Shown: piece by piece, positions 1-64,000 of the stretch | Numbering within the stretch: position 1 is the stretch's first letter | Layout: the number at the start of each line of letters is the position of its first letter | From: Dactylellina haptotyla | Lineage: Eukaryota > Ascomycota > Orbiliomycetes > Orbiliales > Orbiliaceae | Length of the DNA stretch: 64,000 nucleotides | NCBI GenBank assembly: GCA_031310005.1 | Contig: CM062382.1 | Coordinates: forward strand, 3,534,001 to 3,598,000 | Direction: 5' to 3' | Translations under genes and position numbers: made by a program | The notes under the pieces: generated by a model | The model's database searches: none | What the model was told of the DNA's origin: nothing | Seen by the model: the letters and a program-made list of their open reading frames with translations, nothing else

Positions 1-1382
1 TGGCTTTATATTGCAAGCATCGTATTATTTCTGGGTGGAAGCGCTCTCTGTGGTGGTGCTCCTTCTATTGAGGCTCTTATTGTGGTATGTAAAGCTTCTG
101 CTCTGTATCATCATTCTTTCGCTAAACCATTCTGCTCTAGGGCCGTGTTATTGCTGGTGCTGGTGGTCAGGGCATGTACCTTGGTCTACTCAACTTCCTT
201 GCTGTTCTTACCACTATCCGCGAGCGCCCAATTTACAATGGACTTGTCGGCTTGGTCTGGGGTCTCGGTACCGTTCTTGGCCCCGTTGTAGGTGGTGGCT
301 TTGCCAGTTCTAGCGCATCATGGAGATGGGCTTTTTATATCAACTTGGTTTTGATCGGAGTTTTCACACCAGTTTATATCTGGATCTTACCATCGGTTCA
401 ACCTGATGGTGCTCTCACAGTTAAGGAGAAATTTAAGAGACTTGACTACCTTGGTGCTCTCCTCAGCGCTGGAATGTGGAGCACCTTTGTGATGGCTTTC
501 ACATTTGGAGGTGCTCAGTGGGCATGGGACGACGGTCGCACCATAACTATGTTTGTTATGTTTGGCGTTCTCCTGATTGCATTTGTGGTTCAACAGTACT
601 TCACCATCCTCACAACTCCGGAAGATAGAGTTTTCCCGGGCCACCTCCTTCGCCGCCGTTCATTTGTCCTTCTATACATCCTTACGTCTACTCCAGCAGC
701 TGGTGTTTTCGTCCCGGCGTACTTTATCCCTCTTTACTTTCAATTCTCGAAAGGAGATAGCGCCATCGATGCAGCAGTCCGATTACTTCCCTTCGTCATC
801 CTCCTTGTCGCATTTGTCATGCTGAATGGCTTCTTGATGCCTGTCTTTGGTTATTATATGCCATGGTATGTGTGGGCTGGTGTGTTCATGCTTATCGGAG
901 GAAGTCTGATGCATACGATCACGCCTTCAACTGGTACCGCTTCTGTCTACGGATATTCAATTCTAATTGCGGTTGGTGCCGGTGCCGCTTCTCAAGTCGC
1001 ATACTCTGTTGCTCCCGCAAAAGTTCAACCGCATGATGTTCCTTCCGCCATTGGCTTCATGAACCATGCTCAAATTGGAACTATTGTCATTTCGCTCACC
1101 ATTTCCGGCACTATTTTCCAGAATGTGGCATATACTTATTTGAAGGACGCCCTTAGCCAGTACGGTAACTTCCCTGAAGAAGCTATCCGTGGCGCTATCG
1201 CAGGGACCCGAAGCCAGTTGTTCGCTGAATTGAGCGCAGAGGCAAGAGCCAGTGCTATTGATGCCATTGTCAGAGCAATGGGTCAAGTCTATATTCTAGT
1301 CATTGTAGCAGGAGCAGTCACTCTTGTTACCTCGGTTTTCTTGAAGAGAGAAAAGCTCTTCATGACTGACACTGCTGCATAA
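1..1382 (+). CDS. MFS drug/proton antiporter, 3' part (5' end outside window)
   Basis: Major facilitator superfamily exporter of the fungal 14-TMS (DHA2/TRI12-like) type, placed in the membrane and expected to export small molecules by proton antiport. The visible exons are 1-84 and 141-1382, split by a 56-base phase-0 intron (GTATGT...CTAG). Together they read SALCGGAP...GRVIAGAGGQGMY, the classic junction around the fourth transmembrane helix. The antiporter motif C (G-x8-G-x3-GP-x2-GG) is present as GLGTVLGPVVGG, followed by WRWAFYIN. At least eight further hydrophobic helices follow, ending in a short basic tail (KREKLF). The start and first helices lie outside the window. The substrate cannot be inferred. 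Downstream it converges with the F-box gene. Confidence 0.9.
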
Positions 1383-1893
1383 TGAGGGTGTTTCGGAATC
1401 AATGATGAAGAGTTTCGATTGAGGTATATAATTCTTGGGGTAATTTTTGTTTTTTTTACACTGTATATGCATAATAAAGGTTGTACTGCGAAATTTTCAT
1501 TCTCTTTGTTTGATTTCTTTATGCTTCTATGATTTACTCAGGAAATTTATATGTAGGCAAACGCATTCTGCCGCCTAGAATAATGCATTTTGTAGATATG
1601 AGCTATAGATTCTAATACTTTGCTATCTGCTGCGACTCAAATCATTCCCTAGATCTTGCTGATTGAAGTTATGGAGTAAACAAAAAATTTTGCAAAAACG
1701 AGTTTTGGTCATTTTCTATCGTGATGTGGTCGTAAATGCTAAAGAATATTAAAAAACGCAGAAAAAGATAAATATGCCGCCCGGGTATTCGTGACGAAAA
1801 TGCTAAGAGTCTACCGTTAAAAGAAAATTCGTAATGCTGAAACAATTTAAAGGGTTTAATGTTAAAGGATTTTGTGTAGAAAATAAAAGGAAA
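1383..1893. other. convergent intergenic spacer
   Basis: 3' flanks of the MFS gene and the F-box gene. AT-rich with T and A runs; no gene, repeat or RNA was recognised. Confidence 0.6.
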
Positions 1894-4455
1894 CTACGCC
1901 CACGGTAACAAGCTGTTTTCTGAGCCGGGGATATTTTGGGTCGCTGCTAGTAGATCAGATATAGAGGGCAGGATGAGTCCCGAGCTAGGTTTATGCTTTT
2001 TAGCAGCAGGGAGAGCAGGTTGATTGTCAAGTTGGGTCACTTTTTCTTCGATATCTTGTTTTCTTTTCCTAGTGCGCTTCTTGGGTGGAGCAACGCTCTT
2101 TATTCTTTCCATTTCCGCTTTCTTAACTTTTCTTTCTTCTGCTTCACGAGCGTTAAGTAGTCGATCCTTCAGCCGCCCTTGTACCATAAATTCCCCTGCC
2201 GCAGCCCCAGCGAAAAAAACATCCATGTCCACATCATAACTCCATCGGAGCACAGTGGTTCTCTGCTTTTTGACGCCGGCCGGGGCGATCCATTTGCAAT
2301 CCCAGCGATCGATTAAGGATTTAGCCCTAGCGGCAATCGCATACTCTGAAAGAAGTCTCTTGTCTTCGCGACCGGCGATCGCTTTAGAAGAACGGTCTAT
2401 CAGGCTGTTGATATATAGCTTATATCGCGTAGCAGCCTTTGCAGAATATTCGGTCACACGGACGACCTTGGTACTCAAGTCAATAGAATAAGCTGGGAAG
2501 GTGGTCAACGAAGCGTCTATGGTAGAGGGTTTATCGCGAGCTTTCGTAGAAATCAGAGAAACTGTTGTAGAGAATCGAGAGGGCTCGATTGGATCAAGAA
2601 TCAGCCTGCCACGCATTTCTGTTGCTGAGGTTATGAGTGTTCGAAGTTCATGGTACTTTGTAGGGCTCGTTGGACGCGACCGATTGGCAACACAATTATA
2701 TTCAAACGCTACAGACTTGGCACATTTGCCAGTCTTTTTCGCAAAGAAGAGGGGGCACACGGCTGAGGCATCAAGGTGCTCTAGTGATGGTATTCCGGCT
2801 AACGTCACACAGGTGCAGCTATCCTGGGATGAAGGTCCTGTCGAAGCGAAAGCTGGTTCTGACTTAGGTAGCCACCGGATTGTTACTTTAGACAAAGTCG
2901 AAAAGTCCGTATTATAACGACTAAACAGAGTAGTGAGTGTTGACAAGGCAGGAGGTGGAATGAATTTGTCACCATGGGACCGCCGATTGATGGTGAGTTC
3001 TTCTAGAAGCAACATCTCCATCCTGGTGCACATTTGAAGGCAGTCACCATCCACTTCAAGTCGTTTGATGTCTTCAGGAACGATCCAAGAAGACCTAAAT
3101 TCCTCCGTATCGATAAAGTCAGAGAATGCAAGCCGGCGCCTGGCTGTGGAGTTTAGTGCGGAGGCCGTATTATGAATTCTAATATTGGGAAGTGTCTTCT
3201 GCTGTAATGCAAGGCCATGGGCGGAAGCTCCGTTCATGAAGTTTCTAACGAGATTAGAAGGTATAATGACTGTTTCGACGCGAGGAAGAAAAAACACGAA
3301 GCCCGATTCCAAGCTATCTTCGCCATTAATACTCCGACGTTCACAAAGTGTAGGGGTAAGAGTTACTGTTCGTATATGCTCTGCGAGCTGGGTGACTTCG
3401 GCAGTTGCAGTTCCGTCGAATAATGATCTTACAATCGGAACTGAAACAAGATGTCGACCGGCCATGGTCACACAGCTATTGCAATGAGCAGATTTTGTTA
3501 AGAAGGTGCACTCAGAAATTGTTACACTTCTGATAAGCCTGGGAAGCAAGATATACCGCCAGCGTTGACAAACGCGGACAAGAGGTCCACCTCCTTGGAG
3601 CTTTTCTTGGAATAAAGTTGTTTCTTCTACTTCGGAATTGGAAAGCCAGGGGAGGCAATATTCAAATATTATTGCCAAAATCTCAGTTGGAAGTTTGGTG
3701 ATTGCTGAGGTTTGTGTCACGGGCTTCCATGTTGCTGCAAGCATAAGACGATTTGCTTCTTCTGTTTGCATCATCAACTCGACGCATGTTGAAATTTCCG
3801 ATGGCTGAGAGTCGCTCGGGAAATCATCTAGGTCGACCGTGTCCGGGAAACTCTTAAGGCCCAGCATTTGGATGTCATCATCAAAGTATTGAGGCTCCAT
3901 GGAGTGAATCTGCTCCACGTCAATAATATCAGGGTCCGTTGCATCGCTTTCAGCGGGGAGTGTGATCAACGTTTCATCATTGGTCAGATCGATAACTTCC
4001 TTAGTGACGATAGGAAAGAACGAGTCCGAGCTGGCGGTTGAGGTAGCACTGGAAGGAATTGTATCGAATACTGATAGCTCTGGGCTCGAAGGATCCGAAG
4101 ACAGCGAGAGCGGAGATATCGAGGAACCGGCTGCATAGAAACGGTCGTCTGCCTCGCTTTCCGAGTCGACAATTATAGGTAATTCCGCGGTCCCAGCATG
4201 CCAAGTATTCACGGTCAGGGTTTTATCGTTCAACGAGAGCCTCTCCCTATTTGTGTGTTTGGACTTCGAATTCGAGAGCGCATCGTCACTATCATTCGAG
4301 TCGAGATCCATTGTCGTATCGGTGAAAATGACGGGACCGAAGCCTGCGTTGCAAGCATCTTGCAACACATCGGCAACATTCTCCCAGATTTCTGGCTCTC
4401 CAAGTGAGATCATAGCTTCGGCTGCTGATAGAAGAGATGCCAGCGCTATCTCCAT
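1894..4455 (-). CDS. F-box protein with acidic N-terminus carrying SUMO-interacting-like motifs
   Basis: Single-exon 853-residue protein. The F-box lies at about residues 253-315 (KLPTEILAIIFEYCLPW ... VCQRWRYILLPRLIRSV), which would bind Skp1 in an SCF ubiquitin ligase. The long C-terminal part (320-740) is the presumed substrate-recognition region but shows no clear LRR, WD40 or Kelch repeats. The first 230 residues are acidic, Ser-rich and probably disordered. They hold three hydrophobic-acidic patches like SUMO-interacting motifs: PIIVDSESE (93-101), EVIDLTNDE (153-161) and DIIDVEQ (176-182). The C-terminus has a basic nuclear-localisation-like stretch (PPKKRTRKRKQD), so a nuclear role is likely. 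The ATG at 4455 is the first in frame. The F-box call is firm; the SUMO link is inference. Confidence 0.8.
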   Translation of the reverse strand: MEIALASLLSAAEAMISLGEPEIWENVADVLQDACNAGFGPVIFTDTTMDLDSNDSDDALSNSKSKHTNRERLSLNDKTLTVNTWHAGTAELPIIVDSESEADDRFYAAGSSISPLSLSSDPSSPELSVFDTIPSSATSTASSDSFFPIVTKEVIDLTNDETLITLPAESDATDPDIIDVEQIHSMEPQYFDDDIQMLGLKSFPDTVDLDDFPSDSQPSEISTCVELMMQTEEANRLMLAATWKPVTQTSAITKLPTEILAIIFEYCLPWLSNSEVEETTLFQEKLQGGGPLVRVCQRWRYILLPRLIRSVTISECTFLTKSAHCNSCVTMAGRHLVSVPIVRSLFDGTATAEVTQLAEHIRTVTLTPTLCERRSINGEDSLESGFVFFLPRVETVIIPSNLVRNFMNGASAHGLALQQKTLPNIRIHNTASALNSTARRRLAFSDFIDTEEFRSSWIVPEDIKRLEVDGDCLQMCTRMEMLLLEELTINRRSHGDKFIPPPALSTLTTLFSRYNTDFSTLSKVTIRWLPKSEPAFASTGPSSQDSCTCVTLAGIPSLEHLDASAVCPLFFAKKTGKCAKSVAFEYNCVANRSRPTSPTKYHELRTLITSATEMRGRLILDPIEPSRFSTTVSLISTKARDKPSTIDASLTTFPAYSIDLSTKVVRVTEYSAKAATRYKLYINSLIDRSSKAIAGREDKRLLSEYAIAARAKSLIDRWDCKWIAPAGVKKQRTTVLRWSYDVDMDVFFAGAAAGEFMVQGRLKDRLLNAREAEERKVKKAEMERIKSVAPPKKRTRKRKQDIEEKVTQLDNQPALPAAKKHKPSSGLILPSISDLLAATQNIPGSENSLLPWA

Positions 4456-7400
4456 GCTAAAGATATCGTAGGGCGGGCGATAGGGATGAAAATCAAGGAG
4501 AGAGTAGACGGAAAGGAATCAGCTCTCTCGGTTTTGACTTCATCAAGCCGGCCCTTGCTAGCAAAGGAAGTCGGCGGAAGGACTATCCTTCGGGTTGGAT
4601 TTGAGTTCGAGGTGGCAATCCAGCTTCCCTCGAAGGATCCGATTGATTGGAGCTCTGGCGGGAAATCGATACAATTATATCCTGGCAGGTGTTGGAATGA
4701 AACTTCAGAGCCTTCCAAGCAATTGTGTTTTAGCTTAAAGCCTCATTTCGCGAGGCTCCGGTTTGGCTCAGCTGACAGGTTCAGTTAGATTATAAACCCG
4801 CTCCAGCTGAAAAGGCCCCACTCGGGACTCCCTGTGCTGCTGCAGTGCTTTATTTGCCCGAAGAAGCCTGTCGGGAATATCGAAACGTTTGAGGCAGATT
4901 CGGTCCCAAAACGCTGATTTCGGAAGTGGGGAATCGCGATCGGCTGCGAGACAGATCCACGGTTCAATCACTCAACGTGTTTGTTGCTGCTGTGCAGAAC
5001 ACCCTTGGAAGATCGAAGGAGAAAATTGATGGCGGTAATAGTATACCTACACCTCTGTTACCAATAGCGAGATACTATTATTTTGGTAGTTCCATAGAAA
5101 TCGCAATTGAAAATTCAAAAGGGCAGGTTTCCTCGAGGAACCGGACCGCAAATGATGTTTCGTTGACTTGTGTTGGCCTCGTCCGGTTGGAGGTGCCAAT
5201 CCAAATTGGGCTGCTGCTCGCACTCAGCGATAAACGCAAGTGCGATGTGGGGCTCTACTGGAGCTTGTGATTAGGGCTCTTTTACCGTACAAGAGCTAGC
5301 CGTGGCTTGTCACCGATTTCCGAAAATGTTACTCGAATTAAGAGCTTTGCGCGCTCAGGAATGTTCGAGGAGAAACCGTCGAGCTGAAAGACGTAGAGTT
5401 TCTTAAATTGCGAGAGAGAGGCTAAAGAGAGATCGTTGAGTATATCGGGGGCGAGTCCACCCTCATATACAGCTAGTTCTTTCGGTGCGAGAAAATTCGG
5501 GACTCGTCTCAGTCGGCTCGCAATCGGCCCCTCCCACAAATTCATCAAACCCATCTTCTTTTTTTCAATTTAGAGAGCTTCTTCGAAATAGCGAATAGCC
5601 GTGCAGACTTGTACCATCCAACTAGCTGAGACTTGCAGTTCGTATGCGTTGTGCCACATGAAATGCGAACACAAGTGACCATGATCGGATATGCAAAAGC
5701 AAAAAAGGAGAGAAGGGAGGAATGGTTTGTTTTCGAACCGAAGCAAGAACTTGAGTAACGCGAGATGCACTTTGGAAAGGCGGAAGATTGGCAAGGGCGC
5801 CTTTAGCACGCTTGGTGGTGGACTGAAATTACTCTGGTGGGTACGAAAGGTACATTCTGCGAAGCACCTCCTATGTTGTCTTAGCTCTGAGCGATAATCA
5901 AGTACCATTTGTTGATTGTGCTCCAATGTCAATCCTTGTAGAGATGGCGACGTGCCACTTCGCAAATGCGAGTATATTACCGTGCATTCTGTCGAGCTCA
6001 ATGACAACCACACCTACGGGGAACGATTTGGGATACATTCTGCTGAATCGAGTAGCCGAGTAGCCTCTAATGAGTACGAGTGGGGACGAGAAAAGAAAAG
6101 CTGGAGGCGAGAGTGTGCGATGGGTGGGCAGATGATGGGCTCATGATCTTTCGGGTTCATCATCACATAGCAGGAGCGGTTTCGATGACGTCTAGATATG
6201 CTCCCAATGAACAAAAATTTAAATCTAAATTAAATTAAAAAAATAAATCAAATAATAAGTAACAACAATACAGTGTCAGCACTGCATCGGCTGAAGCGAG
6301 ATGGGTTTCTGAATAGGTTTGGACAAGGAATCATGCTTGGTACGACGGGGTTTGCCAGGAAAACGAGGCACGATCGCATCTTGTTACTCAGGTGCTGATT
6401 GCTTCAGCTGCAGCGAGCTACCTGCAGCGGGCGGGGTTGCCTGCAAGACTGGCGCAAATTTGAAAGTCAAAAAAATAATAATAAATTTGAAAAATGAGGA
6501 AGAGCCGTTTCACATTGGCGGCTGGTAGCTAGTACTTCAACGGCCGCCCGAACAAAAAAACAAGCCATGAAAGACCTAGGTGGATGGATAATGTGACCAA
6601 CCGACCCGCTCTCTGAGGGCCTCGAATTTTGGTTTCAGCTCCACAAGAACCCGAGATTCCCAGAAGTGGACCTAAGCGAAGCTGCATCCAAGTTCGCGCT
6701 AAGGGGAGGAAAAGGAACCTTTTGGACTTTCGATTAAATTAATTTTCTGGGCGCCATTGATAGGCTCGACATTGAGGCTCTTTCTAATCAATCCTTCTAA
6801 GTCTCTGCACGACTTGAAATTAAATAGCTGAGACGCTTCTTCTGGGGAGTTAGAGAATAGTACTTGGTAATAAAGGCTTCCGTATTCCAAGTAGCTCTGT
6901 CACCTAAGCTGAGTATGGATTCAGTGATTGTTTGGAAACTAGCTGGGTACTTAATTTGAGTAATTTATTAGGGCCAGTGGCAACTTGGCAGGCTCCGATG
7001 CAATGGTGTTGCTTCTTGTGTTGGACAGCTAGTCAGTCAGCGTTACCATATTTTCCGGGCGAGATGCAGTGGTGAGGTATCTTTAATCCCGATGCTGATG
7101 CAGCTGCCCGAGTGGCAGACATCTTGACTCGGTTGATAATCAAGTTGCATATACCCTGTAAGAAACCCGAGACTTTCTGCGGTCTATGAAAGCTAGCGAG
7201 GGGTCCGCATGATCAAACAAAGCCAGGAGGGCTCGCATTTAATGGAAGGCAATGGTCTCCAGCCATGCAAGTAACACTGATTCCAAGGTTTTCCCTGTTG
7301 GCATGCTCCTAGTGTACCGTATAACATCTGCGAGGGTATATTTGGGGATGGAAACGGGAGAATGCAGTTAGGCGATTCTCTGAGGGGCAAAATATACCTC

Positions 7401-8016
7401 GCGGATTTAAATTGCTTATTGTATGTGTCGACAGTTGTTTTGATGATGTCTTAGTCACACACGTACGTTGCTCGAACAGGAACTCCTCCAAACCTGAGCC
7501 ATGCAAATGATTAATGGTGGCTTTAGACATATTAAGGCGATTAATTAATACAACCCCGAAGAATATCTCTGCATTTCAGAGGGAGCTCAAGAGGCGCGGG
7601 CGCGCAAGGACCTGCTGCGATTTAAAGCCGGTGGATGGGCTCCAAGCTTGCAAGATCAAACTGGGTTTGAACTTGGCGACTAAGTCCATGTGCTTCGGCA
7701 AGGTTCGACTGTATCGTACGCACCGTGCTGTCTCGCTTGACGTTGCATCTCGCATTCGCGATGGACCCGCTTTGCCCATCTGGAAAGGTCCGTTTGACGA
7801 GCTAGCAAACCCAGTGCCTCTTTCTTGTGGGGCTCGACACGCGATATTTTAATTTGGCGGTGTCATCAGAGCGCAGCGAGTCAGCACCACACAACCAACC
7901 CGGAAGTCTCCCACCAACTTCGGATCGATTGGCGCGCCCCCACCAGTGCCTCCAGTGCTTCCAGTGCCTCCAGTCCGCCAAACCGCAATTCTCGTTGCTT
8001 TATCAACCTAGAAGCT
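4456..8016. other. 3.6 kb gene-poor region
   Basis: Only short, overlapping ORFs are seen, with no recognisable domain and no splice-supported gene. The most protein-like fragment is a 90-codon minus ORF at 5282-5554 with Leu-rich spacing (DILNDLSLASLSQFKKLYVF). It could be a remnant of an F-box/LRR-type C-terminus, but that is weak. An AT-rich patch lies at about 6215-6265. The left end should contain the F-box gene promoter and the right end the promoter of the TIM-barrel gene. Confidence 0.5.
7943..7977. repeat. 9-base tandem repeat in 5' flank of the TIM-barrel gene
   Basis: Nearly four copies of CCAGTGCCT in direct tandem, one with a C-to-T change, about 40-75 bases before the ATG at 8017. 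Probably in the 5' UTR. Confidence 0.75.
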
Positions 8017-9321
8017 ATGCCGCGGCCGAACAATCGCTCTGAAGCACTCACAAGGCTTCGAGCCAGTCTTCGAAATGGAAATATCATTATGGGTGCCGGT
8101 GCCGGTGAGTAAAACAATTTTGCAACACAAAATACAACTGAACAACCGGAAGATGCTTTTATGGCGATGAGTTCGCCAGTTAATTCGTACTATCCGTTAT
8201 CATTTTATTTACACGGTCTGTCTAATGATCAATGGATGCGATGGATGCGCTGGCTACAAGCATCGCTTGCCAATACCCGATTGGACGTCGAAACGCCGCC
8301 CATTCGTGATATTGCAAAATATATATCCTTTTTGTCGCTCGCCATACTATGGAACAAATATATCGCACCAAATCATGCAGGAATATAATTCTTGGCAACC
8401 AGCAAAACAAATTTGGTCTTAAACCCGACTTGCTAATACATGAAAATAACATCCTATCTCTAGGCATCGGTTTGTCCGCCAAGTATATAGAGAAAGGTGG
8501 AGCCGATCTCATCATTTTATACAACTCGGGGCGCTATCGAATGCATGGTCTTGGCTCTTTGGCTGGGCTTATGCCCTACGGAGACGCCAATGCGATTGTT
8601 TGCGAAATGGTTAGTGCATAGACACACAGAAAACCCATACTATTCTTTTGTCAGGCACAATATCAACCTTATCGTGAACATCCCTGATTTTCCATACTTA
8701 CTTCGTCCTGCAATATAGGCACAGACTGTCCTTCCTCAGGTCAAACACGCCCCTGTTCTCGCAGGTGTCTGTGGAACTGACCCTTTCAGAGAAATGTCGC
8801 TATTCCTTCCCAAATTGAAGGAATTGGGGTTCGTTGGTGTTCAAAACTTTCCGACTGTGGGCTTGATTGATGGAAATTTCCGCCAAAATCTGGAGGAAAC
8901 TGGAATGTCGTATTCGCTGGAGGTGGAGATGATTAGAATCGCTCACGAGCTTGACCTGCTAACATCCCCCTACGTATTTTCAGTTGAGGATGGGATAAAG
9001 ATGACAGAAGCCGGCGCCGATATAATCGTAGTACACCTTGGACTGACGACGAAGGGCGACATCGGTGCTAAAACTGCTGTTAGCCTTGATGGTGCCGTCA
9101 AATTGACCCAGGAAGTTCGAGATGCCTGTGTTAAACTTCGAGAAGATATCATTGTATTGGTTCACGGTGGGCCTGTAAGTGATGTTGAAGATGTGAAGTA
9201 CGTTATGGCTAGAACACGCGGTATATCTGGCTTTTTCGGTGCGTCTAGTCTGGAACGAATCCCAGTTGAAACTGCTCTCGAGGAAGCAGCAAAGGGTTTT
9301 AAGGAGATCCCACTAAATTAG
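8017..9321 (+). CDS. TIM-barrel enzyme family protein (PEP-hydrolase-like; Tm-1 C-terminal-half type)
   Basis: Three exons: 8017-8104, 8464-8609 and 8719-9321, giving 278 residues. The splice joins restore the family sequence: [25 protein letters not shown], then [29 protein letters not shown], then [23 protein letters not shown]. This is the IGPS/PEP-hydrolase-like TIM barrel (PF09370 type) that forms the C-terminal half of plant Tm-1 proteins and stands alone in bacteria and fungi; its reaction is unproven. GAGAGxG near the N-terminus and [12 protein letters not shown] and [11 protein letters not shown] toward the C-terminus fit phosphate-binding barrel loops. The first intron is 359 bases, long for this genome. 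The N-half partner family (UPF0261) is at 32.3-33.5 kb. Confidence 0.85.
8105..8463 (+). other. unusually long intron of the TIM-barrel gene
   Basis: A 359-base GTGAGT...CTAG intron, against 38-109 bases for nearly all others here. It contains a short 9-base tandem duplication (ATGGATGCG, near 8230) and stop codons in every frame. No coding content was recognised. Confidence 0.75.
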
Positions 9322-9572
9322 CTGGCTTGTATGATTAACGCTACACTAAAAAGCAGATTTGAGTACATATGAACAGGCTCAATTGATTTCAATACGCTGA
9401 GGCAAACTAATATCCCGGAAGCTCCATATTCAAAAGCGGGAGACAAAAAAGGAAATTCTGCAGAAAATCGCAGTAGCAAAAACAAGAATGTAGACAACAA
9501 GAAGATGCGGACAAGAATAGTACTAATGTGAAGAATAGCTTCAGGAAAATCCAATTGCTCGAGTTTCCGATA

Positions 9573-11216
9573 TTAATCAGCATAGACCTGCCATATATGA
9601 ACCTTTTTATCTTCGAAGCTAGTAGTCAATAGTCTCCAGCCTCGTCGTTTCCTCTGCTTCCCGGCCTCCTTAAAAATTGGGTCGTAGTCCACGAAGGCCA
9701 CCGCAGACCCGCTAAAACATCTACCATTATGTTCTTTGAACTCAGCTACGTTGTACCATTCAAACTGGCGCTCCCGGTTGAACCAATCCTTTTCAATTCC
9801 CTTTTCACTGTCCAGCTCTTCTTCAGTTTTGTCCCTGATCTTCTCCGGGTCTCTGATAAAGACATCCATAAACTCTTCTCGCTGAACAAAGACACGGGCT
9901 CCGGCTTCTAGACAGGAGACAAGGATACCATTCTCGTCAGGGTCGGTGGGAATATTTGGATATGCGGCTGGTGTGAAAACCCCCACATCAACTTCCTCAA
10001 GCTGAGATTTCCGAGGTAACGGAGGTAGGAGAGCCATGTCCCAGATGCCTCCGTCAAGATCTTTCTCGGTTTGATCAAAAATATTTGCTTCCTGTGTTAG
10101 CGGAGGTGGGATCACTTGCTTTTCAGTCAAGTCCGTTATCCGTAACATCCCATCGTCACAACCAGCCAGAAGAAGAGGGCGTCTACGTGGAATTGTATTT
10201 TTCGGTGATCGCTCCGTTGGCCATGACAAAAGCTTGGTTACCGCATCACCGTCAACGAAAGTAGAGTCATCGAACCATTGCATTTCGGGTTGGCGCTTGG
10301 CTGACCTCCCAATATGCCAACAAGAGACATTAGCTTTATTATCGCCAATAAATAGCTCTTTGCCGTCATGTGAGAAGCAGACTGTTAATATAGGCGAAAC
10401 CCCGTGGGGTCGGAAATTTCGGATTACTTGAACTTGATCGTCGTCCTCCAACTCATCAGGGATTGAAAACAATACGACAGATCCATCGCTTAGCCCAGCG
10501 GCCGCAATATCATTTCCAATGGGCGATAACGCAATACTAGTTATGATGGTATTTGAGTAAGATATGCGATGAGAAGAAAGAAGCTCGATACGTGAGGACC
10601 GCCCTCCAATTGTCACCTGAAGGATGAGTAATGCGCCATCTGTCGTCGTGGCCATGAGCAGCTCAGGATCACTCGGAGACCAGCATATATCGATCACGCT
10701 AGCTGGCGTTTCGATTTCGTCCACTATAAACCTACGGAGAGTTAGCCCTGGTTATAGACCTAGAGGGTAGTACGCAGCCTACATATTTGGGATTATCTTT
10801 TTCCTTGGCTCGTCTGGGGGAAACTCAGCATCACCTCGCACCTCCCCTTCGTGGTCCAGCACTCGTGCTAGGTATATGCGCCCTTCCTCTTTCCCGGCCT
10901 TCGTTGGGTTTACTGGATCTCCATTGGTGTCCCTGGCATATGCCCCGATAACACAAACCGTCGGGTCGTCCAACGAGAAACGAGCAATAGACGGAGGGCA
11001 TTCTAAATCTTCCTCAAATAGAGTCTGAGGAGGGAAATATCTCGACGCTGATAGCATTGGGAGTTTAAACTGAGGCGGCGAGAAGTTTGGGAGAAGCATA
11101 TTCGGAGGCGTCATGTGCAGAGGTGACATAGATGGCGGCGACATTTTCCAGGGCTTCATGTTCGGGGGAGACATGGTAAGCTTGCCCTGGTTGAATCGAG
11201 GTTCGCGGATAGGCAT
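9573..11216 (-). CDS. WD40-repeat protein with Met/Pro-rich N-terminus
   Basis: Two exons, 10783-11216 and 9573-10731, joined by a 51-base intron (GTAGGC...GTAG) that restores IIPNM|FIVDEIETPASVIDICWSP; 530 residues. WD40-like blades occur at about 155-290 (DICWSPSDPELLMATTTDGALLI, SIALSPIGNDIAAAGLSDG, VCFSHDGKELFIGDNKANV, here shortened) and again at the C-terminus (WRLLTTSFEDKKVHIWQVY). This suggests one degenerate beta-propeller. The N-terminal 35 residues contain a short repeat of the type MSPPxM/MTPPNM. No signal peptide or membrane segment. The family is not recognised beyond WD40; a scaffold role is expected. Confidence 0.75.
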
Positions 11217-12796
11217 TTTGGCGGTTTGTATGTCACGATTTAAATTTGTCAGTGTACCGTATCAGAATTGTAGATAGTAGACGGGGTGTTCGTTTTCTTG
11301 AGATTCTGAAAGAGCTGCGAAAGCTATTGGTACCAGTGGGAAGCTTCCTCCTTGGATGTGTGAACCCAATACAGTGCTGCGGAGGTTCTCTGATGCGAGG
11401 GCAATAGAGTATTAAATTTGTGCCACTGCTTAAACTTGCACCAAAGGGATATAGATTCTAGTGTGTTGGAATTTACAGTGCTCCAGACTGACCAGAAAAT
11501 GCGAGCTTGGAACTACGATGGCTGCAAATATTTGAAACATTACCTTTAAATCTATTTTGGAACATTATCAATGGCTGACGTCAGAAAAGAACATTCTCAT
11601 GAGAATCTGAGCGCGACTTTGAGGTAATGGTCCAAGGTTTTGGGTTGGAAGGGTTCGGCTTGGTCTACATGCAGGAAGATATTCCGATAGATATGGGTCT
11701 ATGATGAAATACTACAGAGCACAGGACCTATTGATGGCATAAACTCGTGGACGCAACAACCACAGGGTGCTAGTATGCTACGAGCTTGGCTGGTTACACC
11801 AGCCGAATGTCTATTTCGACGGGTGCCGTCCACTGTCGCCACCAGCCCGGTGTCCTTCCTGTATGGGCGCGTCATACCATGGCCCTGTCTGTTAATCACA
11901 CCTACCAATTTGGCATGGGTATGCCTGCGAGACCCACCGGCATCCTTGTGTTCATCTGCCACACTCGTACTCTTGCGTTGCCTTCCTCCTTCCCCACATT
12001 TGTGGTGTTGCGTGTTCAAATATACGCCGGCGACCGATGATCGGTGCTTGATGATGGAAGTTGGAAATCCGGAGATTCGGCCATCAGCGTTGATTGGTAG
12101 GAAAAACTGTCATTTTTTCGTGCCAGAATACATCTCATAACGCCACAATCCTGGGATCCCCTTTCTCAGGTTTCTGGGCTCCCTATAATTATAATTATAC
12201 ATAATATCATATTTTTGCTTGCCGTTGCCGATCGCGGTTCCGGTCCACCACGTTACATCATGAAGCCAGTTGCCAAAAAAGTTTTTTCTTCATTGTAAAT
12301 AAAGAACCTTGTCTCGCTAGACCAGATGCCGTACTGGTTGACGTCCTATCCTACAAAGACAAAAAAATCTGTTGTTAAGTTTTGGTGAGAGGTCGCTAGT
12401 TATTCACGCGAACACATAAGTGCGGAACTGAAGAAGTGATATAATAAATATTATTGTGACAAGAAACGCTATTGCATGACAAAGTTAAAGCTCGTAGAAT
12501 GAAAACGACAAAGGCCAAAGAAAAATATGATATCAGATTTCTGACACGCGTAGATATGAGCTCAGAATACAAAAAAACAGAAATATCGATTAATCCACGA
12601 AATTCGAAATCCATAGCTAATGCCCATTTACCAAATCTAAAAACAGTTGAGGCAGCTCGAAGTGAACCAGAAGAGCAGAAGTTTTGTCATTTTTTTGATT
12701 TAATCGAGTTATTTTTGAAGGATTCCGATTCCGACAACGCCCAATTTGCGAGTAAAGGGGTTTTCGTTTATTGTCTTTAAAACAGACCCATAGTCG
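11217..12796. other. intergenic spacer, nothing recognised
   Basis: Promoter side of the WD40 gene and 3' side of small-protein gene A. A GC-richer island at about 11.75-12.05 kb gives short ORFs on both strands without a domain. An AT-repeat patch (TATAATTATAATTATA) lies near 12185. Confidence 0.5.
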
Positions 12797-13262
12797 TTAG
12801 GAACTGTAAAATTCAAGGGAAATATTTAAGAACCCGTTTTGTCATAAAGTAACGGGGATGGATAAAGGGAGGGAAAAGGGAGTTCAAAACGTACAGCAAC
12901 GCTAATTCCAAGTCGCCATGGATTCTAGCTTTCAGAGTAACCTCAATGTCGAGATTGAGGTCGAGTCTCAGTCTCAAAGTGTCTTTCTTTTGACCTCCTC
13001 CACCACCAGTTAATCCACCGGCAAGACCACTGACTGCACCGGTCGCTCCACTGAGCGTATCCGTGACTTGACCAGTGGCTTTTGAGACTTCATTTCCAAG
13101 TTCTGAAACCGGCTGGAGAGCTTGACCTGCACCTCCTTGTTGCTGTCTATTACGATTTCGGCGTGGGCCACGTCGTCTTGAGCGCGATCGGGAACGTCTG
13201 TCATCGTCGCTATAATCATCCTCAGATGGAACTGTGGTAGTCATATTTTTCTCTGAATCCAT
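12797..13262 (-). CDS. small disordered protein A ending in the IHGDL beta module
   Basis: Predicted 124 residues from exons 12895-13262 and 12797-12803, with a 91-base intron (GTACGT...TTTTACAG). The last exon is only 7 bases, adding one Ser after the module; if the intron is not used, the frame runs on for 26 residues. Order of parts: acidic start (PSEDDYSDDD), Arg/Ser-rich stretch (RRSRSRSRRRGPRRNRNR, 22-39), Gly/Ala-rich linker (VSGLAGGLTGGGGG), then the module at 95-123 (RLRLDLNLDIEV, LKARIHGDLELALL). The module alternates hydrophobic and charged residues and repeats in genes B and C. No known function; likely self-association or protein binding, by inference. Confidence 0.7.
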
Positions 13263-13982
13263 TTTCGGTAGCGGTCTCGATAAACGGTATCAAATTTAAT
13301 GGTAGATGTTGGATATACGAGGTCGTAAATTGTTTAATTGTTGTGAAAGGTTAAATTTTGCTTGCCAAACTTTCCAGCTGTGCCTGTATATAAGAGAGGG
13401 CACATATGTAGATATCGGATTTCTAAACGCTTGATACCTTGGTTGCTATACATGTCCTAGATTCTTTCGGCGCTATATAATATGCATAATCACGACGGTT
13501 CAACGTCATAGGGCTCTTGTATTAACGACGTCATGCTAGATATTTCACGTCATGAGGGCACCGTATGGTGCTCTGATGCTTTTTTTTGAGGCGATATCCT
13601 TGCGATAGACTGCAAAATTTTTGCAGAAGGTGTGTCGCTGCAAATCCTCAAGATCTTCCAGGGTGAACGCCAGGGTACGCTGAAATATCTATTTGTATCT
13701 CAAAATGTGCAGGCCACGAGTTGTAACAGTGAAATTCTTTTTTCCTGCCCCTTTCTTTCTCATCTTTCTTTTTTCCAAAAAGAATTTACGTCAGAAACCA
13801 GGTTGTGGCTGGAGTGGGGTATAGCACAGCTAATATAGCCATCCATCTCTGACCTGTTGTTCTGATTTGTGGTGATGATCCCAGTGTCGGCTATTGTTGC
13901 CGAAACATTGTGGGGCTGCGGGCATGCGACGACCCAGCATTAAATGCTGAAAATGATATCACTGAACAGTTACTTATCGCCC
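13263..13982. other. intergenic region between divergent genes A and X
   Basis: Shared upstream region of gene A (leftward) and gene X (rightward). A plus-strand TATATAAG lies near 13388. Several pyrimidine-rich stretches; no gene recognised. Confidence 0.5.
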
Positions 13983-14033
13983 ATGAACAATCTTTTGCTT
14001 GTTCCATCGCCATAGTTACCCATGAGTCCATAG
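13983..14033 (+). promoter_or_regulatory. two small uORFs before gene X
   Basis: uORF1 at 13983-14015 encodes MNNLLLVPSP and stops. uORF2 at 14022-14033 is ATG AGT CCA TAG (MSP, stop), six bases before the main ATG at 14040. Such short spacing normally makes re-initiation poor, so translation of gene X is probably reduced or conditional, if transcription starts upstream of these ATGs. That is inference; the transcript start is not known. Confidence 0.55.
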
Positions 14034-14045
14034 TTACCCATGAGT
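14010..14045 (+). repeat. 18-base perfect tandem duplication spanning the start codon of gene X
   Basis: The unit CCATAGTTACCCATGAGT occurs twice, at 14010-14027 and 14028-14045. Each copy carries an ATG-AGT. The second supplies the main start; the first now makes a three-codon uORF ending in TAG. Confidence 0.9.
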
Positions 14046-14704
14046 AGTAGTTCTCATAGTAATTTGATAGTTTCAACGGCTACATCTACCTCCACCGATA
14101 TGGATACCCTCGGGCTTCTCATCATATCATCGATACCAACAGTGATCGGCGTTACGCAGGCTTTAAGATACAAAGAGCAGGCAGCAGAGCAAGAAAAACA
14201 GGGTCCCAAATGGTTTAACCTTGTTTGTGTATCGGAAGATACTGCCAGCCAGTTTTACGGCGCGAAGATTGTTTTATTGGACAAGCAGGTTTGTGGCTTG
14301 AAAGTTCGAATATTTTTGACTTGGGATCTAGACTGATACAATGCTGTGCCTAGCTGTTAATCGACACACACGCTGAAACGAAGGGATTTCTTTTCAAAGG
14401 GTTATTCCACGATTACTTAGGAACAGATATTACCGGGCTGGTTTCGTATATAGATTCAGACCCTCCTGCGCTAAACTGGATATATGTCGAAAATGAAGAA
14501 GTGAAATACGGCACGGGGTCAGAGTCAAAAGGGGAGGGCAAAAAGGTCGGGCCTTGGAGTTATAAGGGTGGATTACAACTCCAAGATCAAGCGCTATTTT
14601 ACGTTGGTGCAGAACTCGGAGATGGAAAGTGGGAGTTGAGATATGGTGAAAACGGGAAGAAAGAAGGCTTGAAAATTTCAATGGCGACTGTTAGCGAGTC
14701 TTAA
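14040..14704 (+). CDS. unrecognised 199-residue protein X with N-terminal hydrophobic segment
   Basis: Two exons, 14040-14288 and 14354-14704, with a 65-base phase-0 intron (GTTTGT...CCTAG); 199 residues. A Ser/Thr-rich start is followed by a hydrophobic segment at about 22-41 (MDTLGLLIISSIPTVIGVTQ), which could be a membrane or amphipathic helix, and then a charged stretch (YKEQAAEQEKQ). The rest looks like a compact beta-rich domain, with VENEEVKYG, GPWSYKGGLQLQDQALFYVG and WELRYGENGKKEGLK. A second in-frame ATG at 14100 would begin at MDTLGLL. The family is not recognised. It sits between genes A and the DUF6987 gene. Confidence 0.7.
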
Positions 14705-15027
14705 GACGATTTAATCCGTACTATAGATACTAATTCATTTTTATTCTGCTTATTATCGACTTTATCTCAAGAGTGCGAATAATTTCTCCAAGATCATGGT
14801 GGACAACGCGCGACGCGATCAAATTATATCCGTTTGCATAAATTTTTAATAATACAGGAGCCACTAAATTCCATTGAAAAAATATGAACCAAAATAAACA
14901 AGATAAATTCATAAATTCATAAAAAAAAAAGACACCAAATAAAAGAGTTAAATTGCTTGCTGTTCACACTCAACTTGTAAACCCAAAGGAGCAGCTAGTA
15001 GGAAGATCATGAGTGAACTATCTTGAT
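14705..15027. other. convergent spacer
   Basis: 3' flanks of gene X and the DUF6987 gene. AT-rich; nothing recognised. Confidence 0.5.
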
Positions 15028-15840
15028 TTACTTTTTCTTCCCTCCGACGGTATATCCCATAGCGCCGAGAAGCTTGTCGATGCGTAGACCTTGAAGAACT
15101 TGCGTCAAAGCTCCTCCTAGTCCAAGTGCGTTTAGAATATTCGCCAGGAGGTTCAAGACGCCAGCAACCAGTAAACCAACAGCACCTAGAATCTGTAGAA
15201 GTGGTTCGGACAACATGCTGAACAAGGGTCCAAGCTCTTGCTTTGCCTTCGGCATTCCTTCAATTGCCTTGCGACCCTTATCGATGGTTGCTTGAACGCG
15301 AGTGCTCAATTCATTGCACCCGTCGATGACTAGCTTCTCATCACTAGATGCCTGAGCGTCTTCAACATGGCGCTTTGCAAGACGTTCAAATTTGTTGTCT
15401 GGATCAAGAGCCTTGATTTGGTCCAAGGTAGATTGCATAACGGAGTGGGCGTTCTCGATCAAGGGCTTCATCTTGCTAACGAAGGCATCTTCGTCTAGCT
15501 CTGAGTTCTCCTTTTTCTTCTCAGCCTCGTCGATTGTCTGGTCGATCATGTCCAAGAGAGGTTTGACTTTGTCAAGCCCCTTATCGACAATGTGGGCCAT
15601 ACGCTTCATGACCTTTTCGCGCTCTTCCTCATCGGTAAGCTTCTGCTTTTCTTCGTCCGTAAGCTCTTTCACTTCCTCTTCTGACAATTTGTCTTTCGTC
15701 TCCGGGGCTTCACCCGAAGCGCTCTTGCCGCCAAAGTCAGATCCTGCTTTGGACGACATTGCTTGAGGCTCGAGTACGTTGAGCTGCTCAATCTCGGACC
15801 CACGTTCCGGAAGGTCTGGGCGTTGAACTGCGGTACTCAT
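15028..15840 (-). CDS. DUF6987 / fungal LEA-type protein
   Basis: 270 residues from the ATG at 15840. The frame stays open upstream to about 16200; an ATG at 16065 would add 75 residues, part of which (PSSPPPEEINYSISTDSS) looks protein-like, so the start or a 5' exon is uncertain. The N-terminal 65 residues are disordered and acidic. A Lys/Glu-rich helical middle follows, with DKVKPLLDMIDQTIDEA and a second similar block. The hydrophobic Gly/Leu C-terminus (LFSMLSEPLLQILGAVGLL ... NALGLGGALTQVLQGL) ends in GGKKK. This architecture matches the DUF6987 C-terminal domain of ascomycete LEA-domain proteins, as I know that family. Membrane association or stress protection is plausible but unproven. 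Confidence 0.75.
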   Translation of the reverse strand: MSTAVQRPDLPERGSEIEQLNVLEPQAMSSKAGSDFGGKSASGEAPETKDKLSEEEVKELTDEEKQKLTDEEEREKVMKRMAHIVDKGLDKVKPLLDMIDQTIDEAEKKKENSELDEDAFVSKMKPLIENAHSVMQSTLDQIKALDPDNKFERLAKRHVEDAQASSDEKLVIDGCNELSTRVQATIDKGRKAIEGMPKAKQELGPLFSMLSEPLLQILGAVGLLVAGVLNLLANILNALGLGGALTQVLQGLRIDKLLGAMGYTVGGKKK

Positions 15841-17380
15841 AATGTCGGATGAAGACTCTGAGGATTGATATCTTGATTTAGATTGTCTTGGAGTTGAGGA
15901 GTCTGTGGAAATAGAATAATTTATCTCTTCGGGAGGAGGAGATGATGGTGCTGTTTGGAATTGAATTGGGGTGGATATTTCGTCTGCCGTGTTTGCGGGT
16001 GCTATATTTGACTTATATTGAAAAAATATTAATTTTGATAATAATAATTTGATTCCATTGAACATTGCGCCTTGATCCCCTATGGTTTTATAGACGTGGC
16101 TTGACAAGAGACTAGATGCCCAGAAAGCCTTAAGACCAATCAATACGGTTCTAGATAACAAGATACTGAAAATTTTAGGGCGCAATGCAAAATTTTCCAC
16201 TATCTTTCTTTCCAGGATGGATTTTCATCATAATGACATGATCCCCATGACTATAACTTCGATCTCACTCGTTCGGTAGACCCCGATTGATAGAGGCTTT
16301 TTGGCGAGTAGTATCCCAGCGCCACTTTCACCCCGCAGTCAGGGGGGAGATAATCCGATGTGCATAACCGTGACGTGAGGCGTACGTTATTTGAAGGATT
16401 CTATTATCTGTGGCTTCTGGCCACTGCCTGCAGTTATCCTACTAGCCGCAATACAAGATATTGGAGGCGACGTGATATTGAAACGTCATTGCCTGGCCTG
16501 AGGCGAGAATCGAGAATTCCTTGGTTGATCTGTCTGCGTGTAAGCTGTTGAATAGCTTGTTTTTTGATAGACGAGGTACCCGCTTCCTCGCTAGAATAAT
16601 TTTCTGGAAAACCCAGCTCAAGGTTTTCATGATAATCATCTATCAAAAATTCGTGAGAACCTGCGGAAGCATTCACTCCACACTATAGCGCTAGCGAATG
16701 CGCTTTCCAACTTTCCCGGCAACGCCTCCGTAGCATCCCGATTGCACGCAGATCAGGGAGGTACTAGCCACTGCACAGTCGCAGTGGTACAAAGGAACCT
16801 GCGTTTGTACGTTTGCTGTTTCTATGAAGCTAATTGCAGCTATACACCGAAGGCTGATCAGGAAAGATTACACGAGACGGGTGATCTTGTGTTGCCACAG
16901 CGCAGTGGCGCCAGCTGCACATCCTGGCTGTCTGTGCGTCACCTTGCAAGTGAACATCTCGCCTGGAAGCTCCACTTGATCCAGCATGCATCAAAAACCT
17001 CAATGATCCTGAAGGCGGACGTCATAAGACGTTGTTTCATATTATATTTGGGACGGGCCGAAAAAACAAAATAAAAATTTTTGATGCCCGGGTTTATATT
17101 TCCAAGATCAAGAATATGATTGTCGTTATTGATGTCAACAGATGTTGAAGATATAATAGCTTTTCTATGTAACATCAGATCCGTGATGTCACAGCACGAG
17201 TGCATCCGCGATGAGGAACGATAGCCCGTCTCCAGACTTGCAATAAAAATGTGTTACAAGTGTCAAATAGTAAATATCTCTGTTCAGAAGTAATAAAACT
17301 CAAGTTGGTACGTACAATAGACCAGTTATTTCTAAATTTCTTCCTGAACACCTTTTTACACGCACAATTTCTTCACGAAG
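15841..17380. other. divergent intergenic region
   Basis: Upstream region of the DUF6987 gene (possibly including its 5' exon, 15841-16065) and of gene B. The rest (16.2-17.3 kb) shows short ORFs without a domain. Confidence 0.5.
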
Positions 17381-18181
17381 ATGGAAACAAAAACTCAAAA
17401 AGAAGAGGAGTGGGAAGGCCCCCATTTAGAGTCAGAGTCGGAAAATCCTGAGCCTCCAGCATCCAGCGAGATACAAGATACCGGTGACGCGAACGAGCGT
17501 GAAAGCCTCCAAGGCGACGAAGACGACATAGTTTCTTCTAAAAAAGAAGAAGTGCCAGAGGAACCACCAGCAAAACCAGCTGAGGAACCAGCCCAAGTTA
17601 CTCCCAAATCTCGGTCTAGCTCGCGTACTAGGAGTAAATCGAGGCGTGCGTCAAGTCAAAGGCCCATTGGAAGCCGCAGCAACTCAAACATGAGCACAGA
17701 TAGAAAGGAAGCTCCGACGGAGACAGCTAGTCCGAAACCACAGAAATCGCAGCCTCTACCGTCAGTATACGAAGACAAAGATGCCACCAGTAACAACGGT
17801 CAGCTTGTAAAGCGAAATCGGCGTAGAAATAAAAAGTCGGGATATGAGTCTTCTTCCACAGAAGATATGCCTCTCAGAGAGCGACGACAACCTCCTCAAC
17901 AAATGCAAATGCAACCGGCACCGCAGATGCAAATGCAACCACCAAAGAAGAACGATCCTATGAAGCTACGCCTGGACTTGAATCTAGAGATTGAAGTAGA
18001 ATTGAAGGCACGGATCCACGGAGATCTCACCCTAGCTCTTTTGTAAGTTACGACCCCTCGCAAATCAAATTTCCTTAGCATCACTTTCTTCATCCACAGA
18101 GCTCTTAAACGGGCAATGAGGGAAAAGACGGCTGCTAACTTTGTTACTTCCTACCCTTTAACTATTCAGGTCTTGAACTAA
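17381..18181 (+). CDS. disordered protein B with the IHGDL beta module
   Basis: Exons 17381-18042 and 18100-18181, 57-base intron (GTAAGT...CCACAG); 247 residues. The start (1-75) is very acidic and Glu/Pro-rich. Ser/Arg-rich stretches follow (SRSSSRTRSKSRRASS, about 77-92; NRRRNKK, 146-152), then a Gln/Met repeat (QQMQMQP/PQMQMQP) and the module at 194-221 (KLRLDLNLEIEV, LKARIHGDLTLALL). The intron interrupts the module's last Leu codon, at the same position and phase (2) as in gene A. After the module comes a 26-residue basic tail. Paralogous to A in order of parts (SR-rich, linker, module). No catalytic motif; function unknown. Confidence 0.75.
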
Positions 18182-19332
18182 TCGCCCTTATTTGGTTGTG
18201 GCTGTATAGTTCTTAAGTACTTTAAAGTTGTGTCCAATAGACATCTGATTTGAGAATGGAGCAGATGAGGGGAAGATGAAAATTCTCTATGAATGATACA
18301 GGGGCTGAGAGCGTTGTTCACTATTTTCTTTTGCTGCCTTTTTTTCCTATCGGTTAATTTTTCCTTGTCAGCGACATTAAGAAGGAAGCGCAGTTGTTGT
18401 AGTTAGCTTGTAATCTAAGTTTGAACTAGTTCTATATTAAGCTTGTTGCGTTTAGTTAGTCTTTGCCCAGAACCCTTTTTTATCTAACCGTTCTTCCCGT
18501 AATCAAAAGATCAGTTTGTGAATTCAGCTTAAACCCGAGGAGCCAAGCTACCTTCCTGTGTCGCTACAGAGATTTCGAAGAACCTCTGTGCGGATTCAAA
18601 CGGTGAATGATTCGGATGAGGGGAGCCGAGAGCATGCCCAAGTCCAGGAGTCCCATTGATGATGTCACATCACAGCTGCGGAGTATTCCAAGCGTGCACG
18701 GTTCACGGGATAGGTTGAAACTTGGGAAACTCGGTTTTGTGATAAACTTGGCAACGGTTCAGGCTGATCAGCTCAACCCATGTGTTCTCCATAATTGGAT
18801 TGGCTCTTGAGATTTTTCACAGGGATGTTGATGTTCCACAGTGGGGACGGCACGGCAGCAGTTGTCTCTATTCTGCAGGCGCATGTACCATTCGGTCGCA
18901 GGTCTCTGTGAGGAATCACGCGCAATAATATTGTAAAGAAAGATCGATGTCTTTCGCTGGTTCTTATGCATAATATCATATTATAATATATTATTACTTG
19001 AGAATATTGAGATTTTTAATAGTCTTGAAAAGACAGTGTTCTTGTCAGAACATATAAGACCTTTCTCTCATGCCAGCTCGAAATTGCTCCTTTTTCCAGC
19101 TGACTCCGTAGACTTGCACGTTCTTTTTTGTTATGCTGAGGAGCTTCAGAGTTACTGTGAGGGTACCGAGGGTACCTAACTAGATCGCGAACGAAACACG
19201 GCGCCAATCTGCCCAGCCTGCTACATTTAAGCCTTTCCACTTGGTCGGTACCCGCACTTTGGAGAAAAGTGTTGCGAAACCCTTCCTTCCTCGACGACGG
19301 CCGAGCGCCCGCATGCAAACTCGCGGGTTTCC
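18182..19332. other. intergenic spacer, nothing recognised
   Basis: Between genes B and C. Short ORFs only. An AT-rich stretch lies near 18965-19000, and the GC content rises from about 19.15 kb into gene C. Confidence 0.5.
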
Positions 19333-19926
19333 ATGCCTGGCGACAAAGCTCTGGCCATCCACGATGCCGCCAGGCCGACCGAACTAGACGTACACGAGCC
19401 ACAATGTTCGTCGCCATTGGGCGACTGCGATATCACACGGTTGTATCTCCTCGATGCTGGCTCGATACGGAACTACGGCGCGCTGGTGGAACAGCTGCTT
19501 GAGGACCATCAGCGGCCCCAAAGGACGAAAGTCCACATGGATGTTAACCTCAGCGTTGACCTGGATTTGACCCCGGAGGTCTACGGCGACCTTCATCTCT
19601 CGATGCTCTGCGTTACAGTCAAGAGGAAGCCCTGGGAAGAAGACGTAATCGGAAGGGACGGTCGGAGAATAGCCGGAACAGTATTACGGATAGCAGACGG
19701 CCGCGGGGCGCTGATTCACCATCAGGTTGTCGGGTTCGAGAGCTTTGGCGAGTGGTGGTGGGTTGCTTCGGTGCAGCTCCGCGAGCTGGCACGACACAAG
19801 CTGCGGAGCGGGCTCGGGCGACTGAAAGAGTTCGTCGAAAGAATTGGGGTCCCGATTCTGGCTATGATTCTGGCTCTCCCAACGGCCATCTTACTCCTCT
19901 GCTTTTGGCGTCTCTGTCGAGGCTAA
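19333..19926 (+). CDS. protein C, divergent copy of the IHGDL-module family with C-terminal membrane segment
   Basis: Single open frame of 197 residues. Positions 65-92 (TKVHMDVNLSVDLDL, PEVYGDLHLSML) align without gaps to the module of A and B: the alternating pattern and the GDLxL turn are kept, with IH replaced by VY. Unlike A and B, the protein continues past the module for about 105 residues and ends in a hydrophobic helix (IGVPILAMILALPTAILLL) with a short basic tail, suggesting a membrane-anchored form. GC content is higher than in its neighbours. Other frames also stay open in the 3' half, so the part after the module is less certain and an unrecognised intron is possible. Confidence 0.55.
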   Translation: MPGDKALAIHDAARPTELDVHEPQCSSPLGDCDITRLYLLDAGSIRNYGALVEQLLEDHQRPQRTKVHMDVNLSVDLDLTPEVYGDLHLSMLCVTVKRKPWEEDVIGRDGRRIAGTVLRIADGRGALIHHQVVGFESFGEWWWVASVQLRELARHKLRSGLGRLKEFVERIGVPILAMILALPTAILLLCFWRLCRG

Positions 19927-20203
19927 TATCCTCTCTATCGAATCCTCAGTTGCAATTGCAATCTCGAAAACTCCGACGGGCTCCTAGCCTACGCCCCGGA
20001 CAACAACGCATTTGGAAGAGGAAGATGTTCTGGTACGATTTGACATCGTAATATAGATGTATATATATTTGCACACTATCATATGTTTACATAAAATACG
20101 TATCTAGGCGTCTCGTTCTTGGCCTCCGCCTGGGGCGGGTTTGAACAAACTTGTTTTTTTGTTTTTTTGAATAGTATATGTATTCTCATTAGATTCCCAC
20201 GAA

Positions 20204-22303
20204 TTAATGCGTTAGATAATAGTCAACGGGATACCCTAACCATGCGCATTGTTCCAAATCCACATAACTACTCGCTTTTGCGGGATAATCAATAAGCAGG
20301 ATAGGCCCACTTTTCCCTCTTACTTCACTCCACCTCCCGCTGCCTTCTATTGATGCCAGACTCTTCTCGTAGCCTCGGACGGTGAGGTAGCGCGTTGGAA
20401 TATTTGGCGTGCCTTTTTTGATGAATTCTGCGAAATAGCCCGAGGATAACTGGATGGTATACAAGTCGTTCGCGTCTCTTAGTGTGCCCAGATTTCCGAA
20501 AACGTTAGGCATGTCCGAGCCGTGAACACGGTAGTATGGAAGATTGGGATTTCCATTTGGGTATCCTGGCTCCACTGCTGGGCCACCAAGGCCATTTGGA
20601 TCATAGCCGCTGTATGTGCGATCCATTTGGTAGTAATGCGCTGATTTGAATACTCCGGTCGCATCTCCGGCATATACAGTGGCTTGGTCGACACACCTGA
20701 ACTGGAGATCTGTCGCAATGCGGGACGTAACATTGAAGCTGTCCTTGGTGATGTCGCCCGTATTTGGAGCAGGGAACAAGCCGGAGTCGATAACGCTCTG
20801 GGCATTGGCAGCATTGATGTTCAGCCCGACTTGTAAGCCTTCAAGGAGACTTGTAACCGGGGTTTTTGGATACGTTGAGAAAGAAGCACCGTCATCTCGC
20901 GTAATTCCAAATATAATATCAACGTTGGCTACCGACCCACCGTACTTCTTCGCAACATCCAGAAGGGGAGTGTTAACATAGAAGCCATCTTGTACTACGT
21001 AGCGAGCAACCGTGCTGGCTGTCACTATGGCAAGGGGGTCTTTGGTTTCGAGACAAGCAATTTGTTCGTCGAGAGATGCTTGTGTGCAACCAAGAGCGCT
21101 GAAAATTTGCTGACCTGCGATGTTATAAGAGCCCTGAATAGTAAGGTAGTCGCTGTAAGTATTGGCATAACTGTAACCAATGCCTAACGCGTAACCGAAC
21201 CCGAGATTTGACATTGATATAGCACCTTGGAATAAATCAATCGCTGGAGGGGATCCGAGCAAAACTCGAGTAGAGCCACCTCCTGCTGACTCGCCATTTA
21301 TAACAATACGAGTTGGATCTCCTCCAAAGGCGACGATATTATCTATCGTCCACTTCAAGGCCGCAACCATATCGCTTATGGCATAGTTCCCTTTGATATC
21401 CGTTCCGGGTATTGCAAGGAACCCAAGAGTTGACAGACGATAGTTTATATTGACTGTAACAACATCTTCACGGGATGCCAAGTTTCCTCCATCGCTACCA
21501 GGATCATTACCGGTACCCCCTGTGAATCCGCCACCGTGGATCCAAAAGTGTACGGCGCGGAGTCTCTCCGTCGAACCTGCTTTCGGGATATATGGTGTTT
21601 GGATATTGAGAATCAAGCAATCCTCACTCGTAGCACCGGCAGCTTGGTAGGGCTGGGAGCATTGCTTCGCATATTTTGTAGCATCAACTGTAACGCCACT
21701 AGGTGCGGAAGGATATGTTGAATATTTGAATCTGCCGGGAAAGGTAACATATGGGATTCCAAGAAATCGAAAGCTCTTTTGGTTTCGATATCCCACAAAC
21801 GTGTTTGTACCGCTGGCTACGGTGACCTTATTGGAATCAGTTGCAGCGGCATACACGCTGTTGCTATTCGAAGACTGAGAACAAAGGACCGGTAATGCTA
21901 TATCGCGGCTTGGCTGGGCTACCATTTGGAGAGAGCCGGGATCTTGAGACGCAGACACTACCCCGCTTGCAATGTAGTACCGCTGGACCGGCTTTGATTT
22001 CCCGATGAAAGATTGATAAGCTAACTGCCGCTCAAAATCGTATCGATTGTTGTTGAGGGTACTCCAAGAGATTAAGGATTCACCAATGGCTGCACAGGCT
22101 GATGCAGCTTGAACATATGGCATCTCGTCCAAAAGGATAGCGCCCACATGGTTGGTATCGTCGGTAGCATTGAGGTTGTTCTGATAGAGCAAAGTCAAGG
22201 ACGTTCCTTCGTTCGTAATGGATCTTTTGGGCAATGGGTTAGCGGCAACATTGCTAAACAGTGCCGCTACCGCGGCCACTGTTACCGGAATTGTTGGAAT
22301 CAT
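20204..22303 (-). CDS. secreted type-B carboxylesterase/lipase
   Basis: Intronless alpha/beta-hydrolase, 699 residues from the ATG at 22303; an earlier ATG at 22375 would add 24 residues. The later start is preferred because it begins a signal peptide (MIPTIPVTVAAVAALFSNVAA) and a TATA box lies at 22404-22411, which puts the transcript start near 22375. An N-terminal region of about 150 residues precedes the esterase fold. Family marks: EDCLILN (227), oxyanion HGGGF (256-260), nucleophile elbow GESAGG with Ser339, TRDDG with Asp471 where most members have Glu, and HGSDMPNVFG with His594. It hydrolyses esters outside the cell; the substrate is unknown. Confidence 0.9.
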   Translation of the reverse strand: MIPTIPVTVAAVAALFSNVAANPLPKRSITNEGTSLTLLYQNNLNATDDTNHVGAILLDEMPYVQAASACAAIGESLISWSTLNNNRYDFERQLAYQSFIGKSKPVQRYYIASGVVSASQDPGSLQMVAQPSRDIALPVLCSQSSNSNSVYAAATDSNKVTVASGTNTFVGYRNQKSFRFLGIPYVTFPGRFKYSTYPSAPSGVTVDATKYAKQCSQPYQAAGATSEDCLILNIQTPYIPKAGSTERLRAVHFWIHGGGFTGGTGNDPGSDGGNLASREDVVTVNINYRLSTLGFLAIPGTDIKGNYAISDMVAALKWTIDNIVAFGGDPTRIVINGESAGGGSTRVLLGSPPAIDLFQGAISMSNLGFGYALGIGYSYANTYSDYLTIQGSYNIAGQQIFSALGCTQASLDEQIACLETKDPLAIVTASTVARYVVQDGFYVNTPLLDVAKKYGGSVANVDIIFGITRDDGASFSTYPKTPVTSLLEGLQVGLNINAANAQSVIDSGLFPAPNTGDITKDSFNVTSRIATDLQFRCVDQATVYAGDATGVFKSAHYYQMDRTYSGYDPNGLGGPAVEPGYPNGNPNLPYYRVHGSDMPNVFGNLGTLRDANDLYTIQLSSGYFAEFIKKGTPNIPTRYLTVRGYEKSLASIEGSGRWSEVRGKSGPILLIDYPAKASSYVDLEQCAWLGYPVDYYLTH

Positions 22304-22403
22304 ATCTGATATCGCCGGTGTAGGTGTCGCAAATGACAACCTTCCAAATGATATGGGGTCGGAGAGGAGTGACATCTTGGAATTGGCGTTCCAGCTATAC
22401 GCC

Positions 22404-22411
22404 CTTTTATA
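22404..22411 (-). promoter_or_regulatory. TATA box of the carboxylesterase gene
   Basis: TATAAAAG on the minus strand, about 100 bases before the preferred ATG at 22303. Confidence 0.6.
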
Positions 22412-23307
22412 ATAACCGCAATATGGCCAATAGCTCTTGTGATAATTCGAATGCGTATATTCAATAAGTCATCGGTCTCTGGCAAAAAGATGAAATTAAT
22501 TGACATTGCGATCCAATTTTCGGCTAAATTACGTATCCTGAGCGCGACTTCGAAGCTTGTTCGAAGGGATCGTCGATATCACACGCGTGTGCCATGGGGC
22601 TGGATAAATGAATACCCGGATCTAGATATATTATTTGCAGCTGGCCAGCTGGATCTCGGTGCCGGATCATCGACTTGTATACTTTTTATGTCTTTCGCAT
22701 GGGTGTTGGATTTTTAAAACGGCAGAAACTCCAGGAAGTGTGGGGTTTTAGGCCCGACCGGAACCTGGAAATATGCTTATCGGCAGTAACCCATTTAGCC
22801 GCCACGACGCAGGGACGGATAATGAAGCGTCCAAGAATTGAGTTTTCGGCGCCTTGAAGAATAACTAGAGCAGATTGGTGTTCTCTATTTGTAGGCTAAT
22901 TTTGGGTTCTTTTGGTGATGGCGTAACTCTTGTCACGGATCAAAGGAGGATTTTGCGGATTTATTTGATTGAAATTGCATCTCTTTGTTACTATTTATCC
23001 AACCTCGAGCGTCCAAAGTGGAACCCGGTATCTCGGAAGGCTAAACACTTCAGCGAAAGCAATTCATAGAAACTTAAACATTAAGGGTTCCCGGAACCAA
23101 TTCTCGGTAACAACTAACAAGCAAATGCCGGAAGCTTTGGAATTACTAATCATAATGAAAAAATGGGTTAGGAAGTGGAATTTCCTCCATCAAATATACG
23201 TAGAGTATTTAGGCAATAAAACTACTCTGGACGAAGCATACTAAGAAGTGGAATATCGCACTTTCCTATAGATCTAGATCTACACTATAACAATCCACTT
23301 TCCCGGT
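22412..23307. other. intergenic spacer, nothing recognised
   Basis: Upstream of the carboxylesterase and downstream of the permease. A 14-base palindrome TAGATCTAGATCTA lies near 23268. No gene seen. Confidence 0.5.
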
Positions 23308-25442
23308 TTAGGTAGCGCTCGCGGTTCGGTCCTCGGTCATTTTCCGCTCCAGTTGCTCCTCGAATTGCGGATTAGTTGCAATAACTTCGTCGATTGTTCG
23401 AACGGGACCGTGGCTATTCAAAATGACAAGAGTTAGTTCGTGCGCAACTTGTTAGCAATTTGGTGGTCTTACAAGAAAGTCTTTCCCCCGTATTTTGGGA
23501 AGTAGTAATAAATGAGACAGAAGACAAGAACGAATCCAAGCACAGCTACTGCATAGTTCATCTGGGTTTCGTCTGGATTTGGGTAAGACGGGAAGAGAAG
23601 CAATGTGAAAATGAAGGTCATCCACACCACGCTATATACGGCAAATATATAGCTCAACTTGGGGCCGAGGTACCAAACTCCGGGTTTGAATTCGTTAAAT
23701 ATTAAACGCGAAACCAAGGGCATGGTATAAGCCTATTTCAGATTAGCGCCTTCGGTCTCTACCAAGCCTCATATGTTCAACTGGATGGAGATCCTTTGAA
23801 CTTACGAAATATAGACCCATAATAGCCAAATTGAAAATTGAATTGATAGCAATCGTATTGACGAGCATGAGAAGGCCTTCTGCGAGCGTGACTAATGCAC
23901 AGAACAGGACCGCTCTTGCCGGTGTTTTATTGGCTGTTAAGACACGAAAGAAGCTAGAAAACGGCAGGCCTCCATCTATGGTTTGCGGTTTATAGTATCA
24001 GCGAGATATTCCTCGGTTCTAGCTTAGTGTGCCGTGTGAGAAAATGATGTGCTAACTCACCTCGAGCTAAAGCGAAGGTCTCACGTGAAGCCGCTACCAA
24101 CAGCATCGAACAATTGCAAATGCTCGTAAACCATAAGAACACAAGCATAGCAATAGCACCCTTTTCACCAAGGCTGTTCAGGCAAATTTGTGCCATGGGT
24201 TGTCCTAGAGGGCTTGTCACAATTGCTATAACATCTGAGCCCATTGTAAAAGCAATAGAAATAACAACGCCCATTCCAACCACGAGTGCGATGAGAAGAG
24301 AGGATACCATGGCAAATGGAACCGCCCTTGCCGCATTAGATGCTTCTTCAGCAATAGTAGCGGAGGATTCAAATCCAGATACAACCCAAACTGGTGTTAA
24401 GAGTGATAGCATAAATGCCCATCCACTAGATAGCCAGAGAACATCAAGTTATAGACGCATTCAATTAGCCCTCTGACCATAAACTTTCGAAAACGAGTCA
24501 TTTTGAAATTCATTCAGAATGTCTTGCGCTTACTTGTTTGGCCAGAATCCCGTATTTTGAAACTCTTTGAAAACAAAAGAGGCGCTATTGATATTTTCCT
24601 TGGGGGTTGCGGCAGGGAGAGCAATTATAACCGCTAGCGCCATCGCTAGCTGGAACCAGATATATGTATTGTTTAATTTCGAGAGTGTAGCGGAGGGTAC
24701 GCAGGTCATCCCGAAGCAGAGAATTGTTGTCGCGGAGTAGAGTCCGTAGTTTATATATTTAGTGGTCTGCCATGTTCCATCAGAACCGATCATAATCGCC
24801 GCCACTAAAATCAAAGTTGCTCCGTATATCGTTGACGCGAAAATCGAGATATAGCCTAGGACGTTCATATAGCCTCTGTGATAGTTATATAATTATTAGC
24901 TTAGATACCCGCAATATTTGTACGAATATACATGGATATTGGAATTACTTACGCGAGCCAGCACATCAATGCTCTCGCTCTTGTAGGCGTTAACCTTGCG
25001 ACCCACTTGAGAGGAGTGTAAGGGTGAGAATAAAATAATATATATCCAAACAAAGGAAGTCCGAACTTACGTAGTACAAACCTCCAGCCGTAGGCATGCT
25101 TGACCCCAACTCTCCTAAACTCAGAGCAACTGGTATCAAAGTAACACAGCCCAGAAAATAAGACCACACCAAACCGACAGAGCCCGCACTTCCTAGAGAG
25201 AAGATAAGACTTTCTGCTAGTGCTGGTGCAATACCCATAGCTCCAAAACTTTGGCCGAACACTGTCAAATAGGAAAATTCGCGTTTGAGCTCGGGCTTAT
25301 AGCCTAAGGCCATTAGCAGAGCATCGTCTGAGCTGATGTCCACAACATCTCCCTTCTCTATGTTTAATAAGTTGGTGGGAACGCCGGCTTTTTCGTCACC
25401 AGTTATTGGTGTATTTCCATTGTCATCGGATTCTTTCGTCAT
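23308..25442 (-). CDS. APC-family amino-acid/GABA/choline permease
   Basis: Seven exons on the minus strand: 25071-25442, 24953-25005, 24534-24875, 24061-24425, 23806-23975, 23473-23732 and 23308-23413. All junctions are GT-AG, all phases agree, and the product has 555 residues. The first exon carries an acidic cytosolic start, then GYKPELKREFSYLTVFGQSF and the first helices. Later parts include PTAGGLYY|WVARL, WLAGYMNVLGYIS, GWAFMLSLLTPVWVVSGFESS, EEASNAARAVPFAM and, at the end, YFPKYGGKTFFHGPVRTIDE. These are the usual marks of fungal GABA/choline/polyamine-type permeases in the plasma membrane with about 12 helices. The substrate cannot be chosen from sequence alone. Confidence 0.9.
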
Positions 25443-26496
25443 TATGTCTGCCGTCTAAAATAAGAAGATTCGTCAACGACGTGCTTGTCCTCGGAATTCA
25501 GTCGATCGCGATGGGAGATTTGGAGCACTGGGTAGCAATAAACAGAAACCAGGTACCCGGCGCGAGTATTTAAATGCCGACTCATACGAAGATTTTCACG
25601 AAAAGGAACCTGGTTCCTGGTATTTATTTGGTTTAGAGGGCTTTTCAACTGCCAGCGCCTGCAGTACTTTCTCCTTTGGGTCCTGATAAGCAGGGTTCCG
25701 TGTGATTGGACATGTCTCGTGTGCACCGACTCGAGGCAAGGCCTGTTGGACGGAATCTCGATAAGGTTCAATTTCAGCTCAGTAATCAGTATCATTGTCG
25801 CTACGATCATTCTTTCCCTGTGCAACATCAGACTTCTTGAACATCGAAGCGAGAATCCCACGTCCCGCTAAATTCCAACCGCCCGCTCATGCATGATAAG
25901 CTTAGCCCTGCCCGAACATTCGCAGAAACCCGACCGTTTGTCCACGCGGCGACCATTGGTATCTTCCCCACGTTCCTCCTACGCAATTGAAACACACCGA
26001 GGACTGATATCGGCAGCCCCCACCCTTGGGTGTTCGCCTTAGCCCCCAAAACAGCATTTGATATCGATATTATGTTATTGGGATTGCAATCAAAGGCTGA
26101 GATGATAGGAATCTCGCGATCTCGTGTTGCATTCTTCCCACAACACACCAACAATGGCAAGATTTTGTGTTATGGAAGGTCACATGTTTTTGCGTGAGTG
26201 GCGCTGGGCGATCACCCTCCGACGCGTTTAGGGAAATGATATGATATATGATTGAGAGTGTCTGGCACGAATAGCCCCGCCGTACTGGCATCGCATCGGT
26301 AATGCCACGGGGTGAATGCTCGAACTTAAAGTATTTAAAAGAAGATATTTGGTCTTACTTAATTTTCAGTTTTAGAGCATTGTCGAAATAGTTATTGCTA
26401 TCCATGCGATGCAGCTATGTATTGGGGACTGGGCGCTGCCGTTTTCAAATCTGCATTTTCTGTCCCTATATTATGAAGGGCAAATGGTATTGATTT
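25443..26496. other. intergenic spacer, nothing recognised
   Basis: Promoter side of the permease gene and 3' side of the unknown secreted protein. Short ORFs without domains. Confidence 0.5.
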
Positions 26497-28497
26497 CTAG
26501 GCGAATATCTCGGCATGAAGAATCATTTTGCTATCCACAACACTTTCGCCATTAATCACAAGTAATTTTGCTAGAGTTGGCCTCCCAGTTGTTGCTTCTC
26601 CTATAGCCATTGCTTGTGTTGACTTTGGCGTGTCGTCAGGCGTGAAAACGATCTCTATACCTTCATGGTGAGCCTCATGATTTGTCTTGTAGTTCAGATA
26701 ACTAACAAAGAAATTAAAATTTGCATATATATAGTCCGCCTCCGTGCATTCCAATGTTGCTTCCTTCTGTGTGCCAACTCTTAGGTACCGCCCCTCACCA
26801 TTACAAGCATAGATAAACTTTCCATACCCATATTTATCCAGTGGATACCTATAGATACGATTTTGTACGATTGTTGATCCAGTGAGCTTCACCCTTTTGG
26901 CTATCCAGGTCGTTGGTTTAACTGTAGCGGTGTCGCGACCGTCTTGTTTGGCGATTAAGAAACTATCCCTCCTGGTCTTTGTTCCCGCCAGCTGATTGGG
27001 GCCTTCTTCGACATAAAGATGCCATGGTACTAAAGTGCTTGTTTTGGCGCTTTGAACGAAAGCACCTGATATTTGGAAAGGTCTCTTGAACCAGATACCT
27101 TCTTCAAATCTACTAAGAATATGAGAGTTCTCAGTTTCAATAGGCTTGTACCTTGCTAGGTGGGGCATTTTCCGAGCCAATCTTTGTGTCTCTATTGACA
27201 ATCCGCTGATACTTGGTTTTGGAAAAGCAGGAGCGGACAGGAGCCCGATTAATGGAACACGCCTCCGTTCTCCATTAGGTCTCCGAACTGACCACCAGAG
27301 TCGATTATCGTCTTCTGGGGGGAATACGCTCTGTAAACTTCCGGAAGGCGACACCCCTTCCCAGTAAAGAGTGCCTTCTATTCGAGGATCGACGAATGCA
27401 CTTTCGCTTCTCCTAAGCTCCCAACCCCACGAGATAAACTTTCCTCCAACATCGGGGCAAGTCTTACCTTCCATGAGTAGTGCTTCCTTTTCCGAGATCA
27501 AAGAGAATGGGAAGGGTTTCAAAGTGTTTGTGCAAGTATATAATACTAAATCTGTTTCGGAAAGATACATTCTCCGATTAACTTTAGTCCACCGCGCGGC
27601 TTCAGCCTCAACGAACTTTTGGGTGAATAGGTTGTAGCCTTCATATGGAAACCCTTTCTTCGCGACAACCCACAAATCATCTGTCAAAGAATTCAACACT
27701 GTGATAAGGAATCCCTTAGCCCAGGGAGGTTGAATGAATTCCCCTTGCCACACCGGCTCTAGTTTTGATAGGGTAGAAGTATCGTCCATACCGGGTTTGA
27801 ACCATGTTACTGAATTCACATAGGGATTACTCGTGAAATACTTGAGAGCAGTTGATTTATTGGGCGACTTTTTGGCGATATGACTAATCGTTCTTGGCTT
27901 TTGTACCATAGAAAAAGAGTTCTCTCGGGCTGAGGATATATCAATGTTCGGGGTAAGATTGTCCTGCGAAATATCTTCGTCCATCTCAGTAGGAATAGCT
28001 GGATAATCATCTTGATCTCCATCATTTGTTATTGGTTCTATTTTCCTGGAGGTTCCGCGTGCAGTGTCCATCGGATTCAAATTTCCATATCCTCGGAATG
28101 ATATTGGACCGTCATTTTGATACTGATTTGTTTGAAAGTTTATCTTTGGTATCTTTATTTGGTTTACGAGCCCACGGCCATAAGATTCAACTTTAGAATT
28201 GGTAGTTTGCCATTGGGATGGAGCATCATAAGTTCCATAATTTTTAGGTGTGTTTTGGTCGTTCTCCATCAAGGTCTCTCTAACCGTTGTTAACTGAAAA
28301 TCATCGGAATCGGAATTCTCCACAGGACGATTCTTGACGCTCGCGTTCGATCTCGAAGACCTTGAAGAGGGAAGTTGAGTACTTCCTATTCCATCACCGG
28401 ATCCATTCGACGAATCGCTCTCATATCCCTGAGCAGTTGCGACAACAAAAATGGAAAGCAAGAATGTGATATATAGATCGGCTCCTGCTACTAGCAT
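26497..28497 (-). CDS. unknown secreted protein with disordered N-terminal half
   Basis: 666 residues from the ATG at 28497; the open frame upstream lacks an ATG. The start reads as a signal peptide (MLVAGADLYITFLLSIFVVATAQG). Residues 25-230 are Ser/Asn/Asp-rich and low in complexity, probably disordered. The C-terminal 430 residues are Trp- and aromatic-rich (WGWELRRSESAFVDPRI, RLWWSVRRPNGERRR, RFEEGIWFKRPFQISG, YGKFIYACNGEGRYLRVG), suggesting a folded beta-rich domain. I do not recognise the family; no catalytic motif or transmembrane helix is evident. An apoplastic or cell-wall role is inference only. Confidence 0.7.
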   Translation of the reverse strand: MLVAGADLYITFLLSIFVVATAQGYESDSSNGSGDGIGSTQLPSSRSSRSNASVKNRPVENSDSDDFQLTTVRETLMENDQNTPKNYGTYDAPSQWQTTNSKVESYGRGLVNQIKIPKINFQTNQYQNDGPISFRGYGNLNPMDTARGTSRKIEPITNDGDQDDYPAIPTEMDEDISQDNLTPNIDISSARENSFSMVQKPRTISHIAKKSPNKSTALKYFTSNPYVNSVTWFKPGMDDTSTLSKLEPVWQGEFIQPPWAKGFLITVLNSLTDDLWVVAKKGFPYEGYNLFTQKFVEAEAARWTKVNRRMYLSETDLVLYTCTNTLKPFPFSLISEKEALLMEGKTCPDVGGKFISWGWELRRSESAFVDPRIEGTLYWEGVSPSGSLQSVFPPEDDNRLWWSVRRPNGERRRVPLIGLLSAPAFPKPSISGLSIETQRLARKMPHLARYKPIETENSHILSRFEEGIWFKRPFQISGAFVQSAKTSTLVPWHLYVEEGPNQLAGTKTRRDSFLIAKQDGRDTATVKPTTWIAKRVKLTGSTIVQNRIYRYPLDKYGYGKFIYACNGEGRYLRVGTQKEATLECTEADYIYANFNFFVSYLNYKTNHEAHHEGIEIVFTPDDTPKSTQAMAIGEATTGRPTLAKLLVINGESVVDSKMILHAEIFA

Positions 28498-30565
28498 ACT
28501 AGCGCGCTCTAAACCACCTCTTGATAGTGTAATCTTGGTATAGGTTTGATCCTCGTGCACGCGTCACGTTCACTGAGTGGTAGGTAGCCGGAAATTGAAT
28601 TCTTGTGGACCGTGTATTCGCTAGCGACATGCTGGTGATGCGTGTCCCTGGAAATGTATACCAAAGATTTTGTCCTCTCGAGCTCCTCAACAGAGAGGTA
28701 TTTTGAGCTATATCCTCGCAAGAACGGGACGTATTGCCTATTCAATTACGAGCTATATTCTTTTCCTACAAGAAATAAAACGAGCAAAATACGTCTCCAT
28801 AGCATTCATATGAGCGAGGCCATCAACCCACGTAGTTTTGGCGTCTGGTTCACGCAACACAATTTCCATCTAGATCTACGAGATTGGGCTGCTAGCTGAT
28901 TATAATCGACTAACACGAAGGTTGTAAGGAGGATCCTCGGGATGCGCATCGATGCACATGTATGAGTACTATCTCCAAGGAGAAGATCTCGAAACTTGTC
29001 CAAGCGTCCGATGTACCTGTTTCATTGTTGTACAATTGCTTAATAATTAGTAATGCCAGTACCAACGTTGCCAACTATACTGATGGAGCAAAAATCCGAA
29101 GCGGTTAATATTACAGCCATTTTTCTCCAAGCGCAAGAACTGAACATTTTGTGTTGCTCCTATTTCCAGGCTAGGCAGTCTCAATTGAGAAGACACCTGA
29201 TTCTTCATCGATTGAAATCTTATCTGATTTAGTCCTACGTTACACGGCAACACTTGGTGGTCGCTTTCTCAGCTTTAGGCAGCTGTTAGTAAGCCATATA
29301 TATACAGGGAAGGAAGATATGTACTGGTTTCGTACCTTAAGTATTTGTCAACAAAGCTCATCTAATATTTTCGACAATTGGCAAATCGGAGAGCGTGGTG
29401 TGCTAGTACTCGTGCAAACATTGCTGTTAGTTGCTTATGCAGCCCTGGGGTGTCCGTGCGAGATCCAAAAGAACCATGGTATATACACCCCGCATACGAA
29501 GCCCTGTCACCGGCCGCGATTCGATGTCTCTGATTTCGTCCATTTTCTTATTTTTCAAGCCAGGTTTTTAATCTCCACTATCCTTTAATTATTTTTTATT
29601 GTCTTATTTACACTGTAGGGTGCCTTTGGAGGTTGTTGGAATGTACGGCTAATAATAAGAGAGAGACCTGAGAGCTGTCTTGGATCTCCAGAGACTAAAG
29701 TTGCAAAGGACTCAAGTTGTAAAGGAGGCTTGAATTCTGTTTCGTGGAGTTCCTGCTGGATTCGGAAACTAGACCTTCATGGTAGGGCTACATCGCCAGC
29801 TCAGGTCCGGTTGTGTTACCAAACGCGCTTAGACTACTTACTCAATTGATCAAGACAACCCAAAACACAGCCTCTCAGAGACTCGTAAGAAACGGGGTAC
29901 ATCGATACTCTAAGCTTTAGTAATTGATTAGAAAGTATTCGTAAGGCTGGATAATATTACTGATGTAGAACACAGAGTGCAGCGGTCCCCTCTATTGGAA
30001 AAGATGAAGCATTGATTCGCTCGCATGGGTCAAGCTGACGTCAGCCTTGGCTAGCTACAGCTAGCCATGTACATGTTCTGACCGACCAGGAAAAATTCCC
30101 TGGTGTTGAGTTCACTCTGCCAACACTTTACTATTACGTATACTACCAGAAAATAATATTCCATATAGGGAATGTATATTCCAGGAATTTTAGGTGTTTT
30201 GATTGCCGTACCCACTACTGGTGGGTGGGGCAAATTGTCGTATTCATCGTTTGAGAAACAAAAAGCTTGGCTAGCGCTGATGCATGATGCAGGGCGAATC
30301 CAACAGCCGAAATCAAGCAGAAAACCTACGGTCCCATGTGCATGACGGAAACAACGCCTCAATCAGGATAGGAATCGAGTTGCCGCGATAAGTTGGCTTG
30401 AGCACTGTGTAAATTTATAAGCTTAAAAATGTTCAGTATTAGTATACTTTATTTATATTGAAATTTCCTATAAAGTCTTTCAGTAAGCCCCTCTAAGTTA
30501 TTGGAATCCCCAAAAAATCATCGACAGCTCAACCCACCACAGGAACTTCGAATCAAACTTGAGGC
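28498..30565. other. divergent intergenic region, nothing recognised
   Basis: About 2.1 kb between the unknown secreted protein (leftward) and the glycosyltransferase (rightward). Short ORFs only; no repeat or RNA gene recognised. Confidence 0.5.
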
Positions 30566-30573
30566 TATATAAA
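30566..30573 (+). promoter_or_regulatory. TATA box of the glycosyltransferase gene
   Basis: TATATAAA about 100 bases before the ATG at 30673. Confidence 0.55.
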
Positions 30574-30672
30574 TATCTATTTTATTCTACGCTAATAGAA
30601 GCTTTTCTTAACTGGCATATTGACGTTATAAGTTTATCCCTATAAGTTCGAAAATTGGAACTGTTCATAAAA

Positions 30673-32031
30673 ATGGCGGAAATAAAGCCTATCATCGTCA
30701 TCACCGCAGCTCCCATCATGGCTCACTTTAAGAGCTTGCTGCCTGTCTCTACTTACCTTGTAAAACAAGGATACGAAGTCCACATCACCACCGGAGCTAG
30801 CTTGAGGGAAGACAGTGAATGGACCGGTGCGAAGTTCCACCCATACCCGGAGGACATTTCCGATCCGACCAAGTTGCTCCAGGAGGTCGAAGGTATCGAA
30901 AAAGGGACACCACAGAGAGTCAATATGGATTTAATTCAATTCTTCATTACACCAATCCCAAAGCAATACGAGACCATACAAAATGTTTGCGAGAGTATCA
31001 CTACCAGAGAAAGCTATCGAGGAGAACCAATCATTATTATGAATGAGACTGGGTCGTGGGCGGTTGCACCGTACCTGTTCGGGGCACCCTGGCGAGGAGT
31101 CCCACCAACCGCAGTCATCACAGTCGGATCGATCCCTGTTTCTTGTACTGACCCTGACTTGGCTCCATTCAATGCGGGCTTGCCACCAGCGGTAAACGAC
31201 GAAGACAGAGCAAAATACACAGCGATGCATCAACAAATTTGGGGCACAGAAGACTTTTTCGCGGGTGCACAGGCATTCTACGAATTGACACTTAGGGGCC
31301 TCGGAGCTACGAAAGATATACCGGTTCTTCTAGACCATGTCAAACTCTCGGATCGATATTTGCAATGCTCATTGGAAGAGCAGGAATACAAACGCGCAGC
31401 GCCACCAAAAGGTCTCCGATACATTGGCTGGCCGGAACTCAAGGGTCGTAAAGTTCCGCCCTTCCCACCATTTTGGGATGAAATTCTTGAGGTGTCAAAG
31501 CAAAAATCGAAAAAGATAGTTTTTGCCTGCCAGGGGACCGTTCCATGGAATGACATGAATGATCTTATCGTCCCCACTCTAAAGGGTCTTGATGGTCGTG
31601 ACGATCTCCTCGTCATTGCATCTCTAGGAGCACCACACCAAAAGTTACCGGATGGGTTCGAGATCCCCGCGAACGCCCGTGTTTGCCACTATATCCCATT
31701 CGAAGATCTGTTCCCGCACATTGATATCTTCGTCAACTCAGGAGGGTTTGGAAGCACCCAGCAAGCACTCTATTACGGCGTCCCAATCATTCTCGTCGGA
31801 GTCGGCGAAGATAAACCCGAAAATAACGCGAGAGTTGAGTGGACCGGTGCGGCAATTAACTTGAAATGCCAAACCGCGAAACCAGAAGATGTCCGAGAAG
31901 CTGTGCTCAAAATGGTAGAAGATGATAAATATTCAAAGCGAGCCAAATACTTTAGTGAACAGTATCATAATATAAACCCATTGGAGTTGGTGGAGCAGAA
32001 CATAAAGGAATTAATGAAGGAGAAGTTGTAA
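30673..32031 (+). CDS. UDP-glycosyltransferase (GT1, GT-B fold)
   Basis: Intronless, 452 residues. The ATG at 30673 has a good context (AAAAATGG); the few codons upstream lack an ATG. The N-terminal acceptor half starts with PIIVITAAPIMAHFKSLLP, as in macrolide/UGT-type enzymes. The C-terminal donor half has KKIVFACQGTVPW and HIDIFVNSGGFGSTQQAL followed by GVPIILVGVGEDKPENNARVEW (split here), the nucleotide-sugar-binding block in the form found in bacterial and fungal GT1 members (EDK where plant UGTs have DQ). No signal peptide or membrane anchor, so cytosolic. It would glycosylate a small lipophilic molecule; no biosynthetic core gene is nearby to name the acceptor. Confidence 0.88.
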   Translation: MAEIKPIIVITAAPIMAHFKSLLPVSTYLVKQGYEVHITTGASLREDSEWTGAKFHPYPEDISDPTKLLQEVEGIEKGTPQRVNMDLIQFFITPIPKQYETIQNVCESITTRESYRGEPIIIMNETGSWAVAPYLFGAPWRGVPPTAVITVGSIPVSCTDPDLAPFNAGLPPAVNDEDRAKYTAMHQQIWGTEDFFAGAQAFYELTLRGLGATKDIPVLLDHVKLSDRYLQCSLEEQEYKRAAPPKGLRYIGWPELKGRKVPPFPPFWDEILEVSKQKSKKIVFACQGTVPWNDMNDLIVPTLKGLDGRDDLLVIASLGAPHQKLPDGFEIPANARVCHYIPFEDLFPHIDIFVNSGGFGSTQQALYYGVPIILVGVGEDKPENNARVEWTGAAINLKCQTAKPEDVREAVLKMVEDDKYSKRAKYFSEQYHNINPLELVEQNIKELMKEKL

Positions 32032-32255
32032 TTGGGAACGGAATCGCGGTAGATCAAAAGAGATTTGCTGAAAATGACTTAAAAGGGTCGTTTCAGATGT
32101 TATAGGGATTTAATACTGGGAGTCTGGGGTTCGATGGAATACTTGATATAGATAGAAGGTTTTAAATCTACGCAATTGTGGCAAATAACAAGTGTAATTT
32201 GAGATAGTTCCCCTATTAGGTGATCCGTGCAGCTTAAGCGCTTATCTATTGATAT

Positions 32256-33512
32256 CTACCGTTTCTTCATCATAACTAACAGGGCTCGAGCTACTGCTTC
32301 AGCAAAAATGGGGTCATTGATATCAAGTGATTCTTCTTGTATCCGAATTGAAGTTCCTAATAGTCCTTGCTTGATAGAATCCCAGAGAGATCTGTTCGCG
32401 TTTTCATCTCTAAAAACACCACCTTGATCAATCAAGCTCAGACTCCGCAGCGGTAGCCAAATTTCCAACCTTTCTTCATAGCCAGCCTTCAAATTATCTA
32501 CTATCCTTTGCGATATTACTTCTCCTAAGTGCCTATTTTCTTCTTCATTCGTTCTGACTAAAGTAACCGCGCTGTTATGAATATGTATCGTGCGACCTTC
32601 ATATCTCTCTGGGAGAGTCTTTCTCGGTCCAAAGTTGATGCAATCTAGCGCTCCAATACTTATGATTGTGGGTGTCGCTGTCTTAACAGCGCCAGTGAGC
32701 CGTCCGCTTCCAGCGCTTAGGACACCACCAAATGCTTCATCTGCGAGTTCAGTTGTCGTAAGATCTAGGACGCCGTCGAATGCGCCGTCTGAAATCAATT
32801 TCTCCATAGCGAGGCCACCCGAGCCCGTTGCATGGAAGACGTAAACCTCGCAGTCGTTTTCTTCGAGGAACTTTCTAGCCGCATCGCAAGCCGGCGTTGT
32901 AATACCAAACATTGTTATCGCGACTTTCTTCTTATTCGAATTGTTATCCGCTTTCGGTGGCTCCGCTTTGGAATTCGAAGCAACCATGCCAAAAATCGCA
33001 CTGGCCGCATTTTCTAGCACGGATTTGAGTAAACTATTTAACCCAGCGATATCAACTACACTATACATAACAGCGATATCGGAGCAGCCAATATAAGGTT
33101 TGATGTCACCGCTCGCCATGGTGGACAAGAGCAACTTAGGAAAACCGAAAGGAAGGGCTTGGAGAGCCGCTGCAACGATGCTGCTACCGCAACTTCCGCC
33201 AATAGCGAGAACGCCATGGACTCGTTTACTCCTAACGAGATCTTGGAGGTGATCGCGCAGAGCCTCGCCAATGGTCGGGATTAGGTCATTCCGTGATTGG
33301 CATTTCGTATCGAGTGGAAGAAGTGAAGATATTGACGTCGTGATTTTAGGATGTACTGTTGCAACTTTCCCGATGTCGATGAGAACCGGGGCGAGGGGCA
33401 CTGGCGATGACTCCGATAATGCTAAAACATGACTATGCAGATAGAGCAGCTCGTCTAATTTGGTGTCACAGGTCCCAATAATGGCAACCCCCCGTGTGTG
33501 CGTTGAACTCAT
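32256..33512 (-). CDS. UPF0261 / Tm-1-like ATP-binding domain protein
   Basis: Intronless, 418 residues, ATG at 33512. Family marks: GVAIIGTCDTKLDEL at the start, GVLAIGGSCGSSIVAAAL and LLLSTMASGDIKPYIGCSD in the first subdomain, then KKKVAITMFGITTPACDAA, VYVFHATGSGGLAMEKLI and DFGALDCINFGPRKTLPER-like text in the second. This is the UPF0261 family (PF06792 type), equal to the N-terminal half of plant Tm-1, which binds nucleotide and, in tomato, inhibits tobamovirus replication. The native cellular reaction is unknown. The gene converges with the glycosyltransferase. Its usual partner domain, the TIM barrel, is encoded at 8.0-9.3 kb. Confidence 0.9.
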   Translation of the reverse strand: MSSTHTRGVAIIGTCDTKLDELLYLHSHVLALSESSPVPLAPVLIDIGKVATVHPKITTSISSLLPLDTKCQSRNDLIPTIGEALRDHLQDLVRSKRVHGVLAIGGSCGSSIVAAALQALPFGFPKLLLSTMASGDIKPYIGCSDIAVMYSVVDIAGLNSLLKSVLENAASAIFGMVASNSKAEPPKADNNSNKKKVAITMFGITTPACDAARKFLEENDCEVYVFHATGSGGLAMEKLISDGAFDGVLDLTTTELADEAFGGVLSAGSGRLTGAVKTATPTIISIGALDCINFGPRKTLPERYEGRTIHIHNSAVTLVRTNEEENRHLGEVISQRIVDNLKAGYEERLEIWLPLRSLSLIDQGGVFRDENANRSLWDSIKQGLLGTSIRIQEESLDINDPIFAEAVARALLVMMKKR

Positions 33513-34279
33513 GAGGTTGGTCGTTGCAACTGTGTCCGAGGTGTTGTTTTACAGAGCCCTAGGATAGCAGGCTGCAACGATTGCTGATGGCTTTGGCTTT
33601 GGCTTTGAGTTTGGAGACAAGTATATGAGCGAATCGCATGAAACTAAATCGGTCCAAAGGTGCACTGGCTTTAATTATTATTCGTTGCGAAAGTGGGGTA
33701 GATGCAGGTGCTTGATGTCATCCCGAACGGTGCCTGTTCCCGCTCGAGTTGAGACACTTGCAAGGTTCGTTAAGCAACCCAAAGCAAAATCAAACAGGTA
33801 GCAACGCACTGGATGGGAAGCCCTTTACTCTGAGTCTACACATATGATCATCTTGTACGATTCGGCCGCTAGCTTCCAGAGTCGAGACTAAGAAGCATAT
33901 AGATATATGGGCTCAGGGACATAGGTCGGATTAGAGTTTCACTATAGTTCAACTACGGATATTCAGGATCAATATCAGAGAAATGTTTAATTATACGGCC
34001 AAAGGTTCATCTACCATCAGACGCGACGAACATAACAAGCGAGAGCAACTAGAGATATGACCTTTGGGATGCTGGTGTAAGTTCAATGTGATATAATCCA
34101 AGTTTATACATACAAAAAATACAAACTCTCCAGAGCTTTAATTTTAACGCCATGAAGAGATGGTTTTGTTTTTTTTGAGGAACACTTTTGTTACATACAA
34201 TAAATAGAAAATTAAGTACCCAACGGAACGAGCAGAGGTATCTAGGAATGATTTGACCCTAGTGTTACCATGCAGACTT
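33513..34279. other. intergenic spacer
   Basis: Promoter side of the UPF0261 gene and 3' side of the Cys-rich gene. Three copies of GGCTTT in tandem lie at about 33589-33606. Nothing else recognised. Confidence 0.5.
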
Positions 34280-34950
34280 TTATGGCATGCTAGCATCAAA
34301 GGAGGGGATCTCTTCACCCTTCTTGAAAGCAATCATGTTGTCGGTAGCGATTTCTCGCTTGTATTTCATAGAGCCGCCCAAGCCTCGCTTGATCGGGTTG
34401 GGAGACTTGCAAGTAGTGCTAACACAAACTGGAATACCGCAGCAAGTCTCGACGAAGCAAGTGTAGCCCTGAGGACAGTCGCGAGTAGTGCCGCATTGCT
34501 TGAGTCCACTACACCAGGAGTTCTGGAAGCACACAGCGGTGCCTTCGGCGCTCTTTCCGCACCAGCAGTCGTTCTTTGCGTCGCAGCGCTTAAGGAAGTT
34601 ACCGCAGGTCTGTGGCTTGCAAATTGTTGCTAAATAGAAAGCCTACGTCAGCAAATGCAACTATTATGACGGAAGATAGAGAAACATACATGGACATGGC
34701 ACAGTCACATATTTAGTGGGTGTGGGAGCCGTGATAGTGGTCGCATTAGCGGTAATAGTCACAGTACTATGTTTATCAGTTGTTAGTACCAGCTAGCTAT
34801 CTCAGAGAACAGACTTTTGGAAGGTAAAGTGTATTTTGCATTGGTTGAAGCTTACACTGGAAGAGGAGTCACTGTTACAGGATATAATGGACAGGTTTGA
34901 GCAAATGCTGTGGATACACCTGCGATGATAAAAAGGAGTGCAGACTTCAT
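34280..34950 (-). CDS. small secreted cysteine-rich protein (effector candidate)
   Basis: Three exons: 34856-34950, 34690-34766 and 34280-34629; all GT-AG with matching phases; 173 residues. A signal peptide (MKSALLFIIAGVSTAFAQ) is followed by a Thr/Pro-rich segment (TVTITANATTITAPTPTKYV) and a Cys-rich core with 16 cysteines in the mature protein. Spacing includes CDAKNDCWC, CGTTRDCPQGYTC and ETCCGIPVC. The last 45 residues lack Cys and contain basic sites (KR, KYKR). Disulfide-rich, secreted and of no recognised family, it resembles effector-like or wall-associated proteins; virulence is inference. A TATA box lies at 35086-35093. Confidence 0.8.
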
Positions 34951-35085
34951 TTTGAAGATTATAGCAAAGAAGATAACGGGTAAGTTAAAGTTCGAAGAGG
35001 AGGTTCTTGGGGTGCAATGGGAGATGTTCAGCCGATGATGTACTCAATATAACAGTATTTGGGTTTGGGGCGTACATTTGTCCAC

Positions 35086-35093
35086 CTTTTATA
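35086..35093 (-). promoter_or_regulatory. TATA box of the Cys-rich secreted protein gene
   Basis: TATAAAAG on the minus strand, 136 bases before the ATG at 34950. Confidence 0.55.
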
Positions 35094-38000
35094 CCTTTTA
35101 ATCCTTTGAACATTTCTGCTGGTCAACTTTGGAATTTCGGATTATAAACGTCGCCTTGGTACAAACTGATCTCAAAGTTCGGGCCAGGCATTTCGAAGTC
35201 GGGATAATCATAGTAACCCAAAACTGAAGTTAGGGCAGTACTACATTCGACGAACCAGATAGCTCAAACTTGGTGTCGCGTGCATTCTATGCTTTTCGTG
35301 CAAGGATTCGAAGGAAAATAAACCCTATCAATACTTGCAAGGTTATAAGACCGGCGACTAAGACGGCAAAATAGGAGAAATGCCGCTCTTCCTTGAGGTT
35401 GAGTGCATAGAAATTCTCTAGGTTCTTTATTTCTTCGCGTTACAACTAAGTCAGCCGACCACGATTATTTTCAGCGGATTATCCAAGTTTGGACACTCTC
35501 ACCCACCAGCCCATACTCTCCCTCGAGCCTCAGGAATCGGGTGCTAGGCAGCAATGGAATCTGGCACGTCATCTAATGTTGTCCACCATGTAACGTTTTT
35601 TAGATTACATAGATCGTCGAACGGGAGCGGATTAACGTTAAAATGGTGCTCGCTAACGCAGGGCTTAACGATGGTGTAATTCTAACTGCAACTTCTCAAC
35701 ATTTACTGATTTCCATCGCGTACAACGCGAGCCTTCAACATATTGCGAGAGCCAGACAAAATACGCCTAAACAACACCTGTAAACTACTGGCTGCATGTG
35801 AAGAGAACTTGGTTCAATACTATCGGGCCGTCGGACCGCCGTATATCCTGTTTCTTGAACGCAAACAGCAGAGACTAAGATTCTCTTCGCACATGCATGT
35901 ACTAGTACTCTCCGCAAATTGCTTGAAACCTGTTATCTTGCTGTCCGTGGGTTTGGCAATTCGTCTCGCTTCCGAATTCGCGCGATGCTCAGTTGAGGCT
36001 ACTCAGTTCGGACTTGGCGGTCTAACATTTTTAAGCTATTCGTGCGGATCAAAAGCCACGGCGAAGGACCCTTCAACCCGTAATGTTCTAGGGTTGGTGG
36101 AAATTCAAAGTAGAAATTCACGCAGCAGTTCCTGAGAAACATGCAGGCAAGGTTTTCGCTGGTACGCTAATGGAAATTTTACCGAACGAAGCTGTGGAAC
36201 AACATGGATAAACCCAATCGGGCAGATTTAGACGAATCCCATGGGTATCATCCCAACTCTATAGCCGAAAGGAAGTTTCCATTCGGAGCCTTACCTTCAA
36301 CTTAGGGTGTTCGCCCTGATGAACATAAATCTGCAGAGATCCAACGTATCGTTTTATTTGGGTGCGGTTACTCAAGTATAGTTCACACGATCCTGCGCCC
36401 GGAAGCAACAGCGCATTAAGGTTATACGTCTCTGTCTTCCGCCTCATATCGGTGAATAGTTCTTTTTTGCGGGGCCAACACGGCATCTGTCTGGGAGAAA
36501 ATTGATAGTTGGCCAAGATTGACTTAAACAACGCGCCTGAATTGAATCCCCTATCGCTATTGTCTGAGCATGTATAGGTTAATTACCCATTTTCTCATAA
36601 CAACGAGCATATGCATGGCTTTATGCACTCCAGATTTCAGAAATTCGTTAGCGGCATAGATTTGGAATATTTTACCGTCCAATAGCAACTTGCCGGTCCC
36701 GCCATGCCCTCGGGTATAAACTGCATGATTCGTGCAAATATGGTATTTTCTTTTTTCATAACTTTCTTTAATTGACTCTTTGTTGAAAGATCTAGCGATG
36801 TTGAAAATTAAAGACGATCTTTTCCTCAAAAGGTACCATTTCGATTTCATTGGAAATTAAACTTACCAGCGACGGCACAAGGAGAGACAGTTCATCTTTC
36901 CCAGCTTTTCGTTCGGCCAATCCAACATTACACAGATTTCCTATGTCCGTCCTACTGTTACCAAAACAACTCAATTGTCACCTCTCAACATTAACGTTGG
37001 ACAGCAAAACCTAAATTTGGCTGGGCTCGCGGAATTTGGCCGCCTTTTCTCAGTCGACCGCAGAAGCGCCAATAAAAAAAACCAATATTCCTTCGCTTGC
37101 TTAAATAACAAGTGGCAGGGGCTTCTCTGACCCAAACTTTGTAGATGTTCATAGCATCATAGCGAACCTTGCGATACGATAATAGTGCGGCTGATTTTCA
37201 CTACATGGGTTTAGGTTGGAAGCCAGGGTTGTTAGTCGGCGTTCGTCCAAAGCCTGCTTATCCTATAGAACATGGTTGTGATAAGGCGTGGAAACTCTGA
37301 GAAATGTTCTATGCAGTCTAACAGGACGTCAAAGGATGTGATTAGATTCCCGTCAAACGGTTGGTTCTACCCCTCATCGGCAACCGATGATCCTGCTTGC
37401 CCTGTGAATACTAGGCCAAGAGATACATTTGCTATACGAAAACATATTGCCCGGATCGAATTCCGAAGTCAGTAGAATATTTACAAGTTTATCACTTCTC
37501 TGATACGAGAACTAACATCGAAATGGAAGATCGGGATGAATGCCTAGGGAGCTCTTTGAGAATCTCGCGAAGATGATAACGGCGATGCCAAACTACCAGA
37601 GACGCAGCTGATACCACTTGGCAGTTGCATTTATATTCGTGGTGTTTAAAGGTTCCGCAAACAATCTAGTTGGTTATTTGTGCTTGGGAAGAATTTTCGG
37701 GGTGCGGAACGATCATCCTTTAGTCTCATAATCAAATATTTACTCCATCTACGATTATATCTGCTGCGCTTGTATAATAGGCCCCGTTTCGCAAGGTCGG
37801 CTCTACGATGTCGAGCTAGATATCGAGCTACATGATCACAATCAAAGATGAATTTGATACTACAGAATAAGCATGTATGTTAGGTGAAGTACCTACACCA
37901 AAACGGGACGATTGCTCTAAAAGTCTTCTGCGCATAGTATAACCGGCCGTAGCTAAGGCTCTGTCCCTGTCTACATGTTAGAGAGTTCGGATATGAGCCA

Positions 38001-38575
38001 TATCAAGGCAGCTTCAGCGTTAGGTACCGGGCAAGGTGTTTTCTTTATGATGTGTTGCATATTTCTAGCTTTGCGGTAAAAGAACATAACCTATGCCTAG
38101 ACTAGCACAACCTTTTTAAGGCTAAAAAGCATTTTTTTCAATATAGGAGTTAGGAATGTAAACATGCAGATGCCGAGTATGCGGACTTTGACCGCTTATA
38201 GAATCTCTAAGAGTATGAAACCAGGCTAAATTGCATCTGGCTTTTTTTTTCTTTCACAATGACCTAAAGGCTGCTAGGAAGCCACTATTCCTAGCAAGAG
38301 AGATAAAAGTGCGTAAATAGAACGACTCTAGTATCATTTACTAGAGAGGGGTTTTTTGATATCGCATTGGGACTGTGCACCGCCAGTCTTCCCGGAAGTG
38401 AGATCAAGATGATAGGTCTCTTTGCTCTTCTGAGGCAGCTGGCTGGGGCAGGTAGGCAAAATAAGTTCTGTTGAGATGCACGAGATTCGAAGAGTATTTA
38501 ACTTGGTAGCGTCAACGGCTCTATTATCCTATATTAAGTTAGCTAAATTAGTTTCTTAGATAGGATCTTTAAACA
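35094..38575. other. 3.5 kb gene-poor region
   Basis: Only short ORFs (largest 130 codons) without domains, splice-supported joins or repeats that I can see. Regions near 36.5-37.0 kb and 38.0-38.3 kb are AT-rich. It may hold decayed sequence, but nothing is identifiable by eye. Confidence 0.5.
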
Positions 38576-40922
38576 TTAAAATACCGAAATAACTGTCCAA
38601 TTGACCGTATCTTTGATATAACGAAGGACTTGTTCATTTGATGAAGCACCCCCAAGAGCCTGGTTTACGGCATTGGTGAGAATAACATTGGTCTCAATGA
38701 TACGTGAAGGCATCCGGACTCCCGGGGATCCAAGGTGCGTAAGAGTGCCAACCATGTTAGGTGAGATTGGCCAGTGATTGGGATCGCGAGGAGCTGTGCC
38801 TAAGAATATGTACACGACAAAGGATCCAGGAAGCTCCGATTGGTCGATGAAGATTTTCGCTTGCCATTCGTAACGCATCGTATTTTCATCCGAGGATCTT
38901 TTAGTTAGAGCGTTTGACTGAGGTCCATAAAGTCTATTGATAGCCGTCGTAGTATGGTTTCTTAGTGCGTCAAAGTTTGCAAAATTCAGGACACAAGGAA
39001 CTTCGGGATATCCATAAGATAGTGGAAAGACTGTGTTGGCTGTAGAAACATCTCGAGATGTCCAAAAAGAACCGTCGAAACGCCGAAAAGGATACAGAGG
39101 AGTGTCGACAGTATCAAGTTGGGAGGACGGGTTAGCAAACGTCGGAATGGATCCCATCGGTTCCACGAATGTATCTGGCCGTGAAGCCTGATACATAGCC
39201 ATTATGCGATCCATGTTGCAGTGGTGAAGCCTTTCAGAAGTTAGTCGAGAGCCAGAAAATCGCACAAGCAGACGACGAACACGAACCAAAAGCTGGGATC
39301 GTATGCTGAATACGGAACGTAGCTCATATGGCCGGCTCCGCCAATTGAACCGTGAACTTCATCATGGATTGATTCAATATTTGCCGCAAAGTCGTTATAT
39401 CTTGGATAACTAAAGGCAAGGTAGGTTGATTGATGCCGACTATACCAGTTAGCAAACGAATAAACTGGCTCGGGGCCATTGTTTTCGGACTTACTTGTTA
39501 TATCCATTCTGAAGTATCCTGTCAGCAAGGCCTTCTTGTGATACGCCGTTGCTATCAGGCTGTCGTAGCGTTCGTCGCCATCTCGAAAACTAAAATGACC
39601 GGACTTAATTCAAGCATACTCGCAAAGAAGATCGGAGTTTATCACTTACGTCGCCCCAGAATGTCGTAGTCGAGTTCTGAGATTGGAACGTGTAGGAATT
39701 TAACGGATTTGGGATGGTGGCATTCACGGGGGCCCCACTTTCGTTAGGCTGGATAACAGAAACTGTCGTTGCCATTACGACTTCGGGTAAGTGACTTTGG
39801 GTTGTTGGATCACTCCAATCCCAGTACCTGGCAATTGATATTGATTAGAGGTCAACTAAAATCGCCATCTCTCAATTCATCTAACTTACGGCAATCTAAC
39901 TCCACCAACAGCCTTTAGGAATCTTTCCCGAGCGGTACCAGAGAATCGATTTGCGATATCCACTGCTCTTTTATATAAAGTTTGCTTATAGTATACGGTT
40001 AGCGGCAGAGATTTAGGGCGGTTATAGGTACGGGACACACCTCGAGGAGGACAAGATAAGGTCGATGCCAAGTGAGGAAAATGGCACTATGATGAGTACA
40101 ATATCCTAGCTGCCAGTTGTGGTTGCCTTGGCTAGGCATTTGCCATCTGAATCACGTACAATTAGCGACATCAGAACGAGGGTGTATGGCTCTGATTGGT
40201 ACTTACGGGCCAAAGGGGGCGCCGTGGACTTTTGAAAGCTGAAAGAAGCTTAGATCATCGGCTTCAGGCATTAGTTGAAGCTCCCTCCACGCTAGGAGCA
40301 GCAGATTAAAACTGTCTGGTCTTTGAACCTGCATATCTTCAACCTTCAATCTGTCAACACATGCGTTTCCGGCACCGGCAACAGAAACGAAACTACTCTG
40401 CGATAGTGGCGTTGGAGAGGGTGTTGAAACAGTAGACGTGGAAACAGAACTCGTTGACGGAAGAGCACGGCTACTGGTCGCAGCGGTCGGTGCACTCGAA
40501 GAGCTCAGGATCTTTTTAGTGCTTGGTGGTTGAGATTGACTGCTGGATGGATCTGGGGGCTGGATCAGGCGCGTGCTGGTCTTCATGGATGGTAAAGAAC
40601 TTGTATCAGAGGTGTGATGATCAAGGACGCTACTGCTACTGGTGGGCTTTGGAACCGGCGTGGGGGTGGCTTGAACGGTGACTGTGATAGTAGCAGAGGA
40701 TGTGAACATGACTGTGCGACCGATGTTGAGCTGCCGCTTCCCTCGCTTCCCAGAGGTTTCCTGGTCGTTGATACCGCCCAATTGAAGAGGTTGCAAATCA
40801 TCCTCATGATTGATATGTTGAAGGTTGGCATCTCGCGGAATACCAAGTGAAAAGACGAATAGAAGGTTGCAAGCAAACAGGAGAAGCAAGGCTGAGAGGT
40901 TTCCTCGGAAGGAAGACTTCAT
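38576..40922 (-). CDS. secreted tyrosinase with Ser/Thr-rich N-terminal stalk
   Basis: Seven exons on the minus strand: 40207-40922, 40041-40146, 39890-39984, 39650-39827, 39495-39589, 39287-39439 and 38576-39230; 665 residues, all phases consistent. A signal peptide is followed by two dibasic sites (GKRGKRQ, 58-64) and a Ser/Thr/Pro-rich stretch (72-180). The catalytic domain has CuA ligands His233 (KVHGAPFG), His257/258 (GYCTHHS, with the Cys that usually forms the thioether) and His266 (LTWHRPY). CuB is given by IESIHDEVHG and DPSFWLHHCNMDR. A conserved C-terminal domain follows. It oxidises phenols to quinones (pigment, cross-linking, defence) outside the cell. The CuB His-His exon join (FW|LHHCN) supports the model. 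Confidence 0.9.
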
Positions 40923-41791
40923 CTTGAAGGGAACGATTGACGTTGCTCTCTGCTATGGCTATCTAGGAACTGCATATCAGCGAGATATTTGCAAATCATC
41001 TGCTATCAATCTTCAGGAAGATTCGAGGAATGACACGAAGGAAATGAGAGAAGCGTCTTCAGGCAACTGACAACTTACTTTTGAGATACCGAAGTAGTAT
41101 GAGAATGAGAGAACGACAATGAAAGAGGGTTGAAGCGAAGGTGATAAGGTTTATACGGAGAAAGAGCGAATAAGGTAGAAGGAATGGAGAAGGAGAGGAT
41201 GACGATGGTGATGGTGATGGTGGTGATGGTTGGAACACAACTGCTGCCCAACGCGATTCACGGCGTGGCCTGTTGCATTTTGCGTTGCCTCCCACTACAT
41301 GTGCAACGGTGAGTGTGATATGCATATGCCTGCAGGCCGCAAGCGAAGGGGTCCCGAAACAACAAGTTCTCGCAGTCGCTAGCATTTACAGGCACTAGTG
41401 AGCTTCTGGGGTCACCGAATCGTTGAATTCTACGGCATCTCTGTCACAGTCTCCTGGGGCATGGTAATAGTTCCAACCCAACCACCAGCTGTTTAGCTCA
41501 CTATATCGCGTCCGACTCGAATACTCTTCACAAGTCTCAGCTCAGTCAAATAAGGTGATAGGTGTCGTTTGCTACCGTGTTCCAAGTCCTAGATATAACA
41601 CATTCCTTCACATCTAGCAGATACTATATAGTTATGGCAACCATCTCGAAACCCTTGCTGTCGTCAAAAATCATCAATGCGTCTGATAGCTTGTTCTTGC
41701 TATATCTGGCCAGTTGTAACCGTTTATTCAAAGCAACTGCAAAGAACAAGATTGTACTGCTTTAAAGCGTCTCCCCCGCCGGCTACCACAA
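40923..41791. other. intergenic spacer
   Basis: Promoter side of the tyrosinase gene and 3' side of the MBOAT gene. Apart from a GATGGT microsatellite at 41201-41230, nothing recognised. Confidence 0.5.
41201..41230 (+). repeat. GATGGT-type microsatellite
   Basis: Imperfect (GATGGT)n/(GGT)n run within the upstream region of the tyrosinase gene. Confidence 0.8.
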
Positions 41792-43256
41792 TTAGAACAA
41801 GGGACTCAGATTTGCGAAAGACATGATCTGCTTAATTAGAATTGGCCAAGGATTAAACGGAAGCAAAATCGCTGCTTCGCCAGTGGCTTCTAAAATGTGG
41901 ATATACCACAGGCTGCCGCTAGTTTCACCAATTCTTTGCATCCCAAATGCCGCTAGCTGCGGGTGAAGCCACAATGCGGGAAGACTCCACATGAACCAAG
42001 TTATAGTGTAAGAGAAGCCCACCACCCATCTCACGCTTTTGACATCGATAGCGCCGCTAGTCGGCAATTTTAAGCTCCAACAAACGAAGTCCTCAATGGT
42101 TATTGCAACCGCTTGAGCATAGAAGAAATAGGCGGTCGCATGCCATGAAGGCCGCGCTGACATCGGAGTGGAGTCGGGATATCGCATGGGTTTCGTAGCC
42201 TCCACAAAGTATACACCCGCGGCGTGGAGAAGACCAGAGCATGAAAACGCGGAGAAGAGCAGGAAATATCGCCTAACTAACCGTGTTTCTCGCGATAAAC
42301 CGGATGGTTCCCCAAAGATCAAGCTTGCAATTCTTTCTCCTGGAGCCGTCAAGCACTAGACAAGAGTCAGCCAGAGCAATTAATCAGGATTTACCTGTGG
42401 CCAAGAACAATTAACTGGTGTGATAACATACCCTGCGGATCGATTGATGCCAGGTTTTGCCCCAGACATTTCTGATGCTCCAAGCATTCTTCGGAGACCA
42501 GAACGAGTTTGGCCAGGAGTGAGTTCGACTCCAGCTTCTACCAACGCCCAGACCAACACAAACAATCGCAACTTGGTTGTAAAGAGCGCTAAGATGAGCA
42601 ACGATGGAACTAATCCAGCCGATGAGGATAACAACCCTGAGGAAAATCTGATTATGACAGAGGCTGTGAATCCAAGCAGCGTTACCGGGCATCTCTCCTC
42701 GCAATGTTTTAACGATGAAACTGCATATCGTTCCAACAAAGTACAACGCAAGATAAATTTGCAAGAGGGTCATAACGCATTGTTTAAGGAACGCGATTCT
42801 GTTCCTTGCGTATTCGGTTTGAGGAAGTGGAACCTGGATGTTCCACCCGATGCCACGCGGGGAGAGCATCAGCAGGAGGGCCCACTTAATCCCGCCAAAT
42901 ATACTTTGTGGGTCATCTTGGCGTTCGCTTGACCCATCTTCTCTTATTCTCGATCGATAGAAATGTTTGCGTGAGTTATAACCTTGAATGTAAAGATAGT
43001 CGGAAAATCTAAACGTAAAGTTAGCACCGAGAAGACCCAGCAAGTATGTGTCATTGGTATTTCTTGCTTCAGTAGGTGGGTACAAAAGAGCCCGAACCAC
43101 GACAAGAAATGGAACCGGGTACAGAGCCAGGCGAAATAAGGAAGAAGGCGGGAGAGATAAAATAGTTGCGGTGAAAATTGGCAGACAGAAAAAGGCTAAT
43201 TGGAGAGAGTCTGGTTGTCTGGGAACCAAGCTGTCCACTGTAGAGTTTATACCCAT
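41792..43256 (-). CDS. wax-synthase-like membrane O-acyltransferase (MBOAT)
   Basis: Two exons, 42432-43256 and 41792-42355, with a 76-base phase-0 intron; 462 residues. Several transmembrane helices are visible. The wax-synthase-like domain (PF13813 type) is marked by NAWSIRNVWGKTWHQSIRR, the RxFWgrxWHq block, and by FSCSGLLHAAG with the presumed active-site His. Fungal members (Tri7-like and others) transfer acetyl or acyl groups to hydroxyls of small metabolites at internal membranes. The substrate is not evident. It lies between the tyrosinase and an SDR; a joint pathway is possible but not shown. Confidence 0.85.
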
Positions 43257-44377
43257 CTTGGATTTATGAGGCAGAATGTCCGGTCAATTGCCAGTGAAGA
43301 CGATGGTTACGTCGAAAGAATTTAAGATGGTTCTCAGGGGAGAAATCGCGTCAAAATCCATCAGCACCAATTTCGCTGTTGGCGAAGGGTAGCAAGCTAG
43401 CCCTTTAATGCCCTTAGACCAGGATCAAAATCAAGGAACATTTATCCATATTTGTTATGCATTCCAAACCGCATTTGCACAAGCTTCCGGAAAAGCAAAT
43501 GCAACGTTACGACCCTATTCGACTAGCACGTCGCGACGAACGGGTCACACAAAAAATATATATTTCTACTGCTGGAAAATAGATGGGGCAGATGTCCGCA
43601 TCTAGGCGTATGTTGATAGATGTAGGCTAAACATCTTTTCGGGCTTCGATGCTCAAGAGGAGAATTTTATGCGTGCACGAAGACTGGATCGCTGTACGCT
43701 GTATCACGACCTCCCGTCATGATAGTTAGCTAGTACATGAACTGTTTCGCGGGCAAGATCGACTTTCCAATATGGTACGACGTTTCATGCATATGCCCTT
43801 GCATTACGCATTTTGATTTACCTTTATGTGTTGTTGGGAAGTTTTAAAACACGGTACAACATAAAACAGGTTGGCTTCTGTATGGTGAAGGAATTCGCGG
43901 TCTGTGATATTTAAGATAGCGGCCTGTCGGAAGCTGTGTACATACGGTCACGTCTACGAAGGTACCGCATGGGATTTACAAGGAAATCACGATGATTATC
44001 TATAGCTACAGTCTGCTGTTTCTTTCATCTACTGATTTCTTTGTTCTCTCTATCCGTCACGTGACACGGAAACCGGTGGTGAAGCAATCGGGCTGCTACC
44101 ACAGCAAGGCCATTCATCCATTCAACAATATACAGAGGCCTGAGTTGTGGCCCAACTCAAATGTGTATGAATTTCGGCATATCGAGGATGGCTGATAATG
44201 ACCCGCGTTGTCCGTGCCGAAAGGGTTGATAACTGCCGGCAAGATGTAAGATTCTTGGTTCCTGATATATAGAGCTAAACATCGACCACAACTAAGGGAA
44301 TTGCTTTTAGCTTCCGCTGTGCCTACAATCGCACCTTTATCTGGCAATGATACATTTGTAGTGCATCGCTGCTGGAC
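43257..44377. other. divergent intergenic region, nothing recognised
   Basis: Upstream region shared by the MBOAT gene and the SDR gene; short ORFs only. Confidence 0.5.
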
Positions 44378-45161
44378 ATGTCACATATCATCCTCACCGG
44401 AGCCACAGGCCTTGCTGGCTCGGCCATTCTTCACTATTGCTTGTCGTCGTCGCTAATTGCGAAGATATCCATTTTGTCGAGACGGCCGGTTGACCAAGGG
44501 ACGGGTAACCCAAAAGTCAACCTGATAATACATAAAGACTTTGAGTCCTACCCACCAGAACTGCTCGCAGAACTGTCCGACGCGACGGCATGCATCTGGG
44601 CTCAGGGAATCTCGGCGATTGGGATGAAGGAGAGGTAAATAAAAGTGTTACTAGAATCCCTCTTGCAAGAAAACCCTAACTTACGATCCTAGCGATTATA
44701 CTAAAATCACTGTCGACTACCCCTTGGCGGCGGCGCAGGCTTTCGCCGGTCTGAATGGGGGCAGCTCCTTCAGGTTTATATATGTATCAGGCGACCGTGC
44801 TGACCCTAGCGGAAGTTACCCGCAGATGTGGTCGCGAATTAAGGGGCGAGCTGAGACCCTTTTGCTAGATATGAACAAATCGACGCCCTCCTTCGCTGTA
44901 TTTAATGTGCGACCAGCAATCATGGATCCTGGAAATAATTGGACAGCACAACGGACCAAGTCGATGAGAGACAAAACCATTGGTGTAGCAGTGGCGCTTT
45001 TGCGGCCAATCGCGCCTTCCCAGGTGACCCCTTTGGATAAGTTTTCGCAAGTTCTGGTCTCACTAGCGGTTGGCGATGGAAGTCCGGTGCCAGCAGGGAA
45101 AGGTGTGATCGAAGGTAGAACTCTTCTTAACACAGCTCTGAGAAGGATGGCTGGTATATAA
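44378..45161 (+). CDS. NAD(P)-binding atypical short-chain dehydrogenase
   Basis: Two exons, 44378-44634 and 44693-45161, with a 58-base intron (GTAAAT...CCTAG); 241 residues. The Rossmann start SHIILTGATGLAGSAIL carries the atypical-SDR GATGxxG motif. RRP after the second beta strand suggests NADP(H) preference. The second exon has DYPLAAAQAFAGL, then FIYVSGDRADPSG, where Ser is in place but the usual YxxxK is replaced by text like MWSRIKGRAE. This matches HTATIP2/YbjT-like sugar-epimerase-related proteins. Cytosolic; substrate unknown. It faces the Ecm33-like gene tail to tail. Confidence 0.85.
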
Positions 45162-45319
45162 CAATTCATCAAAAATGACAAAGCAAGAAGCCCTGTACGC
45201 ATTTTATCAGGCCCTGAGGTTCTTGGATATAATATAGGAAACGAACTGCATCTCCTGAGAAATAATAGTTAAAAGGTTAAATAATTTTCAAAATTAGGAA
45301 ATGTTCCAAATAGAGGGTA

Positions 45320-47041
45320 TCAAGAAGCATTAGTATTTATACCCCCCGCACCATGGCCCCCATCTTCAATACCACCAATATCATCTTCAATACCACCGAG
45401 CTTGCCATGCGACGCTATCGTACCTCCTTGGCCTGTAGGAACTACCGGGGCAGGCCTTCTGCGATAGTACCATATGATGAATGTGATAATCGCAAGGAGA
45501 ACTACTCCACCTACCACTCCCCCCGCAATCGCTCCCACATTTTTATGCGAACCTTCGTTACTACCGACATCACTAGGAATGGGATTACTAGTCGATCCCG
45601 TTGCAGAGCTGGCAGGTCGCGTCTCAGTAACTGTCGGTCGAGATCCCTTGGGTCCAGAAGTACACTGGAGGTTCGAGATATCCTGGACGGCTTGTTTCGC
45701 TACAGCCTCGCTTTTGATCGCATCACAGTCGATTTCAACTGACGAGGAAAGGGTTATGGACGGCGCCTTGATGCCAACACCGCCTTGCAGGTCAGGAAAT
45801 GTAATGCTAAGTATCTGTCAGTACATGTTTGAAGAGGCCTATATTGTTACATACTTTGAAAAGGCTCCTGCCACGACGATATATCTTGTGACTTGGGAAA
45901 GACTTGGGAACCAAGCGGCAAGATCAATAGTCGTCAAATAGTCGTTGCCAAGGAAAGCGATAGTCCCTACAGTAGCCAAACTGTCAAAGGATACATCCAG
46001 GAGTGCAGAGTTATTGGCCACTGCCAGATCGGTTATTGTCGTGATCTTCGGTAATGAAAGGCTGGCAAGGTTGGTATTGAGACTAATAGTAAGGCCACGG
46101 CCGATAGTCTGTACCTCCGGAAGAAGCAGCGAAGAGGTCTCTGTCTGAATGAAATCGAAGTCTCCATCTAGGCTTGTAAGGGCACTGAACTGGACTACTG
46201 GCGACCCGATACCTGATATACTAATGCCTGATCCGAGAGTTTTTGTAGATACAGAGATATTGCTTAGCGCTCCAAGGGATGCGAGTCGGATCAGGTTGGC
46301 ATTCTCGAGCCATACATCCGGCAGAGTTGAGAGCGGGGCGGTGGAAATATCAACGGTTGCGAATTTGACACCAGTGACTTGAAGCGTATTCAAAGCGTAC
46401 AGTTCTCCTATAGTGAGTGTCCGGTTGCCATCGGATGGTGCAGGTGAAATATTGAGTGATATCCGCTGAATGTTAGGACTCTTGACAAAGGAAAAGTCGG
46501 AATCGACACTAATAGAGGCTAATGCTAGCGTGGGATCAGAGAAAGGAGAGTCAGAAAGTTCGAAGTATAGGTCGCCCGTCAAATTGGATAACTTTGGAAT
46601 TGAGAGTTCGGAGAGCTTGGAGCAAATGATTGTGAAGTCGCCTAATCTAGTTAGCAAATCAAGGTAATTTGTATGTCTGCAGGAACTCACCTGTAATGCT
46701 CTCGAGAGAATTTGCGATGACAGATTGCAAGTTAGAACCACGAACGTCGAAGTCCCCTTGAATGTTGCGTATATTCGCCAAGTTCAATGTTGGAAAGGTT
46801 GCCGAGGTCGATATTGTTACATCTACAGCCCGCACGCAGCTACTTGCGGCTGTTTGTATGTTTGTAAGATCACCGCAGTCTAAACGCAAGATGCTCTGTT
46901 AGACAGTCAAATGAATAGGCTGCAGGGGTTTCGGATAAGCATTTGCATACCATTCTGGGCGAGGGCCTGTTGCAACAGGGTGGAGACCGCAGCGAATACT
47001 ATGAGACTGCATTGGCCGTCTGTGAAATTTCTGAGCTTCAT
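45320..47041 (-). CDS. Ecm33/receptor-L-domain-like protein with C-terminal membrane helix
   Basis: Four exons: 46951-47041, 46691-46879, 45855-46641 and 45320-45806; 517 residues, phases consistent. A signal peptide (ending LLQQALAQND) leads into DCGDLTNIQTAASSCV and repeated beta-helix turns typical of the Ecm33/Sps2 receptor-L-domain fold (LNLANIRNIQGDFDVRGS, SLESITGDFTIIC, LTSLDGDFDFIQT, SLSLPKITTITDLAVANN). A Ser/Thr/Pro linker precedes one transmembrane helix (about 446-468, GAIAGGVVGGVVLLAIITF) with YYRRR stop-transfer and a Gly/Asp-rich cytosolic tail. Canonical Ecm33 proteins are GPI-anchored; this one is a type I membrane protein, more like a wall sensor. That role is inference. Confidence 0.85.
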
Positions 47042-48005
47042 CGATTGTAGCATGTAGATATTTGTTTGGATATTTGCGCGCAAGATCTCCAGATGGGAAC
47101 GAACCTAATAATTGTACGATTTCTAAATGGCGGGGAGCTCTTGAGAGCTCGCAACGGACACATGTGGCTGGATGAGGCAAACTGGGAAGTTGCGGCTGAG
47201 AGCTACCAGGCCCTTTTGGTTTTAGTTGACGATCGATCTAGACCCGCCAATCCACTGGGGCTCGGGACAAATGCTGCATTGCAACAACGTTTGTCACTCT
47301 GTATGCATGTAGAAGATTAGCGAAAAGAGGTGGCATTCAAAGTTGGGTCACCCGGCTTCCCAGCCAGTAGCCTCGATACCAGCCCAGCCAGGTCTTTAGG
47401 AGAATCTCTCTGCTATTTAATTTTGCTTAGGCGCCCCAAAATTCCGATCGTCAATTTGCATCAATGTTAAGAAGCAAGGGATACTGAACTTGGGTTTTGA
47501 GCTACGGGGATTTATCGATATTACTCTCAACATACAATTAAAAATAATCAAACCGCATGAAGATCTTATCTACAAAAATGAATACTCGCCATACAAGATA
47601 CCTCCAAGCATGCAAAGCCAATCTACTCTCCAATTGCATTCCCGAATATCATATCTTACGGCGTTATATTACTTACTCAACATCCGTTATAAATAATGCA
47701 ATTATATATATGACAAATTTATTGATTATAGTGAAAAAGATCCGTAGTCTAGTGAGAAGCTCGGTGCACAAATGATCTTGAATTATGCCCATTGGGGATC
47801 TCAATTATTCTACGTTCTTCCCGAGAATGCGGGTTGCGTGTCCTGTCACGTAGTAATGAATTCAGATTCGTGAATAGTTAATATGTCATTCTTTTTGGTC
47901 CCTCGTCAAGTGACGAGTGAAGATTGGCTTGATAAATGCTTCAATGATGCAATGCTACTTAGTGTTACAAATTGGGTACTAAAAATACAAACTAACAATA
48001 ACAAT
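47042..48005. other. intergenic spacer, nothing recognised
   Basis: Promoter side of the Ecm33-like gene and 3' side of the M13 peptidase gene; AT-rich at 47.5-47.8 kb. Confidence 0.5.
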
Positions 48006-50466
48006 TTACCACAACTCGCAAGTAGGCTCTTTGACTGGACAGTCGTAGGCCTCTCTCCATTCCCTCGAATTTGCCGTCGTGCCCTAAGATAAAAATTAGA
48101 TGAGAACATTAAGAGTTGTAGTGGGAGAAGGTCAGCTTACCTTGATCCTAAACATATCTGGACTGTGGGGATCGGTGTATATTCTTTGAATCATTTCTTC
48201 CTCACGGTGCTTTCCACACCAGGTAAGTCCGTAAGCCAAGAAGAAGACCTGCTCTTTGGTAAAGTCTTCGAATCCGGGCAGCAATTCGTCCGGCTTTTCC
48301 TCGTCTCTTCGCTTCCAAGCTTGGAATGCAGCGGTGAGACCACCCGCGTCGGCAATATTCTCGCCCAGGGTCAAACGTCCGTTGATCGCAAGCGGACCGT
48401 CTTTTGTGGGGATGGTATAGCTGTGGTATTGGGCAACGAAGCAGTCGGTCTTCTTCTTGAACGCGGAGACGGTCGCTTCATCCCACCAGTCAGTGTAGTT
48501 ACCGTTTTGGTCGTAGTTTCGGCCGGAAGAATCGAAAGCGTGCGAGAGTTCGTGGCCAGCGACGGCACCGAAAGCACCATAAGACAAGTACTTCGGAATA
48601 GAAGGATCGTAGAAGACGGGTGCTTGCATGATACCTGCGGGGAAGACAATCTCGTTACCCGGTGGATTGTAGTACGCGTTGACCGTAGCAGCTGTCATCC
48701 CCCATTCGTCCTTGTCGACGGGCTTTCCAGCTTGAGCCCATTCCCGGGCAACCTCCGAGCGTGTGGCGGAGAGTCTGTTCTGGAAGAACGTGTTTCTGGA
48801 AACCTTCACGTCCGAGTAATACTTAAGGAGCGCCGATGGGTCCGTGACGTCGGGACTCTTGGTGGGGTACCCGATTTTCTGACGGATGTAATGAACCTTG
48901 TCGATTGCGAGTTTGCGAACCTTCTTGGACATCCATTCTGAATTCTGCAACTTGCGGGAGAACTCATCTTTGATGTCCATGATTATCTGATCGCCGAGAT
49001 CCTTGGCTTCCTTGGAGAAGGCGGCCTCGATGAACGAGCGGCTCAAAATCCAGGCTAGTAATGTTAGCTTCGTATTATCAGGTGGAACGAGATTGCTTAC
49101 AAAGATCACTGTCCACCACGCGAACGCAGGTTCTCCAGCGCTCTTGCTTCACATCAGGAGCTTTGCCCTGAAGTCTGTTTCGGAAACTCAGCAAGGGCTT
49201 CACAGAGGCGTCTTCGACAGAGCCTCCCCACGCCGAGATGATTTTCCAGGCGAGATACGACTGCACAGTTTTGCGGTCTTGAGAGGCCAAGATTTTCGAA
49301 AGAGATTTGAGATAGTCCGGAGATCCAACGATAACTTTGGACGGCTTGTAACCGCTAGTGAAGTTCTGGATGATGTCGGCGATAGCAATCTCCGGGATCA
49401 GAGCTGCAGCCTCGGAGAGAGTACGGGGGTTGTAATACTTGGTGACATCGTTGGCATCTTCGGGGTCCGGAGAAGCTCTCGCCATGGTGGCTTCGAAGTC
49501 GATGAGTTGATCGACGACGGTCTTGTTCATCACGGTCGGCTTGTCTTTAAGGCGGAAGGTCGAGAGAACGGACTCGGAAGGTTTCGTTAGGAGTGATTCG
49601 AGAACGGAAGTGATTGTGTCTTTGTACAGGGAGACCAGGGCGGTATTGTTGTAGTACTCCTTGGACGGGAGGCCGAACGAGCGAGGCGGGACCAGCTGCA
49701 GAACGTTGGAGTCGGGGTCCTTGTCGTCCGCGCCGACACCAAGGCCGATAGGCCCGCCGACACCGACGCCTATCAAGAACTGAATCGCTTCGGTGAGAGA
49801 AGTATCAATTCCCTTCGGCTTTTTAACAGGATAAATGTCCTCCAACTGAGATAGCAGGTCCAGAAGCGGTTTCGCCCCGAGTGAGCCCAACAAGGTCTCG
49901 TTCATGCAAGCACCGTAGGCATCTTGCATCTTGGAGAAGATGTCCTTGTCGGGGTTAGAGGCGGTCCAGAAGAGAGATTCGGTGCTGGGGGATGGCGACT
50001 CTAGAATGCGTTTGAGAACGAGCTGACCCTCCTCAGACATGATCTGTAGACTGGCAACATTTGTCTGGTCCTCGCGGATCTCGTGGACCGCGTCGAATCC
50101 CTCGCAGGTAAACGTCCGGAAGTCCTCACATGGGTTCACGGATTTGTACCGTTTTGACATGCTGCGGAGGAGGGTCGCAGCGGCAAGCACGCAGCCGGGA
50201 GTCGTGCATACTGGGACTCCCTTTGACGGTGGTGGTGGTGCTGGCGGTGATGGCGAAGATGGTGGTGATGAATCCTGACGGATCGTTATGACGATAAGTG
50301 CAGCAACCAGGCCGGCGATCAGAGTGGTAAGGAGAACGACGATAAAATGGCGTGAGAACCAATTCTTCAAGCGGAGAGGGAAGCTAGGCTCGGATGCCTC
50401 TTCGGCATCGCGACCGAGGAGCGGCGTCTGCTCCGTAGTACTGTCTGTATGCCCGTTTTCCGGCAT
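48006..50466 (-). CDS. M13 (neprilysin/ECE-like) zinc metallopeptidase, type II membrane protein
   Basis: Three exons: 49101-50466, 48141-49054 and 48006-48083; 785 residues. The cytosolic start carries EQTPLL (12-17), a [DE]xxxL[LI] acidic-dileucine sorting signal. A signal anchor lies at about 41-62, followed by a Pro/Ser linker and the lumenal or extracellular peptidase. M13 marks: NPCEDFRTFTCEGF near the N-terminus, NAYYNPPGNEIVFPAGI, zinc site HELSH (about 623-627), GENIADAGG with the third zinc ligand Glu, and the C-terminal CPVKEPTCELW, recovered by the last 26-codon exon. It cleaves small peptides. The sorting signal suggests the vacuole or endosome (inference). Confidence 0.93.
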
Positions 50467-52299
50467 CGTTGGAGAATGTGGTGTAACGTTGGAGGAGGAG
50501 AAAGGACGTTGTCGCGTCTCCTTCGGAGATGGTTCTCACCCGCATAATGCGGAGGCTGGGGAAACTGGGGGCCAGGCACGACACGATGACGCAGCACCAC
50601 CCCGAAACACTCGCCAACGTTGCAACCGGGTCCAGTCCGAAGCGAGCCTGGTCCGGTGGAAGGTGCCGCACCGTCCAGCAGGAACAGGGAAGGTCCGGTT
50701 TCGAGACTACGGAAGTAGAAGGTATCTCCTGCACGTCCGCTGTTGGCAAGTAGCGGTGAATATGATGATTCGCTTGATAGCGGACCAGGCCGGTTGTCTA
50801 TCGGTTGCTACTACATGACTAGCTAACAAGCAACAAATTTAGACCACGTTTGCAAATTTATGACCGAGAGCATCTTTGGTCTCTCTCAGGGCCTGGGCAT
50901 TTCGAGATCTCTTTTGACCTGTCAACGGGGAACGCATCCCGTCGGGTGTCATTATTACTAGGCAATGCATATTGCTCGCCGCGAGCCGTAATATACATGC
51001 CCGACAAGATGATGCAGTTTTTAACCCACCCTTTATATTCAGGGCGGAGTAATTAGGTAAGAAAATGCGCCTACAGAGGAGCCCAGGCTATATAAAAGGA
51101 GGACAAGAATATTCGCTATAAGTTCACAGTTTATACATGCTGTTTCAAACCCAGTTCAGTGATGATTAGACACGCCTAAGCGGAATTAGCCATCAACAAC
51201 TGTACGCTTCTCCGTGCTACGGTGAGTTATCTCCTTTTTCGGAGTCCCGAATGAGCACTACCTGTTGTCTGGCAATCAACTTGCGCGGTAGGATACGTGC
51301 CAATCAAGACAAGTGGTATAGTATGTGAAATTCGTATCAAGGTGCATAATCGCAATTCCCTAGTTTGTAGTAAATCCATCGAAAAACAGTCCGATTTCCT
51401 CCACCGTGCTGGATGGGCTACCGAATATTGTTGGTTGTCATGACATCAGGATCAAAAGGCTTGGGAGATGTACGAGGCAATAATTCGAATATCCTAGCTG
51501 TGGTCACGCAAAAGTGAAATCCTTTCTATGCAGCTAGTGCAAATGGGTGTACCAGTGTGTAACAAATTTCACTTTGACCTGGGAGTGTAGCGTTGTGCGA
51601 CCTATTCCGCTCACTCTACAATAATGAACAGAGTAGGTAGCGGTGGGGATAATGATTCACTAGGATGCTTTAGATTCTCAATAGTAATATTTAGCTTATT
51701 ACATACATGCATATATAATAATTTGGCTAGTTCCATGGCACATCTATTACATTGCAACCCTACATTGTAACACTAAACTGTACCGATTTCTAAACACAGG
51801 TCAAACAACGGGGGACAATAAAACTACCACGAGTATATACCCCAACGATCCAGCAAAAAGAAGCTTCCATTCTGAAGAATTTCAAACGATCATAGAAATT
51901 TAAGTTGCCCTGTTATAAGAAACCTGCGCGTCGGAGGACAAGTAAGTTCGGTCACAAGGAATTTGCCCTCTCTAACAACCGAAACAATCTTTAGATGAAA
52001 AACATTAGTGGTGGGCAGAGGATTCTGCATATACTCGTGCAGCTTCCAATATCAAGCGAATGCAATGCTGTATAAGTAGAGAGCTTGGGTACAAAAAATT
52101 ATGGCAATCATTCCTATGAAAAATTATTCTTTGACTATTCACCCAATCATGAACTAGAAGCTGGTCTTCCGTTCTTCAATATTTCAGTATTCTTTCAATA
52201 CCCACCTTAAGTACCTTAAATACGAAGATTTTTGGTAAAATCAACTTTCAACACCATAACTATCTAATAACACAAAAATATATCATATCCAAAAAAAAA
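50467..52299. other. intergenic region with an orphan TATA box
   Basis: Upstream of the M13 gene (leftward) and the matrixin-like gene (rightward). A strong TATAAAAG at 51091-51098 points rightward, about 1.2 kb before the next gene, and a GTGAGT donor-like site lies near 51222. No long ORF follows, so a non-coding transcript or a missed small gene is possible. Confidence 0.45.
51091..51098 (+). promoter_or_regulatory. orphan TATA box
   Basis: CTATATAAAAG context, as in other promoters of this window, but without a recognised gene close downstream. The first ATG (51137) opens only a 10-codon frame. Confidence 0.4.
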
Positions 52300-52928
52300 A
52301 TGTGTCACATCTTTGAAGAACAGATCCAGGAGACTGTCGAAGATATCCAAGAAGACGAAGAAAATATTCGCGAATTCGAAGATATATATATATATGTACT
52401 GGAAACCATTGCAAACGCCAAACGAACGGTAGGAAGTGGCCTAAAGGGTATGTATTCCGCTATCGAGTTAACGGCGTTTTCCCAGGATCCAGGCCAGAAA
52501 TCATGGAGGGGGCATTCCAAAAGGCACAACAAAAATGGGCCAAATATATGGGCTTTAAATTTCAGAAGGCCACCGGAGCACCAAATCTTCTTATTGACGT
52601 CGTTGATGGTAATCATCGCGCTTTTCGTGGCAACGGAGTCAATGGCATGGCAGAGAGTATAGGCCCTAGTGGTCGTCCGAGTCAGATCTGGTTAAAAGGA
52701 CCTTCACCACGCCCGTGGAATTTAGGAGGAATGCATACGCTTTTTCTCCATGAGTTAGGACATATTCTCGGCTTTGCGCATAGTAATAATAAAAACGCTA
52801 TTATGGCTCCAAGCATCCAAGACATGTGGGTAGAGCGACAACTTACGCCTAATGATTCTGAAAGGGCCCAAGCTTGGGCTAATGGCGGGACCAGAATGCA
52901 GGTAAGTGGACCAATGGAGCCGAGATAG
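52300..52928 (+). CDS. matrixin-like (metzincin, M10-type) metalloprotease domain protein
   Basis: Best model: exons 52300-52447 and 52486-52928, giving 196 residues. The join relies on a 38-base GT-AG intron (GTATGT...CCCAG), shorter than others here; a start at 52503 without it is possible. The zinc motif HELGHILGFAH (138-148) and the Met-turn (NAIMAPS, Met156) define a metzincin of the matrixin group. EGAFQKAQQKWAKYMGFKF fits the first helix and strand. The N-terminal 49 residues are acidic, with no signal peptide. After the stop at 52928 another frame stays open to about 53158 and encodes a Gln/Arg/Pro repeat (QRQRPQ, NRFSPAQQRQR), which looks like the original C-terminal tail. Confidence 0.65.
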
Positions 52929-52930
52929 GT

Positions 52931-53158
52931 GGCCCGAACGACCCAAATCGGCGAAAACCAGGACAACAACGACAGCGCCCGCAGGACCGGTTGAACCCAG
53001 TACAACGACAGCGTCCGCAAAACCGGTTCAGCCCAGCTCAACAACGACAACGCTTCGGTCCTCCATCCAACCGACAACCAAACCGATTCAACCCGGCGCA
53101 ACAACGACAGCAACCGTTTCCCACCAGAGGGCGAACACAAGCACCCCGAAATCGAAAC
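52931..53158 (+). repeat. Gln/Arg/Pro-repeat tail sequence in a different frame from the metalloprotease
   Basis: One frame reads NDPNRRKPGQQRQRPQ, then units like NRFSPAQQRQR and NRFNPAQQRQQ, ending at a stop after RNRN (about 53158). Only a 23-base GT-AG segment separates it from the upstream frame, below normal intron size. It is either a frameshift that cut off the tail, a sequencing error, or an extremely short intron. A third frame (Thr/Pro-rich) is also open. Confidence 0.5.
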
Positions 53159-53371
53159 TGAAGAACATCGTTAGCGCGAGATAGTGACTACAACCGGCGT
53201 CTTAACATTACAAATTATAAATTTATCCTTCCTAATATATTCCAATAATTATCGTCAACTTATAATCTTAAATATTTAATTCTTGTAGAAAATTAGTGTA
53301 TTGCCAATAAGGCGTAATCACCTAAAGCGGGATGGTAGCTTGAATAAACTTTTCAACAAGGATTGTAGGCT

Positions 53372-54450
53372 CTACTTTTGAGCTGATACGCCAATCCAGC
53401 GAGTCATATGTCGGTTGATATCTGCGATAGATAGTTGGTACCGTTTGCTAAAGAAATCTAAAACCCAGGGTCCTTGATGCTCTTGGGATCTGATATTGGC
53501 AAGCTGATCATTAATCGAAGCAGTGACCTTAAGATTCACCAAGAGGTAGGAAGTAAGACCGGGTTTGTGCCGCGTACTTCTCCTGTGATGATATTTTGAA
53601 AGAGGGCGGATGATAAACTGATGGTTCCGCCAAATTGAACGGCTTTTGGCATATCCAGGACTTGTGAACTGCGGATAAGCGGCCACATAAATTTCATTGA
53701 GTATCTAGATTTTGGGAATATTAGATTGAGGTTTACCTGTAAAAGTGTATACGGAATGATAGCTACTAGCAGAATTCATTTTAAACTGGATTGTCATTTT
53801 ATATTGTTATATTGACTTTTGATTGTGGAGGGAACTGCCCAGAACAGGGCTTAGTGGCTCATTGCTTGGGACTTGGTTCACGGCAATTCTATTTAAAAGC
53901 ACCGAGTCCCACTTCAGTTAACACAATAAAACTCTTGTCAGAACTCTTGGGATTCAGCTTCCGATCATTCACTGCAGTAACAAACTCAGGCCTTGCGCCC
54001 TATACTTTCTTAATTGCAACAATAGTCGCATTTCTTGAGAGTTCCATGGTTCTAGGGTAGAATAACCAAAGGACTTGGTATTAAAGAAATCAACAACGGT
54101 CCAGAAACTATTCGCTGATTGGCTTGATTAGCTTGAAATGGGCGTCTATATCCCTAGGGCCTTCTTGGCGCATTAGAAAGACGGACGGATCTCTTGGAAC
54201 TGAACCTGAACTGAGCAGGCTGGACCGCCTGTCTCATAGCGAAAGCCCTATCAACATTTGCATGGAGCCAAAGCATCGGACCAAAGCCCGTATATTCAGG
54301 CGGATGCATGTAGCCCTCATAGAATCCAAGCCCGCCAAACGACCGATTACAATATGCAAAGAACCTCGACTGGGCTCGAAAGATTCTGCCTGCTCATGCT
54401 GCAGTCTTAGATCTTTGAACAAAAATAGCACCGAACAGAAACAGATCGCC
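53372..54450 (-). pseudogene. decayed tyrosinase copy (CuB region and C-terminal domain)
   Basis: Minus-strand frames here carry tyrosinase text in the right order, broken by stops and frame changes. At about 54157-54380: GGLGFYEGYMHPPEY, then GPMLWLHANVDRAFAMRQA, which matches the CuB block of the intact gene (GGAGHMSYVPYSAYDP, FWLHHCNMDRIMAMYQA) with one His of HH lost. At about 54030-54077: FGYSTLEPWNSQEM, the region after CuB. At 53372-53790: ISLSSALFQNIITGEV in one frame and LKVTASINDQLANI, then PWVLDFFSKRYQLSIADI in another, resembling the C-terminal end of the intact gene (NVILTNAVNQAL, VLRYIKDTVNWTVI). No CuA half was found upstream. A relic of a second, diverged tyrosinase. Confidence 0.65.
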
Positions 54451-55786
54451 AAATCGATCTCTTCTTTATCTATGATTTTTGCACTATATCCCGATTGATC
54501 GCGCCTCTTGTGCTATTTGGGTTAGTTATCTCAGTATAATTCAAGGATATTTGTAAAACCTCTAAGAAACTCAAAAGTGTAGAAAATATGTGATTTCCTA
54601 CTCTTATTGTCGTTATCAATAGATTCGAGACTGATTTGTTTTTTCATCCGGAATTGTAGTGTTCACTGTTCAGCCTTAGTGTAAGAATTGGTATACTTTT
54701 GGTTATAAGCTAGAAATAGCTGTAGTATGAATTAGGTAAAAATAATATATCTTTCGTTGGTGGATTTACAAGGTGGTATTATCTACAATAGTCTGGCTGT
54801 AACGAGCCTTAAGATCCTGCGATCCAGAAAGCTTACTGACCCATATTGTAGCCTAATAAAAACAGCTACCTAAAATGGTAGACTGCCTAAAGTGATCGTG
54901 GGCTCGGATCTGTAGCTCTATGCGGTGGTTCGGTACAGAATCGGAGAGAATAGAATGTGTTATTGTTGCATGATAGTGTGCCCGTGGAATATGTTAAAAG
55001 GTGAGTAGGGGTGGTAGTGCGGATAGCTAGTACGAACGCTGCAGTCAGCACCATTACTAGCAATTCATATGAAGTGGGTTCAAATAATACAGATATGATA
55101 AATTTACAGGGTCTGAGTGTTGACGATATTGTACAAATCTTTGATTACTTTGTCCTCAAATGATTGAGAGTTTTGCCCATGGTCTACCTGGTCGGCCATC
55201 TTCGCGAAATCAATATCTTCTACAACTGATTCGTTCGGTTCAATGGAGGAGCAGTTCCATGGTACCTTTTTCAAAAATCAGCCTAAGCGGCCGCTCGCCA
55301 TTCCTATCCACGGTAGTTTGCTCCGTCAAAACTTTAGCCCTGCCTATTATTCTAGGACTGTACTATGTACCTTGGCTGGCAACTCAAGGCGGATTTGGAA
55401 ATGCAGGGGTGCTAAAACTTTGCATATAATGAAGTTGGACATCGGAACAGCACTCCGCAGGTTTTCTATAATTCGCGCCGTAGCTTTCGTTTTAAGCTCC
55501 TCGTTGCGCAACCCTGATTATACACGATGCAGGTTTCCCTGCACCTCCGTAAGCTGTCTCTGGGCTTAAAGTCATGACAACATAACTAAACGACGGTTAA
55601 ATTCCCCGGCCCGAAACTCTGGTAGTACGCCACCCATGTGTCCTACAATCGAGCAACTCTGACTTGAGCAGTGCCGCTGTCTATTGCCGGATTTTGAAAA
55701 CTTTATCTGGTTGGTAAAAATCATATGGAGTGAACGCGAAATTGTAACATTCGCCGTTCTTTGCATAACTTCAAACTCGTAGCTAT
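54451..55786. other. intergenic spacer, nothing recognised
   Basis: Short ORFs at 55.1-55.6 kb show no domain. No CuA remnant of the tyrosinase relic was seen on the minus strand. Confidence 0.45.
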
Positions 55787-55793
55787 TATAAAA
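55787..55793 (+). promoter_or_regulatory. TATA box of the CBM1-CE16 esterase gene
   Basis: TATAAAA, 143 bases before the ATG at 55930. Confidence 0.55.
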
Positions 55794-55929
55794 AGGCAGC
55801 TGTAAGACACAAAATCCTATATTTAAGCCCGTATATATCCATTAGTAAAACTCTCTGTTCATCTAAGCTCTCAAATATTGTCGTCTACAACTTGAATTAA
55901 CTTTTCAAAAACTGATCAGCCTCGAAAGT

Positions 55930-57231
55930 ATGAAAACACAATTATTCCTAATCGCATCTGGCGCGATAGGTGCGGCGCTAGCACAGCAAACTGCTTGGGG
56001 ACAATGCGGCGGAATCGGCTGGACCGGCCCAACCACTTGCGTCTCTACATACACTTGTGTCAGCCAGAATCCGTACTACTCCCAATGCATACCAGGAAAT
56101 GGGCCAACCACCGCTGCCGCGACCACGTCGTCTCGCATGACCCCAACGGCTTCCCAGACCACAGTGGTCACCACGAGGACGACAACATCGACAACAAGCG
56201 CGACGCCGGCGTCTAGTACCCCGATTAAATACTGGTTTGTTTTGTACGTCATCTCGCAGCTAGCTTACCTCTTCCCTCAATAACCCACGAAGACCGTACC
56301 TAATCCGCCTGTACGGCATATTTCAGTGGAGATTCATACACAGATACAGGATTCAACGCGTACGGAACGCAACCTTCGATGAGTAACCCACTGGGCAATC
56401 CTAACTTTCCAGGAAACACTCTTTCCGGAGGAGCAAACTATGTCGGCCTTACCATCACTACCTATAAGAAAAACACTTTATTTGCTTACTGCCTTGGTAT
56501 CAGTGGTATGTAAAACAGGAGGAGTGCTTCTACACTGGCTACAAGGTATAACACTAACAGGATTCAGGTGCTACTGTCGATCCGTCACTTGTTAAACCAG
56601 TCCAAGGCAAGGCGCTGGATGTTGAAATGAGCACTTTCACTTCCCAATACGCCAGTAAAAGCTTGATCCCGTGGACCAGCACGGATACCGTATTCTCGTT
56701 TTTCTTGGGCATCAACGATATCACCCAGAGCTTGGCGCGATCGGATATGAATACTTATACGGATAAAATCCTTACCTCTCTGATGAATCAAGCCAACGTA
56801 CTATACGGCTACGGCGCACGAAAGTTCATGTTCATCAATGTGCCACCTTGCGAGAGACTTCCTGGAATTTATGGAAACCAGGCAGCTAAAACAAACACAA
56901 TTCTATGGAACTCGAGGCTGACGACTTTTGTCAACAATTTCAAGAATTCGCATTCTGGAGTGAGTCCCCAAGTTTAGCTACCCCACAAGCTTTATATCAG
57001 TGCAGCAGGTAGCTAATGCCCTGACAGGTGTCAGTCGTCGTGTACGACACATGGTCCGATTTTAACACCGTTCTTAACAACCCGACCGCGTATGGACTCA
57101 ATTCCAATGTCCAAACTTATAGCACTTCTCAATCATACTTTTGGCGCGATGCTTATCATCCTAACGTTAAAATGCATGATATCATGGCGCAAAAGATCTC
57201 GGCGCTATGGCAATCCGCAGGTTGGTGGTAA
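55930..57231 (+). CDS. CBM1-linked SGNH acetylesterase (CE16)
   Basis: Four exons: 55930-56243, 56327-56505, 56568-56959 and 57028-57231; 362 residues. A signal peptide (to Ala18) is followed by a fungal cellulose-binding module CBM1 (about 20-54, [15 protein letters not shown] and [13 protein letters not shown]), a Thr/Ser linker (57-98) and an SGNH-hydrolase domain. The first intron uses GTACGT so that [15 protein letters not shown] is restored, with Ser108 as nucleophile. GIND carries the Asn of block III, and RDAYHP near the end gives the Asp and His. CE16 enzymes remove acetyl groups from xylo- and other oligosaccharides during plant cell-wall breakdown; the CBM1 targets it to cellulose. 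Sequence and architecture agree well. Confidence 0.92.
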
Positions 57232-58389
57232 GAGTTGAAGATATTGTAGAAGGATTTTTATGTCTGAGTTAGACAGACTTTATTTTCTTCTACCCTATAT
57301 AAAGGGATTTTATATATCAGTTAAATAAACACTTACCAATCTCTTATCCAACTATTTATAAATAAATGGTATTAAAATAAAGATTCTAAAAGAATTTTTA
57401 TCCATAATGTGAGAATGCAAATTGGCCCCTGGAGGGAATCAGTACCAAACCACTGCGCACCGTGCAGCCACAACCTACCATACAACCCAAAGCGTTGTAC
57501 ATGTACATGTACAAAGCAATACTGATAAAAAATTATGATTTAGATATAAATTAATGGTTAGAAGCACATAAGAAGTGAAACGAGATTCTTCATAATTACT
57601 GTTACGGACGGGGTATTCTATGAGTAGGCCGTGCACACGTTATCTCTTTGTACGAAGTATGTTGTCGTCTGTCACAGTCAGGTGGAGATATGTATATATG
57701 TATAAGAGGACGGTCTTAGGAAATAGCTGAATTGATGAAATAGTAATATCTATATAACTTCTATCTAACCAATTACGAAATTAGAACCAGGTGCCACTCC
57801 CGATTAAATTACCGGTTAGGAGTTACAAGGTAAGAAGAACCCCCCAATGTTTAATTTTCATTCCTCTGGGTAATTCGTTCAAGATATCCTTAGCGTGACC
57901 GTACAGAATATTCCTAACAGGGGTGGATAAGTCCGAACTCAAGATAAGAAAAGAATGTCAGTATGATCGTCACACTCGTCAATAGTTTTTATACCTAGTT
58001 AACCCGACAAAATACGCTATATTATCGTGATAGGATTCCAACAGCTAAGAAATTTTTTGTGTTGATATACCTAAGCGCTAGGTACGATGTGAAAGGAGTG
58101 TCGCACATAGGTAAAAGAAAAAGTAGTAAATCAACGGAATTCAACGGCGACGTATATCTGGATCGGGTAATGCCCTGGCGGGCTGTGGAATAGTAAACAC
58201 TAACGTTGTAACGTTAAGAATTTAGCACATAACCTACAGGATTCGATTCTACTATGCAGCGTATCTATTTGTATTGACTTTCAAATAGAGAATATTTTAT
58301 AATTATTAAACTAAACCGATGCTCGTTCGGGAAAGTCTGTTCTACCCCGCCGACATTACTTCTAAGCTATGTAACTGATGCTGCTTTGG
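57232..58389. other. convergent intergenic spacer
   Basis: AT-rich 3' flanks of the CE16 gene and the Thr-rich gene. Apart from a 20-base palindrome at 57495-57514, nothing recognised. Confidence 0.5.
57495..57514. repeat. 20-base perfect palindrome
   Basis: Inverted repeat with half-site TTGTACATGT and no spacer. It can form a short cruciform or serve as a dimeric binding site. It lies about 260 bases after the CE16 stop codon. Confidence 0.85.
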
Positions 58390-59655
58390 TTACCAACTAG
58401 TTATAAACCATTGGAACTGCCACCTTGGACAACTTAGGCCGTTGCTGACAATGGCCTCCATATCTTTAATCGTCTCAATCATCTTGTACCCGCGTTTATG
58501 GCACTGAGCGGGTGCATCCGAGGCCGCAATGATGAGGTCGCATTGGGCCCAAAACTCGGGGCACGGTTCAGGGAATTCAGGAACACGTTGACAACCCAGT
58601 TCTCCCCACCAAGTCAGGGCACGCCATATGCTACCGATGCATACTCCCCCTTCATCATAGGTGTGACAAGCTGCGCAACAGTCATAAGAGGTTCCATTGA
58701 ACAAAGTGGTTTTGATGGTTTCACCTGGGTCGGGACCGGCATCAACTACTGTCCAGTGTCTTCTGAATTCAGGCGGCGGGCTTCTATTCTTGATATCACA
58801 AGATTCGTAGAAGGTGGGGACGGGAAGATTTGTTGTAACTGTGGACAGCCAAGTTGTAGCCTGGGTATATGAAGTTAAAGTCTTCGAAAACGTGGTACTC
58901 GCGAACACGACCCTGGGTTTGGTGGTCGTAATTCTTGTAATCTTCGTAATGGTTGTGGTGGTGGTTAAAATGGGTGGTAAAACTGTCTTCGTTGACACAA
59001 TCGTTTTAGCAGTGGTTGTGGCTGCCTTTATTGTCGGCCTCCAAAGATCACTCGTGCCGGTTTTTGTAATTAAAGTTTTGGTGCATGTTACTGCCGACAC
59101 GTATTTCTGCTCCGGTTTTGGCTCAGGCTCTGCGCTGCGGCGGCGGCGACCGCCTTCCCACCACGGGGGAGGCTCTGGTTCAAACCATATCCCATCATTG
59201 ACGGGGTCATCTACTATAGCTATGAATCCCGAGGGGGCTGGAACAGTAACGGATGGGGTGGTGATGGTTACAGTTGATTCCGGTAAAGTTATGGTTGTAG
59301 TAGTGCTGGTGGTTGTATATATAAGTGTTCGGGTGTACGTGGTGCTTCCAATATATACTGTGATCAGACTCGTGGTACTCGTAGTCTGCAGAATAGTGGA
59401 GTATCTTTGGGATGTAACAGTTCTAGTTACTTTGACAGTTCGTGTGGATCTCGGTTTGAAAATAGTTTTCCATCGTACAACCGTATACGGCACGGTTTTG
59501 TGGATTGTTTTTGTAACTTTATACACGTTCTTTGGTGGAGTGTCACAGTAACGGCTGGCGCATGTTTGTGTTGTAATTATAGTGCGCGCGTCGACAAGTA
59601 ATACGAATGCGACGAAAGCAGCAAGCAGGAGACTAAAGCGGGAGGAAGCGAACAT
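58390..59655 (-). CDS. secreted Thr-rich protein with Kex2-like site and Cys-rich C-terminus
   Basis: 421 residues from the ATG at 59655, chosen because it begins a clear signal peptide (MFASSRFSLLLAAFVAFVLLV). A second ATG at 59676 would add 7 residues. Residues 25-150 are a beta-rich, Thr/Val stalk (TVTxxxxTTT pattern). A Trp/Pro-rich stretch and a tetrabasic GGRRRRSAEP site (about 170) follow, fitting Kex2-type processing, then a second Thr-rich stalk (about 185-280). The C-terminal 130 residues are Cys-rich (SYDCCAACHTYDEGG, GELGCQRVPEFPEPC, QCHKRGY) and probably disulfide-bonded. Family not recognised; a cell-wall or adhesion role is inferred from composition and from the adjacent GLEYA gene. 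Confidence 0.75.
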   Translation of the reverse strand: MFASSRFSLLLAAFVAFVLLVDARTIITTQTCASRYCDTPPKNVYKVTKTIHKTVPYTVVRWKTIFKPRSTRTVKVTRTVTSQRYSTILQTTSTTSLITVYIGSTTYTRTLIYTTTSTTTTITLPESTVTITTPSVTVPAPSGFIAIVDDPVNDGIWFEPEPPPWWEGGRRRRSAEPEPKPEQKYVSAVTCTKTLITKTGTSDLWRPTIKAATTTAKTIVSTKTVLPPILTTTTTITKITRITTTKPRVVFASTTFSKTLTSYTQATTWLSTVTTNLPVPTFYESCDIKNRSPPPEFRRHWTVVDAGPDPGETIKTTLFNGTSYDCCAACHTYDEGGVCIGSIWRALTWWGELGCQRVPEFPEPCPEFWAQCDLIIAASDAPAQCHKRGYKMIETIKDMEAIVSNGLSCPRWQFQWFITSW

Positions 59656-61555
59656 GATTGACGAGACATCACGCATCGAGAAGGCGATGGGCTGAAGAAA
59701 CAATTACTGGGGGAGCATGGTTCCCCTCCTGCGGTTTTAACGATTTGGGGTGCCAGCATGCCACGAGGGGAAACACAATTTACGAGAAAGGGGCCAGTGC
59801 AGGTGACCCAAAAGTAATGTAACCGAATTTGGAGAACCCTAGTACTTTTCTGAGAATATTTCTTGGCAGATATAACTCTTGTGTGACGGCGAGAAAGCAA
59901 CGAAGAGAAATGAATAGAATATGTGACTCTGGGGCTCTTGCTATTCAATCAGCAGTCTAATTAGTCAGATAAACTGCTTACTAGTTATAGGTAGCGAATT
60001 ATTATATTACAGCTGTTCGAAATATAAACCATACGGGGTTGAAAACGTAGCATGAGCTTGGGAGCGCCATACATCCCAAAGAACTCAGCCACAAATCCCC
60101 AAGAAACACAATCTAAAGTAACAGTTCTTAACTATTGAATAGCCCCATATATCTGACTATCTTTATATGAACCTAAATAATATGCTAGTTATGAAATTTG
60201 TTTCTTTTTTTCTAATTTTCTTACACATCAATTCCCATTGAGCTCGAAAGCGGGCCTTTAGTTGACTACGCAATTACTGTCCGTTCACCCCGAGGCTCGC
60301 TTTAGTACTTGAATACCAGAACGTAGAAATATACTCTCCAGCTGTATTGATAGATTTGAGGCATCCATTGAATTTCGGGACTACACTAGGCTTGCAACGC
60401 TGGCAACGAGACTACTTTCAACATATTTATTTTGGTTCCGGTTTTGAGACTAGCATCTCTTACGATGTGGTTGATCACATTGACACACATTCCAGTCCCA
60501 CACCTTGTACGTCAACACACATGCCCGAGGCCAAGTTGGCTGCTCAGTCTCGTAACCAGACTTGTGTTGTGCCGAGCACCAAAAAATAGTAAAATCTCAG
60601 TCTCGAACCCAAACCAAAATACAACAGTGTTTGCGTTGCTTACTGTCAATCTTCTGATGAAATCAGTCGCGGCACTCATGATGAAATCATCTCGAAGAGA
60701 CAGAATAACTATCGAAAAAACAACATTCCAGAGCTTGCATCTTTATATAAGCCCCTTGAGACTGCGAACATGGCATAGGGATAAATTTTGACCGATATCT
60801 TCCGTATGTTGCTATAGCATTCTTATTCATTGGCTTCACTTTAACTTACATAGTTTTGTGACAAAGAGGCTGGGAGTGGAGAGAGTTCCTACGTTGCACA
60901 AGCAGCCTGATCGCACTCGCATTGCCGCGTTGCAACACTTTAGTGTGTGGCTCCTTGGATATGTACGAAGTCGCAGTCGGACGCATGGCTCTCTCAATCT
61001 CGCTAACTAAACAGTGCATCGAGTTCGGGCTTTCTTGCATAAACTGAGCTATATCGAAGGCCTATTTTTTGCACCGAGTTCGCCAGCACCTCTGAAAATC
61101 TCCAATCATACCGAAGGGACTCGTCACTCCCCACAGTGCCCAACCTCTCATTCGCAGTAACCAGGCCTGAAATGTTGTGGCGTTGATGCGAGTTCGATAT
61201 TATCACTTGGGTATTAATTCCCGCTCTACTTTTCTTCAGAGTCGACGGCTGGGTTACACCAGGATTCAGGTCAACAAATTTGCGAGGGTTCAGAGCTTCG
61301 ATAACAAGGTTTAAAGCGGAGTTAAGGGGCGCCACCAATTAATCTTTCGCCATCAATTAACGCGGATTGGCTGCTACGGCTTGGCAACGATATTTACCGG
61401 TTGCGGGCTTGAGACTTCAAACGAGTTTCTCAGCCCTAGTGCTGGTTCTCAGCAGTTTCTTGAACCAAATAGAGAATCTAAAGTCAAGTTGTTGAATCTA
61501 AAGAACCGTATCTAACTTAGTGGGAAATACCACACTTTCATAGTGATGGCACGCC
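59656..61555. other. head-to-head promoter region of two surface-protein genes
   Basis: About 2 kb between the divergent Thr-rich gene and the GLEYA gene. A minus ORF at 61003-61338 (111 codons) looks somewhat protein-like but shows no domain and has no supported start. No repeat recognised. Confidence 0.45.
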
Positions 61556-61562
61556 TATAAAA
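61556..61562 (+). promoter_or_regulatory. TATA box of the GLEYA adhesin gene
   Basis: TATAAAA followed by AGGG, 109 bases before the ATG at 61665. Confidence 0.55.
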
Positions 61563-61664
61563 AGGGCCGGATTCCTGGTATTTTAAGTTCTTGTGGTTAT
61601 AACAAAGTTGAGACAGAGGTAAAATCTTCTGGTTGTATGAAGCATCTTTGTATATTCTAATACA

Positions 61665-63821
61665 ATGCTCGCCAGCCAAAAACTTTTCTACCTCGCCACC
61701 TGCATCGGTGCGCATTTTGGAGGTACTTTGGCAGCTGCATGCCCCCCACCTATGTCGAGTTGCATTCCAATTACGGCGGATGCAGCCCAGTCCCTTTTTT
61801 GTCATGGTTTTTTCAGTAGGTCCGATAGTTCTGAATAACTTATTGTATCCGTAGCACTAAATATACTTTGGGTCTTTTGCGCAGCTTCCAATTCGATTCC
61901 AACCTCAACTTGTAGCACTACTGTCACCGCACCGACTCCCGTCACCACCGTCTCCGTTACGAAGATAGTATCATCTACAGTGACGCTTACGACTACCTTA
62001 TCTGTTTTTTATACGGGACCGGCTTCTACAGTTACTGTCCCGGTGACAACAACTAAAATATCAACATCGACTACGCGCTTAACGAATACCAACATTGTTA
62101 CTAGTCTGACAGTTATAACATCTGGGTAAGAACCACCGGGTTTCATATATAGGGCGTTGACAATGTTTATATTAAAGTACGTCAGCTAACGCATGTAAAG
62201 AATTGATACAACCACTTATGCTGTAACCGTAACGACAACAAGCTATACAAATGCTGATACTCTTCTTAAACGTAAAGCGAGACGGGCTACCTCACTTCCA
62301 GCTGGGTGCGATTGCTTTACAGCAAAGTCACAAACGTTGACCAAGACGCCCGCAACTTCAACCACTAGAGTAACTGCTACAATCACAACATGGAAAACTG
62401 CTACCAGAACTTCTCGTACGACAATAACGATCCATCCAGCCGACTTTACAACCACAAAAATCGTTGCTACAGTCATAGTCACCAGCATCAAAACGATTAT
62501 CAGTTCGAGGACGGTCACGCTACATTCAACAACCGTTATCCCAGCTACAACTGTCACATTTACTTTAACAACCACGACCACTATTAAGACCACACCACCA
62601 ACCCCTGATATCTCGTGCGGAAATCTTGGTATCGAAGTTGGTATCTATGACAACCCGTATGATGCTGACGAGACAACCGGGGATCCAAATTTTGATCCGG
62701 ATTATTTCAAGGCTTCAACGCCTTATGATACTAGATCGGGCATTCAAATGCTTGGTCTTCAGACACCGGGCGAGAGACATAATCCTCATAGCTTCACCTT
62801 CCCTCTGGATGGCGATTTTGTGTTGAACTATCGCGGGTATCTTTACGCCCCGTTTACTGGCACCTACACCATCAATATTCTGAACCAGAATAATTACGTT
62901 GCGTTTTGGATTGGCTCCAAAGCTCTGACGGCATGGGATAAAGAGAACGCAGACATAATCTTCCACTGGGGCCCAGGTCTGAAAACCGATACTATTCATA
63001 CCTATTTGATTGCAGGGAGCTATACTCCTTTCCGTTTTCTACTTGGCAGCTATACTAGCGATGCATCATTCATCCTGGAGATTCTAAATCTGGAGAATGG
63101 CAATTTTCTTTCGTTCGTCGAATATCAACTTATCTCCGATTATATTGTTTCGTCTTCCTGTGACGGAGCCACCCCACCATTTCCCGCTTTTGGAAGCGAA
63201 CACACAATCCCAAGTGTTCCAGATACCTCCTGCAATAATGCAGGGTTTAGCGTGGGTATCTACGACGATCCATACATCGAGAACCCGGAGTCTGATGACT
63301 ATGCGAGCTTTGTTCCGGAGTTCTTCAAGACTCAGATACCATTTTCTACCACACAGACTACATATATGGGGATTGTGAACGCGGGCGACCAACATACCCC
63401 ATATGGCTTTCACCCAAACTCACCTGGGAATTATGTGCTCAATTACAGAGGCTATTTCTACGCTCCCGAGAGTAGGGTTTACACTTTCAAGCTTTATAAC
63501 GGTGATAACTGGGCGGGTATCTGGACGACTAACGCGCTCGAGGGTTGGACGAGGGGCAATGCTAATGCGACTACCATTTGGAATCCGTCGACAATGTTCT
63601 CCACATCTGGCCAGATTCAAGTTCCACTCGCCAAAGGAGCTTATTTTCCGATCAGGCTTATGTTAGGCAGTTATGGTGGTGGTGTGCAATATCGGTTTGA
63701 CATTTGGGATGACCTCACATCTACTTACTATTTGACGTATGGGACTTCGTCGGCGTACCTTGTTTCTCAGTCGTGTAGCGGTATCACGCTACCGTACCCC
63801 GCATTCGGCCAGGAGGCGTGA
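61665..63821 (+). CDS. adhesin-like secreted protein with two GLEYA (PA14-type) domains
   Basis: Three exons: 61665-61806, 61885-62125 and 62201-63821; 667 residues. A signal peptide (about 1-26, LASQKLFYLATCIGAHFGG) is followed by a short Cys/Pro segment, a long Thr-rich stalk (50-260) containing a multibasic KRKARR (151-156, Kex2-like), and two tandem domains of about 190 residues. Domain 1 starts at about 266 (CGNLGIEVGIYDNPY) and domain 2 at about 473 (CNNAGFSVGIYDDPY). Both contain NYRGYxYAP and LLGSY/MLGSY-type strands of the GLEYA family (PF10528), a lectin-like adhesin fold. No GPI signal follows the second domain, so the stalk is N-terminal and the protein may be soluble or wall-linked. 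Confidence 0.88.
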
Positions 63822-64000
63822 AATACAGTAATAATTGAAAAGCTCAGCTTATCTTTCAAGATTTCTACTCAATCTGCCAGCATCGTGTTTTATTTTATCG
63901 GCTCCCTTATAAAATCCGTTTAATAGGAAATAATACAATGTAATTGAGTGCAATTGTCTGCTTAGAAAATACTATTTGAACGAAACAATAAAGGTATGCA

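Follow-up and report, generated by a model that had tools for sequence, protein, structure and literature searches.

Three of five neighbouring genes of Dactylellina haptotyla, a nematode-trapping fungus (Orbiliomycetes, Pezizomycotina), share a 27-residue protein module that aligns without gaps, and this module is an almost invariant tail of disordered-looking proteins (so judged by composition) in many Pezizomycotina. As an observation it is sound: the module is uncharacterised, strongly conserved and located in a conserved gene cluster. Our tentative reading, to which we give a probability of about 0.38, is that the module folds as an amphipathic beta-hairpin at the C-terminus and serves as an assembly tag at a membrane or lipid surface. 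New here are a predicted amphipathic helix before the module in A-type proteins, a hydrophobic helix plus a predicted beta-trefoil-like domain in the neighbour X, and module charges that are nearly fixed except at positions 13 and 23. A near-invariant 27-residue tail on fast-changing, disordered-looking proteins points to a strong common constraint. Should the module prove to be an assembly tag, many fungal proteins now called hypothetical would gain, as a class, one testable function and a conserved candidate partner set.

Within the window, the whole stretch of 64,000 nucleotides analysed, the five genes lie within 7.1 kb in the order A (-), X (+), DUF6987 (-), B (+), C (+):

12797..13262, minus strand: gene A, 124 residues, intron 12804-12894; from N- to C-terminus an Arg/Ser-rich N-terminus, predicted amphipathic helix, Gly linker and C-terminal module; Orbiliomycete relatives P0125, P0128 and P0133
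12895..12974, minus strand: module of A, codon 27 finished by base 12803
13008..13121, minus strand: predicted amphipathic alpha-helix of A, residues 48-85, by helical moment
13263..14099, no strand: divergent A/X intergenic region, upstream of both genes
14100..14704, plus strand: gene X, predicted hydrophobic N-terminal helix and beta-trefoil-like domain, intron 14289-14353
15028..15840, minus strand: DUF6987 protein, 270 residues, hydrophobic stretch close to the C-terminus
15841..17380, no strand: divergent DUF6987/B intergenic region, upstream of both genes
17381..18108, plus strand (end probable): gene B, 222 residues, disordered-looking, C-terminal module, intron 18043-18101
17963..18042, plus strand: module of B, codon 27 finished by base 18102
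19333..19926, plus strand: gene C, 197 residues, no intron seen; diverged module internal, predicted membrane helix C-terminal
19528..19608, plus strand: module of C, residues 66-92
19849..19920, plus strand: predicted membrane helix of C, residues 173-196, by hydropathy and model

The module occupies residues 97-123 of 124 in A and 195-221 of 222 in B, the C-terminal position given for both in the preliminary description, and the intron it placed at one codon and phase in both genes was found to fall, in phase 2, within the last codon of the module. Its span for B, 17.4-18.2 kb, stands at the start but probably not at the end. B has a tandem AG acceptor (18098-18102, two bases apart) that decides between module tails of 1 versus 25 residues more: the first AG adds 25 residues, whereas use of the second reproduces the C-terminus seen in P0001 and P0002, the closest relatives, so that B probably ends in LTLALFS and a stop at 18108. 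Unspliced B has a stop codon directly after the module. The A/X intergenic region contains four TGACGT/ACGTCA words (CRE half-site; 13503, 13528, 13547 and 13788), the highest count of any equal-length stretch in the window for a word picked post hoc as one of seven tried; the three in the DUF6987/B region (16371, 16483 and 17019) are not unusual (43/625 windows). Stress and heat-shock promoter words showed no clear enrichment. A carboxylesterase-family frame (20204-22468, minus strand) adjoins C.

The gapless sharing of the module by A, B and C was borne out by an HMM built from 89 relatives with all window sequences excluded, which ranked the three at the top of 2004 window frames (B 7.6e-19, A 7.3e-17, C 0.0042; next frame 0.12). 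The A module is identical to that of spliced B at 22/27 positions and to that of unspliced B at 23/27. Between the unspliced A and B module DNAs 33/81 bases differ, and 19 of the 23 identical residues use different codons; thus the protein level is what is kept. Among the best-scoring candidates, searches of the organism's own genome with module queries returned A and B only, and those with C queries returned C and then B as the sole other match. No fourth copy was found among the best-scoring candidates in its 39.8 Mb (11 contigs), where a highly diverged copy could escape, and the module copies found (A, B and C) all lie within 7.1 kb.

C is a diverged member of the group with a predicted membrane helix, much as first described. 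Its module is identical to that of A at 9/27 positions, to spliced B at 9/27 and to unspliced B at 10/27. Kyte-Doolittle hydropathy reaches its maximum of 2.59 at residues 173-191, the AlphaFold2 model places a helix at 173-196, and a hydrophobic C-terminal stretch is present in C and in all seven relatives tested of the 16 listed; C is 96% identical to H072_8316 of D. haptotyla CBS 200.50. Its low identity and different context would also suit convergence between short alternating strands, with only A and B homologous. We regard this as quite improbable, since N7, L8, L14, G20, D21, L22 and L24 are common to all three modules, C scores 65 in ungapped BLOSUM62 comparison with B (best for different frames: 128, 110, 65, then 29 as the background maximum) and ranks third among the 2004 frames, it adjoins B as the next gene, and B was the sole other match of the C searches above.

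In line with the preliminary description, which knew of no named domain for the module, A, B, C and X matched no Pfam family at E ≤ 1, and six of seven relatives scanned had no Pfam match, the seventh (P0001) giving one sub-cutoff phage-portal match at 0.13. Among solved structures, a profile search turned up nothing related to the module at E ≤ 10. Two solved-structure matches to the C profile (best 0.00046; chain Ika8, 21 residues, no stretch passing alone) were judged to be chance. Literature text searches by module strings, gene tags and related topics returned no recognised description of the module among the papers listed.

A search with the B module gathered 90 proteins, 90/90 with the module. 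The best 120 of 294 matches to a joined A+C+X query added 118 new proteins, of which, among the matches listed, 91 carry an A/B-type module and the rest, by alignment, are 16 relatives of C and 11 of X only. The resulting 181 module proteins, among the matches listed, come from length-limited searches that left long proteins out, and the searches gather sequences with exact shared five-letter words, so that conservation is overestimated. Named sources include Orbilia, Aspergillus, Penicillium, Xylaria, Neurospora, Trichoderma and Tirmania, all of which we take to be Pezizomycotina. The idea of an assembly system private to this locus is therefore not upheld: the module marks the C-terminus in many Pezizomycotina. 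The A module shares 24/27 residues with a Trichoderma reesei relative, and the B module 25/27 with a Penicillium form. The strict alternation of hydrophobic and charged residues also proved extreme: among 39,867 windows of 18 residues from 250 fetched proteins, no other stretch reached the moment of a B-like module at 170-180 degrees, and the five highest moments belong to C-type modules.

The module ends at most three residues from the C-terminus in 105/181 proteins among the matches listed. Of the 76 longer tails, 49 start with [YCW]V (43/62 A-type and 6/14 B-type, among the matches listed), a dipeptide pattern with a frequency of 0.29% across the fetched proteins. Such starts are what read-through at a donor site within the final codon would yield. 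Because such tails occur in both A-type and B-type proteins, the intron in the last module codon is probably old. One Xylaria protein (P0007) has 111 residues with a hydrophobic stretch after the module, and may thus be either another membrane-bound form or the product of a merged gene model.

The preliminary description had staked its reading on the neighbours being conserved together in related genomes, and in Orbiliomycetes this expectation held. Among the matches listed, 15 Orbiliomycete assemblies have at least two of the five families, and in 14/15 of these comparable assemblies parts of the A/X/DUF6987/B/C cluster occur together, gene order being judged by eye from the locus tags and contig values of listed relatives. 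Running tag numbers lie within four of each other in 11/15, e.g. in Orbilia javanica TWF718 (C 000338, B 000340, DUF6987 000341, X 000342) and Drechslerella dactyloides (C 6276, X 6279, A 6280). For D. cionopaga, D. cylindrospora and A. entomopaga the tags are not positional and contig values agree; O. oligospora ATCC 24927 is discordant, with A (AOL_s00173g45) and DUF6987 (AOL_s00088g53) carrying different scaffold names. The other assemblies have at most four of the five families among the matches listed, with A visible in 3/15. X and A are joined in a single chain in six proteins (P0118-P0123) from Verticillium, Monosporascus, Stylonectria and Phyllachora. These are likelier to be merged neighbouring gene models than real fusions, as P0122 has an internal start like that of A-type relatives. 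Since such chains occur outside the Orbiliomycetes, the A-X link seems to predate the class; the larger cluster was seen only within it, among the matches listed. Six Penicillium B-type models (P0014, P0015, P0030, P0036, P0055 and P0059) run on into a DUF2470 protein, which suggests a different conserved neighbour of B-type genes there.

Both interleaved neighbours have hydrophobic segments. In X a hydrophobic N-terminal helix is predicted from sequence, and modelling suggests a folded all-beta, beta-trefoil-like domain; relatives of X are precomputed as PF28325 in the protein database. Thirteen solved-structure matches to the X profile (best 0.032) were judged to be chance. The interleaved DUF6987 gene, recognised as such at the outset, is a clear member of the PF22485 proteins (5.7e-61; 206.3 bits versus a cut-off of 26) and the only such match found in the genome; unlike A and B, DUF6987 proteins carry no A/B-type module among 42 listed relatives. 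A literature text search for 'DUF6987' found only an entry in a table of biofilm proteins, as far as the excerpted part of that paper goes (PMC12345193).

A itself carries a predicted amphipathic helix of the lipid-binding type. Residues 48-85, limits chosen by eye, have a helical moment of 0.41, a value reached by 0/2000 shuffles. An amphipathic helix before the module, predicted at z > 2, was found in 87/102 A-type versus 1/77 B-type proteins among the matches listed (102 of 104 A-type proteins, two having too little upstream sequence). The suggestion that the locus encodes soluble and membrane-bound members fits this helix in A and the predicted helix in C.

Charge was analysed in 51 distinct modules from the 181 proteins among the matches listed. 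The pattern used in collecting them, which among the matches listed only C and X relatives fail, fixed positions 1, 3, 7, 11, 15, 21 and 25, so that constancy there is partly imposed; polar-face positions 5, 9, 13, 17, 19 and 23 were left free. Every one of the 51 modules has acidic residues at 5 and 9; position 17 is basic in 47/51 and 19 is His in 46/51. Frequent switching of charge class occurs only at 13 and 23, with 17 and 19 deviating in 4/51 and 5/51. Across the 351 position pairs, mutual information peaks at 13-23, where the two residues are never acidic together (31 E/T, 11 T/E, 6 Q/E, 3 T/T, 0 E/E), and this pair fits a hairpin of register i+j=36; its covariation largely tracks the A/B split, so few independent events lie behind it. 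The hydrophobic face comprises nine alternating residues plus 22, 24 and 26. By a crude pair count, antiparallel registers score best (i+j=12, +4.0; i+j=24, +3.75), hairpin registers score +1.0 (i+j=36) and +1.26 (i+j=38), and parallel in-register stacking, which places like charges on each other, is the worst of all registers tried (-8.9). The charge pattern thus fits an amphipathic hairpin making antiparallel contacts and speaks against a parallel in-register amyloid. Of the beta-arch or amyloid-like contact first proposed, the parallel in-register form is not supported, although a six-residue shift of the parallel stack brings its score to +3.37.

As we infer it, residues ~10-18 of the module would pair with residues 20-27 in register i+j=36 (K15-D21, 13-23, 14-22, 12-24 and 10-26), making one face wholly hydrophobic and the other charged. 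The first half of the long strand, left free by the hairpin, would lie antiparallel to that of another module (K1-E11, R3-E9), and through this half-strand pairing A, B and C would co-assemble. Either lipid or a second sheet would cover the hydrophobic face, with A held at the surface by its predicted amphipathic helix, C by its predicted transmembrane helix, and B recruited through the module alone. In support we count the alternation, the charges, the A-type helix, the hydrophobic stretches of C, X and DUF6987, the clustering of the copies and the kept neighbours; against it, the AlphaFold2 results, the weak i+j=36 score, the positive score of the shifted parallel stack and the few covariation events. 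In the AlphaFold2 model of P0121, an X-A fusion, the module has no secondary structure (pLDDT 31-35), and the model of C is poor (mean 52.2, module blocks 37-48) with strands at module positions 2-14 and 22-33; these monomer models confirmed neither the hairpin nor its contacts. The observation in the preliminary description is thus confirmed and its interpretation partly supported: assembly is plausible, and a parallel in-register amyloid unlikely. The more specific picture, in which an undescribed tag class widespread in Pezizomycotina joins helix-anchored A, membrane-spanning C and soluble, disordered B through complementary charges into a heterotypic membrane or lipid coat, X and DUF6987 acting as their partners, appears to us rather improbable.

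Instead of touching one another, A, B and C could share or compete for one conserved partner on which the module docks as a beta-augmentation strand. Both module faces are conserved, as a specific binding site would demand, the module sits at the free end of disordered-looking A and B, and X, the nearest neighbour of A, is a predicted folded all-beta domain. However, the X-A fusion model gives no sign of docking on X, no partner was identified, and an unlinked one would leave the clustering of three copies unexplained. We hold docking to be doubtful.

Apolipoprotein B has amphipathic lipid-binding beta elements, and the module might likewise bind lipid only, without specific protein contacts. 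The wide hydrophobic face described above and the hydrophobic or amphipathic elements of the neighbours agree with this, but the nearly constant charge class of the polar face in 51 modules, His19 included, is not needed for plain lipid binding, and polar-face conservation in perilipin-4 has been tied to lateral contacts on lipid (excerpted text of PMC8064757). Lipid binding alone is therefore improbable.

A fungal amyloid signalling motif like that of HET-s, linking effector and receptor, is very unlikely: the module is short, C-terminal in A and B and common to nearby genes, its Gly-Asp pair recalls the G[DN] bigram of HRAMs (PMC9815663, in part), inter-rung salt bridges of HET-s (PMC5485727, in part) mean that charges alone leave stacking possible and the six-residue shift scores well, but A, B and C lack Pfam matches, the five cluster genes include no NLR or HeLo protein, and in-register stacking is the worst electrostatic register.

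Compared with known systems, the module resembles the HRAM, PP and sigma motifs in being short, in nearby genes, C-terminal in one partner and of beta-forming pattern. It differs in having no receptor or HeLo partner in the cluster, in its near invariance across many Pezizomycotina and in charges that oppose parallel in-register stacking. No amyloid motif or effector profile, of those covered by Pfam, matched A, B or C at E ≤ 1; among the best candidates the genome copies are A, B and C, none an NLR, so that no module stands at an NLR N-terminus; and no NLR domain occurs in eight scanned window frames (DUF6987, B, C and five others) of the 20 of at least 230 residues. The proteins of the septal pore (SPA/SPP) are likewise disordered and many are specific to Pezizomycotina; their reported composition is rich in Arg and His and poor in Lys and Gly (PMC10023807, in part), whereas residues 1-96 of A are Gly-rich without His and residues 1-194 of B have equal Lys and Arg. 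Perilipin-type helices share with A a weakly hydrophobic, Gly/Thr/Val-rich stretch of near 100-degree periodicity, and polar-face conservation may point to lateral contacts; by helical moment A falls with lipid-surface amphipathic helices (putative lipid binding). The stretch in A differs in its length of ~38 residues and its added beta module, and no perilipin domain profile matched A in Pfam at E ≤ 1. Although neither kind of profile matched, the closest working analogies are the amyloid motifs of fungi and the helix coat formed by perilipin-4.
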